Below, piece by piece: positions 1-64,000 of a stretch of 64,000 bases of DNA. This DNA is from [Bacteroides] pectinophilus (lineage in GTDB: Bacteria > Bacillota > Clostridia > Lachnospirales > Lachnospiraceae). Under the pieces are notes generated by a model. The model was not told where the DNA came from. It saw only the letters and a program-made list of their open reading frames with translations, and did not search any database. A program made the translations under genes and the position numbers. The stretch covers positions 1,255,001-1,319,000 of the forward strand of contig CP102260.1 of assembly GCA_025146925.1 (NCBI GenBank). The letters are read 5' to 3'. The number at the start of each line of letters is the position of its first letter. The first letter of the stretch is position 1.

Positions 1-2
1 GC

Positions 3-2189
3 GAATTAGAGTGTGAGTTCAATTCAGACAGATTCTCAGACTATAATGTTATGAATGTAAGCAGGACTGACAGCGGATTCATTGTAAATGCAGGTGAGTT
101 ATTATACGAGGTTAAGAATAACTCAGGTCATATTTTTGAAAATATTGAATGTGCAGGAATGAAGTATACTGCAAAGCAATTTGTCGGACCGGTGCTTAAG
201 GACGGTAATGGGACAACATATGAAGCAAGAGTCGGAGAATGGAGAGTTGTGGAGCAGGGACCGCTTGTATCGATACTTGCAGCCAATGGAACTAATATAA
301 CGGATAACGATGATACACATGTCGACTTTGAACTCAGGATTACTGCATATGCAGGCAAACCATGGGTTGAAGTCTCTTACAGAATCATTAATACAACTTA
401 CGAACCATTAAGGCTTGCGTCGCTTGTTTTCTATATAAAAGCTGACGTATCAAAGCAGATGGATGCGTCACTTGAACAGATGAATTTTGATACCGATACA
501 GATTCAACAGGCTGCGGAGACGGAGCGATAGACAATTCAGAGACAAAGGGACCGGTATATCACACAAGAGGCATACATGACCTTGCAATGCTTGAAGAGA
601 GAACACCTGTAAGTAATATAAGGACATGTGCCGGAAGTTCTAATTATAAGACGGATTTTTATATTGGAACGGGAGGAGAACAGGTTAATAAGACAGTTAC
701 GGCACATTTCCTCCAGAAAGAGGCTAATGAGCATTTTGCAGAAGTAATATATGGAACATTCTTTGCAGACAGAACAGACAGTAATGGCGGTATATGTGCA
801 ACGATATTCCAGGCACAGCAGAATTATCCTAAGGCTGTCAAGGCTGACGCTAATGGAATAGCTGTAATGCTTGTGCCTGAGGAACTTGAAGATGTTGTCA
901 TGCAGTCCGGTATGGCAAGAGAGCAGAAGTTCCTGCTTCATCTGCATAGACCAGATGAGACACTTGCATCTTTGGACAACAGAAGCCTTATATACCAGAT
1001 GCCTGACAGACCTCATATAGATCCTGAGGTATTCAAGAGAGCGCAGGTTTTCCCGGATATATTCTCAGATGTAGTTAATGAGAATTTTGAGATTGGAATG
1101 GCTGCGAGGGCAGATGCACATTCAAGATCATACGGAATGCTTAACTGGGGCGATTCACCTGATCCCGGCTATACGCAGCAGGGAAGAGGCAACGGAGAAC
1201 AGGTATGGTCTAATAATGAATATGATTATCCGCATTCATGTGCGATGCAGTATGCCAGAACCGGTATAAGAAGATTCCTTGATTATAATTTTGTATCTGC
1301 AAGCCACTGGATGGATGTTGATGTATGCCACTACAGCAAAGATCCTCTGAGAATAGGTGGACAGTGGGAACACACGGCGGGACATGTCAGGAACGGAATT
1401 ATGGTATGTTCACATGAATGGGTAGAAGGTCTCCTCGACTATTATCATTTTTCAGGTGATGAGAGAGGACTTGAGACAGCGATAGGAATTGGCAATAATG
1501 TCCTCAAGCTTCTTGATACGCCAATGTATGCTGTTCCGGGCGAAGCTAATGCACGAGAGACAGGATGGGCACTCAGGACACTCATGGCATTATATATAGA
1601 GACATCTGATGATAAATGGCTTGGCAAATGCCGCTGGATAGTTGACAGCTTCCATACATGGGAAGAGGAGTACGGCGGATGGCTTGCACCATATACTGAT
1701 AATACTGCAATAAGAGTAGGATTTATGATTGGTGTCGCAGCAGGAAGCGTAATACGTTACTACAGAGTGTTCCCGGATGAGAAGGTAAAGCAGATGCTTA
1801 TCGGGGCAATTGATGATGTGATAGAGAACTGTAAGCTTCCGAACGGACTCTTTGAGTACAAGGAACTTCCAAGCCTTGCACGTAATGGCAACAATCCACT
1901 GCTTCTTGAGCTGATGTCAATAGGATACGAGCTTACGGGCAATCTTGAATATCTTGCGCACGGAATGAGAACATTCAGATATATAATGCAGTCTAATGTT
2001 CCGGGAACCAATGGTAAGAAACAGGTAATAGGTGATGCAGTCATAGGATCGGGCGGAAGTCCTAAGTCATTCGGACAGAGCTTTATTCCTCTTACGACAT
2101 ATTATAATGCAACATCAAGACATTATCAGGAACTTGTGGATGCCGGATATGTGAAGATAAGAAGCGAATATGACAGATTTTTCATGTGA
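3..2189 (+). CDS. PcRGLX/YetA-like rhamnogalacturonan-active protein, 5' end cut off
   Basis: The reading frame is open to the left edge with no stop before the first internal ATG at 51, so the true start lies outside the window; 728 residues are visible. The N-terminal half is beta-rich. The C-terminal half (about residue 370 on) is helical with Trp/Gly/Tyr-rich segments, as in the alpha/alpha toroid of PcRGLX (exo-rhamnogalacturonan lyase) and Bacillus YetA-like proteins, which are usually 850-900 residues. No signal peptide can be judged. The expected role is cleavage or processing of the rhamnogalacturonan-I backbone of pectin, which suits the pectate lyase at the other end of the window. 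Assignment is by overall resemblance; the catalytic residues were not identified. A glycoside hydrolase with a similar toroid is the alternative. Confidence 0.6.
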   Translation, partial: ELECEFNSDRFSDYNVMNVSRTDSGFIVNAGELLYEVKNNSGHIFENIECAGMKYTAKQFVGPVLKDGNGTTYEARVGEWRVVEQGPLVSILAANGTNITDNDDTHVDFELRITAYAGKPWVEVSYRIINTTYEPLRLASLVFYIKADVSKQMDASLEQMNFDTDTDSTGCGDGAIDNSETKGPVYHTRGIHDLAMLEERTPVSNIRTCAGSSNYKTDFYIGTGGEQVNKTVTAHFLQKEANEHFAEVIYGTFFADRTDSNGGICATIFQAQQNYPKAVKADANGIAVMLVPEELEDVVMQSGMAREQKFLLHLHRPDETLASLDNRSLIYQMPDRPHIDPEVFKRAQVFPDIFSDVVNENFEIGMAARADAHSRSYGMLNWGDSPDPGYTQQGRGNGEQVWSNNEYDYPHSCAMQYARTGIRRFLDYNFVSASHWMDVDVCHYSKDPLRIGGQWEHTAGHVRNGIMVCSHEWVEGLLDYYHFSGDERGLETAIGIGNNVLKLLDTPMYAVPGEANARETGWALRTLMALYIETSDDKWLGKCRWIVDSFHTWEEEYGGWLAPYTDNTAIRVGFMIGVAAGSVIRYYRVFPDEKVKQMLIGAIDDVIENCKLPNGLFEYKELPSLARNGNNPLLLELMSIGYELTGNLEYLAHGMRTFRYIMQSNVPGTNGKKQVIGDAVIGSGGSPKSFGQSFIPLTTYYNATSRHYQELVDAGYVKIRSEYDRFFM

Positions 2190-2225
2190 TTCTGCGTTTT
2201 GTAGAGCATATTCTACGCTTTGTGG

Positions 2226-2319
2226 GTTGATTCTCCCTGATATAGTGTGTAGTATACAGTCATAAGATGCATGCAGCTTTAATCAAAATGACAATATCAC
2301 AGTAACAGGGAGAATTAAC
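2226..2319 (+). promoter_or_regulatory. Inverted repeat that would mask the ribosome site of the next gene
   Basis: GTTGATTCTCCCTG at 2226-2239 pairs with CAGGGAGAATTAAC at 2306-2319 (13 Watson-Crick pairs plus one G-U), with 66 bases between. The right arm contains the AGGGAGA Shine-Dalgarno and ends next to the ATG at 2321. It could be an RNA stem that blocks translation if transcription starts upstream of 2226, or an operator for the HTH protein. Which applies is not shown by the sequence. Confidence 0.5.
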
Positions 2320-2320
2320 A

Positions 2321-2998
2321 ATGGATCAGGAAAAGATAGGAAGATTTATAGCAGAAACAAGAAATCAGGCAGGCATGACACAAAAAGAGCTTGCAGGTAA
2401 GATTGGTATAAGTGACAAAACCATATCTAAGTGGGAATGTGGCAAGAGCATGCCTGATATTACATATCTTGAGACATTGTGTGATTCTCTCGCAATAAGC
2501 ATGAATGAACTGATATCCGGAGAGAGGCTTTCGGATACAGCTTATTCACCTAAAGCGGAGGAAAATATCATGAGTCTTATGAAAGAGAATCAGAAAGCTA
2601 AGAAGGGTGCAACTATTAATATAATAATCGGTGCGGTGCTTGCAATACTCGCATGTGTGCTTATGTTTGCAGTTAATCAGGATAGTGGGGGAACGGTTCT
2701 CTCGGTATTCACAGACGCTACATCAGTTATAATTCTGGCACTGATAAATGCAGCAGCAGTACTTCTGTCACGTGCAAAGACATTCCATGATGTGCTTGAA
2801 GTCCTTGCAAAAGTGTCAGTCCCGTCCGGTGCGCTCGTAACACTGTGCGCAATAGTTATAGTTATTGCACTTACAGGATGTGAAGACGCACAGGTTGTCG
2901 GAGTTAATATTGCCGTTGCACTTCTGGCACTTATATATTCGATTGTTGAATATCTGGTTGTTACAGTTATAAAGGGATGTCATACGGATAAAGAATGA
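2321..2998 (+). CDS. XRE-family HTH regulator with C-terminal membrane domain
   Basis: A protein of 225 residues. Residues 1-62 form a Cro/C1-type helix-turn-helix with the motif TISKWECGKSMPD, typical of Firmicutes XRE proteins. After a short Lys-rich linker, four hydrophobic segments follow (about 95-115, 128-148, 162-185, 190-213), so the DNA-binding domain would be tethered to the inner face of the membrane. Such regulators usually control an adjacent transport or stress function. The gene stands alone with its own ribosome site, which lies in the right arm of an inverted repeat. No ligand or target can be named. Confidence 0.8.
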   Translation: MDQEKIGRFIAETRNQAGMTQKELAGKIGISDKTISKWECGKSMPDITYLETLCDSLAISMNELISGERLSDTAYSPKAEENIMSLMKENQKAKKGATINIIIGAVLAILACVLMFAVNQDSGGTVLSVFTDATSVIILALINAAAVLLSRAKTFHDVLEVLAKVSVPSGALVTLCAIVIVIALTGCEDAQVVGVNIAVALLALIYSIVEYLVVTVIKGCHTDKE

Positions 2999-3027
2999 CA
3001 TGCACATAAGGTTGACATTATGTTACA

Positions 3028-3078
3028 GGGCGTTTATATTAAAAAGCGGTCGCAAGGCGTATATTAATATAAGCGCCC
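3028..3078 (+). repeat. 15-bp inverted repeat before the substrate-binding protein gene
   Basis: GGGCGTTTATATTAA (3028-3042) and TTAATATAAGCGCCC (3064-3078) pair over 15 positions with one G-U, around a 21-base loop. A TTGACA box lies upstream at 3012-3017. Only a modest run of T follows (AATTTTAT), so it could be a weak terminator for the HTH gene, an operator, or a leader hairpin of the next gene. It matches no riboswitch class I know. Confidence 0.45.
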
Positions 3079-3178
3079 CAATTTTATGTTTACGCGGGCA
3101 TATAGCACATATGGCACGGAATACGATGCGCCAGACTTCAAAATGCGTAAATACCAGCATAAGGGAATGGAGACAATT

Positions 3179-4240
3179 ATGAAAAAAACATTTAGAAAGT
3201 TATTATGCACAGCCATGGCTGCAATAATGTGTATGTCGGTCATGTCAGGATGCGGACAGAAAAACGCTCAGAGTAATGAGAACTCAGAGCAGCAGGGACA
3301 GCCGGATGCAGTACAGCAGACAGAAGCTTATACAAAGCAGGATATAACTGTTGCTGCACTTAAGGGACCTACAGCAATCGGAATGGCACAGATTATGAAG
3401 AATGCCAAAGAGGGAAAGGCAGAGAATAATTACACATTCAGAATAGCAGGGACGGCGGATGAGTTCACTGCAGACCTCATTAAAGGCGATGTGCAGATTG
3501 CAGCACTTCCTTGTAACGCCGCAGCAACTCTTGCCAATAAGACTAACGGCAAGATTCAGGTAATGGGTATAAATACCCTCGGTGTCCTCTATATTCTTGA
3601 TACAGGCAACAGCGTCCAGAATATATGGGATCTTAAGGGCAGGAAGATATATGCAACCGGCAAGGGAACAACTCCTGAATATACATTGAGATATCTTCTT
3701 AAGTCAGCAGACATTGACCCTGACGTGGATGTAACTATTGAGTTCAAGTCAGAGCCTTCGGAGGTCGCAGCAATTATGGCATCAGGGGACAACGAGGTTA
3801 TAGCGATGCTTCCACAGCCATACGTGACAACGGTTGTAACACAGAACACGAATACCAATGTAAGAATAGCCCTTGATGTAACAGAAGAGTGGGAGAAGCT
3901 TGCCGGTAAGGACAGTACGGTAGTCACGGGTGTTGTTGCCGTTAATGCTGAATTTGCAAAAAATAATCCGCAGGCAGTTGCAAAGTTCATGGAGGAATAC
4001 AGGAAGTCAACTGATTATGTAAATTCCAATATTGACGGTGCCGCACAGATTATGGAAGATGAGGGGATCTTCAAGGCAGCAATAGCCAAAAAAGCAATAC
4101 CTTACTGCAATATTACATTTATCACGGGCAAAGAGATGAAAACAAAGATAACAGGCTATCTCAGTGTGCTTAATTCACAGAATCCGGCATCAATAGGCGG
4201 GGCAATGCCTAATGATAATTTTTACTATATTACGGATTAG
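3179..4240 (+). CDS. ABC transporter substrate-binding lipoprotein (NMT1/TauA-like)
   Basis: A protein of 353 residues from ATG 3179, chosen for the GGAG seven bases upstream and the immediate start of a lipoprotein signal: MKKTFRKLL, a hydrophobic stretch, then the lipobox VMSGC. The mature part has the two-lobed periplasmic-binding pattern of the NMT1/THI5/TauA group, with segments such as DLIKGDVQIAALP and WDLKGRKIYATGKGTTPEY. These receptors deliver small organic ions or pyrimidine and taurine-like compounds to a permease and an ATPase, but neither lies nearby, so the partner genes must be elsewhere or another transporter is used. The substrate cannot be read from the sequence. Confidence 0.75.
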   Translation: MKKTFRKLLCTAMAAIMCMSVMSGCGQKNAQSNENSEQQGQPDAVQQTEAYTKQDITVAALKGPTAIGMAQIMKNAKEGKAENNYTFRIAGTADEFTADLIKGDVQIAALPCNAAATLANKTNGKIQVMGINTLGVLYILDTGNSVQNIWDLKGRKIYATGKGTTPEYTLRYLLKSADIDPDVDVTIEFKSEPSEVAAIMASGDNEVIAMLPQPYVTTVVTQNTNTNVRIALDVTEEWEKLAGKDSTVVTGVVAVNAEFAKNNPQAVAKFMEEYRKSTDYVNSNIDGAAQIMEDEGIFKAAIAKKAIPYCNITFITGKEMKTKITGYLSVLNSQNPASIGGAMPNDNFYYITD

Positions 4241-4272
4241 CATAATATTAATGCCGCTATGTAAAAAAATAG

Positions 4273-4301
4273 TTGATAAATTTGTATCTTTATATTAAAA
4301 T
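4273..4301 (+). promoter_or_regulatory. Putative sigma-A promoter of efp
   Basis: TTGATA (4273-4278), a 17-base spacer and TAAAAT (4296-4301) lie about 85 bases before the efp start. The spacing and both boxes fit a vegetative promoter; nothing else in this AT-rich gap stands out. Confidence 0.5.
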
Positions 4302-4386
4302 ATTAAAAGATGTGTACTTTTTGAAATTATTCAGAGAGAATATTCAAGAGACAATTCGCGCAATATGAATGGAGGAATTAGTTTTT

Positions 4387-4944
4387 ATGGTAGTTGCAGG
4401 CGATTTTAAGAACGGCATTACAATTGAGTATGAGAACAATATCTGGCAGGTAATCGAATTCCAGCATGTTAAGCCTGGTAAGGGTTCACCTTTCGTAAGA
4501 ACAAAGTTAAAGAACATCAAGAGTGGCGGTGTTATCGAGAAGTCATTCAGACCAACAGAGAAGTTCCCACAGGCTCATATCGAGAGAAAGGATTACCAGT
4601 ACCTTTACGCTGATGGAGACCTTTACAACTTCATGGATGTTGAGACATATGATCAGATTGCTCTTTCTAAGGACAACGTAGGCGATTCACTTAAGTTCGT
4701 TAAAGAGAACGAGATGGTTAAGCTTGTATCACACGCAGGTGAAGTATTTGCAATCGAGCCACCTCTGTTCGTAGAGCTTGTTATAACAGAGTCAGAGCCG
4801 GGCGTTAAGGGTGATACAGCAACAGGTGCAACAAAGCCGGCTGTAGTTGAGACAGGTGCAACAGTTATGGTACCTCTCTTCGTTAACCAGGGCGATACAA
4901 TCAAGATCGACACAAGAACTGGCGAGTACCTCTCAAGAGTTTAA
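4387..4944 (+). CDS. efp: Elongation factor P
   Basis: A protein of 185 residues, the normal EF-P length, when started at ATG 4387; the in-frame ATG at 4369 overlaps the GGAGG Shine-Dalgarno and is unlikely to be used. EF-P enters the ribosome E site and rescues stalling at consecutive prolines. The KOW-like N-terminal domain carries the tip loop [11 protein letters not shown] with Lys32, which matches the modified lysine of Bacillus EF-P, followed by two OB-fold domains ending in [11 protein letters not shown]. No modification enzyme gene is adjacent. Single-gene unit with its own promoter and a strong terminator downstream. Confidence 0.96.
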
Positions 4945-4974
4945 TTTTCAGACAGTTCTATAAGAGTTAAAATA

Positions 4975-5031
4975 CAAGGCTGTACGCTGGAAGCCGCTTG
5001 AATGGCGGATGGAGCGTGCAGTCTTGTTTTT
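4975..5031 (+). terminator. Rho-independent terminator of efp
   Basis: CAAGGCTGTACGCT (4975-4988) pairs with AGCGTGCAGTCTTG (5013-5026), using two G-U pairs, around a smaller CCGC/GCGG hairpin. Five T residues follow. Confidence 0.8.
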
Positions 5032-5039
5032 ATGTGTGT

Positions 5040-5368
5040 TTGCAAAAAAAGTGGATTAATATGTGTGCGGTAACATACACATAACATACAAATCAATAGT
5101 ACAATTTTTCAAGTTCGTCAACAGTGATATATTACATGGTATGTGGGAAAATCAAACAATCAGGGGAAAGAAGAACATAGAACTTGCAAAGTATCAAGGA
5201 ATATGAGAGATTTAAGCCGGATTGTGCGATAGCCCAGATTTGACAGCGTCTTATTAATGGAAAAGATATCAAAAAACATGATAGAACATTTGCAAAGTAC
5301 ACGAATCAGCATCTGCGAAATATAATTATCCGAAAGAGGCAAGGAAATAATAATATCGTGAATTTGTA
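5040..5368. other. Gap without a recognisable gene; possible small transcript
   Basis: No convincing coding frame. On the plus strand the stretch 5190-5345 reads as two open pieces in one frame separated by a TGA, with charged, protein-like composition but no family I recognise. It ends at a good terminator (5370-5399), so it may be a decayed gene or an untranslated RNA. There is nothing like tmRNA, 6S RNA or RNase P RNA that I can identify. Confidence 0.3.
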
Positions 5369-5369
5369 T

Positions 5370-5399
5370 AAGACAGTCCGAGAGGCTGCCTTATTTTTT
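5370..5399 (+). terminator. Rho-independent terminator ending an unassigned transcript
   Basis: AAGACAGTC (5370-5378) and GGCTGCCTT (5384-5392) pair (two G-U), loop CGAGA, followed by ATTTTTT. The nearest recognised upstream gene, efp, already has its own terminator about 340 bases earlier. Confidence 0.7.
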
Positions 5400-5571
5400 G
5401 TATTGGGGCTGACCTGGTAAAAAGTAAGTCCATTGAAATTTATCCAAAAAAGATATATGCTAATAAAGAGCGATTCAAAATACAGGGAGCCGGAGTGATG
5501 GCACTGACAGCTATTTGTCCTTACGCACAAACTTGAGATGCCATGATAAAAGGGCAGAAGTGGAGGTTAAT

Positions 5572-5727
5572 ATGGATAATAAGAAAAATGAATCAATGGA
5601 AGAAAGAGCTAAAAAGGAAGAGCTTGTGGTTATGCTTCATTCAATACGCAAGGTTGCGGAGGCACACAACGAATCACATACAATAAGCCATATAGACAGG
5701 CTGCTTAGTGAGATGAATGACAGGTGA
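5572..5727 (+). CDS. Small hypothetical protein (51 aa)
   Basis: Start at ATG 5572 with GGAGG five bases before it. The product is short, highly charged and probably helical, with Glu/Lys-rich N-terminus and a His-rich middle (HNESHTISHIDRLL). There is no signal peptide and no membrane segment. The stop is 17 bases before the secreted nuclease gene, so the two are likely co-transcribed. I do not recognise the family; the strong ribosome site is the main argument that it is real. Confidence 0.55.
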   Translation: MDNKKNESMEERAKKEELVVMLHSIRKVAEAHNESHTISHIDRLLSEMNDR

Positions 5728-5743
5728 TGAGGTGTAGGATAAG

Positions 5744-6718
5744 ATGAGATATCATAATTTAGGCGGATATTTTAAACATCTGTTAGTTCTTGCGCTGCTT
5801 TGCGCACTTCTTGCTGGATGCTCCAATGCACAACAGCAGACGGAGATCGATAATGCGTCATATTCAGGTGCGGCAGAGGCATCACAGACGGACGCAGGTG
5901 ATGCACAACAGCAGGCGGCGGGAGATACGCTGTATGGCATACCAGTATATACAGGCAGACCTTATGTAGAACTTAATGGTAATATACCGGAATTTACTGA
6001 CGCTGAGAAAAATACAAATGTATTTGAGACATATAGTGAACTTGACCCACTGGGAAGATGTCAGACTGCTTATGCTAATGTATGTCAGGAGATTATGCCT
6101 GCTGAAAAACGTGGACCGATAGGCAATGTAAAGCCTACAGGATGGCACACTGTCAACTATCATGAGCTGATTGACGGCAACTATCTTTACAACAGGTGCC
6201 ATTTGATTGCATATGAGCTTGCAGGCGAGAATGCCAATGAAAAGAATCTGATAACAGGAACAAGATATCTTAATATAACAGGAATGCTTCCGTTTGAAAA
6301 TAAGGTTGCTGCATTTGTAAAATCGACCGGATATCATGTACTTTACAGAGTGACACCGGTGTTTTATGGCAGCAATCTGGTTGCATCAGGCGTGCAGATG
6401 GAGGCGTGGTCGGTTGAAGATAACGGTCAGGGAATATGCTTTAACATATATGCGTACAACGTCCAGCCGGGGATATATATTGATTATGCGACAGGTGACA
6501 GCCATGTTGCAGATAACGGACAGGCGGCGGGCACACATACAAAAGCCGCTAACAAAGAACAGCATGAGTATATACTCAATACCAAAAATATGAAGTTCCA
6601 CTCACCGGACTGCTCAAGTGTCTCAAAGATGTCTGATAAGAATAAGCAGACATTTACAGGAACAAGAGAGCAGGTTATAGAGATGGGGTACGAGGCCTGC
6701 GGCGTGTGCAAGCCATAA
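5744..6718 (+). CDS. Secreted DNA/RNA non-specific endonuclease lipoprotein
   Basis: A protein of 324 residues. The N-terminus is a lipoprotein signal (hydrophobic run, then LLAGC at about residue 26), followed by a low-complexity Gln/Ala linker. Residues about 65-240 resemble the Endonuclease_NS_2/DNA-entry nuclease family, with the motif NRCHLIAYELAGENANEKNL, equivalent to the DRGH-type metal and catalytic site, and a downstream NITGMLPFEN segment. The last 50 residues form a Cys/His module (HSPDCSSV, YEACGVCKP), like the small Cys motif often appended to such nucleases. It would act outside the membrane, degrading nucleic acid for nutrition or processing DNA for uptake. No competence genes are next to it. 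Confidence 0.78.
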   Translation: MRYHNLGGYFKHLLVLALLCALLAGCSNAQQQTEIDNASYSGAAEASQTDAGDAQQQAAGDTLYGIPVYTGRPYVELNGNIPEFTDAEKNTNVFETYSELDPLGRCQTAYANVCQEIMPAEKRGPIGNVKPTGWHTVNYHELIDGNYLYNRCHLIAYELAGENANEKNLITGTRYLNITGMLPFENKVAAFVKSTGYHVLYRVTPVFYGSNLVASGVQMEAWSVEDNGQGICFNIYAYNVQPGIYIDYATGDSHVADNGQAAGTHTKAANKEQHEYILNTKNMKFHSPDCSSVSKMSDKNKQTFTGTREQVIEMGYEACGVCKP

Positions 6719-6784
6719 AACGGAAGCTGATAATAGAAAAATGCAGTATTATGTAATCAGATTTAACTCAAAAGGATTATCGGT

Positions 6785-7162
6785 ATGACTAAGGAAGAAT
6801 GGTACGGGCAGCTGTTTGAAAGACTTGGCAATTCAAGATTCCGCAGCAGTTTTCATTTGAAACAAAAAGATATAGATTATATTAATTCAAAGGGAATGGA
6901 TACGATACGCGAGCATGCCAGGGACTTTATTGCAAAGCGGGAAGCTCCGGCAGTAATTCCAAACGATGGGAAGCAGACACCTATGAAGGGGCATCCTGTA
7001 TTTGTCGCACAGCATGCAACGGCAACATGCTGCCGGGGCTGCATATGCAAATGGCATAAGATTCAGCCGGGGAGGGAGCTTAACGAAGCACAGCAGGAAT
7101 ATCTGGTTGATGTGATTATGACATGGATCCGTAATGAACTTGACAGGTATGGTTTAATTTAA
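6785..7162 (+). CDS. DUF4186 family protein
   Basis: A protein of 125 residues matching the DUF4186 pattern from end to end: RFRSSFHL near residue 20, then HPVFVAQHATATCCRGCICK and a C-terminal helical segment. The clustered His and Cys (HPVF, QHATATCCRGC, KWH) suggest a metal site. The ribosome site AAAAGGA lies before the ATG. Function is unknown for the family. It precedes another uncharacterised gene by 23 bases, probably in one transcript. Confidence 0.8.
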   Translation: MTKEEWYGQLFERLGNSRFRSSFHLKQKDIDYINSKGMDTIREHARDFIAKREAPAVIPNDGKQTPMKGHPVFVAQHATATCCRGCICKWHKIQPGRELNEAQQEYLVDVIMTWIRNELDRYGLI

Positions 7163-7185
7163 TAAAAGATATGAGAAGATAGAGA

Positions 7186-8181
7186 ATGACGATGAATACA
7201 GATATTAAACAATACAACGATTGCTCCGGATGGCTTGACGGGCTTACGGAAGATATGCCTGATGAATTCCACAAGCTCGCGCAGGTATTTGAGCTGAATG
7301 TATTTGAGCCGGTTAATATTGAAGGCGAGAAAGATATTCATGCACCATATCTTATGAATGATGCGGTCGAGAGCTATTTTGCATTTGAAAAATCAGTTAT
7401 AACCGGAGAATATAAGGAGCTTGAAGGCGAGCAGCTTGCAAGCATAGAGAGGCTTGATGGCGGATATATGCTAATAGTTAATCAGGGCGGAGAGAATGCA
7501 TTTACAATAAGATTTACAAGGCTTCGTCTAAAAACCTTCTATTTTAATTACGGCTGCATGGGACATTTCTGGGTTAAAGGATATGAGTACTTAAGACAGC
7601 TCGAGTATCAGTTTGCAGATATAAGGGACAAATACAGATATCTTGGAGACGGTGCATGTACAAAGCAGGAGCTTATATTTGCAAAGCTTGCTGATTTTCC
7701 GCCTGTCAAGAAATACCGATCTGTTCCTGAACCATATTATGTGCCATATCCGGACTGCGTATATTCTGAAGCTGTAGCATACCTTATAGATATTGCAGAC
7801 AGCACAGGTGATTCAGTTATGTCAGGAATGCTGAAAACATATCAGAAGAAACCGACATCGTTAAAAAGCAATATGATTTCTGCAATGTTTCATATGAAGT
7901 CTCATGGCAGGTTCATTAACCGCATTATAAGTGACATGAGAAATGCTGCGTCATGTTACGGCAGCAGGGTGTTTGGAAGAGAAGAGGAAGCTGTGCGCAA
8001 CAGAGTGCACCGGATGGCAGAATCAGCGATGAATGCATTTGTAAACGAAGGCTTTGAGTGCCTTCTGTATAGAGAAGAACCTTTTATGTATTCTAAGGAT
8101 TCTATGACATATAAGGAGCATGTTCTTGTCTTTAAAAATGGAATTATAAACAGAAAGTGCGATATATATACATACGAATGA
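7186..8181 (+). CDS. Uncharacterised Lachnospiraceae protein, possibly DUF3878
   Basis: A protein of 331 residues, soluble by composition, with no signal peptide or membrane segment. The middle is rich in aromatic residues (FYFNYGCMGHFWVKGYEYL) and a Pro/Tyr-rich stretch follows (PEPYYVPYPDC). It resembles conserved Lachnospiraceae proteins of similar length that I associate, without certainty, with DUF3878. A second in-frame ATG at 7192 is an alternative start. It probably shares a transcript with the DUF4186 gene. No function is proposed. Confidence 0.55.
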   Translation: MTMNTDIKQYNDCSGWLDGLTEDMPDEFHKLAQVFELNVFEPVNIEGEKDIHAPYLMNDAVESYFAFEKSVITGEYKELEGEQLASIERLDGGYMLIVNQGGENAFTIRFTRLRLKTFYFNYGCMGHFWVKGYEYLRQLEYQFADIRDKYRYLGDGACTKQELIFAKLADFPPVKKYRSVPEPYYVPYPDCVYSEAVAYLIDIADSTGDSVMSGMLKTYQKKPTSLKSNMISAMFHMKSHGRFINRIISDMRNAASCYGSRVFGREEEAVRNRVHRMAESAMNAFVNEGFECLLYREEPFMYSKDSMTYKEHVLVFKNGIINRKCDIYTYE

Positions 8182-8311
8182 CATGCCTGATATACGGATT
8201 ATACATAAATTATACTAAATTATAAGGGCATTTTCCTTGCAAATATCAATGTTTCATAGTATTCTAATGGTGTTTGTTACTAATGTGGATACACTGAAGT
8301 GAAGGATTTTT

Positions 8312-9922
8312 ATGTATAAAAATATAAAGCTTGCTAATAGAATTATATATTATGTATTTCTTTTCGTATTTGTATTTTATATAGTATCGGGATTAATATT
8401 CAGCAGGGTAGATACCAATGCACTGCTGAATAATGGCGAAAGAACACCAATACTGCCGGAAAAAACAATTTTTGCAGACGATAATACGGTAGAATATTAC
8501 ATAAAGCTTGAAGCTGTTCGCAGTGATAATATGTCGTTAATATTTGTTACCAGACATCAGGAGGTAGAAGTATATTCAGGCAATGACCTGATATATTATC
8601 TTAAGGCACATAAGTCGGTCTATGGGACAACCACGGGGACAAACTATACGATGGTTGCCATACCTGAGAATACAACGGATGTCAAGGTAAGACTTACTAA
8701 TGTTTATGCCGGAACTAAGGTACGGGAAACAACATTCGAGTATGGAGATGAGACCGATATGGTAAAAGGCATAGTATGTAGCTCGCTTCCATCGGCTGTT
8801 CTGAGTGCTTTTATTATACTGGTTGGTGCGGGAATGATTCTGTTATGGCTTGTATGCCGCAGGAAGATTGCAAAGACACAGTCATTGCTTTACTTTGGTA
8901 CATTTGCAATGGTAATAGGTTTGTGGACTCTTAATGAGACAGATCTGGCGGCGTTATTTGTAAATGACAGAAAGATAGCTTCACTTGCCGGATATATACT
9001 GCTTATGATGATTCCTGTACCATTTGTCCAGGCGGAAAAGAACTTCTTTGAGATTAAGAAGTCCGGCATAAGTAATATAATGTGTCTTATATTTATGGTT
9101 ATGGATATAGTACTGCTTAGCTGTCATGTGAGCGGAATTATGGAATTAAAAAACAGTGTTTTGTTTATACACATGATGCTTATTATGTCATTTTTCTATT
9201 TCTGCGGTGTTGTTGTAAGAAGGATAATGTTAAAAGGATTTGACAGAAAAGTCAAATCTAACATTATAGCAGTTATAGCATTGGGCGTATCTATGGTTGT
9301 AGATCTTTTTGCATACTACAGAGGCATGCAGCAGACAGATGTACTTGGTAATCTTGGAATACTTATCTTTATAGTCCTTCTCGGATATGAGAGTATCTCG
9401 GAAGTGTTTGAACAGATAAAGGAAGGCCAGAAGGCTGAGTTCTACAGGGAGATGGCAATAACCGACAGCATGACAGGCCTGTATAACAGGGCTGCGTTTG
9501 AAGAGTGGGAAAAGAGCACCACTGACTATGAAGGATATGCTATTGTTACATTTGACCTTAACAATCTTAAAATCTGTAATGACACAATCGGGCATGCAGC
9601 CGGTGATATGTACATAAAGGCAGCAGCGGCTATTATTAAAGATATATTTGGCAGGCATGGCGCATGTTACCGTATCGGCGGTGATGAGTTCTGTACGGTT
9701 ATCAGTCAGCGGGAGAAGAAGTTTGATATCGGAAGGCACATAAAGCAGCTCAGGGAAAGAGAAAAGAATGAGAATAATGAAAATGCAATCAGTAACCTTG
9801 AGATTCATATAGCATGCGGATATGCGCAGTATGACAGCAGTGTTGACCGTGATTTTGAGGCCACAAGGAGCAGGGCGGACAAGAGAATGTACGAGAGCAA
9901 GCAGCAGCTTAAGAGTAATTAA
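8312..9922 (+). CDS. Membrane GGDEF diguanylate cyclase
   Basis: A protein of 536 residues. One N-terminal membrane segment (about 12-32), an external beta-rich domain (about 40-145), then about seven hydrophobic segments to residue 370, an arrangement like 7TMR-DISM receptors. The C-terminal 150 residues are a GGDEF domain: DSMTGLYNRAAFE, FDLNNLKICND and an intact YRIGGDEFC active site, so it should make cyclic di-GMP. No RxxD inhibitory site sits five residues before GGDEF, which suggests weak product inhibition. Expressed alone; the external domain presumably senses an unknown signal. Its stop overlaps the end of the opposite gene. Confidence 0.9.
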   Translation: MYKNIKLANRIIYYVFLFVFVFYIVSGLIFSRVDTNALLNNGERTPILPEKTIFADDNTVEYYIKLEAVRSDNMSLIFVTRHQEVEVYSGNDLIYYLKAHKSVYGTTTGTNYTMVAIPENTTDVKVRLTNVYAGTKVRETTFEYGDETDMVKGIVCSSLPSAVLSAFIILVGAGMILLWLVCRRKIAKTQSLLYFGTFAMVIGLWTLNETDLAALFVNDRKIASLAGYILLMMIPVPFVQAEKNFFEIKKSGISNIMCLIFMVMDIVLLSCHVSGIMELKNSVLFIHMMLIMSFFYFCGVVVRRIMLKGFDRKVKSNIIAVIALGVSMVVDLFAYYRGMQQTDVLGNLGILIFIVLLGYESISEVFEQIKEGQKAEFYREMAITDSMTGLYNRAAFEEWEKSTTDYEGYAIVTFDLNNLKICNDTIGHAAGDMYIKAAAAIIKDIFGRHGACYRIGGDEFCTVISQREKKFDIGRHIKQLREREKNENNENAISNLEIHIACGYAQYDSSVDRDFEATRSRADKRMYESKQQLKSN

Positions 9923-10485
9923 AAAAGAGATTTAAAAGAGCCGGCAGTAGTTTCTGCCGGCTTTTCAAATATTCCAAGTTGTGGGGGCGCATAGGTAAAT
10001 ACGACAAATCCGGCAAACATTACTGCAACGGTAATTGTAAGGAGAACTGTGACGAGCGGTATGCATTTACCATTATAGGTGCATTTGCCAGTAAGCCTGT
10101 ATATTACCGCAAACGCGGCAATTACACTGACGGTGAATGTTGCAATATCAAGAAACATATAATTTCTTCCCAGAATACCCGAATAGGTGTAGAATATAAC
10201 AGGGATGAGAAATGTACCTGTAATAATTCCGCACATGAGAGAGCATCTTATACATGGATAGCTGTCTTTAAGCTTATGCGTCATGAATAATGAATATAAC
10301 AGCAGGGGGAAGAATACGAGCTTCATATGCTCCCATGTTGATTCGCTGACAGGAAAGAACAGTCCGAGAAGACGATTGCAGCCTGACCATTCATACGCAA
10401 AATGTGCGAGAGTTCCGGTGATGAGCACGAATATTAGGCCTGCTATTGTATAACGCTTTAGGGAGGGATCTGATATTGACTGCAT
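9919..10485 (-). CDS. DUF6512 family membrane protein
   Basis: A protein of 188 residues with about six hydrophobic segments. The N-terminal part carries the family signature HFAYEWSGCNRLLGLFFPVS followed by ESTWEHMKLVFFP. The family is uncharacterised and common in Clostridia. The gene is divergent from the SLC13-like carrier (75-base gap) and convergent with the diguanylate cyclase, sharing four bases at the stops. Its last residues (KPAETTAGS) are encoded by the terminator hairpin of the neighbour. Confidence 0.78.
   Translation of the reverse strand: MQSISDPSLKRYTIAGLIFVLITGTLAHFAYEWSGCNRLLGLFFPVSESTWEHMKLVFFPLLLYSLFMTHKLKDSYPCIRCSLMCGIITGTFLIPVIFYTYSGILGRNYMFLDIATFTVSVIAAFAVIYRLTGKCTYNGKCIPLVTVLLTITVAVMFAGFVVFTYAPPQLGIFEKPAETTAGSFKSLF
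9939..9966. terminator. Bidirectional terminator inside the end of the convergent gene
   Basis: AGCCGGCAG (9939-9947) and CTGCCGGCT (9954-9962) form a perfect 9-bp stem with a six-base loop. CTTTTC follows on the plus strand and TCTTTTAAA on the minus strand. It lies within the last codons of the minus-strand DUF6512 gene, so the hairpin is also coding sequence. Confidence 0.7.
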
Positions 10486-10559
10486 GATATATTTCTCCTT
10501 TTATATTTTTGCCCGACATTCTTTTATACTAATATATTCAACAATCTAAGGAGATATTC

Positions 10560-11708
10560 ATGGCAGACAGAATAAAGATTTTCTTAAAAAATGAAACAGT
10601 TCTTATAATATCGTTGGTGCTTGCGGTTTTATCGTCATTTGCAGTCAGGCCTGATTCGGAATATGCAGAATATATAGACTTCCGTACACTTGCGCTTCTG
10701 TTGTCGCTGATGCTTGTTGTTGCCGGTGCCGCAAAGCTTGGAATATTCAGATGGATTGCAGTCAGGCTTGTAAATACAGCATCTGATATGAGGCAGCTTG
10801 CACTTATACTTGTCATGCTGTGTTTTGTGTTCAGTATGTTTATAACAAATGATGTCTCGCTCATAACATTTGTTCCGCTTGCAATAGAGGTTCTCACGAT
10901 GGCGCATATGGAACAGTATATGATTAAGGTTATAGTGCTGCAGACGGTTGCAGCTAATCTGGGCAGTATGCTTACACCGATTGGCAATCCCCAGAATCTG
11001 TATCTGTACGGACTCAGCGGTATGGGTATGCAGGATTTCTGCCTGCTTATGCTTCCGTATACTCTGACAGCTCTGGTCATGCTTGTAGTGTCGGTATTCA
11101 TTTTTATCAGAAAAGACAGAATGGCTGCAGATGGAATGCGCGGTACTCAGGAAGTCTGCACGGATACGGCCGATGCTGATAAGAATGTTGTATTATTGCA
11201 TGTAAGATATGTGATGTATGCATTGCTTTTTGCATTGTGTCTCTTAACTGTTGCAAGAGTTATTTCTTATCAGGCGCTTCTTGTCATTATATTGGCAGCC
11301 GTGGCAATAATTGATAGAAATGTGCTTGGAAAGGCGGATTACAGCCTGCTGCTTACATTTGTTTTCCTGTTTGTTTTCATAGGTAATATAGGGAGAATAA
11401 AGGCGGTATCAGCATTTTTGGCAGAAATTATAACGGGACACGAGATTATTACGGGGATTATGGCAAGCCAGGTTATGAGTAATGTGCCTGCGGCGATTCT
11501 GTTGTCAGGCTTTGGAAGTAACATAAGAGGACTTATTGTGGGAGTGAATCTTGGAGGCCTGGGGACGATTATTGCATCAATGGCAAGCCTTATCTCATAC
11601 AGATTTTATGCCGGCTGCAAAGCAGGTTCAGTTTCAAGGTATATGGTATTTTTTACATTAGTCAATGTGATATTTCTTGCGGTGCTCTATTGTGTGTCAT
11701 TATTATAA
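10560..11708 (+). CDS. SLC13/ArsB-type anion permease
   Basis: A protein of 382 residues with about eleven membrane segments. The loop TNDVSLITFVPLAIEV and the later TPIGNPQNLYLYG match the paired substrate motifs of the ion-transporter superfamily that includes SLC13, ArsB and NhaD carriers (N-P/NPQN in the re-entrant loop). The second half repeats the plan with SNVPAAILLSGFG. The likely job is uptake or efflux of a dicarboxylate, sulfate or another anion by a sodium or proton gradient; the substrate is not defined. Start at the ATG after TAAGGAGATATTC. Divergent from DUF6512. Confidence 0.82.
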   Translation: MADRIKIFLKNETVLIISLVLAVLSSFAVRPDSEYAEYIDFRTLALLLSLMLVVAGAAKLGIFRWIAVRLVNTASDMRQLALILVMLCFVFSMFITNDVSLITFVPLAIEVLTMAHMEQYMIKVIVLQTVAANLGSMLTPIGNPQNLYLYGLSGMGMQDFCLLMLPYTLTALVMLVVSVFIFIRKDRMAADGMRGTQEVCTDTADADKNVVLLHVRYVMYALLFALCLLTVARVISYQALLVIILAAVAIIDRNVLGKADYSLLLTFVFLFVFIGNIGRIKAVSAFLAEIITGHEIITGIMASQVMSNVPAAILLSGFGSNIRGLIVGVNLGGLGTIIASMASLISYRFYAGCKAGSVSRYMVFFTLVNVIFLAVLYCVSLL

Positions 11709-11763
11709 TGTGTTAAACTGATTATATATTCTGCGCAGATTTTGGCGTAGGGAATGGAGATTT

Positions 11764-12717
11764 ATGAACAGGGAAGAATTACATTTTCGCTCAGCGGATA
11801 ATATTAATATGATACATGCGGTGATATGGACACCGGATGAGGACAGGTTTGACAGACCTGTGGGAATTATTCAGATTTCACATGGGATGGTGGAATATAT
11901 CGGCCGCTATGAACATGTGGCGCAGTATTTTACCGACAGAGGATTTGTTGTTGCGGGTAATGACCATCTGGGACACGGACAATCTGTCACTGACAGCGCA
12001 GAATGGGGATATATAACTAAGGAGGATGGAAGCAGATGCATAGTTCATGACCTGCACCATCTTACAAAGCTTGTTAAGGAGCGTTATTCTGAATATGGAA
12101 GACTGCCGTATTTTCTTATGGGACACAGTATGGGTTCATTCATGGCAAGAAGATATATGATGATGTTTGGCAGTGAGCTTGACGGTGCTGTCATACTCGG
12201 AACAGGTAATCAGCCTAAGGCAGCAATTATGACGGCACTTATATTATCTAAGGCGGCATCGGCAATGTTTGGCGGACATTACAGAAGCAGATTTATGAAC
12301 AGGCTTATGTTTGGAAGGTACAACAGCCGCATTGTTGATGTGCAGACGCCTAATGACTGGATATGCTCACAGAGAGATGTAGTTGATAAGTATAATGCCA
12401 CTCCTGAGTGCAGTTTTATATTTACTGCTGACGGAATACAGGCACTTATGAGAACTCTTAATTATATTGAAGATAAGGATAATATAAGGCATATTCCGAA
12501 GGACCTTCCGATATTCATTGCATCAGGCAGGGATGACCCGGTTGGAGACTATGGCAGGGCGGTAAGACAGGTGTATGACACATTTAAACATGAAGGTATC
12601 AGTGATGTAACGCTTAAGCTGTATGACGGATGCAGACATGAACTCCATAACGAGGTGGTTAAGGATGAACTGTTTGATGCAATCTACGGCTGGATGTGTG
12701 ACAGAATGAACAGGTAA
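11764..12717 (+). CDS. Alpha/beta hydrolase, monoacylglycerol lipase-like
   Basis: A protein of 317 residues of the serine-aminopeptidase-S33/monoglyceride-lipase group. The oxyanion motif is ISHGMVEYIGRYEHVAQYF, the nucleophile elbow is GHSMGSF (Ser at about 122), the acid lies in SGRDDPVGDYG and the base in GCRHELHNE. No signal peptide, so it acts in the cytoplasm, probably on lysophospholipids or other short acyl esters. It is followed after 18 bases by holA, an arrangement also seen in other Lachnospiraceae as far as I recall. Confidence 0.85.
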   Translation: MNREELHFRSADNINMIHAVIWTPDEDRFDRPVGIIQISHGMVEYIGRYEHVAQYFTDRGFVVAGNDHLGHGQSVTDSAEWGYITKEDGSRCIVHDLHHLTKLVKERYSEYGRLPYFLMGHSMGSFMARRYMMMFGSELDGAVILGTGNQPKAAIMTALILSKAASAMFGGHYRSRFMNRLMFGRYNSRIVDVQTPNDWICSQRDVVDKYNATPECSFIFTADGIQALMRTLNYIEDKDNIRHIPKDLPIFIASGRDDPVGDYGRAVRQVYDTFKHEGISDVTLKLYDGCRHELHNEVVKDELFDAIYGWMCDRMNR

Positions 12718-12735
12718 CGGAACAGGCAGACAACA

Positions 12736-13713
12736 ATGAAGTTTTTAAATGAACATATAAAGAATAACACATTTAAGCAGGTATACCTTATATATGGCGA
12801 AGAGACATATCTTGTATATCAGTATCGTGACAGGCTGAAGCAGGCTATTATCGGTGATGATACAATGAATTACAGCTGTTACGAAGGAGCTAAGATTGAT
12901 ATTAAGGAACTGCTTACAACTGCGGATACGCTGCCGTTTTTTGCGGATAGAAGGCTTATAGTAGTGCAGGACAGCGGATTTTTCAAGAGCTCTACGGAAG
13001 GGCTGGCTGAATATATCCGCAGCATGCCGGAATATCTGCATATGATATTTATTGAGAGTGAGGTTGACAAGCGTAACAGAGTATACAAGGCGGTGAGTGA
13101 AAAAGGCTATGTATCAGAGATGAAGTATCAGCCTGACTCAGTGCTGATACGCTGGGTGGAAGGCCTTGTAAAGGCTGAAGGCAGGACCATAACGCGTCCG
13201 GCGGTGCAGCATCTGCTTGATAAGACCGGTGTTCAGATGAGCAATATAAGAACAGAGGTTGAGAAGCTTATATGCTACACTCTTGATAAGCCTGAGATTA
13301 CAGAAGCTGATATTGATGAGATATGCACTACGCAGATACAGAATAAGATATTTGATATGATAACTGCAATATCGATGAAACGCCAGAAGGAGGCACTTGA
13401 TCTGTATTATGACCTGCTGATGCTGAGGGAACCTCCTATGAGAATTCTGTATCTTATAACAAGGCAGTTCAACATGATGCTCCAGGTCAAGGAGCTTGTG
13501 CTTCAGCGCTATGATCAGGCGGCGATTGCGAAGCAGCTCGGGATAGCGGGATTTCTTGTTAATAAGTATGTCAATCAGTCAAAGCATTTTGCGGCGGAGC
13601 AGATAAGGGAAGCACTTGAATACTTTGCGGAATCGGAGACTGCTGTTAAGACAGGAAGACTTGATGACAAGATGGCAGTTGAACTTATTATCGTAAAGTA
13701 CAGTAAAAAGTAA
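12736..13713 (+). CDS. holA: DNA polymerase III delta subunit
   Basis: A protein of 325 residues, typical for HolA. The delta subunit opens the beta clamp within the clamp loader. The N-terminus has the family pattern KQVYLIYGEETYLVYQYRDR, a degenerate AAA+ fold without a working Walker A. The central region (TGVQMSNIRTEVEKLICY) and the C-terminal collar domain with DDKMAVELIIVKY also fit. It follows the hydrolase closely and precedes a GH5 gene by 24 bases; in many Clostridia rpsT and gpr follow nearby, as they do here. Confidence 0.92.
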   Translation: MKFLNEHIKNNTFKQVYLIYGEETYLVYQYRDRLKQAIIGDDTMNYSCYEGAKIDIKELLTTADTLPFFADRRLIVVQDSGFFKSSTEGLAEYIRSMPEYLHMIFIESEVDKRNRVYKAVSEKGYVSEMKYQPDSVLIRWVEGLVKAEGRTITRPAVQHLLDKTGVQMSNIRTEVEKLICYTLDKPEITEADIDEICTTQIQNKIFDMITAISMKRQKEALDLYYDLLMLREPPMRILYLITRQFNMMLQVKELVLQRYDQAAIAKQLGIAGFLVNKYVNQSKHFAAEQIREALEYFAESETAVKTGRLDDKMAVELIIVKYSKK

Positions 13714-13737
13714 TGTGCCTGCGGAAGGGAGATTATT

Positions 13738-14952
13738 ATGAAAAAAGGGATTATATGTCTGATTGCGGGAATTGTTATCGGAATAGCACTTGCGGTCGGA
13801 GCAATGTTATTTATAAGGAATATTAATGGCAGGAAAACAGATAAAGGTACGATGGGGACGATGACCCGTGGAACCGGGGATGCAGTCGAATGTACAGATG
13901 CAGAAGTGTACGCGGCATGGAGAACTCAGAATGCAGGAGACCGCCATGCAACGGTGCCGGATAATAAGGCGGAGACGCAGGGCACATTAGCAAGTGAGTC
14001 TGCACAGTCAACACAGCAGATACTTAAGCAACAGCAGAACGGCTCGAAGAACGCGTCAGGCAGGCTTCATGTATCCGGAACGGTTCTTTCGGATGAGTCA
14101 GGCAATACAGTGCAGCTTCGCGGTGTAAGTACGCATGGACTTGCATGGTTCCCGGAATACGTTAACAAAGAGGCATTCAGGACACTGAGAGATGACTGGA
14201 ATGCCAATGTTGTAAGACTTGCACTTTATACGGAAGAATACGGCGGATATTGCAGCGGCGGTGACAGGACGAAGCTTAAGCAGACGGTAGCAGACGGAGT
14301 TGAGTATGCAACGGAGCTTGGAATGTATGTAATAATCGACTGGCATATATTAAGCGACAACAATCCTAACAGTCACAAGGCAGATGCCATTGAATTCTTC
14401 AGTGAGATGTCGGCAAGATATTCAGGATACACTAATGTAATATATGAGATATGTAATGAACCGCATTATGTGAATTGGAATAATGACATAAAGCCTTATG
14501 CGCAGGCTGTTATCGGTGCGATAAGAGCCAATGATAAGAATGCGGTAATAATTGTAGGAACCAATACATGGTCGCAGGATGTCGATGATGTCATAGGTAA
14601 CAGAATTGATGATGATAATGTAATGTATGCATTACATTTTTATGCGGCAACACATAAGGATTACATAAGAGATAAGCTTAAGAAGGCAATTGATAACGGA
14701 ATACCTGTATTTGTAAGTGAATCAAGCATATGCGATGCAAGTGGTAATGGCGGAATAGATTATGATTCTGCCAATACATGGCTGCGACTTATGAATGATA
14801 ACAATGTAAGCTTTGTTGCATGGAGCCTGTGCAATAAAAATGAGACATCGGCGCTGATACGTCCGGATTGCAGTAAGAAGAGCGGATGGACGGCAGATGA
14901 ACTGTCTGATGCGGGCAGATGGTATCGTGAGGCTGTCAGAGGCGGACACTGA
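13738..14952 (+). CDS. Secreted or anchored GH5 family endoglucanase-like enzyme
   Basis: A protein of 404 residues. The N-terminal hydrophobic anchor (about 4-27) is followed by a Thr/Gln-rich linker to about residue 105. The catalytic barrel starts at LRGVSTHGLAWFPEYV and has the acid/base in YEICNEPHY and the probable nucleophile Glu in PVFVSESSICD. This resembles subfamily GH5_2 (cellulases). The expected substrate is beta-1,4-glucan or a related plant polysaccharide. No carbohydrate-binding module is present. It is inserted between holA and the rpsT/gpr block; base use matches its neighbours. Confidence 0.88.
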   Translation: MKKGIICLIAGIVIGIALAVGAMLFIRNINGRKTDKGTMGTMTRGTGDAVECTDAEVYAAWRTQNAGDRHATVPDNKAETQGTLASESAQSTQQILKQQQNGSKNASGRLHVSGTVLSDESGNTVQLRGVSTHGLAWFPEYVNKEAFRTLRDDWNANVVRLALYTEEYGGYCSGGDRTKLKQTVADGVEYATELGMYVIIDWHILSDNNPNSHKADAIEFFSEMSARYSGYTNVIYEICNEPHYVNWNNDIKPYAQAVIGAIRANDKNAVIIVGTNTWSQDVDDVIGNRIDDDNVMYALHFYAATHKDYIRDKLKKAIDNGIPVFVSESSICDASGNGGIDYDSANTWLRLMNDNNVSFVAWSLCNKNETSALIRPDCSKKSGWTADELSDAGRWYREAVRGGH

Positions 14953-14993
14953 CAGCCTGCCAACGCAATCATACAAAAAATAATACAAAATAA

Positions 14994-15033
14994 AAATACC
15001 TCAATGCGAGTGGGTGTGAGCATTGAGGTATTT
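14994..15033. terminator. Bidirectional terminator between the GH5 gene and rpsT
   Basis: AAATACCTCAATGC (14994-15007) and GCATTGAGGTATTT (15020-15033) form a perfect 14-bp stem with a 12-base loop between two convergent genes. A/T tracts flank both sides. A second small palindrome (ATTAATC/GATTAAT, 15041-15058) touches the rpsT stop. Confidence 0.8.
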
Positions 15034-15057
15034 CTTATAGATTAATCAAGCGATTAA

Positions 15058-15321
15058 TTAAGCCATTGCGTTAACAGCCTTAGTTAAACGAGAAACTTTT
15101 CTGGCTGCTGTATTCTTGTGGTAGATACCCTTAGAAGCAGCCTTGGAAATAACGCCGATAGCCTCTGTTAAAGCAGCCTGAGCAGCAGCCTTATCACCAG
15201 CAGCGATAGCGCTCTCTACGTTCTTTACATAAGTCTTAACCTTAGACTTAATAGCCTTGTTACGAGCTGTTCTTACCTCAGTAGTGAGGACTCTCTTCTT
15301 TGCAGATTTGATGTTAGCCAA
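15058..15321 (-). CDS. rpsT: Ribosomal protein S20
   Basis: A protein of 87 residues starting MANIKSAKKRVLTTEVRT, the characteristic basic N-terminus of S20, then long Ala/Lys-rich helices. It binds 16S rRNA early in 30S assembly. The ribosome site GGAGG precedes the start. Divergent from gpr and convergent with the GH5 gene. The codon choice is that of a highly expressed gene (GCA/GCT, AAG). Confidence 0.98.
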   Translation of the reverse strand: MANIKSAKKRVLTTEVRTARNKAIKSKVKTYVKNVESAIAAGDKAAAQAALTEAIGVISKAASKGIYHKNTAARKVSRLTKAVNAMA

Positions 15322-15539
15322 TGTTGTACACCTCCAAACCTATTAATTATCGAAATGATGTGTTATACATTAAACCCGGACACGGACGTTCTAATGTCAA
15401 ACATACTATGATATTTTATTATAATGCTGCGTATATGTCAATAATAAAATTAAAATAAAGTGCAAATAATACTAAATATATTCTGAATCAGTATATACAG
15501 GAATTATGTTTATTGAAATGTGAAATAAAGGAGACTGCC

Positions 15540-16511
15540 ATGTTGGAGGAGTATAAAAGCAGAACGGATCTTGCGCTTGAAGCAAATGAGCAGATTAAGG
15601 ATGAAGGTAAGCAAAGTGGGATTATTGTACATGAGAATTATGATGAACTTTCAGGGCTTAAGATTACATGCATAGATATTACTGACAGCAATGGTGAAAA
15701 AGCACTCGGAAGAAAGATGGGAAGATATGTTACCGCCGAAAATATGGAGCTTGCAACAGCTGATTCAGATCAGCAGAATTACATGGCTGACAGGCTTGCA
15801 GGTATAATGTCAGGACTGATAAAATCGTCGGTAAATACGTCGGCAGCTCCGCATGACAGAATTAAGATACTTGTTGTAGGTCTCGGCAATAAAGAGGTAA
15901 CTCCGGACAGCCTCGGACCGCTTGTAACTGAATATGTGTCAGTGCTTGATTATGGAGATGATGAGCCGGCAGGAGACGCACATATAAGAATGACTGCAAT
16001 CGCTCCCGGTGTTATGGCACAGACAGGCATGGAGACGGCAGTGATAGTCCGCGGCATTGTTGCTTCGTCAAGACCAGATGTGGTTATTGCCATAGATGCA
16101 CTTGCAGCAAGAAGCAGTGCAAGGCTTAACACTACAGTACAGCTATCGGACAGGGGGATTAATCCGGGGTCGGGAGTAGGTAACCACAGAATGGGACTTA
16201 CCAGAGAAAGCGTAGGCGTACCTGTGATAGCGGTTGGAATACCGACAGTGATAGAGGCGGCTACTATAGTGCATGACGCAATTGTTAATTTTACAAAGGC
16301 ATTTTCAGGGTCAGACATAATGGGCACGATGAATGATGTCATGGATTCAATGACAGAGAAGGAAAGACGCGCACTGATGCTTGAACTGATTGCACCTTCT
16401 ATGAGTACAATGTATGTGACACCGAGAGATGTTGATGCAGCAGTCCAGCGCACGGCATATATAGTTGCAAGGGCGCTGGATCGCCTGCCGGATATAATGA
16501 CCACTGTATAG
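15540..16511 (+). CDS. gpr: Spore endopeptidase GPR
   Basis: A protein of 323 residues from ATG 15540, chosen because AAAGGAG lies seven bases upstream; an in-frame ATG at 15513 has no such site. GPR degrades small acid-soluble spore proteins during germination. The N-terminus RTDLALEANEQIKDE is the usual pro-segment with its SASP-like cleavage region, and KILVVGLGNKEVTPDSLGP plus VIAIDALAARS are conserved family blocks. Followed after 64 bases by spoIIP, the standard order in Firmicutes, and probably expressed late in the forespore. Confidence 0.95.
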   Translation: MLEEYKSRTDLALEANEQIKDEGKQSGIIVHENYDELSGLKITCIDITDSNGEKALGRKMGRYVTAENMELATADSDQQNYMADRLAGIMSGLIKSSVNTSAAPHDRIKILVVGLGNKEVTPDSLGPLVTEYVSVLDYGDDEPAGDAHIRMTAIAPGVMAQTGMETAVIVRGIVASSRPDVVIAIDALAARSSARLNTTVQLSDRGINPGSGVGNHRMGLTRESVGVPVIAVGIPTVIEAATIVHDAIVNFTKAFSGSDIMGTMNDVMDSMTEKERRALMLELIAPSMSTMYVTPRDVDAAVQRTAYIVARALDRLPDIMTTV

Positions 16512-16575
16512 TCATACATTCTGTCATGGAATCATATTATTAAATATAATGCATTCAGGCGGGATAGGGCATGAC

Positions 16576-17814
16576 ATGAAAAAGTATGGCAGATACAGGT
16601 TTTGGGTGTTTATTGTGATTACACTGGTAATTATATATGCAGTATGTAATGGCGTAATATCAGACTCAGGAACGGTGTTTGCCGGTTACAGTGTGAGGGT
16701 AATGGGGATGGAAGTCATGCCTCTGTATGGATATGTGAGCAGCATGGATTCGGAAGATACCGGTGCGGCATCAAAGATTGCGGATAATATAAATCCAATT
16801 AACGGATATGCAAGAGACCGGTATATAAAGAAAAGTGAGTTGTCCGGACAGCTTACAGAGCAGGAAACCGAAAGCCGGAACACGGATTTTTCACAATCTT
16901 TGGCAACGCAGGAATCTTCGGAATCAGCAGCTGATATGACAACAGCAGCCTCCGTCGAGGCAGCAGCTGTGCCTGAGAAAACATCGGTGTCAGATATAGC
17001 TGCAGCAGCCTCCGCCAATGTAATAACCGGAACACTTTATCCGAAGACAAGTCTTAGCAATTATAATTATGTATTAAGTAATTTTTATACAGTCACGGGA
17101 ATAACAGAACTGGGAAGTGACAAACTGCGCCCGGCCGAATTCTTACAGAAAGACATGAAGATGTCGCAGGATTCGTCCAAGCCGCAGATACTTATATTCC
17201 ACACACATTCGCAGGAAGCATTTGCTGATTCGGCAGAAGGAGATGAAGCGGACACAATAGTCGGGGTGGGGGATTATCTTACACGCCTGCTCAGTGAAAA
17301 ATACGGCTATAACGTGATTCATGACAAGAGCGTATACGACCTGGTTAACGGTAAGCTCGACCGCAGTAAGGCATACACATATGCTGAACAGTCTGTGGCT
17401 TCGATTCTTGAAAAGAATCCGTCAATAGAGGTTGTTATAGATCTGCATCGTGATGGTGTGCCTGACACCACGAGGCTTGTGACAGAGGTAAATGGGAAAA
17501 AGACAGCGAAGATAATGTTCTTTAACGGTCTCAGTTACAGCCGAGTTAACGGTGACATATCATATCTTCCCAATCCATACAGGGATGACAACCTTGCACT
17601 AAGCCTTCAGATGCAGCTTATGGGCAATGCATATTATCCGGGGTATCTGCGCAGAATATATGTGAATGCATACCGTTATTGCCTTCATATGCGCGGCAAA
17701 TCGATGCTGATAGAAGCAGGAGCACAGACCAACACCGTAGAGGAAGTGAAGAATGCAATGGAGCCGCTTGCAGACATACTTGACAAGACACTTTGCGGCG
17801 AGAAATGCTGGTAG
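16576..17814 (+). CDS. spoIIP: Stage II sporulation protein P
   Basis: About 412 residues from ATG 16576; the upstream in-frame ATG at 16549 lacks a ribosome site. One N-terminal membrane segment (about 8-28) anchors it, then an Ala/Ser/Thr-rich linker to about residue 165, and the amidase/endopeptidase domain with FHTHSQEAF and VIDLHRDGVPD, whose His and Glu bind zinc. SpoIIP works with SpoIID and SpoIIM to thin the septal wall during engulfment. Sits directly after gpr, as in Bacillus. Confidence 0.95.
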   Translation: MKKYGRYRFWVFIVITLVIIYAVCNGVISDSGTVFAGYSVRVMGMEVMPLYGYVSSMDSEDTGAASKIADNINPINGYARDRYIKKSELSGQLTEQETESRNTDFSQSLATQESSESAADMTTAASVEAAAVPEKTSVSDIAAAASANVITGTLYPKTSLSNYNYVLSNFYTVTGITELGSDKLRPAEFLQKDMKMSQDSSKPQILIFHTHSQEAFADSAEGDEADTIVGVGDYLTRLLSEKYGYNVIHDKSVYDLVNGKLDRSKAYTYAEQSVASILEKNPSIEVVIDLHRDGVPDTTRLVTEVNGKKTAKIMFFNGLSYSRVNGDISYLPNPYRDDNLALSLQMQLMGNAYYPGYLRRIYVNAYRYCLHMRGKSMLIEAGAQTNTVEEVKNAMEPLADILDKTLCGEKCW

Positions 17815-17854
17815 AATCGGCAGTTTATTATCTGTAATTCCGGAAAAATAAAAA

Positions 17855-17880
17855 GCTGCCACATTGCCGGTGGCAGCCTT
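17855..17880. terminator. Bidirectional terminator between spoIIP and the DUF1540 gene
   Basis: GCTGCCAC (17855-17862) and GTGGCAGC (17870-17877) pair perfectly. The minus strand continues as TTTTTATTTTT, a strong tract for the DUF1540 transcript; the plus side has only CTTTC. Confidence 0.75.
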
Positions 17881-17903
17881 TCGGGCTTATGCCCATACAT
17901 TTA

Positions 17904-18212
17904 CTACTTGCATGTGAAGCTTGCACATATTGTCTGTCCCGCATTATTGGCAGAAGCACCCTGAATGTCGATTCTGTCAGCGGAGCATACAAAATCTTCA
18001 TTGTAAATGCAGTTAGATGCCTCACAATGTACATAAAGTGACTCCTTTGGACCGCTTACTGAGTTCCTGCAGTCACATCCGCTGTCAAAGCTTCCGCAGC
18101 ATGTGCAGTCCTTTTCCTCAGCCTTCGTTCCCATAACCTCAATCTCAGTACGGCAGCAGCAACGGTCTTCGTTGTATCCGCAGTTTGTTACGTTACATCC
18201 CAATGATGTCAT
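17904..18212 (-). CDS. Two-repeat DUF1540 cysteine-rich protein
   Basis: A protein of 102 residues from ATG 18212, chosen for the GGAGG eight bases upstream. Two DUF1540 modules are visible: LGCNVTNCGYNEDRCCC near the N-terminus and VHCEASNCIYNEDFVCSADRIDIQG in the C-terminal half, each with spaced Cys plus an acidic turn, ending in ICASFTCK. The Cys set suggests binding of zinc or another metal. The family is small, cytoplasmic and common in spore-forming Firmicutes; its role is unknown. The placement between spoIIP and lepB gives no clear hint. Confidence 0.82.
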   Translation of the reverse strand: MTSLGCNVTNCGYNEDRCCCRTEIEVMGTKAEEKDCTCCGSFDSGCDCRNSVSGPKESLYVHCEASNCIYNEDFVCSADRIDIQGASANNAGQTICASFTCK

Positions 18213-18326
18213 AATTCTTACCTCCGTCAGTCTTATACGCGTTTTTGCGCAGTCGTAAACATGCATCATATGATAAATATTATCAGTTGATACAAGTATA
18301 GTATCTGCGGAGTAAGGTTAAAATAT

Positions 18327-19064
18327 TCACTTCAGAATCTTAAATTCCTTATAGTACTTAAAAACAGCCTTGGCAAGAATCTTATCCCTTGCGATATACT
18401 TATTATCCCAGTAGCGGGAGTCAAGTGAACTGTTACGGTTATCGCCCATGGCAAAGTAATGGCCTTCGGGAACGATATAGCGCTGGTAATCAGATACGGC
18501 AGCCATAGGCTCCCTTATATATGGTTCATCAAGAATCTGGCCATTCACATATACATGAACAACGCCGTCACCATCAGGCATAATCTCAATCATGTCACCC
18601 GGAAGTCCGATTATTCGCTTAACATAAGTCTCTGTCTCATCGTCAGGAAATTTGAATATGATTATATCGCCACGCTGTGGGGCAGAGAACTTATAAGACA
18701 GACGGAAGCCGATAAGTCTGTCTTGCTCCATTATTGTATCACGCATCGAGCCGGTAGGAACTTCAGCGTTGACAATAATAAATGTGTTGCACAGAAATGC
18801 AATGACAGCAGCAAGAACAAGAATCTTAATATAGCTTAAGACTTCGCTCCAGAAGTGACCGCCGGATTTGCCGGTATCACCTGATGCATAAGCAGAAGGA
18901 TCAGGGTCAAGCTCACTGGAGCGCATACGTTCACTCACGCGTCCATGCTTAAGCTCACGTTTTGGCTCATGCGCTGCTTCATTCGATGCTGCATGCGTTC
19001 TTCTGCTTATTGTATTATGCATGGCTTCGGTGTCTGCCGGATATTTATTAGAAGGTGTTGCCAT
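18327..19064 (-). CDS. lepB: Signal peptidase I
   Basis: A protein of 245 residues from ATG 19064 (GAGG eight bases upstream); a TTG two codons earlier is less likely. It has an unusually long hydrophilic N-terminal tail of about 75 residues, one membrane segment (about 80-100), then the S26 catalytic blocks: VPTGSMRDTI with the nucleophile Ser, YVKRIIGLPGD with the general-base Lys, and MGDNRNSSLDSR. It cleaves Sec and Tat signal peptides outside the membrane. Transcribed away from htpG, with a terminator between them. Confidence 0.95.
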   Translation of the reverse strand: MATPSNKYPADTEAMHNTISRRTHAASNEAAHEPKRELKHGRVSERMRSSELDPDPSAYASGDTGKSGGHFWSEVLSYIKILVLAAVIAFLCNTFIIVNAEVPTGSMRDTIMEQDRLIGFRLSYKFSAPQRGDIIIFKFPDDETETYVKRIIGLPGDMIEIMPDGDGVVHVYVNGQILDEPYIREPMAAVSDYQRYIVPEGHYFAMGDNRNSSLDSRYWDNKYIARDKILAKAVFKYYKEFKILK

Positions 19065-19094
19065 TATCAATTCCTCATTTCAAAATCAAAAATA

Positions 19095-19127
19095 AATAGG
19101 TTGGAGTATTACTAACTCCAACCTATT
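19095..19127 (-). terminator. Terminator of htpG
   Basis: AATAGGTTGGAGT (19095-19107) and ACTCCAACCTATT (19115-19127) form a perfect 13-bp stem. On the minus strand TATTTTTG-type sequence follows, so it ends the htpG message before lepB. Confidence 0.75.
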
Positions 19128-19161
19128 CAGTATAAATTATTATTATGCAAATGACAAGAAA

Positions 19162-21159
19162 TTATTTGGCAAGCATAGACAGAATCTCGTTGCTTCTTGT
19201 CACAAACTTAGTCATCTGCTCAGGAGCCAGCGGACCGTGACTTAACATTGCAAGGTCATAGAGTTGCTCACAGAACATATCAACATTGTCGGATTCCTTA
19301 TGCTCGAAGATGTACTTAACAAGTGTATTATTGGCGTTAAGGATAAGAGTCTGACCCATCGTACCGAACATAGCCATATTATTGCCACCGCCCATGTTAT
19401 ACATTCTCATCATATCCTGCATACGGCGGCTTTCCTCTGAAAGTGTGACAACAGAAGAGATATTGGCATCTTTGAGCTTCTCAACCTTAACTTCAAGCTT
19501 GTCATCACCGAGAGCCTTGCGGAATATGCCTGTAAGAGTGTCAGTCTCTTCCTTGAGTTCATCTTCGGTAGTTTCTTCCTTGAAGCTGTCAGCAATATCA
19601 GCATCGACACGGGCGAACTTAAGACCTTCGTTCTTGTTCTCAAGAGTAGTAATGAATGCCTGGTCAATTGACTGGTTAAGTATTACAACATCTATTCCTT
19701 CCTCGCGGAACATGTTGATATACTGGCTCTGCTCAGTCTCATTGCTTGCATAGAAAATAGTATTCTCGTGCTTTTCTTTATTCTCCTCAAGGCATTCCTT
19801 AAGTGTAAGATATTTGCCGTCAATATTCTTGAATATGATATAGTCATTCATCTTCTCGGCGAACTTCTCATCTCTTAAACAGCCGAACTTGATAAACGGA
19901 TTAATGTCATCCCAGTACTTCTCGTAGTTTTCCTTATCTGTCTTATACATTCCTGAGAGCTTGTCACTTACCTTCTTGGTAATGTAATCAGAAATCTTCT
20001 TGACAAAACCATCATTCTGAAGAGCACTCCTTGATACATTAAGAGGCAGGTCAGGGCAGTCAATTACGCCCTTAAGAAGCAGAAGGAATTCAGGGATAAC
20101 TTCCTTGATGTTATCGGCAACGAATACCTGATTGTTATAAAGCTTTACAGTTCCCTCAATTGTCTCATATTCTGTATTGAGCTTAGGGAAGTAAAGGATA
20201 CCCTTAAGGTTGAATGGATAATCCATGTTAAGGTGAATCCAGAACAGAGGCTCCTTGTAATCATGGAATACCTTTCTGTAGAATTCCTTATATTCTTCCT
20301 CTGTGCATTCATTAGGATGCTTATTCCAGAGTGGGGTAGTATCGTTAAGGGCAACAGGTCTCTTAAGAATCTTAGCTTTCTTCCTGGCAGGAACAGTCTC
20401 TACAGTCTCTGTAGTTCCGTCATCCTTCTCAACTTCCTCTGTCTTGGCTTCTTCAACAATGTGCTCGATAACAGTATCTGTATCCTTAACATCATCCTCG
20501 TCAATTGTCTCGTACTGAGGCTCGCCGTCTTCTTTCTCAAGGAAAATAGGTATCGGCATGAATGAGCAGTACTTCTCAATTACTTCACGCGCACGATACT
20601 CATTGGCAAATTCATAAGAATCTTCATTAAGATAAAGAGTCATCTCGGAACCGACAGTAGTCTTGCTGCCTTCCTTCATGTCATACTCAGTACCGCCGTC
20701 ACATTCCCAGTGAACAGGCTTAGCACCGTCTGTATATGAGAGAGTATCAATCGTAACCTTGTCAGCAACCATGAATGCTGAGTAGAAACCGAGACCAAAA
20801 TGTCCGATTATCTGGTCATCGTTAGCCTTGTCCTTGTACTTCTCAAGAAATGCTTCGGCACCTGAGAATGCTATCTGGTTGATGTACTGATTAACTTCAT
20901 CGGCAGTCATGCCAAGACCGTTATCTATAATCTTGATTGTCTTGTCTGTTGAGTTAACCTTAACTACTACCTTGTAATCAGCATCATCAGGCTCATTGTA
21001 CTCACCAATCATAGCAAGCTTCTTAAGCTTGGTGATTGCATCACAGCCGTTAGAAATTAATTCTCTGTAAAAAATATCATGGTCAGAATAAAGCCACTTT
21101 TTGATTATTGGGAATATATTCTGACTGTTAATAGAAAGACTTCCATGTTCGTTAGCCAT
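19162..21159 (-). CDS. htpG: Hsp90-family chaperone HtpG
   Basis: A protein of 665 residues from MANEHG at 21159, with AAGGAG upstream. The N-terminal ATPase domain shows YRELISNGCDAITKLK, DNGLGMTADEVNQYINQIA and GHFGLGFYSAFMVADKV. The middle domain carries an acidic insertion around residue 225-265 that makes it somewhat longer than E. coli HtpG (624 residues). It helps fold and remodel client proteins under stress. A CIRCE operator lies 72 bases upstream, so HrcA control is likely. Confidence 0.97.
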   Translation of the reverse strand: MANEHGSLSINSQNIFPIIKKWLYSDHDIFYRELISNGCDAITKLKKLAMIGEYNEPDDADYKVVVKVNSTDKTIKIIDNGLGMTADEVNQYINQIAFSGAEAFLEKYKDKANDDQIIGHFGLGFYSAFMVADKVTIDTLSYTDGAKPVHWECDGGTEYDMKEGSKTTVGSEMTLYLNEDSYEFANEYRAREVIEKYCSFMPIPIFLEKEDGEPQYETIDEDDVKDTDTVIEHIVEEAKTEEVEKDDGTTETVETVPARKKAKILKRPVALNDTTPLWNKHPNECTEEEYKEFYRKVFHDYKEPLFWIHLNMDYPFNLKGILYFPKLNTEYETIEGTVKLYNNQVFVADNIKEVIPEFLLLLKGVIDCPDLPLNVSRSALQNDGFVKKISDYITKKVSDKLSGMYKTDKENYEKYWDDINPFIKFGCLRDEKFAEKMNDYIIFKNIDGKYLTLKECLEENKEKHENTIFYASNETEQSQYINMFREEGIDVVILNQSIDQAFITTLENKNEGLKFARVDADIADSFKEETTEDELKEETDTLTGIFRKALGDDKLEVKVEKLKDANISSVVTLSEESRRMQDMMRMYNMGGGNNMAMFGTMGQTLILNANNTLVKYIFEHKESDNVDMFCEQLYDLAMLSHGPLAPEQMTKFVTRSNEILSMLAK

Positions 21160-21194
21160 TGTAAAACACACTCCTTAAAAATTATGATGTGATT

Positions 21195-21223
21195 ATAATA
21201 ATCCCCTTATAAGTGAATGTCAA
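21195..21223 (-). promoter_or_regulatory. Putative promoter of htpG
   Basis: On the minus strand TTGACA (21223-21218), a 17-base spacer and TATTAT (21200-21195) lead into the htpG start about 36 bases further on. The CIRCE element abuts the -35 box on its upstream side. Confidence 0.5.
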
Positions 21224-21230
21224 GAAAAAA

Positions 21231-21257
21231 TCAGCACTCATTATAAAAGAGTGCTAA
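21231..21257 (-). promoter_or_regulatory. CIRCE operator (HrcA site)
   Basis: The minus strand reads TTAGCACTC, nine bases, GAGTGCTGA. The consensus is TTAGCACTC-N9-GAGTGCTAA, so 17 of 18 arm bases match with the exact 9-base spacer. The spacer itself contains TATAAT, so it may also overlap a second -10 box. Confidence 0.9.
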
Positions 21258-21292
21258 CAAAAGAATAAACTTTATATAAACTTGCAAAGATA

Positions 21293-21775
21293 TTATTCAC
21301 AGAATTGGAAAAACAGCCTGCGTACATAATTCTCAAATGCTTCGTCAAGAGTCTTATCCATGCTAAATGTCCTTAATGATGAACCTGTTGTTATGCTCAG
21401 ACTGCCATCTTCGTAACGTATATTTATGAATAGTCCGTTAATGTCTTCAGGTACAAAAGGAGCAGCACTTTCTGAAAGAATATTCTCAACCATGGAACTG
21501 TTAAGCTGGAGAACAAGCTTCATATAAAGAGGTGTGCGGCTGCCTTTTATGATGCCAAAGCACAAAGGACGCAGAAGAGACCATGGGGAATATTCACAGG
21601 ATGCAAGTTCGTCGGGAATAGTCTCACCATAGAAATCCTTATGCAGTCTGCCGTCTACCTGAAATGTATTGTGGGTGGTTATGGTGACTTCAGATACAAG
21701 CCATGAATCAAGAGTTTCTTTCATGAAAAGGTGTGACATGAAAGATTTGATTTCCTTAACAGATAATATAATCAT
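21293..21775 (-). CDS. DUF5721 family protein
   Basis: A protein of 160 residues from ATG 21775, with AGGAG upstream. The longer frame upstream would overlap the start of the divergent esterase gene and has no family support. The product starts MIILSVKEIKSFMSHLFMKE and contains VTITTHNTFQVDGRLHKDFY, the pattern I associate with DUF5721, a Lachnospiraceae family of similar size. Soluble; function unknown. Located between the htpG operator and the esterase gene. Confidence 0.65.
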   Translation of the reverse strand: MIILSVKEIKSFMSHLFMKETLDSWLVSEVTITTHNTFQVDGRLHKDFYGETIPDELASCEYSPWSLLRPLCFGIIKGSRTPLYMKLVLQLNSSMVENILSESAAPFVPEDINGLFINIRYEDGSLSITTGSSLRTFSMDKTLDEAFENYVRRLFFQFCE

Positions 21776-21849
21776 ATGATGCATTCTCCTAATTAATATG
21801 TTATTATTATAACGTAAATTTGTAATTCGTACAATGTTTTGGAGGGCAT

Positions 21850-22917
21850 ATGTCAGAGAATTATGGAATAACCAGGTTTTACACATGCCTTGCCCGCATG
21901 CAGAGGGAGTACGATAAGTACGCAAGGCAGGACGGCATGAATGCTGTCACAAGAGAAGAGTTCCTTGGATGGAAAGAGAAGACTAAGGCGATGCTTATAA
22001 GGCTTCTCGGACTCGACAGGATGGAGATGTGCAATATCAAGCCGATAGTTGCAGAGAAGGTGAGGCTTGACGGAGGCATTACAAGGGAGAAGGTGATAAT
22101 CCAGACAGAAGAAGATGTCTGGATGCCTATGTACATTCTTATACCTGATGAATGTGCAGGCAACAGCAATGCCAAGTGTTACATAGCAATGTGTGGACAT
22201 CAGGGCGGTGGCAAGTACAGCGTTGCCGGCTGTGCAGATATCCCGCAGGTAAAGGAAGCTATCGACAGATTCAATTATGATTACGGACTTGCACTGGCAA
22301 AGCAGGGGTGTGTTGCCATATGTCCTGACTGCCGTGGTTTCGGCGAGAGACGCGATATGGCAAAGCAGGGGGATGAATATTTTCTTGAGGGAACATGTTA
22401 TAACCTTGCACATATGGCAGAACCGCTTGGAATGACAGTTGCAGGCATGAACACATGGGACGGATTCAGGCTCATAGACTATATCGAGGAGCGAGGCGAG
22501 TGGGACACGGATGATATAGCATGCGTTGGCTTCTCAGGGGGCGGAATGCAGGCTATGTGGCTTGGAGCACTTGATGAACGTGTGAAGAAGGTAATCATAA
22601 GCGGATATATGTATGGATTCAGGGATGCACACCTTTATCTTAACAACAACTGCAGCTGCAATTATGTTCCACACCTCTGGGAACACGTAGATATGGGAGA
22701 TATTGCGGCGATGATTGCTCCGCGCAGGTTGATTATCCAGTCGGGGCTGGATGACCATCTTAACGGGCCGGGAGGAATTGATAATGTTAATAAGCAGGTA
22801 GATATAATCAAAAAAGCATACAGCCTGTTTGATGCCGGTGATAACATACGGCATGATGTCTTTCCGGGAGGCCATATGTGGCATAATGAGCATCTGTCTG
22901 AGTACATATCAATGTAA
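21850..22917 (+). CDS. Alpha/beta hydrolase of the acetylxylan-esterase/dienelactone-hydrolase type
   Basis: A protein of 355 residues without signal peptide. After a helical N-terminal cap the hydrolase core shows CPDCRGFGERRD, the nucleophile elbow GFSGGGMQA (Ser at about 233), the acid in SGLDDHLNGPGG and the base in FPGGHMWHNE. This is the Abhydrolase_7-like group that includes cytoplasmic acetyl esterases acting on oligosaccharides. Given the plant-polysaccharide genes in the window, removal of acetyl groups from imported xylan or pectin fragments is plausible but inferred. GGAGGGCAT precedes the ATG. Expressed alone, with a terminator after it. Confidence 0.78.
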   Translation: MSENYGITRFYTCLARMQREYDKYARQDGMNAVTREEFLGWKEKTKAMLIRLLGLDRMEMCNIKPIVAEKVRLDGGITREKVIIQTEEDVWMPMYILIPDECAGNSNAKCYIAMCGHQGGGKYSVAGCADIPQVKEAIDRFNYDYGLALAKQGCVAICPDCRGFGERRDMAKQGDEYFLEGTCYNLAHMAEPLGMTVAGMNTWDGFRLIDYIEERGEWDTDDIACVGFSGGGMQAMWLGALDERVKKVIISGYMYGFRDAHLYLNNNCSCNYVPHLWEHVDMGDIAAMIAPRRLIIQSGLDDHLNGPGGIDNVNKQVDIIKKAYSLFDAGDNIRHDVFPGGHMWHNEHLSEYISM

Positions 22918-22956
22918 ATTATAATACAAGGCGATTATTCTAACTCCAGCAATAAG

Positions 22957-23000
22957 AACAGGGAGCTTCTGCAATATGATATGCAGAGTCTCCCTGTTTT
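22957..23000. terminator. Terminator after the esterase gene
   Basis: AACAGGGAG (22957-22965) pairs with CTCCCTGTT (22990-22998) around a second TCTGCA/TGCAGA hairpin, followed by TTTTGC. It lies between the convergent ends of the esterase gene and spoIVA. Confidence 0.7.
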
Positions 23001-23053
23001 GCATAATATTGGTAAGATTTTATCAGTCATGCACGGTATTACTCCCGGGCAGT

Positions 23054-24526
23054 TTACACGATAAGGCAGACGAGACCTGAATTCTCGTTCATTACCTTTT
23101 CAAGAGTATCACTTATCTTTCCCATACTTTCGGCCGTTATGTTGCGGGTCTTTTCGGTAATTCCGTCATCCACAATCTGCTCAACTGTTTTGCCGAATAT
23201 ATTGGTATCCCATATTCCGTCGGGATTGCCGGCAGAATTGGCTTTTATATAATCTATAAGGTCATCAGCCTGCTGTTTTGAACCAACGATAGGAGCAATC
23301 TCAACCTGAATGCTTGTTTTAAGCAGGTTGATTGCCGGTGCAGAGGCTTTGATTTTGACACCGTATTTACTCCCATTTTTAATAACAACCGGCTCTTCAA
23401 GTGTAATCTCAGAACGCACAGGAGCAACAACACCAAAACCGGAGATTGCTACATCAGCCATGGCAGAGCCTACATTATCAAATTCACGGCGCCGCCTGCT
23501 TAAATCGCTGATTGTGCTGATCAGCTCATATTCATTATGTATAGATGTGCCTGTAAGTTCACTTACTGTATTGAAATATACATCAGGGCGCATTACGGCA
23601 TCAAGTCTTATGCTTCCGTCGGAAGTATTTATATTGCTAATGCTGAGTTTTTCAATATAATCATCTGAAATGGAATACGGTGAATCTTTAAAATCCTTTA
23701 TCCTTGAATAGCGTCCAAGCATGTCTTTGAGTGAAGCTATACAGGAGAGCTTCACAGGATGATTGTCGGAAAGCATTTCGAGCCATGAAGGTGCGTAGAG
23801 CCTGAACTCAGTTACCGGGAATTCATAAAGAACATTCTCAAGTATGCGTGTGACATCATCTTCTTTCAGCTGGTCACAATTAACAGGAAGAACAGTGACG
23901 CTGTATTTGGAAGAAAGTTCTTTGGCAAGGGCGGCTGTGGAATTATCATATGGATGTGAACTGTTAAGAAGGACAACAAATGGTTTGCCAATCCTGCGAA
24001 GCTCATTTATCGTGCGTTCTTCGGCAGGAACATAGCTTGAACGCGCAAGCTCTCCAAATGATCCGTCAGTGGTGACAACAATGCCTATTGTGGAGTGTTC
24101 CTGTATTACTTTGTCAGTCCCGATCTCAGCAGCTTTGGTAAAAGGAATCTCATTAGGAAACCAGGGAGTCTTTACCATACGCTCCTTTCCGTCCTCAATG
24201 TGCCCTGATGCACCTTCCACCATGAAACCGACACAGTCGATAAGGCGTACTTTCAGACTGATGTTGTCTGATACGGTGATGGCAGCAGCTTCATTAGGAA
24301 TGAATTTTGGTTCGGTAGTCATAATTGTCTTACCGGCAGCGCTTTGAGGAAGCTCATCGGTAGCTCGTGTTCGTGCATTTGCATCAGTCATTGCCGGAAG
24401 AACGCAGATATCCATGAATCGTTTGATGAAAGTAGATTTGCCTGTTCGTACCGGTCCTACGATTCCAAGATAGATTTCACCGCCGGTTCGTGCGCTGATG
24501 TCACTGTATAGGTTGAATTCGTTCAT
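23054..24526 (-). CDS. spoIVA: Stage IV sporulation protein A (spore coat ATPase)
   Basis: A protein of 490 residues from MNEFNLYSDI at 24526, matching the 492-residue Bacillus protein; GAGG lies six bases upstream. Walker A is GPVRTGKSTF, then MTTEPKFIPNEAA and DCVGFMVEGASG form the GTPase-like core. The C-terminal end, VMNENSGLVCLIV, fits the conserved tail that binds SpoVM. SpoIVA polymerises by ATP hydrolysis to form the coat basement layer on the forespore. The neighbour is the divergent methionine gene. Confidence 0.97.
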   Translation of the reverse strand: MNEFNLYSDISARTGGEIYLGIVGPVRTGKSTFIKRFMDICVLPAMTDANARTRATDELPQSAAGKTIMTTEPKFIPNEAAAITVSDNISLKVRLIDCVGFMVEGASGHIEDGKERMVKTPWFPNEIPFTKAAEIGTDKVIQEHSTIGIVVTTDGSFGELARSSYVPAEERTINELRRIGKPFVVLLNSSHPYDNSTAALAKELSSKYSVTVLPVNCDQLKEDDVTRILENVLYEFPVTEFRLYAPSWLEMLSDNHPVKLSCIASLKDMLGRYSRIKDFKDSPYSISDDYIEKLSISNINTSDGSIRLDAVMRPDVYFNTVSELTGTSIHNEYELISTISDLSRRRREFDNVGSAMADVAISGFGVVAPVRSEITLEEPVVIKNGSKYGVKIKASAPAINLLKTSIQVEIAPIVGSKQQADDLIDYIKANSAGNPDGIWDTNIFGKTVEQIVDDGITEKTRNITAESMGKISDTLEKVMNENSGLVCLIV

Positions 24527-24570
24527 GTTTGACCTCATTTCCACATATATTTTCATGCATGGGCAGTTCG

Positions 24571-24611
24571 TATGAACAGTTTAAATGAATACTTCATGTG
24601 AGCTGTTCATA
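24571..24611. repeat. Inverted repeat between spoIVA and the methyltransferase gene
   Basis: TATGAACAG (24571-24579) and CTGTTCATA (24603-24611) are perfect inverted arms, with an outer CATGCA/TGCATG pair (24554-24559, 24614-24619). It could be an operator for one of the two divergent genes. No known factor site is recognised. Confidence 0.3.
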
Positions 24612-24732
24612 TGTGCATGTATTTCTATCGAAATAATATGCCTTGCTGATGAAAAAAATGCATGTTATTATAAACCGTATGTAAAATATATTCAGAATAA
24701 TATTCAGAAGAAATATATGCAGAAGAGAGGAC

Positions 24733-26544
24733 ATGATGGAGAGTTTAAGAGAATATCTCAAAGGGCACAGGCTTATAACCGACGGCGCAATGGGAACGTA
24801 TTATTCGGAGATTACCAACAATCCAGAGGCATTTGCTGAGTTTGCCAACATTGAGAGACCGGATATAATTGAGAGAATACATAATGAATATATAGATGCG
24901 GGTGCTAAGCTTATCAGAACCAATACATTTGCAGCGAACACCCAGATGCTTGGAATTGGCAGGGATGAACTTAAAAAGCTCATTGAAGATGCGTGCAGAA
25001 TCGCCCAGAGATGTGCAGACGGCAGAGCTTATGTGGCAGGAGATATAGGACCAATCAAGGAAAATGCTGAATCAGAGGGAAGTGCCGTTGAAGAATACAA
25101 GATGATCTGCGATATATTCCTGGATATGAAAGTGGATGCAATCAGATTTGAGACTTTTGCTGATTTTGATGATATAAAAGAGGTGGCAGAGTATGTAAGA
25201 AGCAAATCTGACATGTTTATAATGGCGGATTTCTGCCTTAATAAGAATGGCTTTACGGCAGGCGGAATAAGTGCGGCAAGGATAATGCAGCAGGCAGGGC
25301 AGATGGACTGCATTGATTCATGCGGGTTTAACTGCGGCATTGGCTCGGGGCATATGAATAACATAATGCAGAAGCTTACATTTGCAAAGGATAAATACAT
25401 GTCATGTCTTCCTAATGCAGGTTATCCGGAACAGATGAATAACCGCATGGTGTTTATGAATAATGCATCGTACTTTTGCGATAACATGCAGAAGATATCT
25501 GCATATGGAATGAATATCATTGGCGGATGCTGTGGAACAAAGCCGGCATACATCAGAGAACTTTGCAGACGTATCGGTGATGCGGTGCCTGCAGGAAGGA
25601 CAGAAACTTCTGACGGGAATGAACCGGTGAATGGCAATAATCCGGCGGAAGCTGCTGATATAAGAGTGAATGAGAAAAGACCGAATGAATTCATGCAGCT
25701 GTTTAAAAGCGGTCACAAGGTTGTTGCTGTTGAGCTTGACCCTCCGTATGATGCAAAGTATGACAGGCTTATAGAACAGGCTCAGTACCTTAAGAGCATA
25801 GGAGTGGATATTCTCACATTTGCAGATTCCCCTATGGGAAGAAGCCGCGTTGACTCCGTGCTTATGAGCCTTAAGGTGACACAGGAGACAGGAATGATGG
25901 TAATGCCTCATGTATGCTGCAGGGATAAGAATGTGATTGCAATGCGTTCTACACTGCTTGGTGCCTACATAAACGGCATAAGGCAGCTTCTGCTTGTGAC
26001 CGGAGATCCGGTACCGAGTGTATCAAGAGTGTCAACAACAGGTGTGTTTGATTATAATTCGATAAGACTTATGAATTTTGTAAAGGAGATGAATCAGGAA
26101 CATTTTGCAGATGAACCGCTCTATTATGGTGGAGCGCTGAATGTGACGCTTGGCAGAATTGACAGGATTATGGAGCGTATGCAGAAGAAGATAGATAATG
26201 GAGCATCATACTTTATGACACAGCCGGTGTTCTCAAAGGAAGGGATTGAGAGACTTGCAATAATAAAAGAGAAGATGGATACAAAGATTCTCTGTGGAAT
26301 AATGCCGCTTGTAAGTTACCGCAATGCTAACTTTATAAAGAATGAATTCATAGGAATTGATGTTCCTGATGAGATTGTGGCAAGATATTCACCGGATATG
26401 TCCAAGGAGGAAGGTGAAGCTGTCGGGGCACAGATAGCCAATGAACTTATTGGGCAGATGTATGATTATGTTGACGGATTCTATTTTATGCTTCCGTTCA
26501 ACAGAGTTTCACTTATGGATAAGATTAATATTAACAACAGATGA
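24733..26544 (+). CDS. Fused homocysteine S-methyltransferase and methylenetetrahydrofolate reductase
   Basis: A protein of 603 residues. Residues 1-280 are the homocysteine methyltransferase barrel: ITDGAMGTYY, GDIGPIKENA and the zinc cysteines in IIGGCCGTKPAYI with an upstream CGFNCG. Residues about 320-600 are the MetF-like flavin domain: VAVELDPPYDAKYDRL, LLVTGDPVP and YFMTQPVFSKEG. The fusion matches Bacillus YitJ. It would reduce methylene-THF and pass the methyl group to homocysteine to make methionine. No S-box riboswitch is seen upstream. ATG 24736 is an equally good start. metA lies 5 kb away. Confidence 0.93.
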   Translation: MMESLREYLKGHRLITDGAMGTYYSEITNNPEAFAEFANIERPDIIERIHNEYIDAGAKLIRTNTFAANTQMLGIGRDELKKLIEDACRIAQRCADGRAYVAGDIGPIKENAESEGSAVEEYKMICDIFLDMKVDAIRFETFADFDDIKEVAEYVRSKSDMFIMADFCLNKNGFTAGGISAARIMQQAGQMDCIDSCGFNCGIGSGHMNNIMQKLTFAKDKYMSCLPNAGYPEQMNNRMVFMNNASYFCDNMQKISAYGMNIIGGCCGTKPAYIRELCRRIGDAVPAGRTETSDGNEPVNGNNPAEAADIRVNEKRPNEFMQLFKSGHKVVAVELDPPYDAKYDRLIEQAQYLKSIGVDILTFADSPMGRSRVDSVLMSLKVTQETGMMVMPHVCCRDKNVIAMRSTLLGAYINGIRQLLLVTGDPVPSVSRVSTTGVFDYNSIRLMNFVKEMNQEHFADEPLYYGGALNVTLGRIDRIMERMQKKIDNGASYFMTQPVFSKEGIERLAIIKEKMDTKILCGIMPLVSYRNANFIKNEFIGIDVPDEIVARYSPDMSKEEGEAVGAQIANELIGQMYDYVDGFYFMLPFNRVSLMDKININNR

Positions 26545-26648
26545 TTTTGCTACACTTTGTAGGAATTTTGTTAACCTGTCACAAAGTTTGAATAAAATTT
26601 TATGGCAGTTTTCCAGATTGACATTACGCATAACACAGCGTATAGTAG

Positions 26649-26685
26649 GGCATACAACGGCAGTCGCTATTGTATGCCTTCTTTT
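26649..26685 (+). terminator. Terminator downstream of the methyltransferase gene
   Basis: GGCATACAA (26649-26657) and TTGTATGCC (26670-26678) form a perfect 9-bp stem followed by TTCTTTTTC. The 248-base gap 26545-26792 otherwise shows no gene. Confidence 0.75.
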
Positions 26686-26792
26686 TCGGAAGGTTCTTTT
26701 AACTAACTGGCATTTCAGCCACATTTCCCGGGAAGAATAACAATTGACTTCAGTGCACGGAAGTTATGAATAATTGATGAAAGGGTTAATGA

Positions 26793-27671
26793 ATGGAGTA
26801 TAATGAATTTGTAGAAGAAATACGCTGCAATGTTGAAGCAAATCTCAACTGTGACGGAGAAGTCAGAATGCTTAAGATTATGCGTAATAACGGATGTGAA
26901 CTTGACGGACTTACAATTGTAAGAAAGGGGTGTCCGGGTTCACCGACAATATACCTGAATGGGTATTATAATCAGTTTGAGGCGGGACGCAGCATTGTAT
27001 CAATAACACGTGAAGTCCTGAACACATACGAATCGGGCAGGGAAAAGCTTGAGAGCATGGCAGGAATATTCAATGACTTTGAAGAGATAAAAAAGAGAGT
27101 GGCATATAAACTTGTGAATTACGAGAAAAACAAGGAACTACTGCAGGATGTACCGCATAAGAGGTTTATGAATCTTGCGGTTGTGTTCTACTGTCTTATA
27201 GAGCGTGAGAGTAATTATAATGCAACCGCACTTATTCATAATTCGCATCTGGGGCTGTGGGGAGTGAGTGAGAGTGAGATATACAGTCTTGCAAGAAAGA
27301 ATACGCCTAATCTTCTTCCGTACAGAATTACAAGGATAGACGATGTTGTCGACATACCAAAAGACAGCTGCAGGGAAGATGATATGATGTACATACTCAC
27401 GAATGACAGCGGAATTAATGGCGCAGCAAGTCTGCTGTATGATGGCGTGATTGATGAATTTGCAGAAAGATTTGCCGCGGATGTCATAGTAATTCCAAGC
27501 AGCGTGCATGAGGTACTTCTGGTTCCGCTTAAGGAAGAATATGATGTATCGGAATTGAATATGCTTGTAAAAGAGGTTAATAATACGATTGTTGATGAGG
27601 AAGAGACACTTGCGGATAATGTATATATATACAGAAGAAAGAATCGGATATTCACGCTGACATTGGATTGA
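26793..27671 (+). CDS. DUF5688 family protein
   Basis: A protein of 292 residues, soluble. It fits the DUF5688 pattern of Lachnospiraceae: a start like MEYNEFVEEIRCNV, an early segment IVRKGCPGSPTIYLNGYY, an ISREV-like helix, then HKRFMNLAVVFYCLI and a C-terminal region ending in LADNVYIYRRKNR. The family is uncharacterised; such proteins often occur in several copies per genome. Start chosen for AAAGGG seven bases before the ATG. Confidence 0.72.
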   Translation: MEYNEFVEEIRCNVEANLNCDGEVRMLKIMRNNGCELDGLTIVRKGCPGSPTIYLNGYYNQFEAGRSIVSITREVLNTYESGREKLESMAGIFNDFEEIKKRVAYKLVNYEKNKELLQDVPHKRFMNLAVVFYCLIERESNYNATALIHNSHLGLWGVSESEIYSLARKNTPNLLPYRITRIDDVVDIPKDSCREDDMMYILTNDSGINGAASLLYDGVIDEFAERFAADVIVIPSSVHEVLLVPLKEEYDVSELNMLVKEVNNTIVDEEETLADNVYIYRRKNRIFTLTLD

Positions 27672-27762
27672 CTTAAAAACAGCCATTTGATATAATAACT
27701 TAATGCATAGCTGTCATAAGAATTATAATATAGGATGATTTGGCTGACAGCACTGCATTTTT

Positions 27763-27835
27763 GTCCGTGTAGCTCAGTGGATAGAGCACCGGCCTCCGGA
27801 GCCGGGTGTCGTGCGTTCGACTCGCATCACGGACA
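27763..27835 (+). tRNA. tRNA-Arg (anticodon CCG)
   Basis: A 73-base cloverleaf: acceptor arms GTCCGTG and CACGGAC, D-arm GCTC/GAGC, anticodon stem CCGGC/GCCGG with loop CTCCGGA giving anticodon CCG, and a TTCGA T-loop. Discriminator base A; the CCA end is not encoded. It reads the rare CGG codon. Confidence 0.97.
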
Positions 27836-27899
27836 TTTTGTTATTTGTGGGGATAGATTGTAAAAGTTAGGGAATAGAGAATATGGGAAGGAGTTTGCA

Positions 27900-28667
27900 T
27901 TGCAGCGTTTCAGAGATTTTTTTGCAAAATTGCATATGGCAGACATATCAGCGTATATTTTGCTGATAGCAGCAGCAGCGGCAGTTGTTGTAGCGCTCCT
28001 GCCTGCTGTAAGTCCATATTCTTCAACGTCAGGCGCTGTTGTGTCAAAGCAGTATTCTCAGACTGCACTTCTTAAGCAGACAGGAAGTGAGGCAGCATCA
28101 CATGATATGTCTGACAGAATTGACAATTCCAAGACTGACGGAAGAACAGATCCGTCAAAGACAGAAGCATTGAAGGCAGATTCATCAAAGCAGTTTGTAC
28201 GCAATGGCAGCGAGACAGTTAATATTCTGATAGAGAACTACTGTGATGCGCTTAAGGAAGGCAATGAAGAGATGCTTGCCAAGTACACGGACAGCACGGC
28301 AGATATTGATGGTACATATAAGAGCATTTTTGCCAGATATGTGGAAGATGTTACTGATATCAACTGCTATACTATGAATGGTATGCTTAATAATACTTAT
28401 ATAGTATTTGTTACTTATAATGTCAGATATTATGGATATTCAACGATAATACCGGCAACTATGTACTGCTATGTATGTACGGATGCAAGCGGTAACCTGT
28501 ATGTGTCCAATAAGGAGCCGGGGGATGATGTGTCTTCATATAATGAGATGATGTATAAGAGTACACAGATTACTGATATCGTTGCAAAGGTTGCAGAGGA
28601 ACACGACAGGAAGCTTGATGAGGATAAGGAGCTGGCTGCATTTGTTGCAGGCTTTTCCCAGGAGTAG
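27900..28667 (+). CDS. Hypothetical membrane-anchored protein
   Basis: A protein of 255 residues starting at TTG 27900, supported by AAGGAG six bases upstream; no ATG is near. One membrane segment (about 17-37) anchors it, followed by a Ser/Lys/Asp-rich linker to about residue 95. The external domain (about 100-240) has the alternating helix and strand pattern of an NTF2-like or DUF4878-like fold (TVNILIENYCDALKEGNEE at its start), but I cannot assign a family. The stop abuts the next start, so translational coupling with the rluF-like gene is likely. Confidence 0.65.
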   Translation: MQRFRDFFAKLHMADISAYILLIAAAAAVVVALLPAVSPYSSTSGAVVSKQYSQTALLKQTGSEAASHDMSDRIDNSKTDGRTDPSKTEALKADSSKQFVRNGSETVNILIENYCDALKEGNEEMLAKYTDSTADIDGTYKSIFARYVEDVTDINCYTMNGMLNNTYIVFVTYNVRYYGYSTIIPATMYCYVCTDASGNLYVSNKEPGDDVSSYNEMMYKSTQITDIVAKVAEEHDRKLDEDKELAAFVAGFSQE

Positions 28668-29384
28668 ATGATGGAAGAGAGAATTAACAAATATCTGAGC
28701 GAAGCGGGATACTGTTCAAGAAGAGAAGCAGACAGGCTTGTTGAAGCCGGAAGAGTTACAATAGATGGTGTGGCTGCCGTATGCGGAAGCAAGGTTGCAG
28801 ACGGGCAGAAAGTCTGTGTTGACGGTAAAGAAGTTTCAGGCAGGTCAAGGCATATTCTGCTTGCGTTTAACAAGCCGGCAGGAATTGTCTGCACAACAAC
28901 GGACAAGCAGGGCAGTAATAATATAGTTGATTTTATTGGATATCCCGAAAGAATATACCCGGTTGGACGGCTTGATAAGGACTCAGAAGGTCTTATACTT
29001 ATGACTAATGACGGTGCGATGATGGACAGAATACTGCGTTCCACCAATGGGCATGAGAAGGAATATATTGTCCGTGTCAATAAGCCGGTTACGGATGAAT
29101 TTGTAAAGGGCATGTCTGATGGCGTGTATCTTAAGGAGCTTGACAGAACAACCAAGGTCTGTGTCGTTGAGAAGGTGACCAAGTTCTGCTTCAGAATAGT
29201 ACTTACTCAGGGGCTTAACAGACAGATCCGCAGAATGTGCGAGAATTTTGGATACAAAGTCATGAAACTGAAGAGAATAAGAATAATGAATATTATGCTT
29301 GGAGACCTTAAGCAGGGCTGTTACAGGGATGTCACGGATGAAGAGTATGCCGAGCTTGTAAGACAGCTTGATAACAGGAATTGA
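28668..29384 (+). CDS. 23S rRNA pseudouridine synthase, RluF-like
   Basis: A protein of 238 residues. The N-terminal S4 domain is INKYLSEAGYCSRREADRL; the catalytic block VGRLDKDSEGLILMTND holds the Asp nucleophile. The segment LTQGLNRQIRRMCENFGY is typical of the RluF branch, which modifies U2604 in 23S rRNA, rather than RluB or RsuA. Two adjacent ATGs (28668, 28671) are possible; the second has better spacing from CAGGAG. The first follows the previous stop without a gap. Confidence 0.88.
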   Translation: MMEERINKYLSEAGYCSRREADRLVEAGRVTIDGVAAVCGSKVADGQKVCVDGKEVSGRSRHILLAFNKPAGIVCTTTDKQGSNNIVDFIGYPERIYPVGRLDKDSEGLILMTNDGAMMDRILRSTNGHEKEYIVRVNKPVTDEFVKGMSDGVYLKELDRTTKVCVVEKVTKFCFRIVLTQGLNRQIRRMCENFGYKVMKLKRIRIMNIMLGDLKQGCYRDVTDEEYAELVRQLDNRN

Positions 29385-29419
29385 TTTTATCATTTTGAAT
29401 GAGTTGAATGGAGAATACT

Positions 29420-31378
29420 ATGAACAGGGACATTGACAGAATAAAAGAACTTGTTGATATTCTTAATAAAGCAGGCAGGGCATATTATGCGCAGGGACAG
29501 GAGATTATGTCAAACTACGAATATGATGCGCTGTATGATGAACTTGCTGAACTTGAGAAGAAGACCGGATGTGTTCTTGCATCAAGTCCTACAGTCAATG
29601 TCGGTTATGAAGTATTAAGTGAACTTCCCAAAGAACGTCATGAGAAGCCGATGTTAAGCCTTGGCAAGACTAAGAGCGTTGATGAGCTGGTATCATGGCT
29701 TGGAAGCCAGAAAGGTCTGCTGTCATGGAAGATGGACGGATTGACAATAGTCCTGACATACAATAACGGAGAGATGACTAAGGCAGTAACCAGAGGGAAT
29801 GGTGAAGTAGGCGAAGTTATTACCGGTAATGCTAAGGTATTTGCCAATGTTCCTGTGACAATTCCGTACAAGGGAGAGCTTATACTCCGTGGTGAAGCGG
29901 TTATAAGATATTCGGATTTTGAGAAGATTAATGAGCTTATTCCGGAAGAGGGAGCTAAGTATAAGAATCCGCGTAATCTCTGCAGTGGATCTGTAAGACA
30001 GCTTAACAGCAGAATCACAAAGGAACGTAATGTTAATTTCTTTGCATTTACTTTAGTTAAGGCGGACGGCGTTGATTTTAAGAATTCACGCAGAGAACAG
30101 CTTGAGTGGCTTGCTTCACAGGGCTTTCAGACTGTCGAATACAAAGAGGTCACTGCAGATAATCTGAGAAGTACCGTATCATGGTTTGAGAATGCAATAA
30201 AGGATAATGATTTTCCATCGGATGGTCTTGTTATACTGTATGATGATATTGCATATGGAGACTCGCTTGGAATGACAGCAAAGTTCCCACGTAATTCCCT
30301 TGCATTCAAGTGGACGGACGAGACTGCGCAGACGAAGCTGCTTGAGATAGAGTGGAGTGCATCAAGGACGGGGCTTATTAATCCTGTTGCAGTATTTGAA
30401 CCGGTCGAGCTTGAAGGAACAAGCGTAAGCCGTGCAAGTGTCCATAATATAAGTATTATGGAAGAGCTTGAGCTTGGAGTGGGCGATACAATAGAAGTAT
30501 ACAAAGCCAATATGATAATACCGCAGATCGCAAAGAATCTGACAAGAAGCGGAGTTAAGGATATACCGCAGATATGCCCGGTATGTGGCATGAAGACGGA
30601 GATCAGAAGCCTTAATGATGCTAAGTCACTGTATTGCACTAATCCGGACTGCCAGGCTAAACATGTTAAGAGCTTTGTGCATTTTGTAGCACGCGATGCG
30701 ATGAATATAGACGGACTTTCGGAGGCAACTCTCGAGAAGTTTATACAGCATGGCATGCTTCATGAATTTGCGGATCTGTATCATCTTGATGATTATCGTG
30801 ATACGATAATAGATATGGACGGATTGGGTGTTAAGTCTTATGATAATATGATGGCAGCGATAGACAGATCGAGACATACAACCCTTCCTAAGCTTATATA
30901 CAGCCTTGGAATAGCCAATGTAGGCCTTTCCAATGCTAAGATGATTGTAAAGAATACAGGCACACTGGACAGAATACTGTCAGCAACAAGGGAAGAGCTG
31001 TGTGCCATAGACGGAGTCGGAGAGGTCATAGCAGATTCATTTGTATCATATTTTGCAGATGACAAGCACAGACAGGGACTCAACAGACTTGTTGCGGAAC
31101 TTGATATTGAGGCAGAGGAGATGGCATCCGGCGAGAATGCTGTACTTGCCGATATGGTATTTGTCATAACAGGTTCACTTAACCATTATTCAAACAGGAA
31201 CGAACTGAAGGAGCTTATTGAAAAGCTGGGTGGCAAGGTTACAGGTTCGGTTACGGGCAAGACAAGCTATCTTATTAATAATGACAGTACGTCGTCATCA
31301 TCAAAGAATAAGACTGCTGCCAAGCTTGGAGTTCCTGTTATAACGGAAGATGAATTTATTAAGATGATTGAAGAATAA
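29420..31378 (+). CDS. ligA: NAD-dependent DNA ligase
   Basis: A protein of 652 residues from ATG 29420 (GGAGA upstream; ATG 29408 lacks a site). The Ia domain is followed by the adenylation site WKMDGLTI, slightly divergent from the usual KxDG context but with Lys kept, then the OB fold, the zinc finger CPVCG...CTNPDC, helix-hairpin-helix repeats (IDGVGEVIADSF) and a C-terminal BRCT domain from about residue 570 (VFVITGSLNHYSNRNEL). It seals nicks in replication and repair. Expressed between rluF and metA with short gaps. Confidence 0.96.
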   Translation: MNRDIDRIKELVDILNKAGRAYYAQGQEIMSNYEYDALYDELAELEKKTGCVLASSPTVNVGYEVLSELPKERHEKPMLSLGKTKSVDELVSWLGSQKGLLSWKMDGLTIVLTYNNGEMTKAVTRGNGEVGEVITGNAKVFANVPVTIPYKGELILRGEAVIRYSDFEKINELIPEEGAKYKNPRNLCSGSVRQLNSRITKERNVNFFAFTLVKADGVDFKNSRREQLEWLASQGFQTVEYKEVTADNLRSTVSWFENAIKDNDFPSDGLVILYDDIAYGDSLGMTAKFPRNSLAFKWTDETAQTKLLEIEWSASRTGLINPVAVFEPVELEGTSVSRASVHNISIMEELELGVGDTIEVYKANMIIPQIAKNLTRSGVKDIPQICPVCGMKTEIRSLNDAKSLYCTNPDCQAKHVKSFVHFVARDAMNIDGLSEATLEKFIQHGMLHEFADLYHLDDYRDTIIDMDGLGVKSYDNMMAAIDRSRHTTLPKLIYSLGIANVGLSNAKMIVKNTGTLDRILSATREELCAIDGVGEVIADSFVSYFADDKHRQGLNRLVAELDIEAEEMASGENAVLADMVFVITGSLNHYSNRNELKELIEKLGGKVTGSVTGKTSYLINNDSTSSSSKNKTAAKLGVPVITEDEFIKMIEE

Positions 31379-31401
31379 TTATTGGAAAGGTAGTGTTAAT
31401 A

Positions 31402-32325
31402 ATGCCGGTAAAGATACAGAACGATCTGCCAGCTAAGGCAAGACTTGAACATGAAAATATATTTGTAATGGATGAGACAAGAGCGCAGACACAGAATATA
31501 CGACCTCTGCAGATTCTTGTCCTTAATCTTATGCCGATTAAGGAGGAGACAGAGCTGCAGCTTCTTCGCTCTATGTCTAACACACCGCTTCAGATTGATG
31601 TTACATTCCTTCAGATGAAGTCACATGTGTCAAAGAATACATCAGAATCACATCTGCATAAGTTCTACAATGTAATTGATGATGTCCGCAATAATAATTA
31701 TGATGGACTTATAATTACGGGTGCCCCTGTTGAACAGCTTGAGTTCAGTGAGGTCAATTACTGGGATGAACTTACGGAAGTCATGGACTGGTCAGATACA
31801 CACTGTACATCAACACTGCACATATGTTGGGGAGCTCAGGCCGGACTTTATCACAGATACGGCATCCCAAAGCACCTTCTTGATGCCAAACTCTCAGGCA
31901 TATATCAGTGCCATGTGCTTGACAGGAAGCATCCGCTTGTAAGAGGCTTTGACGATTATTTTATGGCACCTCATTCAAGATATACAACGGTTGACCGCGA
32001 AGAAGTTAAGAACTGTAAAGAGCTTGAGATACTTGCTGACTCTAAGGAGGCCGGAGTGTACATAGTAATGTCCCGCAACGGAAAGCATGTCTTTGTAATG
32101 GGACATCCTGAATATGATCGCATGACGCTTGATCAGGAGTATAAGCGTGACCTTGCCAAAGGTATCAATCCTGCAATCCCGGTCAACTATTATCCGGACA
32201 ATGACCCATCACAGCGTCCTATCCTGTCTTGGAGAAGCCATGCTAACATACTTTACAGCAACTGGCTCAATTATTTTGTATATCAGACAACACCGTATGA
32301 CCTTAACGGGACGCCGATAAAGTAA
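31402..32325 (+). CDS. metA: Homoserine O-acetyltransferase (MetA family)
   Basis: A protein of 307 residues from ATG 31402; a GTG three codons earlier is less likely since family members begin MPI or MPV. The catalytic Cys142 lies in HICWGAQAG, with the His in a later APHSRY/VMGHPEY region. Residue 111 is Glu in GAPVEQLEF. In this family Glu111 goes with acetyl-CoA use and Gly111 with succinyl-CoA use, so O-acetylhomoserine is the expected product, despite the common name succinyltransferase. It supplies the methionine branch together with the homocysteine methyltransferase at 24.7 kb. Confidence 0.95.
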   Translation: MPVKIQNDLPAKARLEHENIFVMDETRAQTQNIRPLQILVLNLMPIKEETELQLLRSMSNTPLQIDVTFLQMKSHVSKNTSESHLHKFYNVIDDVRNNNYDGLIITGAPVEQLEFSEVNYWDELTEVMDWSDTHCTSTLHICWGAQAGLYHRYGIPKHLLDAKLSGIYQCHVLDRKHPLVRGFDDYFMAPHSRYTTVDREEVKNCKELEILADSKEAGVYIVMSRNGKHVFVMGHPEYDRMTLDQEYKRDLAKGINPAIPVNYYPDNDPSQRPILSWRSHANILYSNWLNYFVYQTTPYDLNGTPIK

Positions 32326-32357
32326 TGGAAGAAGTATAAAAAACTTTTTGGAATCAT

Positions 32358-32414
32358 AAAAATAGGGACAGCAGGACGAAGAGGTGCTCCTCAAAGTTTT
32401 GCTATCCCTATTTT
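32358..32414. repeat. Hairpin repeat, copy A (left side of island)
   Basis: AAAATAGGGACAGCA (32359-32373) faces TGCTATCCCTATTTT (32400-32414) with an inner GAGG/CCTC hairpin. It sits 33 bases after metA and could end its message. Its right half recurs at 44704-44738 with few changes, in the same orientation. Confidence 0.7.
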
Positions 32415-32514
32415 ATGCCATGGCTTTGCAGTAGTGACCATATTTATCGGATGTTATACGAATGGCCTGCTCATTCCTATCCCAATAGAGCTGGATTATG
32501 TCATTATCGTTCAT
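32413..32514 (-). pseudogene. Truncated N-terminus of a sigma-70-like (ECF) factor
   Basis: From ATG 32514, with AAAGGAGG upstream, 33 codons read MNDNDIIQLYWDRNEQAIRI and continue to HYCKAMA, then stop. This is the usual first helix of small sigma-70-like factors (IIDLYW.R.E.AI..T..KYG.YC..IA), which normally run on for about 130 more residues. The frame breaks exactly where hairpin repeat A begins, so the rest of the gene has been lost. The ribosome site is intact, so a 33-residue peptide could still be made. Confidence 0.65.
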
Positions 32515-32627
32515 ACTATACCTCCTTTCACCTATATACACAACTTCCAGACAAAAATCTGACACTCATTAAAAAATGTTTTTCTCTCCCATAATACCAT
32601 ATTGCCACCATTCCCGCACACAGAAAT

Positions 32628-32659
32628 AGGACTACCACTCATTTCTGAATGATAGTCCT
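32628..32659 (-). terminator. Probable terminator of the Bce-type transporter operon
   Basis: AGGACTA (32628-32634) and TAGTCCT (32653-32659) pair, with a TCATT/AATGA inner stem. On the minus strand TATTTCTGT follows. It lies 70 bases beyond the permease stop. The remaining gap from 32515 holds no gene. Confidence 0.55.
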
Positions 32660-32727
32660 GCTTCTGATTCATTAAGAGTGCTATCCCTCTTTTAAAGAAT
32701 GTGCGAAATGTAATGATTACATATTTT

Positions 32728-34935
32728 CTATGGATTGACAGAACGCCTAAAAATAACCCATGTGCTTATGAAGTAACAAATCAATAAAATTGCCAAAATC
32801 CCCATTGTTGCCCCTATTTGTAACATCAATGCACCAAACCCGATATAGGCTGAAATTTCTGCTGATATGGTTTGGATAAAGTAAGCTATTACAACAGCAG
32901 CTACAATGATTGCTGTGATAATTGGAAGCCCAAACCAAACACTTAATTGTTGCAAGATAAGTTTTCCGATATGCTTTTCTTCCACCCCCAATTTTCGGAG
33001 TACAGAGAAACGATACTTATATTGTCCTGCGTCTAAAAGCTGTTGCAGGGAAAGTACCGTAAGACATATAACCATCAGTACGACAGCACCATAAATCATT
33101 GCAGTCTGTAAAATGAAGTTATTTGCTATGGAACTATTGATTTGCAGTGTGCTAAAACGCACGCCATAAATAGCCCCGGTTTCTGCCTGCTCGGGATATT
33201 TCTCTGTAAAAAGTTTTTCCAGTTTCCTTGCATTTTCATAGGAGATATTTTCCGTTGTTGTAATATATCGGTTTTTTATCACTGGCAACAGCTTTTCACA
33301 AATACTGTCTGGAAGTACATACAATACATTTGTATAGGAATTGTACGCTGTTTCTCCAATCGGATCCTCATAATAGGACTGCTCGGAAAGAGTCAATTCT
33401 CCTGCGTCTGTCATAATGCTGGTGTGTTCTTTCAAAAAGCTATTCCGTTCTTCCTCGGTGGCGATTGCTTTCCATTGTGTTGTAAATTCATTTTCCTCCA
33501 GAGAAATCTGTTCGTAACCCAGCATTTCCCGTATAGTGTTATAATCACTCAAAGAAACTGCTACAATCGGAAAATCATATTTCTGTCTGTTGTGAAAATC
33601 ATCTTTCTCTGACAGATATAGATTGAACGTGCAATCATAAACTGTATCTATTTTGTGTTCTGTCAGAAACTCAGTAATAATTTCATAACTGTCTTGCGGC
33701 AGATTTTCTTCTTCATATACGTCATTATATCTTGAATATACCTGAACATCATACATAGAGCGCATATCCAAATAACCTGAAGCCCAGCCCGTCAAAATAG
33801 GGGCGGCAATAAACATGAAGATTGCAAGGACAAGGGTTATACAAATCAGTGTCATTGTTTTGCTGGTTGTATTTAGTTTTGATATAATTTGCCCGAAAAA
33901 GAACAGGTTTTCTCCCTTGTATCTATGTTCCGGCGATTTTACTTTCCATGCTACAATCAAACCACTGGTAAGATAAATGAAGGCACAAATGAAGAAAAGT
34001 AAGTCAATCACAACAAAAAGCAGATATTGATTGAGCGTTCCACCACCTAAAGACAGATAATATTTATTTGTTAATGCTGCAACGCTGGCTGCTGTAAAAG
34101 CATTCAATACAGAACATATCAGCAAATCAGCAATGAAACATTCTCTTTTTTTCTTTATAATTATGCAAAATATCGACCACAGCAAAGTAAGCAGCGGGAA
34201 AAGAATATTTCCCCAAAACATAAGCTGCACCGGAAACGCAAAGCGGGTGTCATAATAAAACCAGACCTTTTGTATTCCTGTAATCAATCCCCATACGGTA
34301 AATACTTCAAAGAGGACTACTACAACAGAAATGAAGCGGCTCTTTTTTAGCTCTGGTTCGTTCTCTTTCTCCGCGGAAAGCATATCAATAATTTTTGTTT
34401 TCTGAATGGTACGGGTATTGAAAATTCCTACCACAAAAAAACTTACCACAAAAAATATCACTGTCAGCAAAACGGTGTCCGGGAACAATGTCCATGAGAT
34501 TTCATAAGGCTTTCCATAAGCAGTAAGGAGCATTGCGGTAATGAATTGAGAACAAAATACACCGCAAAAAATACCAATCAAAATGGAAAACATACCCATA
34601 ATCAGTGTTTCTGCAAAGAAAATCCTGCCAATAGTTTTTTGTTCCATTCCCATAATGGACTGGACAGCAAATTCCTTTTGCTTCCGTCTTAGCATATAAT
34701 GATTGACGAACCGTATCAAAAATAACAACAGCAATGTTATCATACAGATTGCAATTTTCATTCCGTCACTTAACAGCGTAAAATCATACTCGCTGCCTAT
34801 ATCCGGGCTATAATAACTACTGGAAATAGACAAGAACGCATAAAACAAGGTAACACAGATTGTCATTGTGACAATGTAGACCAGATAGTCTTTTACAGAC
34901 CGTTTTGCATTTCTGAAAACAAGTTTAGCATACAT
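32728..34935 (-). CDS. BceB-type peptide-antibiotic ABC permease
   Basis: A protein of 735 residues with ten membrane segments: four near the N-terminus, two in the middle after SAEKENEPELKKS, two around 345-400, and the last after a large external domain (about 410-620). This is the layout of BceB/VraG permeases, in which the external loop meets the peptide antibiotic or its lipid complex and signals to the BceS-type kinase. FtsX-like domains lie at both ends. The start overlaps the ATPase gene by 11 bases, so translation is coupled. The substrate (bacitracin, lantibiotic or other) cannot be read. Confidence 0.88.
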   Translation of the reverse strand: MYAKLVFRNAKRSVKDYLVYIVTMTICVTLFYAFLSISSSYYSPDIGSEYDFTLLSDGMKIAICMITLLLLFLIRFVNHYMLRRKQKEFAVQSIMGMEQKTIGRIFFAETLIMGMFSILIGIFCGVFCSQFITAMLLTAYGKPYEISWTLFPDTVLLTVIFFVVSFFVVGIFNTRTIQKTKIIDMLSAEKENEPELKKSRFISVVVVLFEVFTVWGLITGIQKVWFYYDTRFAFPVQLMFWGNILFPLLTLLWSIFCIIIKKKRECFIADLLICSVLNAFTAASVAALTNKYYLSLGGGTLNQYLLFVVIDLLFFICAFIYLTSGLIVAWKVKSPEHRYKGENLFFFGQIISKLNTTSKTMTLICITLVLAIFMFIAAPILTGWASGYLDMRSMYDVQVYSRYNDVYEEENLPQDSYEIITEFLTEHKIDTVYDCTFNLYLSEKDDFHNRQKYDFPIVAVSLSDYNTIREMLGYEQISLEENEFTTQWKAIATEEERNSFLKEHTSIMTDAGELTLSEQSYYEDPIGETAYNSYTNVLYVLPDSICEKLLPVIKNRYITTTENISYENARKLEKLFTEKYPEQAETGAIYGVRFSTLQINSSIANNFILQTAMIYGAVVLMVICLTVLSLQQLLDAGQYKYRFSVLRKLGVEEKHIGKLILQQLSVWFGLPIITAIIVAAVVIAYFIQTISAEISAYIGFGALMLQIGATMGILAILLICYFISTWVIFRRSVNP

Positions 34936-35692
34936 GGCTCTGTCCCCCTCCGATCATGGTAAGGACATTCAGAATTTTATCAAAAAAAGCACTTCTGCTG
35001 TCGTTGCCCTTGCGCAGTTCCATAAAGATTTCTCCGTCTTTCAAAAAAAGAATACGGCTGGCATAGCTGGCGGTAAAAGCGTCATGAGTTACCATAAGAA
35101 TTGTCGCCCTAAGCTGTTCATTGATACTTTGAATGGTAGACAGCAGCATTTGTGAGGAATGGCTGTCTAATGCTCCTGTTGGCTCATCTGCCAATAAGAG
35201 TTTCGGATTGTTGATAATTGCTCTTGCACAGGCACAACGCTGTTTTTGACCGCCCGATACCTGATAAGGATATTTGCTTAGAATATCGCTGATATTCAGC
35301 TTTCCGGCTATATCCAAAATGCGGGGTTCTACGCTCCCGGCAGGGACTTTGTTGATTGCTAATGCCAGTGCAATGTTTTCTGAAATTGTCAATGTATCCA
35401 GCAAATTGAAATCTTGAAATACAAAACCTAAATTCTCTCTGCGAAAGCGGGCAAGGGATTTTGGTTTGATTTCCGTTATGTCTGTTCCCTCTAAAAAAAT
35501 ATGCCCTGCACTTACGGTATCAATCGTAGAAATACAGTTGAGCAGCGTTGTCTTTCCAGAACCGGACGCACCCATAATTCCGAGAAATTCCCCAGCTTCC
35601 ACAGAAAAGCTAATGTCTTTAATGGCTTTGGTAATATTCCCTTCATTGCCATAATATTTCTGGATATGTTCCAGTTTCAAAATCGTATTCAT
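34925..35692 (-). CDS. BceA-type ABC transporter ATPase
   Basis: A protein of 255 residues. Walker A is GASGSGKTTLLN, the Q-loop FVFQDFNLLD, signature VSGGQKQRCA, Walker B LLLADEPTGALD and the switch His in MVTHD. This is the MacB/BceA subfamily that pairs with BceB-type permeases. It powers removal of peptide antibiotics from their cell-envelope targets. AAGGAGG precedes the ATG. A response-regulator-type site lies upstream at 35775-35788. Confidence 0.92.
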   Translation of the reverse strand: MNTILKLEHIQKYYGNEGNITKAIKDISFSVEAGEFLGIMGASGSGKTTLLNCISTIDTVSAGHIFLEGTDITEIKPKSLARFRRENLGFVFQDFNLLDTLTISENIALALAINKVPAGSVEPRILDIAGKLNISDILSKYPYQVSGGQKQRCACARAIINNPKLLLADEPTGALDSHSSQMLLSTIQSINEQLRATILMVTHDAFTASYASRILFLKDGEIFMELRKGNDSRSAFFDKILNVLTMIGGGQSHVC

Positions 35693-35774
35693 CTGATAAA
35701 CCTCCTTAACTGTTCCATATCTTTATTGTAAATGGAGTATCTCATTTTTTGTATCAAGTTTTCTTACACAGTTC

Positions 35775-35788
35775 TTACAAAAATGTAA
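35775..35788. promoter_or_regulatory. BceR-type operator, TTACA-N4-TGTAA
   Basis: TTACA (35775-35779), AAAA, TGTAA (35784-35788): an exact palindrome that fits the TNACA-N4-TGTAA motif I recall for BceR-like regulators. It lies 83 bases upstream of the ATPase start, between the kinase and transporter genes, the position expected for induction of the transporter by the response regulator. Confidence 0.7.
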
Positions 35789-35803
35789 GAAGTGCAGAAC
35801 CTA

Positions 35804-36817
35804 TCAGCCCTGCACTCCGATAATAAAATCATTCATTTGAAAGATAAGTGAAATCGTTGTTCCTCTGTTTTCGGAATAAGCAGTAAGCCCTATTCCCAGT
35901 TTATCACATAGACGCTTGCAAAGATATAAGCCAATTCCAGTAGAATTTTTCCCGGTTCGCCCATTCTGACCTGTAAATCCTTTTTCAAAAATACGGGGTA
36001 AATCACTTTTAGGAATACCTATCCCATTATCGCTGATAGATAGCACAATCTTGTCATTCGTTTTTGTTGCCCCAAAGTGCAAAATAGGCTGCTCTGCATG
36101 GTATTTGATTGCATTACCGATAATCTGATTTAAGATGAACCGCACCCATTTTTCATCGGTGTAAACTTTTGTTTCTATATCGTCTATCTGAATTGATATA
36201 TTGCTTTGACGCAAAAGATACTTATTATCTGCGATTGCACTATGCACAACATCGCATAAATTGACTTCACGGACAGAATAGTCTTTTTCAGTGTGTTCAC
36301 TTATGGCATAGTAAAGCGCCTGTTCTGTATATTGATTGATATTCTCTAACTCTGCCAATACCTCTCTGGAAAAGGGAGAACGGTTATTCTCACACAGCAG
36401 CTTCATGGCTGTAATTGGTGTTTTTACTTCGTGTATCCATTGTTCAATGTATTCTTTATATTCCCTGCGTTCCCTCTGTACTTCGCCAATCCGTTCCAAC
36501 ATAGATTTTTCAGCCATTTTCATAATCTGGTAAAAAACCTGTTCATCAGCCCTTTCCGGCACTTTCATGATTTCTGGAAGTAAATATCGTTCGTCTAATT
36601 GCTCCGCCATACCAAGCAACTTATTCAGATACTTTTTTCGTGAGAAATAAAATGCCAGCAAAGATAAAACAAGGACAATCGACCAGACTGCAAGAATAAA
36701 CAGGACTGTTTGGATAGGATTATCGCTTGCAATCAGGAACAAAGCAAGGGCAAGCATACCCAGCAAATTGATTAAAATAACGGGGAGTTGATTTTTCAAA
36801 TATTGTTTTCCACTCAT
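35804..36817 (-). CDS. BceS-like intramembrane-sensing histidine kinase
   Basis: A protein of 337 residues. Two membrane segments (about 12-30 and 36-58) with almost no external loop mark the intramembrane-sensing class, which needs a BceAB-type transporter as sensor. The DHp box is WIHEVKTPITAMK with the phospho-accepting His; the ATP-binding domain shows NQIIGNAIKYH, SDNGIGIPKSDLPRIFEKGF and TGIGLYLCK. The start overlaps the response-regulator stop by four bases (ATGA). Confidence 0.92.
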   Translation of the reverse strand: MSGKQYLKNQLPVILINLLGMLALALFLIASDNPIQTVLFILAVWSIVLVLSLLAFYFSRKKYLNKLLGMAEQLDERYLLPEIMKVPERADEQVFYQIMKMAEKSMLERIGEVQRERREYKEYIEQWIHEVKTPITAMKLLCENNRSPFSREVLAELENINQYTEQALYYAISEHTEKDYSVREVNLCDVVHSAIADNKYLLRQSNISIQIDDIETKVYTDEKWVRFILNQIIGNAIKYHAEQPILHFGATKTNDKIVLSISDNGIGIPKSDLPRIFEKGFTGQNGRTGKNSTGIGLYLCKRLCDKLGIGLTAYSENRGTTISLIFQMNDFIIGVQG

Positions 36818-37482
36818 AATGTATATCCTTGCCTGTGTTTTGTTTTAATGAAATCTACAAGTCCGATTGCTGCCAGTTTGTCGCGAATACGGGTAATATT
36901 GACACTTAGGGCGTTATCATCAACATAAAGCTGATTGTCCCAAAGAAAATCCACAATATCATTTCTGGAACAGATTTTTCCGGCGTTCTTAAAAAGGTAG
37001 TAGAGGATTTTCAATTCATTCTTTGTCAATTCTGCTTTCTGTCCTTTGTACTCTATCATGCTACTCTCCAAATGCAGGGTAGCTTCTTTCCACATATAAA
37101 TTTCTGTTTGAGGGGAACGGTAGGCTTTCTTTAACAATGCAGCAATTTTAGCAAGAAGAATAGCGGGATTATAAGGCTTTGTGATAAACGCATCTCCACC
37201 CAGCATAATGCTGTTCAGTTCGTCCATATCTGTATTGCTGCTTGTTACAAATACAATCGGAATATCTGAAAAGGTGCGAATTTGAGAGCATATTTCAAAA
37301 CCGTTATTACCCGGAAGTTTTATATCCAGAATAACCAGATGTGGCGCAGCTTCTTTTAACTGCTCTATTGTTCGGGAAAAATCCGTAACTGCAAATACTT
37401 CATATCCATTCCCAGACAAAAGAGTTTTAAGCTGTGTTTGTATCGTAAAATCATCTTCAATGATTAGTATTTTTTCCTTCAT
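36814..37482 (-). CDS. BceR-like OmpR-family response regulator
   Basis: A protein of 222 residues. The receiver has IIEDD, the phospho-acceptor Asp in LVILDIKLPG, Thr/Ser in FVTSSN and Lys in FITKPYN. The C-terminal winged helix (about 128-222) contains ELTKNELKILYYLF and ALSVNITRIRDKL. It should activate the transporter operon through the TTACA-N4-TGTAA site. Start after GGGAGGTATCTCT. A CTGATAC/GTATCAG repeat near 37497-37523 could be part of its own promoter. Confidence 0.92.
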   Translation of the reverse strand: MKEKILIIEDDFTIQTQLKTLLSGNGYEVFAVTDFSRTIEQLKEAAPHLVILDIKLPGNNGFEICSQIRTFSDIPIVFVTSSNTDMDELNSIMLGGDAFITKPYNPAILLAKIAALLKKAYRSPQTEIYMWKEATLHLESSMIEYKGQKAELTKNELKILYYLFKNAGKICSRNDIVDFLWDNQLYVDDNALSVNITRIRDKLAAIGLVDFIKTKHRQGYTL

Positions 37483-37768
37483 AGAGATACCTCCCTGATA
37501 CTTTATTATACTGTATCAGAGAGGTTTTCTCAAGGCACGATTCTAAATAACACCTAAGTCCAACATATGCTCCCTGCAAAAGTACAACCTCTGAGCATAT
37601 GCAATCCTTCTTCGATTTGCTTTTCTTCGGGGGAGTTTATCCCAACGGAAAAGAGAGAAGCCTGTAAAGGGGGAGTTAGAGGAATAATTATATAAATTTC
37701 AGTTTTGATTTGACTTAATTCATAACATTTATTAACTGTTATATCTTATCCTCGTGAAGTCCGCAACC

Positions 37769-37878
37769 CCTTGAAAATGCTAAATTTGTAGCGAGTGAGT
37801 TTGCCCTTACGCTTTCCCTTGTGTTATATCCTTTTCCCTCATGTTACGAATGCTCACAAGGGCAAAATTAAGGGAAAG
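37769..37878. other. Probable left attachment region of the mobilizable element
   Basis: Core CCTTGAAAAT (37769-37778), then arm-like repeats: TTTCCCTTGT with a TTAT-containing tail from 37813 and AAGGGCAAAATTAAGGGAAA from 37858. The same core and arms occur at 43820-43903, next to the integrase gene, in mirror order relative to the element. Tyrosine recombinases bind such core and arm sites. The stretch 37483-37979 shows no gene. Confidence 0.55.
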
Positions 37879-37979
37879 AAAATCCAGTAACAAATTATAA
37901 CATGAAATGAAAATGGCAGGAAGAACGGATTGAAATGCTTTCAAAACTTTTAGAAAATTAAGGAAAGGACAGATAAGAT

Positions 37980-38219
37980 ATGAGATTGATTTATGCAAGA
38001 TATAATCCGCAATGTAATAGCATAGATGTAACCACGTTTGAAAATGTAGTGCTTAGAATTGATTGCAATAAGGCAGAGGAAGGATTGAGAACTACTCCCG
38101 GCTCCCAGTGTTCGTTGAATGCTTTGGCTATTGATAATCCATTAGAATATGCAAGATTATACTTGGATGGAGAAATGCAAGTATGGGTTGATGCAGAGGA
38201 TCGTTTAGATACGTGGTGA
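37980..38219 (+). CDS. DUF6061 family protein
   Basis: A protein of 79 residues starting MRLIYARYNPQCNSIDVTTF with the later NPLEYARLYLDGEMQVWVDA, the plan of the small DUF6061 proteins that are frequent in Clostridial mobile elements. Soluble, no known role. It is the first gene inside the left attachment region. AAAGGA lies upstream of the ATG. Its presence supports the view that this part of the island is mobile. Confidence 0.65.
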   Translation: MRLIYARYNPQCNSIDVTTFENVVLRIDCNKAEEGLRTTPGSQCSLNALAIDNPLEYARLYLDGEMQVWVDAEDRLDTW

Positions 38220-38349
38220 TTTTGCTAATATAATATCATGATAGAGGTCTAGTACTAAAAATTCCAGAAAAATATATAGAACGTACGGTTATTCCATAAT
38301 AAGAGGCAGGAATCTTAAGTTTCTAGATGTTTGAATTTTGCCTTAAGGT

Positions 38350-38397
38350 AAATAGAGAGGACACATTGATTTTTCAGTGTATCCCCTCTATTTAAAA
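38350..38397 (+). terminator. Terminator before the sdpR-like gene
   Basis: AAATAGAGAGGACACA (38350-38365) pairs with TGTATCCCCTCTATTT (38378-38393) with one mismatch and one G-U, loop of 12 bases, followed by AAAATTATTTTT. Confidence 0.65.
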
Positions 38398-38414
38398 TTA
38401 TTTTTAAATAGTTC

Positions 38415-38467
38415 TTGCACAAAAACAAATAGCATGCTAAAATCTATTTAAAGAAAGTTTTAAATAG
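38415..38467 (+). promoter_or_regulatory. Promoter and operator of the sdpR-sdpI-like operon
   Basis: TTGCAC (38415-38420), a 17-base spacer and TAAAAT (38438-38443) make a good promoter. Directly after the -10 box lies a perfect inverted repeat, CTATTTAAA (38444-38452) and TTTAAATAG (38459-38467). A dimeric ArsR-type repressor bound there would cover the transcription start and ribosome site, so autoregulation is likely. Confidence 0.7.
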
Positions 38468-38476
38468 GTAAAAGAT

Positions 38477-38746
38477 ATGGGAGAAACTAACATTTTTAAA
38501 GTATTGGCAGATAGCCAGCGAAGAGACATTCTTATTATGTTGAGAAATGAACGATTAAATGCCGGAGAGATTGCTGAAAAATTACAGATTACACCGGCTG
38601 CTCTTTCTTATCATTTAAAATTACTTAAAAACGCAGACTTGATATCTGAATATAAAGAGAAAAACTTTGTTTATTATGAAATCAACACTACGGTTTTCGA
38701 TGAATTAATTATATGGGTTAACCAGTTTGGAGGAAAAAAAGTATGA
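38477..38746 (+). CDS. SdpR-like ArsR-family autorepressor
   Basis: A protein of 89 residues, a winged helix of the ArsR/SmtB fold without metal-binding Cys: FKVLADSQRRDILIML, then the recognition helix region QITPAALSYHLKLLKNADLI and a beta wing FVYYEINTTVF. It matches SdpR, which represses the sdpRI operon until SdpI sequesters it at the membrane when toxin is sensed. The stop overlaps the SdpI-like start by four bases, so the two are translationally coupled. Confidence 0.85.
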   Translation: MGETNIFKVLADSQRRDILIMLRNERLNAGEIAEKLQITPAALSYHLKLLKNADLISEYKEKNFVYYEINTTVFDELIIWVNQFGGKKV

Positions 38747-39429
38747 AAAAAATAATGTGGATAGTAGCAATGATACCAGTTGTAGTTACAAGTGTTGTAC
38801 TACAGTTTATGCCTGATATTATACCTATGCATCATGACTTGGAGGGAAACACTGACAGATGGGGAAGTAAAACAGAAAGCTTTATTTTTCCGGTAATTAT
38901 TTTGTTTATTACACTGTTTTGGCACTTGCTAATCTATGTGTTTGAGAAAAAATCAAAAAATGCAAATACAGAAAAGGAACAGATGGAAGCAAAATCTTCT
39001 GCAAAGGTATTATGTGTTGTAGGAATTTCGCAAGCAATCATGTTCGGGATTATGCATTATTTTATTCTTTATTCTTCTTGGATACAGGCAAATGCAGGTG
39101 GTGAACATGCGGTTATTGACATTGCAAAAGTTTCATGTATTTTGTGTGGTATTATATTTATTGTATTAGGAAATTTTATGACAAAGGCAAAACGAAATGC
39201 AGTAGTGGGAGTTCGAACCGTTTGGAGTATGCACAATGATAATACATGGAGAAAGAGTAACCGCTTTGGTGCAATATGTATTATTATTACGGGGTTATTG
39301 ACTATCATTACAACCGTATTTACAAGTGGGATGACTGGCACAATCTTTATGTTGATTTATTTATTATTAGCAACAATTGTAACTGTGGTATACTCAAAAA
39401 AGATATATGATAAGGAAATAAAAAAATAA
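38743..39429 (+). CDS. SdpI-like immunity membrane protein (DUF1648)
   Basis: A protein of 228 residues with about six membrane segments. The N-terminal DUF1648 part reads MPDIIPMHHDLEGNTDRWGS and the C-terminal SdpI part contains KAKRNAVVGVRTVWSMHND and TWRKSNRFG. In Bacillus SdpI protects against the killing factor SDP and sequesters SdpR. No sdpABC toxin genes are near, so this is an orphan immunity gene carried on a mobile element, presumably protecting against competitors. Confidence 0.85.
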   Translation: MKKIMWIVAMIPVVVTSVVLQFMPDIIPMHHDLEGNTDRWGSKTESFIFPVIILFITLFWHLLIYVFEKKSKNANTEKEQMEAKSSAKVLCVVGISQAIMFGIMHYFILYSSWIQANAGGEHAVIDIAKVSCILCGIIFIVLGNFMTKAKRNAVVGVRTVWSMHNDNTWRKSNRFGAICIIITGLLTIITTVFTSGMTGTIFMLIYLLLATIVTVVYSKKIYDKEIKK

Positions 39430-39476
39430 TTTGTATCTTTATGCGAGAGGGTGAAATTCCAGTCTTTTACGGAGAG

Positions 39477-39518
39477 ATAACAAACGAAGGGAGGCAATTG
39501 CCTCCCTTCGTTTGTTAT
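39477..39518. terminator. Perfect 42-bp palindrome, bidirectional terminator
   Basis: Positions 39477-39518 are a perfect palindrome of 21 bases per arm with the centre CAATTG. It lies between the convergent sdpI-like and relaxase genes and overlaps the relaxase stop. The RNA would fold into a very stable stem, but only short T runs follow on each side. Confidence 0.65.
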
Positions 39519-41041
39519 CTACTCCTTCCACGGTTTGGTGGAGAATATGGTCTTGTTAACTCTCGCTCCTTTATGTCCTGTTTCTTAGATATAAGCCTAT
39601 CGTGTAGAGACTGTGGCTTTTCTCCATACCGTTGTTTCCAATTCTTAAGGCTGTCCTGATAATCCCCATAAGCTGTCTCTGACTTATGAAATGCTTTGTA
39701 GAAGGCTTCCGCATTCTGATACCCGTATTCCTTTACGATATGGGATAATCGGGCTTTCATTCGGGAAATACGTTCCTCCAATCCGGCTATCTCTGTTGAA
39801 AGTTCGGAACGCCTTTTTGCTTTGAAGATACCTTTGCTGTCGGACAGTTCAATTTCAAGGTCACTTCGCTGTTTCTCGAGTGCAAAAATTGCTTTATTCT
39901 GTTCTTGCAGCTTTTGATAAATTTCGCATAAGTGCTTGTAAGAAACTGCTTCCGGTGATGGCTGTGGTCTTGGCGGTATGGCAGGCTTTGGTGTATCTGT
40001 CTGCTGTCTGCTTTCTTCTGGTACAGCTTTCTGCTCTTTGAAATCTGTGTTCTCCGGTCTTGCTTCAAGCTCTTTGGAAATTACTTTATCTGCAAGCTCC
40101 AGAGTTTTGAGAAATACTTTGGAGATTAACAGTTCTAATACTGCAATGGCAGTACCGATAATGGAAGATAACAGATTCGGTCTGTTTCCGTAAAGCCATA
40201 CGGATTCCACAATCTTGTCCGTTATCCGTTCCTTTTTTATCTGCATGATTTCTGACTTGGAAACACCCGTTACAATCGCTCTGTCAACAGTCTGATTCCA
40301 CAAGGTGCGTTTACTGTTGTCTGCCTCAATCTCGGTGGCTTTCGGATTGTTCTTACCAATCTTTTTGGTGGCAAGATACATACCGCCACGCTCAAAAACT
40401 TCTAACCGCTGGCTTTTATCCCACACATACTGATTGATAAGATTGGTATAATCCTGCTTGACGGTATCAAGGAAATTTTCAGCCTTGAAGTGTTTATCCT
40501 TAATGGAGAAAATCTGTCTTTCGTATACCTCACCTTTGTGAATCACCTTACACCTTTTACGGATATTTCCTTCTTCATCAAGTATCTCTTTCTTGGTGCG
40601 TACATGATTTCCCTTTTCGTCATAGAACATATTGCGGGTGGCAACCTTTTCTATGGGCTGTTCCAAGAGTGTACGCTCCGAAAAAATGAGATGGATGTGA
40701 TAGTTGGTTTTCCGCTTATTGTGATGCAGGGCTGCGATACAGTCCGTTCCGTAAGTCTGTCTGAAATGGTCTGTAAATATCTGCAACAGTCTGTCTGGAG
40801 GATACTCCGTAAAAGATTCCGGCAGGGCTATGATCAATTCCCTTGCCTCAATACATTTCCTCTCCGTACCGTTTTTTTTAAATTCTGCCTGATTATATTT
40901 TGCAAGGTCAGTCCAAAAATTACGGTCTGTGGTTTCATATACCGCATACAGATTTTCCTGCTTCTTTGGGCTTGAAATATAATAAATTCTTCCCCGGACA
41001 TTGTGGAGCTTCGTCATCTGAATAAATGAATTTCTTGGCAT
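39515..41041 (-). CDS. MobA/MobL family relaxase
   Basis: A protein of 508 residues from ATG 41041, with AAGGAGG six bases upstream. Residues 1-200 form the relaxase: a candidate catalytic Tyr among several near the N-terminus (RIYYISSPKK), the histidine triad region NKRKTNYHIHLIFSER, and RELIIALPESFTEYP. A hydrophobic stretch follows near 270-290, then a Pro-rich linker and a coiled-coil C-terminus (about 370-450). It would nick at oriT and lead a strand into a recipient with a helper conjugation system. The nested hairpins just upstream are the likely oriT. Confidence 0.88.
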   Translation of the reverse strand: MPRNSFIQMTKLHNVRGRIYYISSPKKQENLYAVYETTDRNFWTDLAKYNQAEFKKNGTERKCIEARELIIALPESFTEYPPDRLLQIFTDHFRQTYGTDCIAALHHNKRKTNYHIHLIFSERTLLEQPIEKVATRNMFYDEKGNHVRTKKEILDEEGNIRKRCKVIHKGEVYERQIFSIKDKHFKAENFLDTVKQDYTNLINQYVWDKSQRLEVFERGGMYLATKKIGKNNPKATEIEADNSKRTLWNQTVDRAIVTGVSKSEIMQIKKERITDKIVESVWLYGNRPNLLSSIIGTAIAVLELLISKVFLKTLELADKVISKELEARPENTDFKEQKAVPEESRQQTDTPKPAIPPRPQPSPEAVSYKHLCEIYQKLQEQNKAIFALEKQRSDLEIELSDSKGIFKAKRRSELSTEIAGLEERISRMKARLSHIVKEYGYQNAEAFYKAFHKSETAYGDYQDSLKNWKQRYGEKPQSLHDRLISKKQDIKERELTRPYSPPNRGRSR

Positions 41042-41120
41042 GTGCTTCCTCCTTTCCGTATCTGCCAAGTACGAAGCTGCAAGAAATGAGGATGGGAAAC
41101 TTTCTAATGTGAAAGTGAGT

Positions 41121-41233
41121 AGGCTACATAGGTAGCCTGTCTACGAACATATCCGCCTGTCGGCGAAAAGCTCCCAGCAGGGCGAAATACACAGAGTACA
41201 AATCGTAAGATTTGTGCGAGGGGTGTATTTCGC
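41121..41233. other. Candidate oriT with nested inverted repeats
   Basis: Between relaxase and excisionase genes: AGGCTAC/GTAGCCT (41121-41127, 41132-41138), then an 11-bp perfect outer pair GCGAAATACAC (41182-41192) and GTGTATTTCGC (41223-41233) enclosing ACAAATC-GTAA-GATTTGT (41198-41215). Such structures directly upstream of a mob gene are typical of transfer origins. The whole gap 41042-41392 holds no gene. Confidence 0.6.
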
Positions 41234-41366
41234 TCTCAAACGCCGAGGGCTTGTATAAAAAAGTTTCTTCCCCACTTCTTAAATTTCCGGTTGTATCTTA
41301 GAGGAAGCACATGGTATAATCTATTTGCGTGTAGGTATATCATGGCTTCGGTCAGATACATACCTT

Positions 41367-41390
41367 AGGGATGGTCTTAGGACTGTCCCT
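41367..41390. repeat. Short hairpin after the excisionase gene
   Basis: AGGGATGGTC (41367-41376) and GACTGTCCCT (41381-41390) pair with G-U help, loop TTAG. It may slow or end transcription between xis and mob. Its AATAGGGACAG-type arm resembles the hairpin repeats at the island edges. Confidence 0.4.
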
Positions 41391-41392
41391 AT

Positions 41393-41623
41393 TTAATTTG
41401 TCACATTTCTTGTGACAGCTCTGACATTTCCTTTGTCCCTTAAGTCCCTGCCTTCATTGGCGGTCATGAACTTTTCAAGCATATCCGTTTTGATAAGGAC
41501 TTTCCGTCCTACCTTCAATACCGGAAGCTTTTTCCATTCTACCAGTTTCCGCAGGGTATTTCTGCCGATACCCGTATAGTCGGCAGCTTCCTCAATGGAC
41601 AGTGCAATCTTCACTTCTGTCAT
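41393..41623 (-). CDS. Excisionase-family DNA-binding protein
   Basis: A protein of 76 residues, MerR-like winged helix: IALSIEEAADYTGIGRNTLR, then KLPVLKVGRKVLIKTDMLEKF, the pattern of Tn916-type Xis. Xis proteins bend DNA at element ends to drive excision. AGGAGG lies upstream of the start. Divergent from the HTH regulator and integrase genes; both directions could be switched together from the intergenic region 41624-41798. Confidence 0.88.
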   Translation of the reverse strand: MTEVKIALSIEEAADYTGIGRNTLRKLVEWKKLPVLKVGRKVLIKTDMLEKFMTANEGRDLRDKGNVRAVTRNVTN

Positions 41624-41798
41624 TAAAACACCTCCTCTTGAATTGCATAATGCAATTTTGTAACTATGCCTACTATATAACTTTTATATCTTCTTGTCAA
41701 GCGTTACGAAATTTTAAAAGTAATTATTAACTTGCATATTGCAATTCTACTTTTACTGTGTTATACTTTAGCCATACCGAAAAAGGAGGCGTATCAGA

Positions 41799-42419
41799 AT
41801 GAAAGATAAAGAATTACGCAAGTTAATCGGTAGCAGGGCAAAACAACGCAGACTGGAATTAGGTGTCAACCAGCCTTATATAGCAGAAAAGATGGGAGTT
41901 ACCGCTTCCACCATACAGCGGTATGAGGCAGGAACGATTGACAACACCAAGAAGCTTGTTCTGGATGGTCTGTCGGAAGCACTTCATGTATCAGTGGAGT
42001 GGCTGAAGGGCGAGACGGAAGAAATGACAAGTGATGTTACGGATAAAAGGGAATTACAGATTCGTGATACCATGACTTCCATTCTCTCCAAACTGCCTTA
42101 TGATATGAAGGCAGACGAAGCGGATTTTTCCAAAGATTTACTGCTGCTGATGTTGAAGGAATACGAATTATTCGTTGATTCCTTTCAATATGCCTGTAAG
42201 AATTTTAAAGGGAATACGGAAGATGCCACAATTGCAAAAGTAATGGGGTTTGAATCCAATCAGGAATATAATGAGATTATGTTCCTTAGGGAAATCACCC
42301 ATACGGTAAATGCACTGAACGACATGGGCGACATTGTAAGGCTCTATTCCAAGAATCCCGAAACGGCAGCCGTAAGGCTTGCAAATCTTCTTTCAGAGAA
42401 AGACTCCGAACCGGTATAG
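41799..42419 (+). CDS. XRE-family regulator of the mobilizable element
   Basis: A protein of 206 residues. The N-terminal HTH (about 1-68) contains VNQPYIAEKMGVTASTIQRY; the helical C-terminal part (about 80-200) is of the type found in mobile-element regulators. AAAGGAGG precedes the start. It faces xis across a 175-base gap and is followed by the integrase gene, so it probably controls the choice between integration and excision. Effector unknown. Confidence 0.82.
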   Translation: MKDKELRKLIGSRAKQRRLELGVNQPYIAEKMGVTASTIQRYEAGTIDNTKKLVLDGLSEALHVSVEWLKGETEEMTSDVTDKRELQIRDTMTSILSKLPYDMKADEADFSKDLLLLMLKEYELFVDSFQYACKNFKGNTEDATIAKVMGFESNQEYNEIMFLREITHTVNALNDMGDIVRLYSKNPETAAVRLANLLSEKDSEPV

Positions 42420-42502
42420 ATAGACAACCGGAGTTATGATATACTTACACGCAGAAAGCATTTCATCAGTTCCGATTGTCGGTATCGAAAGGAGTAACGA
42501 TT

Positions 42503-43801
42503 ATGGCAAAAGGTTCTGTAAGAAAGAAAGGCAAGAAATGGTACTACCGCTTTTATGTGGAAGATACAAGCGGTAATCTGGTGCAGAAGGAATTTGCAGG
42601 TACGGAAAGCAAAAGTGAGACGGAAAAGCTGTTAAGGCAGGCTATGGAGGATTATGAAGCCAAGCGGTTTATTGCAAAGGCTGGCAACATCACGCTCGGA
42701 GAACTGCTTGACCTGTGGGCTGAGGAAGAATTAAAGACAGGTACATTAAGTAATGGAACAGTTGGCAATTATCTTCAGGCAGTGGGAAGAATCAAACAGC
42801 ATCCTATCAGTAAAAGGAAGCTGAAAACGGTGACTTCAGTACACCTGCAGGAGTTTATGGATTTGCTGTCATTTGGTGGTACTGTCGGAGATTTTATTTC
42901 CAAAGGCTATTCCATTGATTATGTAAGGTCGTTTTCAGCAGTATTGCAACAGTCATTCCGGTTTGCGGTATTTCCGAAACAGTTTATTACCTTCAATCCC
43001 ATGCAGTATGTGGTGATGAGGCACAAAAAGGAAGAAACGGATTTGTTTGCGGATGAAACAGCCACAGACAGGGACAAGGTTAAACCGCTTTCCTTTGAAA
43101 TGTACCGGAAACTGATTGAACAGCTTGGAAAACGAAGCAAGGATGCGATTCTTCCGGTTCAGATAGCATACTTTACAGGTCTCAGACTTGGAGAGGTAGC
43201 AGGTCTGACATGGCAGGATATCAACCTTGAAGAACAGTATCTCACTGTACGCAGGAGCATCCGCTACAATGGGGCTACCCATAAGCACGAAATCGGTCCG
43301 ACAAAGTGGAAAAAGATCAGGGTTGTTGACTTTGGCGATACCCTCGCAGATATTTTGAGGAATGCAAAAAAGGAACAGCACAAAAACCGTTTTCAGTATG
43401 GGGAACTCTACCAGCGGAATTTTTACAGAGAAGTAATGGAAAAGAATCGGGTGCATTACGAGTATTATCATTTGGGAATGACAGAGAATGTGCCGGAAGA
43501 TTACACCGAAATCTTCTTTGTATGCTTAAGGGAGGATGGCTGTCTGGAACTTCCGGCAACCATAGAAACAGCCTGCCGGACAGCAGGAAGAAAAGTACCG
43601 GAGCTTGAAGGTTTCCATTTCCACACACTGAGGCATACCTACACGACAAACCTCTTATCCAACGGGGCTCAGCCTAAGGATGTGCAGGAACTGTTAGGAC
43701 ACTCAGACGTGAGTACCACCATGAATGTCTATGCCCATGCTACAAGGGAAGCAAAGCGGACTTCCGCAAGACTTCTTGATAAAGTGGCAGGCAACGATTA
43801 A
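42503..43801 (+). CDS. Tyrosine recombinase (Tn916-type integrase)
   Basis: A protein of 432 residues from ATG 42503 (AAAGGAG eight bases upstream). The AP2-like arm-binding N-terminus is MAKGSVRKKGKKWYYRFYVE; a SAM-like core-binding domain follows. The catalytic residues are Arg in FTGLRLGEVAGLTW, His-x-x-Arg in HFHTLRHTYTTN, and the nucleophile Tyr in STTMNVYAHAT. An insertion near 290-360 makes it longer than Tn916 Int (405). It lies just inside the right attachment region, as usual. Confidence 0.94.
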   Translation: MAKGSVRKKGKKWYYRFYVEDTSGNLVQKEFAGTESKSETEKLLRQAMEDYEAKRFIAKAGNITLGELLDLWAEEELKTGTLSNGTVGNYLQAVGRIKQHPISKRKLKTVTSVHLQEFMDLLSFGGTVGDFISKGYSIDYVRSFSAVLQQSFRFAVFPKQFITFNPMQYVVMRHKKEETDLFADETATDRDKVKPLSFEMYRKLIEQLGKRSKDAILPVQIAYFTGLRLGEVAGLTWQDINLEEQYLTVRRSIRYNGATHKHEIGPTKWKKIRVVDFGDTLADILRNAKKEQHKNRFQYGELYQRNFYREVMEKNRVHYEYYHLGMTENVPEDYTEIFFVCLREDGCLELPATIETACRTAGRKVPELEGFHFHTLRHTYTTNLLSNGAQPKDVQELLGHSDVSTTMNVYAHATREAKRTSARLLDKVAGND

Positions 43802-43819
43802 ACAACTGAATAATGAATT

Positions 43820-43903
43820 TTCCCTTGTAATTATCCCATAAGGGCAAAAACAAGGGAAAAGGATACATATATAGAATTTTCAATGGCGGGAAGCCTTGAA
43901 AAT
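43820..43903. other. Probable right attachment region of the mobilizable element
   Basis: TTTCCCTTGT (43820-43829) and ACAAGGGAAA (43850-43859) are perfect inverted arms, with AAGGGCAAAA from 43840; 34 bases on comes the core CCTTGAAAAT (43894-43903), identical to that at 37769. AATGGCGGGAAG (43882-43893) also resembles AATGGCAGGAAG at 37912. The order is integrase, arms, core, as expected for attR. Confidence 0.55.
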
Positions 43904-44137
43904 AGGGGAAAGTTAAGAGAGTTAATAGATAAATTCCAGTTTATCGAGGTGACGGCATGAAACGCACTATGACCGCAAGCAGAGTTTCCGAGCGGTACTG
44001 GTAACCTACTCGCATTATCTTTCCATATATTTTAAAAACTGCAAGGATAAGGGTTGAAAACAAGCCCGGAAATCCCCTGCGGCGGCTTTTCGGAGGGCGG
44101 CCTTAATGTTTTCCACATTTCCATGACGCAGTTTTCT
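43904..44137. other. Gap after the right attachment region; no gene recognised
   Basis: Only a 14-codon frame with a fair ribosome site (ATG near 43957, MKRTMTASRVSERYW) is seen. From about 44040 base composition turns clearly GC-rich, marking the start of a foreign fragment that continues into the DUF6050 remnant. Confidence 0.3.
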
Positions 44138-44398
44138 TTACCCAGCGATCAGGCGGTATGCGGTCAAGGGTACATAGCACACGGCCACGATCAGCCGCCA
44201 TGCCAGGACGGAGCCGCCGATCACACCGCCCAGAATGAAGTTGAGGGCAAACAGGGCGATCCCTCCACCCAGGGAGCCGCCGCCCGGTATGATCCAGAGG
44301 CACATCCGATGGAGGCCGAAGGGCAGGCCGCAGAGTATCCAGAGCCATACATAGTCCAGCTTGCCGCCCTTCATGCAGGCGGATTTGAAAATGCAGTA
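44138..44398 (-). pseudogene. C-terminal part of a DUF6050 conjugation-element protein
   Basis: The minus strand encodes KGGKLDYVWLWILCGLPFG and continues with about two membrane segments to YRLIAG and a stop. This is the conserved C-terminal two thirds of DUF6050, a small membrane protein of Clostridial conjugative elements. Homology runs a few codons before the Met at 44374 (IFKSAC) and then stops at a junction with AT-rich DNA. The segment is much richer in GC than anything around it. A leftover of a different integrated element. Confidence 0.6.
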
Positions 44399-44690
44399 TA
44401 AGCATCAATATCTTTTGTCCTAAAAGATGTAAATTCCTGTTCCTGAGTAGAAGATATAAGCATCATTGCCTGGATAATAGTATCTCTATCTGTTCCATTT
44501 TTACGCTGCGTCTTTGACATGATTTTATCCATAAATGGATGATTAGCAAGAGAGTAAACTACATTACTAAACTCATTGGACTCTCAGTACAATCAGATAA
44601 TCTATATATCTGAAGCTCTGAATTAAGAAGTTCGCTCTGTGTATCCTCGTCAAGTTTGTTGAATTTTAGACCTGATAAATATAAAAATAA
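44392..44690 (-). pseudogene. Decayed DUF262-like (GmrSD-type) fragment
   Basis: On the minus strand one frame reads LSGLKFNKLDEDTQSELLNS and on to QIYRLSDCTES, then, shifted by one base, ESNEFSNVVYSLANHPFMDK and on to EQEFTSFRTKDIDAYT. Both pieces fit the middle of DUF262 nuclease-like proteins, with the RLN-GKPLT block missing between them. So there is an internal deletion plus frameshift, and both ends are lost. DUF262 proteins often act in defence against phage. The family match is by eye only. Confidence 0.5.
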
Positions 44691-44738
44691 CAGGCTGAAT
44701 AATGAGGCGTCACCTCAAAGTGTTGCTGTCCCTATTTT
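44683..44738. repeat. Hairpin repeat, copy B (right side of island)
   Basis: The right half (44704-44738: GAGG, CCTCAAAG, then TTGCTGTCCCTATTTT) matches copy A at 32381-32414 closely in the same orientation; the left arm (AAAAATAACAGGCTG) has decayed. It lies between the DUF262-like fragment and another gene fragment. Confidence 0.6.
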
Positions 44739-44755
44739 CTATACAATTAATAAAT

Positions 44756-44884
44756 TTACATCTCCATTGAATTCCCATACACTCCATCACATATTTCTTC
44801 AACCCTATCTTTAATAGAATAATGTATTATAAAGTCAGGAGATATCTTTAGCAGGACTGCGAACGGAAGTTCCGACTTTTGTAC
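44756..44884 (-). pseudogene. Possible C-terminal gene fragment
   Basis: Forty-two codons between a TGA and a TAA read with protein-like composition (SELPFAVLLKISPDF, then KDRVEEICDGVYG). No start codon with a ribosome site is present and no family is recognised. It may be the tail of a lost gene; chance coding cannot be excluded. Confidence 0.3.
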
Positions 44885-44932
44885 TCAGAAGATAGGTGAT
44901 AATATATAGAAAAACATCAGGAGGACTAATCA

Positions 44933-45235
44933 ATGGTAAAGCATGTAATATTGTGGAAGCTTGATGAGAAGCTTACGGACAGTGAGAAGGATCAGGTTAA
45001 GGCAGGAATTAAAGAAGGACTTGAAGGGCTTGCAGGCCAGATACCGGGACTTGTAGACATAACAGTAAGAACAGAAGGTCTGCCCAGCTCTAATGTGGAT
45101 GTGATGCTTGATTCAACATTTGTGGATGCAGAAAGCCTTAAGGGATACGCAACACATCCGAAGCACGTAGCGGTTGCGGACGGCAAAGTGAGACCGTACA
45201 CGGTATTAAGGTCCTGTATGGATTACGAAATCTGA
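44933..45235 (+). CDS. Dabb-family (stress-responsive A/B barrel) protein
   Basis: A protein of 100 residues: MVKHVILWKLDEKL, a central helix, DVMLDSTFVDAESLKGYATH and HPKHVAVADGKVRPY match the dimeric alpha/beta barrel family. Members are small cytoplasmic proteins of unclear role, some acting as polyketide cyclases or oxygenase-like folds. GGAGG lies upstream of the ATG. It is the first intact host-like gene to the right of the island. Codon use returns to that of the core genes. Confidence 0.88.
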   Translation: MVKHVILWKLDEKLTDSEKDQVKAGIKEGLEGLAGQIPGLVDITVRTEGLPSSNVDVMLDSTFVDAESLKGYATHPKHVAVADGKVRPYTVLRSCMDYEI

Positions 45236-45391
45236 TAATTCAGTGCTGTATCTGACTAATTCACGCACGTGATTAGGAATAACGTACTATCTGTGATATA
45301 ATTTCTAAAAGTTTTATCTGCAACTGACAGAATATTGATTAAGTTGCAGGTTATACAGGCGCTAATTATTGCATAGCAGAGTGGGGATTAT

Positions 45392-45601
45392 ATGCAGAGC
45401 ATGATACGAAAGCTTAGGCTTGAACGTAATATGAGCCAGAAGCAGCTCGCGAAGGTTGTAGGAACATCACAGCAGACTATAAGCAGGATAGAGAATGATG
45501 TAATGAGTTCTCCTGTTGACCTGCTTGTTAATATAGCGGATTTATTTGATGTTTCGGTTGATTATCTGCTTGGACGCAGAGTAAGGATACATAAAAGATA
45601 A
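45392..45601 (+). CDS. Small XRE-family HTH protein
   Basis: A protein of 69 residues that is nearly all helix-turn-helix: RKLRLERNMSQKQLAKVVGT followed by QQTISRIENDVMSSP and LFDVSVDYLLGRR. No extra sensor domain, so it is probably a simple dimeric repressor. The ribosome site GGGGA is weak to moderate. It stands alone, with the terminator at 45633 following. Targets unknown. Confidence 0.85.
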   Translation: MQSMIRKLRLERNMSQKQLAKVVGTSQQTISRIENDVMSSPVDLLVNIADLFDVSVDYLLGRRVRIHKR

Positions 45602-45632
45602 TCAGGATAATGGGACAAAGGATTACAGGATA

Positions 45633-45698
45633 ACAGCAGGCATGCGTTGCAAGTGGACTTATACAATCATAAGCCATCATGCAAGGCATGCCTGCTGT
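45633..45698. terminator. Bidirectional terminator
   Basis: ACAGCAGGCATGC (45633-45645) and GCATGCCTGCTGT (45686-45698) form a perfect 13-bp stem around a second inner stem; AATTTTG follows on the plus strand. Lies between convergent genes. Confidence 0.7.
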
Positions 45699-45709
45699 AA
45701 TTTTGTCAG

Positions 45710-46162
45710 TTAATGAAAATCCTCATCTCCGCCAAAAGGACGGTCATCATCATCAAAATCATCAGGTGTAAGTGCGGGACCATCATCATGATGCCCGGTA
45801 TTATCTACGATATTCTCTCTGCTGACAACACGCTTTGACTCACGCTGTGTCTCAATAAGATCTGAGAGCAGAGCTTTGACTTCACGTGGCTTCTTAATAT
45901 TAACAATATCAAAGTCGCCGAGGGTCTTGTCACCGGAACAGCAGTGAATGGTGCCGATTCCGAACATCTTCTGGAATAGATTGCGCTTAAGCGATATATC
46001 CATAATTCTGTAAAGACGAACCTCATCTTCGGTTGTTGAGAAAAATCCCTGCTTGATATAGAGAACTTCATTAGTTGCCGAATATGATGTAAATGTAAAC
46101 GGAAGCCCAAAGAAAGTGATTCGCTTCCTGTCATGCCAGATTGGCTCAGTTGTATTTTTCAT
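45710..46162 (-). CDS. Bacterial PH-domain protein
   Basis: About 150 residues from ATG 46162 (an ATG four codons upstream directly abuts the ribosome site). Residues 1-95 show the bPH2 pattern: KRITFFGLPFTFTSYSATNE, LYIKQGFFSTTEDEVRLYRI and FGIGTIHCCSGDKTLGDF. The tail is acidic (DDFDDDDRPFGGDEDF). No membrane segment. Similar YdbT/YdbS-like proteins are linked to membrane or envelope functions, but the role here is unknown. Transcribed after the flippase gene with a 66-base gap. Confidence 0.8.
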   Translation of the reverse strand: MKNTTEPIWHDRKRITFFGLPFTFTSYSATNEVLYIKQGFFSTTEDEVRLYRIMDISLKRNLFQKMFGIGTIHCCSGDKTLGDFDIVNIKKPREVKALLSDLIETQRESKRVVSRENIVDNTGHHDDGPALTPDDFDDDDRPFGGDEDFH

Positions 46163-46228
46163 TGATATAACCATCCTTTTAAAATATTTGATACATCACC
46201 TTTATTATCCTTTTTTGAATATAATGTG

Positions 46229-47719
46229 TCAAGTGAAACTGCGATAAAATATAAACAGCAGTCCACAGTATATAAGAGCCGCAGCACAGGCACCGGCAAT
46301 AAGGCAGAAAATGTACGGAACAGCCATTGATAGGGCAAGAATGCATGCAATGACGGAACCGCATAATGCAACTGCCAGTGACAGGACAGGAACAACGATT
46401 GCTCTCACAGGGCTGAAGCTGAAGTGGTATAATCTTAGAAGAAATATTACATATGCACCCGTAAGAAAGCACTGGCTTACAAGAAGTCCCCACATATATC
46501 CGGTTATTTTATATGACGGTATCAGAAAAATGATAAATGCAATCCGCATGAGTGTGGATATAATGCCGCACACGAATGTATATCCGGTTTTTCCGAGACC
46601 ATTGAGTATTCCTGTGAGAGTTGTATTTATATAAAGAAACGGACAGAGCCATGCAAGGACTCTCATAAAATCAGCAACAAGATTATTGTGGAATATAAGC
46701 GCCCCAAATGGTGCACCATAAGTTATAAAACCGCCAATGCAGAAGATTCCCATCGCGAGCGCCATTTCAATTGATGTAGAGATTGTCCGGGAGATCATCC
46801 CGCTGTTGTCAGAAGACTGTGCTTTTGACACGGACGGGAGCAGCATCACTGCCGCTGACTGGGTTATTGTGGCAGGAAATGCTATGAATGACATTGCCAT
46901 TCCGGTGAGCACTCCATATGCACTTAATGCATCAAAACTGCTCATTCCTGATACTGTAAGCTGTGCGGGAATTAATATTGCTTCTCCGCTTTGGAGAAGA
47001 GTCAGAAGAATCCTGTTACATGAAATGGGAAGAGCCATTCCTGTAATATCACGGATATGCGGTTTGATATTCCTGAATACAGGGCGGAAATGCTGTCCGA
47101 CGGTGGCACACAGCAGGCAGAAAAGACCGGATGTAATCTCACCAGCGACAATTCCGGCAACTGCGATAACGGGCGTGACAGGAAGTGAATTCTTATTAAG
47201 AAAGAATGTAATTGCAAGAACACTGCCAACGCGTGCAAACTGTTCAAATAACTGCGAGACTGCAGGAACTTTTGCATCTCCGGTACCGTAATAATATCCG
47301 CATATGCACTGATGCAGACAGGCAAAAGGTATTGATACTGATATTACAAGAACGAGTGATCCGGCGTTCTCATTAAGCAGAAGACGTTTTGCTATAAAGG
47401 CTGCGTTGTGGTATATTATGTATGAAGTGACAAAAGCAAGCGACAGAGACATGATAAGACCGGCAGTAAGTATTCCGGCCTTATCTTTTTCTTTTGCACA
47501 GAAACGTGATATTGCATTCTCGATTCCCATAGAGCAGACGGCCATTGCAATACCGGTTATTGGAAATACAAGCTGGTAGAGCCCTATTCCTTCTGCACCA
47601 ATGACGCCTGACAGGAATATTTTATAATAGAACCCCATCAGCTTACTTATTAGCCCGGCGATAGTAAGTATGAGAGTTCCCTTTACAACAGAATTTTTAA
47701 AAATGTGATTTAGAGGCAT
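46229..47719 (-). CDS. SpoVB/MurJ-like polysaccharide flippase (MOP superfamily)
   Basis: A protein of 496 residues with about fourteen membrane segments. The N-terminus (KGTLILTIAGLISKLMGFYY) and GAEGIGLYQLVFPI match the stage V sporulation protein B/oligosaccharide flippase group. These move lipid-linked sugar intermediates across the membrane, for spore cortex or other wall polymers. Several paralogs are usual in Clostridia, so a strict spoVB name is not given. Divergent from nifS. Confidence 0.85.
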   Translation of the reverse strand: MPLNHIFKNSVVKGTLILTIAGLISKLMGFYYKIFLSGVIGAEGIGLYQLVFPITGIAMAVCSMGIENAISRFCAKEKDKAGILTAGLIMSLSLAFVTSYIIYHNAAFIAKRLLLNENAGSLVLVISVSIPFACLHQCICGYYYGTGDAKVPAVSQLFEQFARVGSVLAITFFLNKNSLPVTPVIAVAGIVAGEITSGLFCLLCATVGQHFRPVFRNIKPHIRDITGMALPISCNRILLTLLQSGEAILIPAQLTVSGMSSFDALSAYGVLTGMAMSFIAFPATITQSAAVMLLPSVSKAQSSDNSGMISRTISTSIEMALAMGIFCIGGFITYGAPFGALIFHNNLVADFMRVLAWLCPFLYINTTLTGILNGLGKTGYTFVCGIISTLMRIAFIIFLIPSYKITGYMWGLLVSQCFLTGAYVIFLLRLYHFSFSPVRAIVVPVLSLAVALCGSVIACILALSMAVPYIFCLIAGACAAALIYCGLLFIFYRSFT

Positions 47720-47786
47720 GGCAGGCGGTCTCCGCAGCAGAATTTGATTATTTGTAATCTATATGAAAATGACTAATAAAATATGC

Positions 47787-47815
47787 TTGACACATTGTGG
47801 CGCTCATAGTAGAGT
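47787..47815 (+). promoter_or_regulatory. Putative promoter of nifS-mnmA
   Basis: TTGACA (47787-47792), 17 bases, TAGAGT (47810-47815), about 35 bases before the nifS start. The spacer holds part of a GCTCA/TGAGC repeat (47802-47818). Confidence 0.5.
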
Positions 47816-47849
47816 GAGCACATGATTGTCATTCCAAGAAGGAGGAGTA

Positions 47850-49034
47850 ATGGCAGATAGCAGAGTAGTTTATCTTGACAATGCAGCAACGACACCGGTA
47901 AGACCTGAGGTTGTTGAGGAGATGATACCGTATTTTACGGAGAATTATGGCAATCCGTCAGGAATATACAGGACAGCAGCAAAGGCAAAACAGGCAGTAG
48001 CACAGGCAAGGCAGACGATAGCATCAACAATCAATGCAAAGCCTGAGTGTATCTATTTTACAGCTGGCGGTTCGGAATCGGATAACTGGGCACTTAAGGG
48101 GATAGCTGAGAGCCTGGCATCCGTGGGAAAGCATATAATTACTACAAAGATTGAGCATCATGCGATACTTAATACATGCAGTTATCTTGAAAAACAGGGC
48201 TTTGATATAACATATCTTGATGTTAACGAGAATGGGCTTGTCAATCCTGATGTAATAGAAAGAACGATAAGACCTGATACGATTCTCATATCGGTTATGC
48301 TTGCTAATAATGAGATTGGTACAATCCAGCCGGTAGAGCAGATAGGAAAGATAGCAAGGGAAGCGGGTGTTCTGTTCCATACTGATGCGGTACAGGCATA
48401 TACGCAGATCCCAATAGATGTTCAGGCCATGAATATAGATCTTATGAGTACGAGCGGACATAAGATTAATGGACCAAAGGGAATCGGATTCCTTTATATA
48501 AGAGAAGGTGTTAAGATTCATTCGTTTATTCATGGCGGAGCGCAGGAACGCAAGAGGAGAGCCGGAACTGAGAATGTTCCCGGTATAATCGGAATGGCAA
48601 AGGCTGCACAGATGGCAGCGGATGATATGGAAGAGCGTACAGCACGTGAGCGTAAGCTGCGCGATTACATGATAGAACGCATATTAAAAGAGATACCTTA
48701 TACAAGGCTTAACGGAGATGCGGTTAAGAGGCTTCCGGGTAATGCCAACTTCAGCTTTCAATTCGTTGAGGGTGAGTCACTGCTTATAATGCTTGATATG
48801 GATGGAATATGTGCATCAGGAGGTTCTGCATGTGCATCAGGGTCGCTCGACCCGTCACATGTACTGCTTGCGTTAGGCCTGCCTGATGACATAGCAAGAG
48901 GCTCATTAAGACTGACTCTCGGAGCGCAGACAACGCGTGAGGATATAGATTATGCAATTGAGAGAATAAAGGCGAATGTCGGGCGCATCAGAAGTATGTC
49001 ACCGGAATACGAATGCTTTACAAGTCACAGATAA
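47850..49034 (+). CDS. nifS: Cysteine desulfurase (NifS/IscS type)
   Basis: A protein of 394 residues from ATG 47850, with GGAGGAG just upstream. PLP binding: [14 protein letters not shown] at the N-terminus, the HHAILNTC region, and the Schiff-base Lys in [17 protein letters not shown]. The active Cys lies in [19 protein letters not shown]. It removes sulfur from cysteine for tRNA thiolation and possibly Fe-S clusters. mnmA follows after 14 bases, so sulfur for 2-thiouridine is its likely main task. Confidence 0.95.
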
Positions 49035-49048
49035 TAAAGGAGATAACA

Positions 49049-50140
49049 GTGAAAGAAAGAGTAGTGGTAGGTATGTCAGGAGGAGTTGATTCCTCTGTGG
49101 CTGCCTGCCTTCTGAAGGAACAGGGATATGATGTAATAGGTGTAACGATGCAGATCTGGCAGGACGAGGATTCGTGCTCCATGGAAGAAAACGGCGGCTG
49201 CTGCGGATGGAGTGCGGTTGAAGACGCAAGGCGTGTGGCACAGCAACTTGATATTCCGTATTACGTTATGAATTTTAAAAATGAATTCCGGGAAAATGTT
49301 ATTGAATATTTTGTCAATGAATATAAAAACGGAAGAACGCCGAATCCATGTATAGCATGTAACAGATATGTGAAGTGGGAGTCACTGTTAAAGAGAAGCA
49401 TGGAGATTGGTGCAGACTACATTGCAACGGGACATTATGCGAGGATTGAGCAGCTTTCCAACGGCAGATATGTTGTGCGTAATTCGGTAACGGCTGCAAA
49501 AGACCAGACATATGCGCTCTACAATCTTACGCAGGAGCAGCTTAGGCACACACTTATGCCTATAGGTGAGTATGACAAAGAACATATAAGACAGATAGCT
49601 GCACAGCGTGGACTTATGGTTGCCAACAAGCCTGACAGCCAGGATATATGCTTTGTCCCGGATGGAGATTATGCCGGATTTATCATGAATTCGGATTATG
49701 CGCAATCATGCAGCAAAGCGTGCGTACCGGGGAATTTTGTTAACCTTGCCGGAGAAGTCATAGGACGTCATAAGGGATATCTGCATTATACAATAGGACA
49801 GCGTAAGGGACTTGGCCTTGCAATGGGTCACCCTGTGTTTGTTGTTGATATAAGACCGGAGACAAATGAAGTTGTAATAGGAGATAATTCGGACTGCTTT
49901 TCGGACAGACTGGTGGCTGACAGACTTAATTTTATGGCTGTTGACAGACTGACAGAGCCGAAGCATCTTATGGCAAGAATCAGATACAGCCACAAGGGTG
50001 GAGAATGTACGGTAAGAATGATCGATGATGACAGGATAGAGTGTGTGTTTGACGAACCACAGCGGGCAGTTACCAAAGGACAGGCAGTTGTGCTGTACGA
50101 GGACGGACATGTATTCGGCGGTGGTACAATAATTGGCTGA
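49049..50140 (+). CDS. mnmA: tRNA 2-thiouridylase MnmA
   Basis: A protein of 363 residues from GTG 49049, chosen for AAGGAG six bases upstream; an ATG at 49013 would overlap nifS. The PP-loop is [16 protein letters not shown]. The catalytic Cys lies in [18 protein letters not shown] and its partner in [16 protein letters not shown]. It thiolates U34 of tRNA-Lys, -Glu and -Gln. The early insertion [20 protein letters not shown] is Cys-rich and slightly longer than usual. Paired with nifS as in many Firmicutes. Confidence 0.95.
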
Positions 50141-50164
50141 TACATGCGGATTACAAAAAGTAAA

Positions 50165-50231
50165 TTGACAATATATGTATACAAAGCTTAAAATAACAGT
50201 GCTATTGATAATGATAATCAATAGCACTGTT
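50165..50231 (+). promoter_or_regulatory. Promoter and Fur-box-like hairpin before feoAB
   Basis: TTGACA (50165-50170), an 18-base spacer and TAAAAT (50189-50194) are followed by AACAGTGCTATTGAT/ATCAATAGCACTGTT arms (50195-50209, 50217-50231). The centre, 50207-50225, reads GATAATGATAATCAATAGC and matches 17 of 19 bases of the Fur consensus. The hairpin may also end the mnmA message, though only four T follow. Confidence 0.65.
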
Positions 50232-50285
50232 TTACGTTGACCAGCCGGATAAAATTTTTAAGATAAAAAATATTGAAAGGTCGTA

Positions 50286-52658
50286 ATGCATATGACGCTT
50301 GATAAACTTGAAGTAGGAATGGATGCCATAATAAAGTCAGTTGACTGCGATGAGGTATCACTGAGAAAACACATCCTTGACATGGGGCTTACACCGGGAA
50401 CGGAAGTAACGCTTGTGAAGGTGGCTCCTATGGGAGACCCTCTGGAACTGAGGGTGCGCGGGTATGAGCTTACGCTGCGCAAAGACGATGCTGCGAGAAT
50501 AGAACTTACCGATATACATGATGCACACGAATACAGACGTAACAACGAACGAAGAACGCAGGTTAACCATCCCGGAGTAGGAGAAGATGATGGAAAAAAG
50601 TATACAACATTGAAACGGGGAGAGGAGATACCGGAAGGAACAGTCATAAGATTTGCCCTTGCGGGTAACCAGAACTGCGGAAAGACAACACTTTTTAACC
50701 AGCTGACAGGCTCTAACCAGCATGTAGGCAATTTCCCGGGTGTGACGGTTGACCGCAAAGACGGAGCAATTAAAAATCATCCGGATACTATGGTTACAGA
50801 CCTTCCGGGAATATATTCTCTTTCACCGTATACAAGTGAGGAGATTGTAACAAGAGAATTTATTCTGCGTGAACATCCTGATGCAATTATAAATATTCTT
50901 GATGCAACTAATATTGAACGCAACCTGTACCTTACAATGCAGCTTATAGAACTTGACATACCTATGGTACTTGCACTTAACATGATGGATGAGGTTACGG
51001 CTAACGGAGGAACGATACATGTAAATGAACTCGAGGCGCAGCTTGGAATTCCTGTAGTACCTATATCTGCAGCTAAGAATGAAGGAATAAGTGAACTTGT
51101 AGAGCATGCAATTCATGTAGCAAGATACAGGGAGCATCCGGGAAGGCTTGATTTTTGTGATGAGAACGGCAGAGATAATGGTGCTGTACATAGATGTATA
51201 CACGCAACAATACATCTTATCGAAGACCATGCCAAAAGAGCGGGAATACCGGTAAGATTTGCGGCAACTAAGCTTATGGAGGGAGACAGCCTGATTCTCG
51301 GCCAGCTTGGACTTGATGAGAATGAGAAGGAAATGCTTGAGCATATTATAGTGCAGATGGAAGATGAGAGTGGCAGCGACAGGATGGCTGCACTTGCTGA
51401 CATGCGGTTCAGGTTTATTGAAAATCTGTGCGATGAGACTGTTGTAAAGCCTAATGAGAGTAAAGAACATATAAGAAGTGAGAAGATTGACAGAATACTC
51501 ACAGGCAGATATACGGCAATTCCTTCATTTATAGCAATTATGGGTCTTGTGTTCTGGCTTACATTCGGAGTGATAGGTGCATGGCTTTCAGATATTATGG
51601 AGCTGGGAATAGACTGGTTTACCAATGTGTGTGATGCAGGACTTACGAGCTACGGAATTAATCCTGTTGTACATTCTCTTGTGATTGACGGTGTATTTGC
51701 CGGAGTTGGAAGTGTACTGAGCTTCCTGCCTGTTATAGTGGTATTGTTCTTTTTCCTGTCAATACTTGAAGACAGTGGTTATATGGCAAGAGTGGCATTC
51801 GTTATGGATAAGCTTCTTCGTAAGATTGGCCTTTCGGGAAGAAGCTTTGTACCAATGCTTATCGGATTTGGATGTTCGGTGCCTGCAATTATGTCTACGA
51901 GGACACTTCCGTCAGACAGAGACCGCAAGATGACAATTATGCTTACACCATTTATGAGCTGTTCGGCAAAGCTGCCAATCTATGCACTCTTTACGGCTGC
52001 ATTCTTCCCTGATAACGGGGCTGTTGTAATGCTTCTTCTGTATATTACCGGAATTGTTACGGGAATACTGTTTGCGCTTATCCTTAAAGCTACGGCATTC
52101 AGAGGTGAACCTGTACCATTCGTCATGGAGCTGCCTAATTACAGAATGCCAAGCCCTAAGAGCGTAGTACAGCTTATCGGAGAAAAAGCAAAGGATTTTG
52201 TCACGAAAGCATTTACGGTAATATTTGTTGCGGCTGTAATTATATGGTTTTTACAGAGCTTTGATACAAGACTTAATGTCGTTGCAGATTCAAAAGACAG
52301 TCTGCTTGCGCTTATAGGAAGCTTTATATCACCTATATTCAGGCCTCTCGGAATAGATGACTGGAGAATATCAACGGCACTTATAACCGGATTTACAGCC
52401 AAGGAAAGTGTTGTAAGTACACTCACGGTTCTTCTCGGTGGTTCTACAGAAGCACTTACGACAATATTTACCAGATTTACAGCAGTTGTATTTCTTGTAT
52501 TCTCACTTCTGTACACACCTTGTGTTGCCGCAATAGCAGCTGTTAAGCGTGAGATGAATGGAAAAGGAGCCGTAATTATAGTATTCCTGCAGTGCGCTAT
52601 TGCGTGGCTGGTTGCTGCGGCAGTACATCTTGCAGGAACACTGATCGGACTTGTCTGA
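50286..52658 (+). CDS. feoB: Ferrous iron transporter, FeoA-FeoB fusion
   Basis: A protein of 790 residues. Residues 1-75 are a FeoA (SH3-like) domain: LDMGLTPGTEVTLVKVAPMG. A charged linker follows, then the FeoB G domain from about 120: G1 GNQNCGKTTLFNQLTG, G3 DLPGIYSLSPYT, G4 NMMDE. The membrane part (about 410-790) has the Gate motifs, including FGCSVPAIMSTRTL. It imports Fe(II). Fusion of FeoA to FeoB is found in some Clostridia and Bacteroidetes. The small Cys-rich partner gene follows after 52 bases. Confidence 0.96.
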   Translation: MHMTLDKLEVGMDAIIKSVDCDEVSLRKHILDMGLTPGTEVTLVKVAPMGDPLELRVRGYELTLRKDDAARIELTDIHDAHEYRRNNERRTQVNHPGVGEDDGKKYTTLKRGEEIPEGTVIRFALAGNQNCGKTTLFNQLTGSNQHVGNFPGVTVDRKDGAIKNHPDTMVTDLPGIYSLSPYTSEEIVTREFILREHPDAIINILDATNIERNLYLTMQLIELDIPMVLALNMMDEVTANGGTIHVNELEAQLGIPVVPISAAKNEGISELVEHAIHVARYREHPGRLDFCDENGRDNGAVHRCIHATIHLIEDHAKRAGIPVRFAATKLMEGDSLILGQLGLDENEKEMLEHIIVQMEDESGSDRMAALADMRFRFIENLCDETVVKPNESKEHIRSEKIDRILTGRYTAIPSFIAIMGLVFWLTFGVIGAWLSDIMELGIDWFTNVCDAGLTSYGINPVVHSLVIDGVFAGVGSVLSFLPVIVVLFFFLSILEDSGYMARVAFVMDKLLRKIGLSGRSFVPMLIGFGCSVPAIMSTRTLPSDRDRKMTIMLTPFMSCSAKLPIYALFTAAFFPDNGAVVMLLLYITGIVTGILFALILKATAFRGEPVPFVMELPNYRMPSPKSVVQLIGEKAKDFVTKAFTVIFVAAVIIWFLQSFDTRLNVVADSKDSLLALIGSFISPIFRPLGIDDWRISTALITGFTAKESVVSTLTVLLGGSTEALTTIFTRFTAVVFLVFSLLYTPCVAAIAAVKREMNGKGAVIIVFLQCAIAWLVAAAVHLAGTLIGLV

Positions 52659-52710
52659 ATGGATTTTTGTATGACGGATATATATATAATATATGGACGG
52701 AGAGTTATAA

Positions 52711-52899
52711 ATGGATATTTTGAGTATTATTATCCTTGTACTTCTTGCAATATGGTTTGTTGCTGCTGTAATATATATGATAAAGAATAAAGGCGGATGT
52801 TCATGCGGTGGCAGCAGCTGCGGAAGCAGTACGGATTGCAGGAATGGCTGTGGCGGCTGTAATGGGTGTAAGAGATGTAATCCGTCGGAAAGAGGCTGA
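52711..52899 (+). CDS. FeoB-associated Cys-rich membrane protein
   Basis: A protein of 62 residues: one membrane helix (about 3-24) and a cytoplasmic tail with nine Cys in CSCGG, SSCGSS, CRNGCGGCNGCKRC patterns. This is the small partner found after feoB in many Firmicutes. It may hold or pass on iron, or help assembly; the role is not settled. Four bases separate its stop from the GH13 gene start, though functional linkage with that gene is unlikely. Confidence 0.9.
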   Translation: MDILSIIILVLLAIWFVAAVIYMIKNKGGCSCGGSSCGSSTDCRNGCGGCNGCKRCNPSERG

Positions 52900-52902
52900 G
52901 AT

Positions 52903-54231
52903 ATGTGGTTTGATGAATCGGTTTTCTATCAGATATATCCGCTGGGATTCTGTGATGTGCTTGTCAGTAATGACGGTCAGCATGCAAGCCCTGTCGGGGA
53001 GCATGCAAGAATAAAAAAGGTTGTTGACTGGATACCGCACATAAAGAAGCTTGGAGCTGATGCGATATACTTTTCCCCTGTGTTTGAAAGTGATTACCAC
53101 GGATATGATACGAGAGACTACACTAAGATTGATAACAGGCTTGGAAGCAATGAGGATTTTGCCAATGTGGTAAGAACACTTCATGAGAATGGAATAAAGG
53201 TTGTTATTGACGGAGTGTTCAACCATGTCGGAAGAGGCTTCTTTGCGTTTCAGGATGTGCTTGCCAACAGAGAGAATTCCGGATATAAGGACTGGTTTTT
53301 TGTTAACTTTGGCGGTAATAATGATTATAATGACAGACTCTGGTATGAAGGATGGGAAGGCTATTATAATCTTGTGAAGCTTAATCTTCGCAACAATGAC
53401 GTTGTTGAATATCTGCTGTCATGCGTTAAGCAGTGGATTGAAGAATTTGACATAGACGGAATAAGGCTTGATGTCGCATATTGTCTTGATCATGGCTTTA
53501 TGAGAAGATTAAGAGCACATGTTGACAGCCTTAAGCCGGAGTTCTTCCTTCTCGGTGAGATGCTTCATGGCGATTATAATACGATAGTTAATGACGGAAT
53601 GCTTAACAGCGCAACTAATTATGAGTGTTACAAGGGGCTTTACTCAAGCTTCAACTCAATGAATATGTTCGAGATATGCCACAGCCTCCAGAGGCAGTTT
53701 GGCAGTGAGCAGTGGTGCCTGTACAGAGGTAAGCATCTGTTTACATTTGTAGATAACCACGATGTCAACAGGATTGCAAGCACACTCGGAGATGCCAATC
53801 ATATCCCGCTTATATATGCACTGGCAATGGGAATGCCGGGTATACCATGTGTGTATTACGGAAGTGAATGGGGCGCAGAAGGCGTTAAGTCCAACGGAAG
53901 CGATAATGATATCAGGAAGTCATATGACGGTCCTGTTGAGAATGAATTGTTTGATAAGATAAGTGCCATGGCACATGCGCATCACACAAGCAGGGCACTC
54001 TGCTATGGTGATTTTAATCAGGTTGTGCTTACAAACAGACAGTGTATATTCGCAAGAGACTGTGGTGATGAGAAGGTACTTGTGGCTGTTAATGCAGATT
54101 CACAGCCTTTTTATGCTAATTTTAACGCGGGAACAGACAAGGCAGCTGACCTTATCAGCGGTCAGGAATGTTGTATTGCAGGAGGCTTTGAACTTCCTCC
54201 GTATTCTGCTTATTATTGGAGAGTTAATTAA
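52903..54231 (+). CDS. GH13 alpha-amylase-family enzyme
   Basis: A protein of 442 residues without signal peptide, so cytoplasmic. Conserved regions: I DGVFNHVGRG, II DGIRLDVAYCLD with the nucleophile Asp, III FFLLGEMLHGDY with the acid Glu, IV FVDNHDVNR. The N-terminus ESVFYQIYPLGFCD lacks the extra CBM34 of classical cyclomaltodextrinases. It probably hydrolyses imported maltodextrins. AGAGGC is the only ribosome signal, four bases after the previous stop, so translation may be coupled to the small Cys-rich gene. Confidence 0.9.
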   Translation: MWFDESVFYQIYPLGFCDVLVSNDGQHASPVGEHARIKKVVDWIPHIKKLGADAIYFSPVFESDYHGYDTRDYTKIDNRLGSNEDFANVVRTLHENGIKVVIDGVFNHVGRGFFAFQDVLANRENSGYKDWFFVNFGGNNDYNDRLWYEGWEGYYNLVKLNLRNNDVVEYLLSCVKQWIEEFDIDGIRLDVAYCLDHGFMRRLRAHVDSLKPEFFLLGEMLHGDYNTIVNDGMLNSATNYECYKGLYSSFNSMNMFEICHSLQRQFGSEQWCLYRGKHLFTFVDNHDVNRIASTLGDANHIPLIYALAMGMPGIPCVYYGSEWGAEGVKSNGSDNDIRKSYDGPVENELFDKISAMAHAHHTSRALCYGDFNQVVLTNRQCIFARDCGDEKVLVAVNADSQPFYANFNAGTDKAADLISGQECCIAGGFELPPYSAYYWRVN

Positions 54232-54234
54232 TTA

Positions 54235-54263
54235 TTGCACTATCAGATAGATGTGTGTATAAT
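54235..54263 (+). promoter_or_regulatory. Putative promoter of the aminotransferase gene
   Basis: TTGCAC (54235-54240), 17-base spacer, TATAAT (54258-54263); the message would start about 25 bases before the AAAAGGAG ribosome site. Confidence 0.65.
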
Positions 54264-54295
54264 GGATAAAGTTATAAACAAAAAGGAGAAGTGAC

Positions 54296-55582
54296 ATGAA
54301 GGCATACAAGGACTTAAGTAAAGACGAGTTACTGAAGCTTAAAGACGAACTTACACAGCAGTATGAGGATAAGAAGGCTCTCGGATTGAGACTTAACATG
54401 GCAAGAGGAAAGCCGGCAGCAGCACAGCTTAATTTGACAATGGACATGCTTGACACTGTTAACAGTGCATCAGACATGCTTGCATCAGACGGAACAGATT
54501 CAAGAAACTATGGCTGTCTGGACGGACTTCCGGAAACCAAGAAGCTCATGGCCGATATGATGGGTACTAATCCGGAGAATGTAATCGTATTTGGTAATGC
54601 AAGCCTTACAATTATGTATGACAGTGTGTCACGTTCATATACACATGGTGTATGCGGTAATACACCATGGTGTAAGCTTGATAAGGTAAAGTGGCTGTGT
54701 CCTGTTCCGGGATATGACAGGCATTTTGCAATCACAGAGCATTTTGGAATTGAGATGATTAACATCCCAATGACACAGGACGGACCGGATATGGATCTTG
54801 TTGAGAAGTATGTCAACAATGATGAGAGTGTTAAGGGCATATGGTGTGTTCCGAAGTATTCTAACCCACAGGGTGTTGTTTACTCAGATGAGACGGTTAA
54901 GAGATTTGCCAATCTTAAGCCGGCAGCTAAGGATTTCAGAATATATTGGGATAATGCATATGTTATCCATCACCTTTATGATGACAATCAGGCAGAGCTT
55001 CTTGATATTGTAGGCGAGTGCGCCAAGGCCGGCAACCCTGATATGGTATATGAGTTCGCCTCAACATCCAAGGTAAGCTTCCCTGGAAGCGGTATTGCAG
55101 CAATGGCAACAAGTGCAGCCAATATTGCTGATGTTAAGAAGACAATGACAATACAGACAATCGGACATGATAAGATTAACCAGCTTCGTCATGTACGTTA
55201 CTTTAAGGATATCAACGGACTTAAGGCTAAGATGAAAGCTCATGCTGAGATTATGAGACCTAAGTTTGAGGCTACTCTTAAGGTGCTTGAGGATGAACTT
55301 TCAGGACTTGAGGTAGGAACATGGGTTAAGCCTTATGGCGGATACTTTATATCATTTGATGCAATGGAAGGCTGTGCTAAGAGAATAGTTTCGCTGTGCA
55401 AGGAGGCAGGTCTCGTAATGACAGGTGCAGGTGCGACATTCCCTTATGGCAGGGATCCTAAGGACAGCAATATAAGAATTGCACCATCATTCCCTACACC
55501 TGATGAGATGGAGCAGGCTGCAGACCTGTTTGCACTTTGTGTAAAGCTTGCAAGTGTAGAGAAGCTTCTTGAGACAAAGTAA
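54296..55582 (+). CDS. Class I aminotransferase, aspartate aminotransferase type Ic
   Basis: A protein of 428 residues. The start DLSKDELLKLKDELTQQYED and NMARGKPAAAQLNLTMDML are typical of the MocR-like Aminotran_MocR/AspAT Ic group. The PLP Lys lies in FASTSKVSFPGSG, with YWDNAYVIHHL and PKYSNPQGVVY supporting it. The likely reaction is aspartate plus 2-oxoglutarate to oxaloacetate plus glutamate. AAAAGGAG precedes the ATG. Single gene between a clear promoter and a clear terminator. Codon use suggests high expression. Confidence 0.9.
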   Translation: MKAYKDLSKDELLKLKDELTQQYEDKKALGLRLNMARGKPAAAQLNLTMDMLDTVNSASDMLASDGTDSRNYGCLDGLPETKKLMADMMGTNPENVIVFGNASLTIMYDSVSRSYTHGVCGNTPWCKLDKVKWLCPVPGYDRHFAITEHFGIEMINIPMTQDGPDMDLVEKYVNNDESVKGIWCVPKYSNPQGVVYSDETVKRFANLKPAAKDFRIYWDNAYVIHHLYDDNQAELLDIVGECAKAGNPDMVYEFASTSKVSFPGSGIAAMATSAANIADVKKTMTIQTIGHDKINQLRHVRYFKDINGLKAKMKAHAEIMRPKFEATLKVLEDELSGLEVGTWVKPYGGYFISFDAMEGCAKRIVSLCKEAGLVMTGAGATFPYGRDPKDSNIRIAPSFPTPDEMEQAADLFALCVKLASVEKLLETK

Positions 55583-55603
55583 TAATAAGTTATTTGAGAC
55601 ACA

Positions 55604-55640
55604 ATGGCGTGTCGGTATTGTACCGGCACGCCATATTTTA
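55604..55640 (+). terminator. Terminator of the aminotransferase gene
   Basis: ATGGCGTGTCGGTA (55604-55617) pairs with TACCGGCACGCCAT (55621-55634) over 14 positions (one G-U), loop TTG, followed by ATTTTA. Confidence 0.78.
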
Positions 55641-55675
55641 AAATAGATGTCAATCGACAGAAAGAGTGGAGAGTA

Positions 55676-56473
55676 ATGGCTAAGATAGGATTTATAGGAA
55701 TGGGTAATATGGGATATGCGATGCTCAAGGGTGCGCTTAAGATATTTTCACCTGAAGATATAGTATTTACATGTCCGTCGGAATCGAGACGTGAGAGCAT
55801 TAAGGCTGAAACAGGTGTTGATTATGCACAGAGTAATGCTGAGTGTGCTAACAGAGCAAAGTATATAGTGCTTGCAGTAAAGCCGCAGGTATACGATGTG
55901 GTTCTTAAGAATATCCATGATATTGTAACACAGGAGCATGTAATTATCTCACTTGCACCTAATAAGACTATAGAAGATGTAACAAAATCGCTTGGTACAG
56001 ATAAGAGGGTGGTACGTGCGATGCCTAATACTCCTGCACTTGTCGGTGAGGGAATGACAGGCATAAGCTATGATGATAATGCATTTACATTTGAAGAGAA
56101 GGACATGATTAATGAGTTCTTCAATTCCTTCGGACGTGTAGTAAAGGTTAATGAGTCGCTTATGAGTGCTGTAGTATGCGCAAGCGGAAGCTCGCCTGCA
56201 TATGTGTATATGTTTATTGAGGCACTTGCCGATGGCGTTGTGCAGTATGGAATACCGCGGAGCCAGGCGTATGAGCTTGTTGCGCAGACGGTTCTGGGGT
56301 CTGCAAAGATGGTGCTTGAGACAGGAGAACATCCGGGAATGCTTAAGGACAAGGTATGTTCACCGGGAGGAACGACAATCAGGGCTGTTGCTGCGCTTGA
56401 GGCTAATGGCTTCCGTAATGCACTTATCAAAGCATCTGATGAATGTTATAAGAAATGTACAGGAGAAAAGTAA
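55676..56473 (+). CDS. proC: Pyrroline-5-carboxylate reductase
   Basis: A protein of 265 residues from ATG 55676 (GGAG upstream); a longer frame back to 55604 would run through the terminator. The Rossmann motif is IGFIGMGNMGYAMLKG. Later blocks VRAMPNTPALVGEGMTG and the C-terminal SPGGTTIRAVAALEANGFR are family signatures. It completes proline synthesis by NADPH reduction. The stop overlaps the next start (TAATG), so it is co-translated with the Nudix gene. Confidence 0.96.
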   Translation: MAKIGFIGMGNMGYAMLKGALKIFSPEDIVFTCPSESRRESIKAETGVDYAQSNAECANRAKYIVLAVKPQVYDVVLKNIHDIVTQEHVIISLAPNKTIEDVTKSLGTDKRVVRAMPNTPALVGEGMTGISYDDNAFTFEEKDMINEFFNSFGRVVKVNESLMSAVVCASGSSPAYVYMFIEALADGVVQYGIPRSQAYELVAQTVLGSAKMVLETGEHPGMLKDKVCSPGGTTIRAVAALEANGFRNALIKASDECYKKCTGEK

Positions 56474-57021
56474 TGGATAATCCGGTAAGAACAGGAAGGA
56501 AACTGGTCTGCAAAGGCTCAAGAATATCATTTTACAAAGATACGATGAAGATTCCCAATGGCAATACGGCAGAGTGGGATTTTATCAAGCATAACGGCGC
56601 AGCAGCGGTTATACCGGTGAAGGAAGACGGAAAGATAGTTATGGTACGTCAGTATCGTAATTCGCTTGACAGAGAGACTTTGGAGATTCCGGCAGGAGGA
56701 CTTAACTCACCGGATGAACCTACTCTTGATGCTGCTACAAGAGAGCTTACGGAGGAGACAGGTTATACATCGGCACATACACTTAAGAAGCTCATCTCGA
56801 TTGCAACCGCAATAGCATTCTGTGACGAGGTTATTGATATATATGTTGCTGATAGTCTCAGCCGTGGTGAGCAGAATCTTGATGAGGATGAGTATATCAA
56901 TGTTGAGGAGTATACACTTGATGAGCTTACGGACATGATATACATGGGTGAGATAATTGACTCCAAGACAGTAGCCGGAATACTGGCTTATAAGGATTCA
57001 CTCAGACAGACATCTGCATAA
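56473..57021 (+). CDS. nudF: Nudix hydrolase, ADP-ribose pyrophosphatase type
   Basis: A protein of 182 residues from ATG 56473 in TAATG, with AGGAG seven bases upstream. The Nudix box GGLNSPDEPTLDAATRELTEETGY fits G-x5-E-x7-RE-U-x-EE-x-GU exactly, and the preceding LEIPAG is typical of ADP-ribose pyrophosphatases. It cleaves ADP-ribose to AMP and ribose-5-phosphate. In Bacillus nudF lies close to spoIIM, the same linkage as here. Confidence 0.88.
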   Translation: MDNPVRTGRKLVCKGSRISFYKDTMKIPNGNTAEWDFIKHNGAAAVIPVKEDGKIVMVRQYRNSLDRETLEIPAGGLNSPDEPTLDAATRELTEETGYTSAHTLKKLISIATAIAFCDEVIDIYVADSLSRGEQNLDEDEYINVEEYTLDELTDMIYMGEIIDSKTVAGILAYKDSLRQTSA

Positions 57022-57068
57022 ATGAATTGCGCATGGCATATAATTTCAAGACAGAAAGGGGAGTGCCG

Positions 57069-57629
57069 ATGCGTAAGAATTTATCAAAAAAATTAACTGC
57101 ATATATTACAAAAAACAGGTATCTGCTGGTGCTCTTTATGGGGGTGCTTGCAGGTACTTTTTTTGCCAATTGTTACGGACAGGATAATATTGATGTGTGG
57201 GGGCTGTATAATAAGGATTATCTCGAGATGATGAGCATGGTGTCTCTCAATTACAGACAGCTGTGGTGGTATGTGGCGGCTAACAGAATAAAGCTTGTGG
57301 GCATACTTGCACTTTGTATGATGACAACAGTACGTGGAATACTAATGCTGGCTGTTACGTGCTTCGGTGGAGCTGAACTGGGAGTGATGGTAAGCATGTC
57401 AGTAATGCAGTATGGAATGGCGGGGGTGCTTCTGGTTGCAGCATCACTTCTTCCACAGTGGATATTCTATACGGCAGTAATGATGATGGCAATTAACGTC
57501 ACACATGTCGCCAACAATAAAAAAGCACCGGCAGCTGCGGCAGCTCTTGTGCTTATTCTTGCAGGAATATGCACAGAGGTGCTGGTTAATCCGGTGCTTG
57601 TAAAAAATGTTATATATATGATTTATTAA
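57069..57629 (+). CDS. spoIIM: Stage II sporulation protein M
   Basis: A protein of 186 residues from ATG 57069 (AAAGGGGAG upstream). Five hydrophobic segments and the early LLVLFMGVLAGTFFANCYG fit SpoIIM, the membrane anchor of the SpoIID-SpoIIP engulfment complex. The sequence is divergent, so the call rests partly on position after the Nudix gene. Its last four bases overlap the aroF stop on the other strand. spoIIP is in the same window at 16.6 kb. Confidence 0.72.
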   Translation: MRKNLSKKLTAYITKNRYLLVLFMGVLAGTFFANCYGQDNIDVWGLYNKDYLEMMSMVSLNYRQLWWYVAANRIKLVGILALCMMTTVRGILMLAVTCFGGAELGVMVSMSVMQYGMAGVLLVAASLLPQWIFYTAVMMMAINVTHVANNKKAPAAAAALVLILAGICTEVLVNPVLVKNVIYMIY

Positions 57630-58654
57630 AGCATATCAGCCATCTCAAGGAGGAGACGCTCCGACTCATCCCATCCGAGACATGGATCTGTGATTGACTT
57701 ACCATATACACCTTCACCAATCTTCTGGCTGCCCGGCTCAATGTAACTTTCAATCATTACACCCTTGACAAGACCTGCAATGTCTGAAGAATGACGACGG
57801 CTGTGAAGAACTTCCTTAACAATTCTTATCTGCTCAGCGTACTTCTTGGCTGAATTGCTGTGGTTAGCATCAACGATAACAGCACGGTTGACAAGGTCAC
57901 GCTTTGAATACAGATTGAATAATAACTGAAGGTCTTCGTAGTGATAGTTAGGTATGCACTGACCATGCTTGTTGACTGCACCACGGAGTATTGCATGTGC
58001 AAGAGGGTTGCCTGATGTGTTGACTTCCCATCCGCGGTAGATGAATGACTGCTCCTGCTGTGCTGCAATTATGGAATTGAGCATGACGGAGAGGTCACCG
58101 CTTGTCGGATTCTTCATTCCGGCAGGAACATCCATACCACTTACGGTGAAGCGGTGCTGCTGGTCTTCAACAGAACGGGCACCGACTGCAACATATGAAA
58201 GAATATCCGAAAGGTATCTGTAATTCTCAGGATAAAGCATCTCGTCAGCAGTGCTCAGACCTGTATTGGCAAGAACATCCATATGCATCTTGCGGATTGA
58301 TATAAGACCCGCAAGCATATCAGGAGCCTTCTCCGGGTCAGGCTGATGAAGCATGCCTTTGTATCCTTCTCCTGTTGTACGTGGCTTGTTGGTATATACA
58401 CGTGGAACAATAATTATCTTGTCTTTTATCTTTTCCTGAACCTTCGCAAGACGTGATGTGTAATCGAGAACAGCTTCCTCGTTGTCAGCCGAACATGGAC
58501 CGATGATTGCAAGGAACTTGTCACTGTCACCAGTAAATACGTCTTTTATCATGGCATCGCGTTCTGCTTTAATCTTAGCACATGTATCCGATACGGGATA
58601 CTGCTCACGAATCTCTGCAGGAATAGGGAGTTTCTTTACAAATTCAAAACTCAT
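57626..58654 (-). CDS. aroF: 3-deoxy-7-phosphoheptulonate synthase (DAHP synthase, AroG type)
   Basis: A protein of 342 residues, class I-alpha like E. coli AroF/G/H. It contains IIGPCSADNEEAVLDYTSRL, PRVYTNKPRTTGEGYKG, VGARSVEDQQHR and VDANHSNSAKK, with the metal ligands Cys, His, Glu and Asp in place. It condenses PEP and erythrose-4-phosphate in the first step of aromatic synthesis. No regulatory chorismate mutase domain is attached. Standalone, convergent with spoIIM. Confidence 0.95.
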   Translation of the reverse strand: MSFEFVKKLPIPAEIREQYPVSDTCAKIKAERDAMIKDVFTGDSDKFLAIIGPCSADNEEAVLDYTSRLAKVQEKIKDKIIIVPRVYTNKPRTTGEGYKGMLHQPDPEKAPDMLAGLISIRKMHMDVLANTGLSTADEMLYPENYRYLSDILSYVAVGARSVEDQQHRFTVSGMDVPAGMKNPTSGDLSVMLNSIIAAQQEQSFIYRGWEVNTSGNPLAHAILRGAVNKHGQCIPNYHYEDLQLLFNLYSKRDLVNRAVIVDANHSNSAKKYAEQIRIVKEVLHSRRHSSDIAGLVKGVMIESYIEPGSQKIGEGVYGKSITDPCLGWDESERLLLEMADML

Positions 58655-58833
58655 TGTGTACCTCCGGGTAAATATATAATAAGTATGTTATATTGCAACA
58701 TCTTATTAATTATATTATGTGGGATAATAAGAATCAAGGTAAATATTCAAAACATTCACGGATTATGTTATTATAAAATTAATGGGAAACTTATATGAAA
58801 CAGATTGCAGAACGGCAGGGAGGCAGATTGCAG

Positions 58834-59898
58834 ATGAGTACAGATACAAATACAGTTCTTAAAAACGTAGATGCGCAGGCGGCACTTGTGACAGATGAAT
58901 ACAATATAAGATATATAAGCGGATTCACGGGAGGAGAGGCAACACTTTATATATCACCGGAACACAGGATACTTATAACTGATTCAAGATATACGGAAGC
59001 TGCGTCAAAGGAAAGTGACTTTGAGGTTATAGAGTGGAACAGACAGAGGCGGACTGAGGATATACTTGCAGAATATATACTTTCGGATTCTGTAAGATGC
59101 ATCGCGTATGAAGATAAGTCAATGCTGTGCGGTGATTTTGCAAAGCTGGCAGAAAAGCTTGATATGATAGAGCGGTGGGTGCCCGCCGGCAGTGCATTCA
59201 ATAATCTCAGAATGATTAAGAAGCCATGGGAGCTTGAATGCCTGCGTAAGGCAGAGAGCATAGGAGATGCAGCATTTGCTAATCTTCTTAAGATTATTAA
59301 AGAGGGAATGACAGAGCTGGATGTTGTTGCAGAACTTGAATACCAGATGAGAAAATGCGGCGGACAGGGTACAAGCTTTGATACAATAGCAGCATCGGGA
59401 CTTAATTCATCAATGCCGCATGCTGTTCCGTCAGAAAAGAAGCTTCAGAACGGTGACTTTGTTACGATGGATTTTGGATGCAGATATAACGGTTACTGCT
59501 CTGATATGACAAGAACAATTGTTATCGGTAAGGCGGATGAGAAGCAGAAGGAGTTATATAACCTTGTACTCAGGGCTAACCTTGAGGCAGAGGCTGCGCT
59601 TCATGCGGGATTACGAGGCTGTGACGTTGATAAGGTGGCAAGAGACATTATAGATTCAAGCATCTACAAAGGCTGCTTCGGACATGGCCTTGGACACAGC
59701 GTAGGATTATTTATCCATGAGAATCCGAGATTATCTCCGGGTGATTCTACAGTGCTTCAGCCTGGTATGATAGAAACGGTAGAGCCGGGAATATATGTAC
59801 CGGGGGTTGGTGGTGTGAGAATAGAGGATATGGTTATCGTGACGGAGAACGGTTTTGAAAATCTGGCACATTCACCGAAGGAGCTTATTGAGATATAG
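58834..59898 (+). CDS. Xaa-Pro aminopeptidase (M24 family)
   Basis: A protein of 354 residues from ATG 58834 (GGGAGG ten bases upstream); ATG 58795 gives 13 more residues but a weak site. The N-terminal creatinase-like domain precedes the pita-bread fold with the metal ligands in VTMDFGCRYNGYCSDMTRT, FGHGLGHSVGLFIHE, ETVEPGIYVPG and GGVRIEDMV. It removes N-terminal residues before proline. In Bacillus the paralog lies before efp, but not here. Followed after 39 bases by the pdp gene. Confidence 0.92.
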   Translation: MSTDTNTVLKNVDAQAALVTDEYNIRYISGFTGGEATLYISPEHRILITDSRYTEAASKESDFEVIEWNRQRRTEDILAEYILSDSVRCIAYEDKSMLCGDFAKLAEKLDMIERWVPAGSAFNNLRMIKKPWELECLRKAESIGDAAFANLLKIIKEGMTELDVVAELEYQMRKCGGQGTSFDTIAASGLNSSMPHAVPSEKKLQNGDFVTMDFGCRYNGYCSDMTRTIVIGKADEKQKELYNLVLRANLEAEAALHAGLRGCDVDKVARDIIDSSIYKGCFGHGLGHSVGLFIHENPRLSPGDSTVLQPGMIETVEPGIYVPGVGGVRIEDMVIVTENGFENLAHSPKELIEI

Positions 59899-59937
59899 AT
59901 AAGTATAATTCTGATGAGTATGGAGGTGTGTTGCATT

Positions 59938-61284
59938 ATGAGAATGTATGATCTTATAGTTAAGAAAAGGGATGGCGGTGAGCTTACCAGAGAGGAGATT
60001 GATTATATAATCGAAGGCTATACGGATGGAGACATACCTGATTATCAGATGTCTGCGTGGCTTATGGCAGTGTTCTACAAGGGTATGAATGCAAGAGAGA
60101 CGGCAGATATGACTATGGCTATGGTGAGAAGCGGTGATATGCTTGATTTGTCGGCGATTAATGGAATTAAGGCAGACAAGCACAGTACAGGCGGGGTCGG
60201 TGACAAGGTTACGCTTGTGCTTGCACCTATGGTAGCAGCTGCAGGTGTTCCTGTTGCCAAGATGTCAGGAAGAGGCCTCGGACACACCGGAGGTACAATT
60301 GACAAGCTTGAGAGCATACCTGGATTTAACACATCGCTTACAGAGGATACATTTGTTAAGCAGGTTAATTCGATTAAGATTGCACTTACGGGACAGACGG
60401 GCAATCTTACACCGGCAGACAAGAAGATATATGCACTCCGCGATGCTACAGGGATTGTTGACAGCATACCGCTGATTGCAAGCAGCATAATGAGCAAAAA
60501 GATTGCTGCCGGGGCGCAGGTTATAGTACTTGATGTTACCTGCGGAAGCGGTGCATTTATGCATAATATTGAGGATGCCAGAAAGCTTGCAAGGCTTATG
60601 GTCGATATAGGTGACAATGTCGGACGCAGAACAATTGCCGTGATTACGGATATGGATGAACCGCTTGGCAATACAGTCGGCAATGCAATGGAAGTTATTG
60701 AGGCAGTTGAGACACTTAAAGGCAGGGGGAGCAGAGATGTACTTGATGTGTGTCTTGAGCTTGGTGCATGGATGATTGCCGGAATTGAAGCTGATATGGC
60801 AGATACGGGGAAAGCTGCTGACAGACAGATGCTTGAACAGCTTCATGACAAGGCTTATGAACGTCTTGAAACCACAATTAAGGATGGCAGTGCACTTGAT
60901 AAGTTCCGGGAATGGATTACTGCACAGAATGGCAATTCTGCCGTTATTGACGACTATTCGCTGTTTCCGTCATCAAAGTATATATATGATGTAAAGGCGG
61001 ACAGAACCGGATATATCAGATATACAAGAGCTGACGAAGCAGGGATGGCTTCAATGGTACTCGGTGGCGGAAGAGCCAAAAAAGATGATGCGGTCAATCC
61101 GGCGGTAGGTGTTGAGATATGTGCCAAGACAGGAGATTATGTCCATCAGGGTGATGTTATTGCAAGAATACATTCAGATGATGAGAAGATGACTGCAGAA
61201 TCGGAGAAAAGGCTTAAGAATGCATTTGTTATTGAGGATAATGAGGTTGAGAGGAACATGCTTATTAAGGAGATAGTGTTTTAA
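59938..61284 (+). CDS. pdp: Pyrimidine-nucleoside phosphorylase
   Basis: A protein of 448 residues from ATG 59938 (GGAGG upstream). The phosphorylase signature is SGRGLGHTGGTIDKLES, with KADKHSTGGVGDKVTLVLAP for phosphate and nucleoside binding and a C-terminal PYNP domain from about 345. It cleaves uridine, thymidine and deoxyuridine with phosphate. Probably co-transcribed with the aminopeptidase. A strong terminator follows. Confidence 0.93.
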   Translation: MRMYDLIVKKRDGGELTREEIDYIIEGYTDGDIPDYQMSAWLMAVFYKGMNARETADMTMAMVRSGDMLDLSAINGIKADKHSTGGVGDKVTLVLAPMVAAAGVPVAKMSGRGLGHTGGTIDKLESIPGFNTSLTEDTFVKQVNSIKIALTGQTGNLTPADKKIYALRDATGIVDSIPLIASSIMSKKIAAGAQVIVLDVTCGSGAFMHNIEDARKLARLMVDIGDNVGRRTIAVITDMDEPLGNTVGNAMEVIEAVETLKGRGSRDVLDVCLELGAWMIAGIEADMADTGKAADRQMLEQLHDKAYERLETTIKDGSALDKFREWITAQNGNSAVIDDYSLFPSSKYIYDVKADRTGYIRYTRADEAGMASMVLGGGRAKKDDAVNPAVGVEICAKTGDYVHQGDVIARIHSDDEKMTAESEKRLKNAFVIEDNEVERNMLIKEIVF

Positions 61285-61360
61285 GCTGATATAAAAAGCA
61301 TTAATATAATATAAACAATATAAATACATCTGACATAGTGCGAATATGGGCTTACTGAGG

Positions 61361-61414
61361 TAGTGCTTATGTACTAATAATCAATTGATTATAAGTGCAT
61401 AGGCACTATTTTTT
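61361..61414 (+). terminator. Strong terminator of pdp
   Basis: A stem of about 24 bp (61361-61384 with 61385-61408, a few G-U or mismatched positions) centred on CAATTG, starting TAGTGC and ending GCACTA, followed by six T. The remaining gap to 61573 holds the leader of the pectate lyase with an AGTGCA/TGCGCT hairpin near 61490; no gene. Confidence 0.85.
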
Positions 61415-61573
61415 AACAATATATAATAATAGTGTTAAAAATGTGTGAATAAAATGTGAAAAATGCACAAAACAATGTACCGAAAGTTAGTGCAATTTTG
61501 CGCTTATGTTAATTCAGAAGATATGTTACTATCAGAATTGCGAAAACAAAACGAAAGGAAGGTATTTTATATC

Positions 61574-64000
61574 ATGGAAATTCGCAAATCAAAAAAGCTG
61601 ATGGCCTATCTGCTTGCATTTTTAATGGTAGCATCAGCAATGAGTCCGTTATTTGTAAAAGAGACGTTTGCAGCCTCTGCTAAGACGTTATCAATTACAG
61701 AAGCGGCGGGGTGGTTGGAAACTGCATATGCAGAATGGACTCCTGTGGATGGGGCCGCAGGTTACATGGCATATGTAAAAAAGGCATCAGAATCAGATGC
61801 GGCATTTGTTCAGCTCGACAGTGAGCTTATAAGACAGTATGCAGGTTACTGGCGTGCAGATGCACCGGGACTTGCAGCAGGAAGCTATGTCATGAACATT
61901 GTTGCGGTGATGAAGGATGGTTCCAGGATAAGCTGCAAGACAGGAACACTCGATGTCAAAGCACATGACAGAAGTGGTTTTGCATTCTCATCAAAGTCTC
62001 AGTATGGTACCGGCTCAGGTGCATACAATGATGACGGAACACTTAAGAGCAATGCACAGGTCGTATATGTCACAGCTGATACAGCCAAGACATGTAAGGC
62101 TGTTGTTGGGGGTAAAGAGATTACAGGATTCCAGTCAATTCTTGATGCAAAGCAGAAGGATACAACGGGAACACCTATAGATTTTCGTATTATCGGACGT
62201 GTGTCACTTAATGATCTTGATCATATATCAAGTTCGTCAGAAGGTATCCAGATTAAGGGAAAGAGTGCTTACGCACAGATGAACATTACTGTTGAAGGTA
62301 TTGGAGAAGATGCAGCAGTTCATGGATTTGGATTCCTTGTACGTAATGCCGGTAATGTTGAATTCAGAAATTTTGCACTTATGGCATTTATGGATGATGG
62401 TATCTCACTTGATACTAAGAACTGTAATATCTGGGTTCATAACATGGACATTTTCTATGGCTCAACAGGCGGAGATGCTGACCAGGCAAAAGGTGATGGA
62501 TCTGTAGATGTCAAGGGTGCATCAACAAATGTTACAATTTCTTATGTACATTTCTGGGATTCAGGCAAATGCTCACTCTGCGGAATGAGCGACAGTGCAG
62601 AATTCCTTGTAACATATCATCATAACTGGTTTGACCATTCTGATTCACGTCATGCAAGAATCAGAGTTGCATCAGTACATCTTTATAATAATTATTATGA
62701 CGGCAATGCCAAGTATGGTGTTGGTACAACAAAGGGAAGTTCAGCTTTTGTGGAAGCTAACTACTTCAGAAACTGCAAGAATCCTATGATGAGTTCACTT
62801 CAGGGTTCAGATGCACGCGCTGACAAAGGTACATTCTCAGGTGAGAATGGCGGAATGATTAAAGCATACGGCAATGTTGTAGAGGGTGCATCAAACCTTG
62901 TATATGCTAACTCAGATGCAGGAACCATGTCTGCTGATTCAAAGAGCTTTGACGCATATCTTGCATCATCAAGAGATGAGCAGGTTCCTTCTTCATATAC
63001 AACAGTAGCAGGAGGCACAAAGTATAACAATTTTGATACATCTTCATCATATGACATTGGTGTTAAGGCATCAGCTGTAGATAAAGCAGAAGATGTACCG
63101 GCAGTTGTTACTAAGTATGCGGGAAGAATGAATGGCGGAGACTTTAAATGGACATTCAGTGCAAGCGATGATACTAATTACAGCGTTGACACAGCACTTA
63201 AGTCAGCAGTTGTAAGTTACAAGTCATCAGTACGTGCAATTGGCGGATACAATGGCAAGGCAGAGATTCCTGCAGAGACAACAACGCAGGCACCAACAGT
63301 GAAGCCAACGGAGAAGGCAACAGAAAAGGCAACAGAGAAGGCAACACAGGCACCAACAGTGAAGCCTACTGAGAAGGCAACAGAGAAGGCAACTGAAAAG
63401 GAGACACAGGCACCGACAGTAAAGCCTACAGAAAAAGAAACACAGTCTTTGGCACCATCAGTAACAGAGACAAAAATACATAACTTTACAAAGAATGGTA
63501 AGACAAGTTCTTACTTCAAAATTACCGGAAATCTTTCAAAAAGCAAGGGAAAGGTAACGTATAACGGCCTCAAGCTTACAAAGTGCCTTAAGATTGAATC
63601 TTCAACAAAGATTACATTTAAGACTGATTCAGATTCAAAGCTTACGCTCGTGTTCAATGCATCAAACAGTTCTGCTATTAAGGTTGATGGCAGGGAGTAT
63701 GCGCTTGATAATGGCATTTTAAATATAGAAATAAAAGCAGGAGAGCATTCAATTACAAAAGCAGACCCGGCAAATCTTTTCTATATAGAGGTGTCGTCAA
63801 AGAAATCTTCTTCAGAAGAGACTACAACAGAGCAGGCATCTGAGAGTACTACACAGGCACCGACAGAAAAGCCTTCAGATAGCAGACCGGAGACACCGGT
63901 TGAGAGCGATATCTATGTTTCTCCATCAGGTAAGGCATCTGCAGCAGGAAGCAAGAATGACCCAATGGATTTTGTTACGGCTATAAATAAAATCTCAGCA
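61574..64000 (+). CDS. Secreted multidomain pectate lyase (PL1, CBM77-like, second lyase), 3' end cut off
   Basis: At least 809 residues, open to the right edge. Signal peptide at 1-34 (hydrophobic run, cut near TFA-AS). Then an FN3-like segment (about 48-115), and a PL1 pectate lyase (about 130-560) with DDGISLDTKNCNIWVHNMD, GDGSVDVKGASTNVTISYVH and the catalytic region WFDHSDSRHARIR. A Thr/Glu/Lys/Pro repeat linker follows (565-630), then a beta-sandwich (633-740) resembling pectin-binding CBM77 (GKVTYNGLKLTKCLKIESST, DPANLFYIEV), another linker, and from about 779 IYVSPSGKASAAGSKNDPMD, which looks like the start of a PL9 domain. The plan recalls Ruminococcus PL1/PL9 pectinases. AAGGAAGG precedes the start. 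Confidence 0.88.
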   Translation, partial: MEIRKSKKLMAYLLAFLMVASAMSPLFVKETFAASAKTLSITEAAGWLETAYAEWTPVDGAAGYMAYVKKASESDAAFVQLDSELIRQYAGYWRADAPGLAAGSYVMNIVAVMKDGSRISCKTGTLDVKAHDRSGFAFSSKSQYGTGSGAYNDDGTLKSNAQVVYVTADTAKTCKAVVGGKEITGFQSILDAKQKDTTGTPIDFRIIGRVSLNDLDHISSSSEGIQIKGKSAYAQMNITVEGIGEDAAVHGFGFLVRNAGNVEFRNFALMAFMDDGISLDTKNCNIWVHNMDIFYGSTGGDADQAKGDGSVDVKGASTNVTISYVHFWDSGKCSLCGMSDSAEFLVTYHHNWFDHSDSRHARIRVASVHLYNNYYDGNAKYGVGTTKGSSAFVEANYFRNCKNPMMSSLQGSDARADKGTFSGENGGMIKAYGNVVEGASNLVYANSDAGTMSADSKSFDAYLASSRDEQVPSSYTTVAGGTKYNNFDTSSSYDIGVKASAVDKAEDVPAVVTKYAGRMNGGDFKWTFSASDDTNYSVDTALKSAVVSYKSSVRAIGGYNGKAEIPAETTTQAPTVKPTEKATEKATEKATQAPTVKPTEKATEKATEKETQAPTVKPTEKETQSLAPSVTETKIHNFTKNGKTSSYFKITGNLSKSKGKVTYNGLKLTKCLKIESSTKITFKTDSDSKLTLVFNASNSSAIKVDGREYALDNGILNIEIKAGEHSITKADPANLFYIEVSSKKSSSEETTTEQASESTTQAPTEKPSDSRPETPVESDIYVSPSGKASAAGSKNDPMDFVTAINKISA
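63285..63450 (+). repeat. Tandem linker repeats in the pectate lyase gene
   Basis: Three to four imperfect copies of a unit of about 54-60 bases coding for TQAPTVKPTEKATEKATEK-like peptide. It forms a flexible, probably extended spacer between catalytic and binding domains. Such repeats vary in number between strains by slippage. Confidence 0.8.

Follow-up and report, generated by a model that had tools for sequence, protein, structure and literature searches.

The solved CBM77 structure (PDB 5FU5) presumably derives from the product of orf00696 of Ruminococcus flavefaciens FD-1. The architecture of this protein (ORF00696) is given as SIGN-UNK-PL1-UNK-PL9-UNK(CBM)-Doc in Table 3 of PMC2930009 and is printed as PL1-PL9-X215-Doc in PMC4081043; X215 presumably corresponds to CBM77. 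A Ruminococcus pectate lyase with the layout PL1-PL9-dockerin_I appears in a metaproteome table (PMC7480376), and homopolygalacturonan of low esterification is named as the target of Ruminococcus PL1 and PL9 with CBM77 in a passage of PMC11003169. CBM77Rf is described in PMC9668655 as binding homogalacturonan. Lachnospira eligens is described in a passage of PMC12163728 as a primary pectin degrader, with constitutive expression of its major PL9. Among the open-licence papers listed, none was seen to deal with a free PL1-CBM77-PL9 protein, although one may exist, and none was found on Monoglobus with CBM77 or on multimodular PL1 and PL9.

Here we describe a protein (P0001) that, as far as the printed schemes go, resembles orf00696 in carrying, on a single polypeptide, a signal peptide, an N-terminal module labelled as unknown, PL1, PL9 and a binding module. 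In orf00696, the binding module is C-terminal to PL9 and the chain closes with a dockerin, whereas in P0001, CBM77 is located between the two lyases and the chain stops after PL9. The module order of P0001 thus differs from the one printed for the Ruminococcus enzyme, with the cellulosomal PL1/9 enzymes of this genus having been named as a parallel in an earlier note on this DNA.

Gene model, domain architecture and conserved residues

The window, that is, the whole stretch of DNA that was analysed, is 64,000 nucleotides long and corresponds to G000:C1:1255001-1319000 in a genome that consists of a single contig of 3,078,488 bases (addition of 56000 to a coordinate of locus L006 gives the window position). 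The large multidomain chain that the earlier note had reported as cut by the window is encoded in a reading frame that is open from 61463 and from 61574 through the window end (64000) and is completed outside; counted from 61574, it spans G000:C1:1316574-1320182 (1202 codons). Translation from the upstream ATG (61463) yields 1239 residues, that from 61574 yields 1202, and the ORF ends at L006:9182; the residue numbers of P0001 given here count from 61463, those of the earlier note from 61574 (so that its 633-740 correspond to 670-777). The start at 61574 appears the likelier one because the sequence AGGAAGG ends 11 bases 5' of it and a signal-peptide-like stretch follows directly 3'. The N-terminal hydropathy maximum of P0001 is 1.98, and the signal peptide is probably cleaved near FA/ASA.

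Table 1. Features of the P0001 gene and its upstream flank, in window coordinates
Feature	Position	Strand	Remarks
Terminator-like hairpin with T tail	61394..61407	+	L006 5394-5407; between the pyrimidine-nucleoside-phosphorylase-type gene and P0001; consensus match only
Start codon and signal peptide	61574..61681	+	P0001 residues 38-73; putative cleavage site
N-terminal beta-sandwich	61682..62020	+	Residues 74-186; predicted model, without a Pfam match of its own
PL1 pectate lyase domain	62066..63265	+	Residues 202-601
First linker, Thr/Pro/Lys/Glu-rich repeats	63266..63469	+	60-base unit
CBM77	63473..63787	+	Residues 671-775 by Pfam
Second linker, Ser/Thr/Pro/Glu-rich	63806..63895	+	Residues 782-811; from translation
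PL9 start	63896..64000	+	Residues 812-846, the first 35 residues of the domain

The earlier note had read PL1, a repeat linker, a CBM77-like module, a second linker and the start of PL9 in one chain, and this is confirmed; the order in P0001 is signal peptide, beta-sandwich, PL1, repeat linker, CBM77, second linker and, at the chain end, PL9 (Table 1). In the window part of the ORF, Pfam recognizes Pectate_lyase_4 (E 9.4e-23, 81.4 bits versus a cut-off of 24) and CBM77 (E 2.6e-37, 127.9 bits versus a cut-off of 25), the latter in the segment that the note numbered 633-740; NCBIfam gave no match for this part. Past position 64000, the sequence continues with the PL9 domain, which runs to G000:C1:1320179 and is detected as Pel9A-like_beta_helix (E 8.5e-11, 41.8 bits versus a cut-off of 25.2), and the stop codon ends at 1320182, with neither a dockerin nor a hydrophobic tail in this continuation. 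In the full protein, the matches to Pectate_lyase_4, CBM77 and Pel9A-like_beta_helix span residues 272-435, 671-775 and 964-1103, respectively, all above the curated cut-offs. The solved relatives of the PL1 domain are pectate lyases (e.g. 3VMV, E 1.5e-22), phmmer aligns the solved CBM77 5FU5 (named CBM77-RFPL) with residues 670-779 (E 1e-29), and the 430-residue C-terminal piece (its residues 8-300) matches the solved Pel9A structure 1RU4 with E 1.3e-34. All these E-values are far beyond chance. Within the first linker, positions 63283-63429 form a tandem repeat of 2.5 copies with a period of 60 (score 224).

In a 21-row alignment of P0001 with its homologs (one row, L036, is cut by a contig end), the PL1 residues Asp312, Asp345, Asp349, Lys369, Arg396 and Arg401 are identical in all 21 rows, and the PL9 residues Asp986, Asp1010, Asp1011, Asp1014 and Lys1055 are identical in all 20 rows that have letters at these positions, the 21st being gapped. 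The roles of the Ca-site aspartates and the catalytic arginine of PL1 are assumed to be those of PelC and BsPel, with the positions assigned by alignment. In PL9, the four aspartates presumably correspond to the Ca ligands Asp209, Asp233, Asp234 and Asp237 of Pel9A and Lys1055 to its base, Lys273; Lys1055 aligns with position 248 of the 1RU4 chain, an offset of 25 from Lys273, and the four aspartates fit the same offset. Pectin lyases are not known to have the PL1 metal site, and the invariance of Asp312, Asp345, Asp349 and Arg396 indicates that this site is retained here. Lys695, Lys710 and Lys766 of CBM77 align with Lys32, Lys47 and Lys102 of the 5FU5 chain, the three lysines that we take to bind pectin, and lysine occupies these positions in 54, 64 and 63, respectively, of 64 CBM77 sequences (5FU5, P0001 and 62 from the loci, with the paralogs P0002 and P0003 outside the set).

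The PL1 motif is vRxPxxR, and its proline is replaced in P0001 by Ala398, a substitution found in five of the 21 rows including P0001 itself, with proline in the remaining 16; we count this against the reading as a pectate lyase. That one of the lyase domains is inactive and acts as a second binding module is highly improbable, given that PL1 and PL9 both have the residues expected for catalysis and metal binding, conserved in the homologs, and nothing specific speaks for such a loss.

The PL9 domain might alternatively be a lyase of the rhamnogalacturonan-I backbone, in which case the enzyme would attack two pectin regions instead of homogalacturonan twice; indeed, the PL9 family includes a solved rhamnogalacturonan lyase, 5OLQ, that matches the P0001 domain with E 7.8e-14. 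However, 1RU4 scores higher (123.1 versus 54.7 bits) over a larger share of the domain, and Pel9A is, we assume, a polygalacturonate lyase. Homogalacturonan as the target stated for CBM77Rf (PMC9668655) points in the same direction, so that a rhamnogalacturonan lyase at this position appears unlikely.

The N-terminal beta-sandwich

The AlphaFold model of residues 70-186, built from 51 sequences, has a mean pLDDT of 89.7, with the last ~17 residues modelled poorly. The second-look structural alignment of this predicted model yielded Z 10.5 both for ROS1 (rmsd 1.9 over 89) and for the chitinase ChiW (rmsd 2.5 over 94), with many Fn3 domains in the lower rows of the list; the Foldseek ranking is headed by a mixture of weak matches to immunoglobulin-like and CopC-like chains (best E 3e-4). 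For the module row of P0001, Pfam reported no family, Fn3 included, and the weak Pfam matches among the 51 module rows are scattered over six families (in 3, 1, 1, 1, 1 and 1 rows, with none in P0001); a sequence search of solved structures with the module gave no useful match. Judging by the predicted fold, the module is probably Fn3-like. In the 51-row alignment of the module (61682-62020), nine columns are invariant, including E, D, R, R, D and G.

The module is found at most 120 residues before 86 of the 89 PL1 matches in L008-L087 (the best 80 of 579 stretches), a frequency that is biased upwards by the ranking of the loci according to their similarity to a query containing the module. 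The records with the module before PL1 are named as Bacillota, Bacteroidota groups and Treponema.

Attachment, paralogs and genomic context

Pfam searches of the full protein detected neither Dockerin_1 (at E 0.1) nor choline-binding repeats in P0001, and a sortase-type or membrane tail was rejected given that the maximum 19-residue hydropathy over the last 90 residues is 0.20. The genome encodes four sortase-domain matches. A dockerin search of the whole single-contig genome returned 0 matches; the same model matched 62 and 43 times in the Ruminococcus control genomes (G065 and G066, respectively), 13 times in G064, once each in the Lachnospira genomes G061 and G062, and not at all in G063. 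The search for cohesin (PF00963) also returned 0 matches in the genome; for this model, the control set matched in one genome, and the Ruminococcus controls apply to dockerin only. Since P0001 has no dockerin and the genome matches neither the dockerin nor the cohesin model, a cellulosomal setting was rejected. The view of the earlier note, a free secreted enzyme in an organism without a visible dockerin, is supported by the signal peptide and by the negative searches for an anchor and for dockerin and cohesin across the genome.

CBM77 is present in three copies in this genome, namely, P0001 and the paralogs P0002 and P0003. Both paralogs share the N-terminal module, PL1 and CBM77 with P0001 but have no PL9 and carry instead 11 and 10 choline-binding-type repeat stretches, respectively. 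The two genes are adjacent (G000:C1:1524342-1531053; L007:7342-14053), and the 288-residue repeat tails of their products are 98.3% identical (96.9% at the DNA level), whereas the parts before CBM77 are only 34.7% identical; the near identity of the tails next to such divergent parts suggests a recent tail exchange between the neighbours. Two more proteins with PL9 (1525 and 872 residues) have a hydrophobic stretch and a KKK-type tail at the C-terminus.

Among the five PL1/PL9 chains found by protein query, P0001 is the only one without recognisable attachment; the other four look cell-attached by their sequence features, and a free P0001 would be the odd one out, which we count against that reading. 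Such seemingly habitual surface retention, through choline-binding-type repeats in P0002 and P0003 and hydrophobic tails in two PL9 paralogs, would fit the possibility that P0001 is held on the cell as well, by its N-terminal module or by an unrecognised mode of wall binding. However, P0001 has no hydrophobic tail, dockerin or choline-binding repeats, and the N-terminal module is also present in homologs that are already anchored otherwise and is therefore unlikely to be the anchor; on balance, we regard cell attachment of P0001 as rather unlikely.

Thus, P0001 is very probably a free, secreted, Ca-dependent, multimodular degrader of pectate with two lyases. After cleavage of the signal peptide and release into the medium, the N-terminal beta-sandwich might cap or space PL1, and the basic residues of CBM77 would grip poorly esterified homogalacturonan. 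PL1 and PL9, flanking CBM77 on flexible linkers, would both cleave homogalacturonan by a Ca-dependent beta-elimination, with arginine as the base in PL1 and lysine in PL9, possibly in cooperation between the domains, and the unsaturated oligogalacturonides thus released would be available for uptake. The sequential attack of the two lyases on homogalacturonan suggested in the earlier note is hypothetical. Two Pectinesterase and two Glyco_hydro_88 matches in the same genome likely represent the steps before and after P0001, respectively.

A pectin gene cluster around P0001 was rejected: five ORFs upstream and five downstream were scanned, with 0 pectinases among them. These ORFs comprise pyrroline-5-carboxylate reductase, NUDIX, DAHP synthase, M24 peptidase, pyrimidine nucleoside phosphorylase, an RpiB-type isomerase, one ORF without a family, two of the IMP-cyclohydrolase/AICARFT type and a phosphodiester glycosidase. 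All are of housekeeping type or unnamed, so that the gene context is of no help for function. The immediately adjoining genes are of the pyrimidine nucleoside phosphorylase type upstream and of the RpiB type downstream, the latter on the opposite strand. In addition to the upstream hairpin (Table 1), there is a strong terminator-like hairpin downstream of P0001, scored on the - strand; the region contains 5 terminator-like sites versus 2.8 +/- 1.8 in shuffles. The promoter scan of the region found 13 sites versus 11.0 +/- 3.4 in shuffles, and no promoter is claimed; the upstream region differs from that of the relative G001 by one base in 421 and is uninformative on regulation.

Homologs with alternative tails

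In the scan of named genomes, 579 stretches were confirmed, of which the best 80 were taken (L008-L087); these contain 93 ORFs in which at least one of the four domains was identified, 86 of them with PL1. PL1 and PL9 are joined in 22 ORFs from these best 80 of 579 stretches, 19 of which also contain CBM77; with orf00696 and these 22 ORFs, the layout is already known, and P0001 is an ordinary further member. Nineteen of the 22 joined ORFs are complete, with L015, L028 and L036 cut by contig ends. Among the 19 complete ORFs (again in the best 80 of 579 stretches), six end shortly after PL9 (L017, L019, L025, L035, L037 and L081), six carry a hydrophobic tail at the C-terminus (L008, L009, L014, L020, L023 and L027), two have a dockerin (L012 and L013), one has choline-binding-type repeats (L011, from inspection of the sequence and the Pfam count), and four have another extension (L010, L030, L032 and L059). 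Of the joined ORFs, 20 were searched with Pfam together with P0001 (L020 and L027 were omitted for length); the matches among these 21 proteins were Dockerin_1 in two, the choline-binding repeat in one, CBM77 in 18 and Pel9A-like_beta_helix in 11, with the other PL9 domains identified by phmmer; no dockerin was found in the long chains L020 and L027. The earlier note had implied that the dockerin-free form is an exception, which is not supported: 17 of the 19 complete homologs in the best 80 of 579 stretches are without a dockerin, and this form is common among the relatives examined.

The two proteins with a C-terminal Dockerin_1, from a Clostridiales MAG (L012) and a Ruminococcus MAG (L013), are similar to P0001 in core and order and differ in the dockerin, which P0001 does not have and which scores just at the threshold (23.2 and 22.9 bits, respectively, versus a cut-off of 22.9). 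The proteins of Lachnospira pectinoschiza and L. multipara (L008 and L009; 54% identity each) have the same order as P0001, N-terminal module-PL1-CBM77-PL9, but unlike P0001, go on past PL9 with an extended linker followed by a hydrophobic tail that ends in KKK, which suggests attachment to the cell. Within the genus of the genome analysed here, G001 encodes a tail-less form with 99% identity to P0001, and G002 a 1700-residue form that we equate with L023, whose 1700-residue ORF has a hydrophobic tail; hence the tail differs within the genus. CBM77 was found in nine of 200 sampled genomes of the family, including the one analysed here.

The order is PL1-PL9-CBM77 in L059, and the Ruminococcus loci L061 and L064 encode PL1-CBM77-PL1-dockerin. 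Two CBM77 modules are located between PL1 and PL9 in L017, L019 and L025, and the PL1-CBM77-PL9 chains of L020 and L027, of 2501 and 2906 residues, include 6 and 9 InlB-B-type repeat stretches, respectively. In L024 (5968-12864), three consecutive genes encode PL1-CBM77, PL1-CBM77 and PL9 only, so that the components of the joined enzyme are here split over adjacent genes, and the PL9-only protein groups with the joined PL1-PL9 enzymes on the tree.

The PL9 tree comprises 32 rows, 23 joined and nine PL9-only proteins (L036, the duplicates L001-L005, L088, L090 and L104-L106, and PL9 matches of at most 250 residues were left out). On this tree, the PL1+PL9 label requires four changes, at least three of them forced by well-supported branches, compared to 8.0 in shuffles. 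The joined chains thus appear clustered, and a single origin, with at least three forced changes, is not supported by the 32-row tree; this reading is limited by long branches and by the choice of the loci with a PL1-PL9 query, which under-samples PL9-only proteins.

The tails seen on the core are none, a membrane tail, choline-binding repeats and a dockerin. We tentatively consider the possibility, still a doubtful one, that the beta-sandwich, PL1, CBM77 and PL9 form a portable pectin-degrading cassette whose tail is exchanged over short evolutionary distances, even within a genus, and that the beta-sandwich is a dedicated partner of PL1, perhaps one that binds pectin. The leads most worth following appear to be the variation in tails behind a constant core and the unnamed beta-sandwich with which this core begins. 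The homologs amount to natural variants with one core and different tails, which would permit a comparison of free and bound forms. By breaking down pectin, gut Lachnospiraceae can provide nutrients to other bacteria, and whether a main lyase is free or cell-bound should set how far its products are shared.
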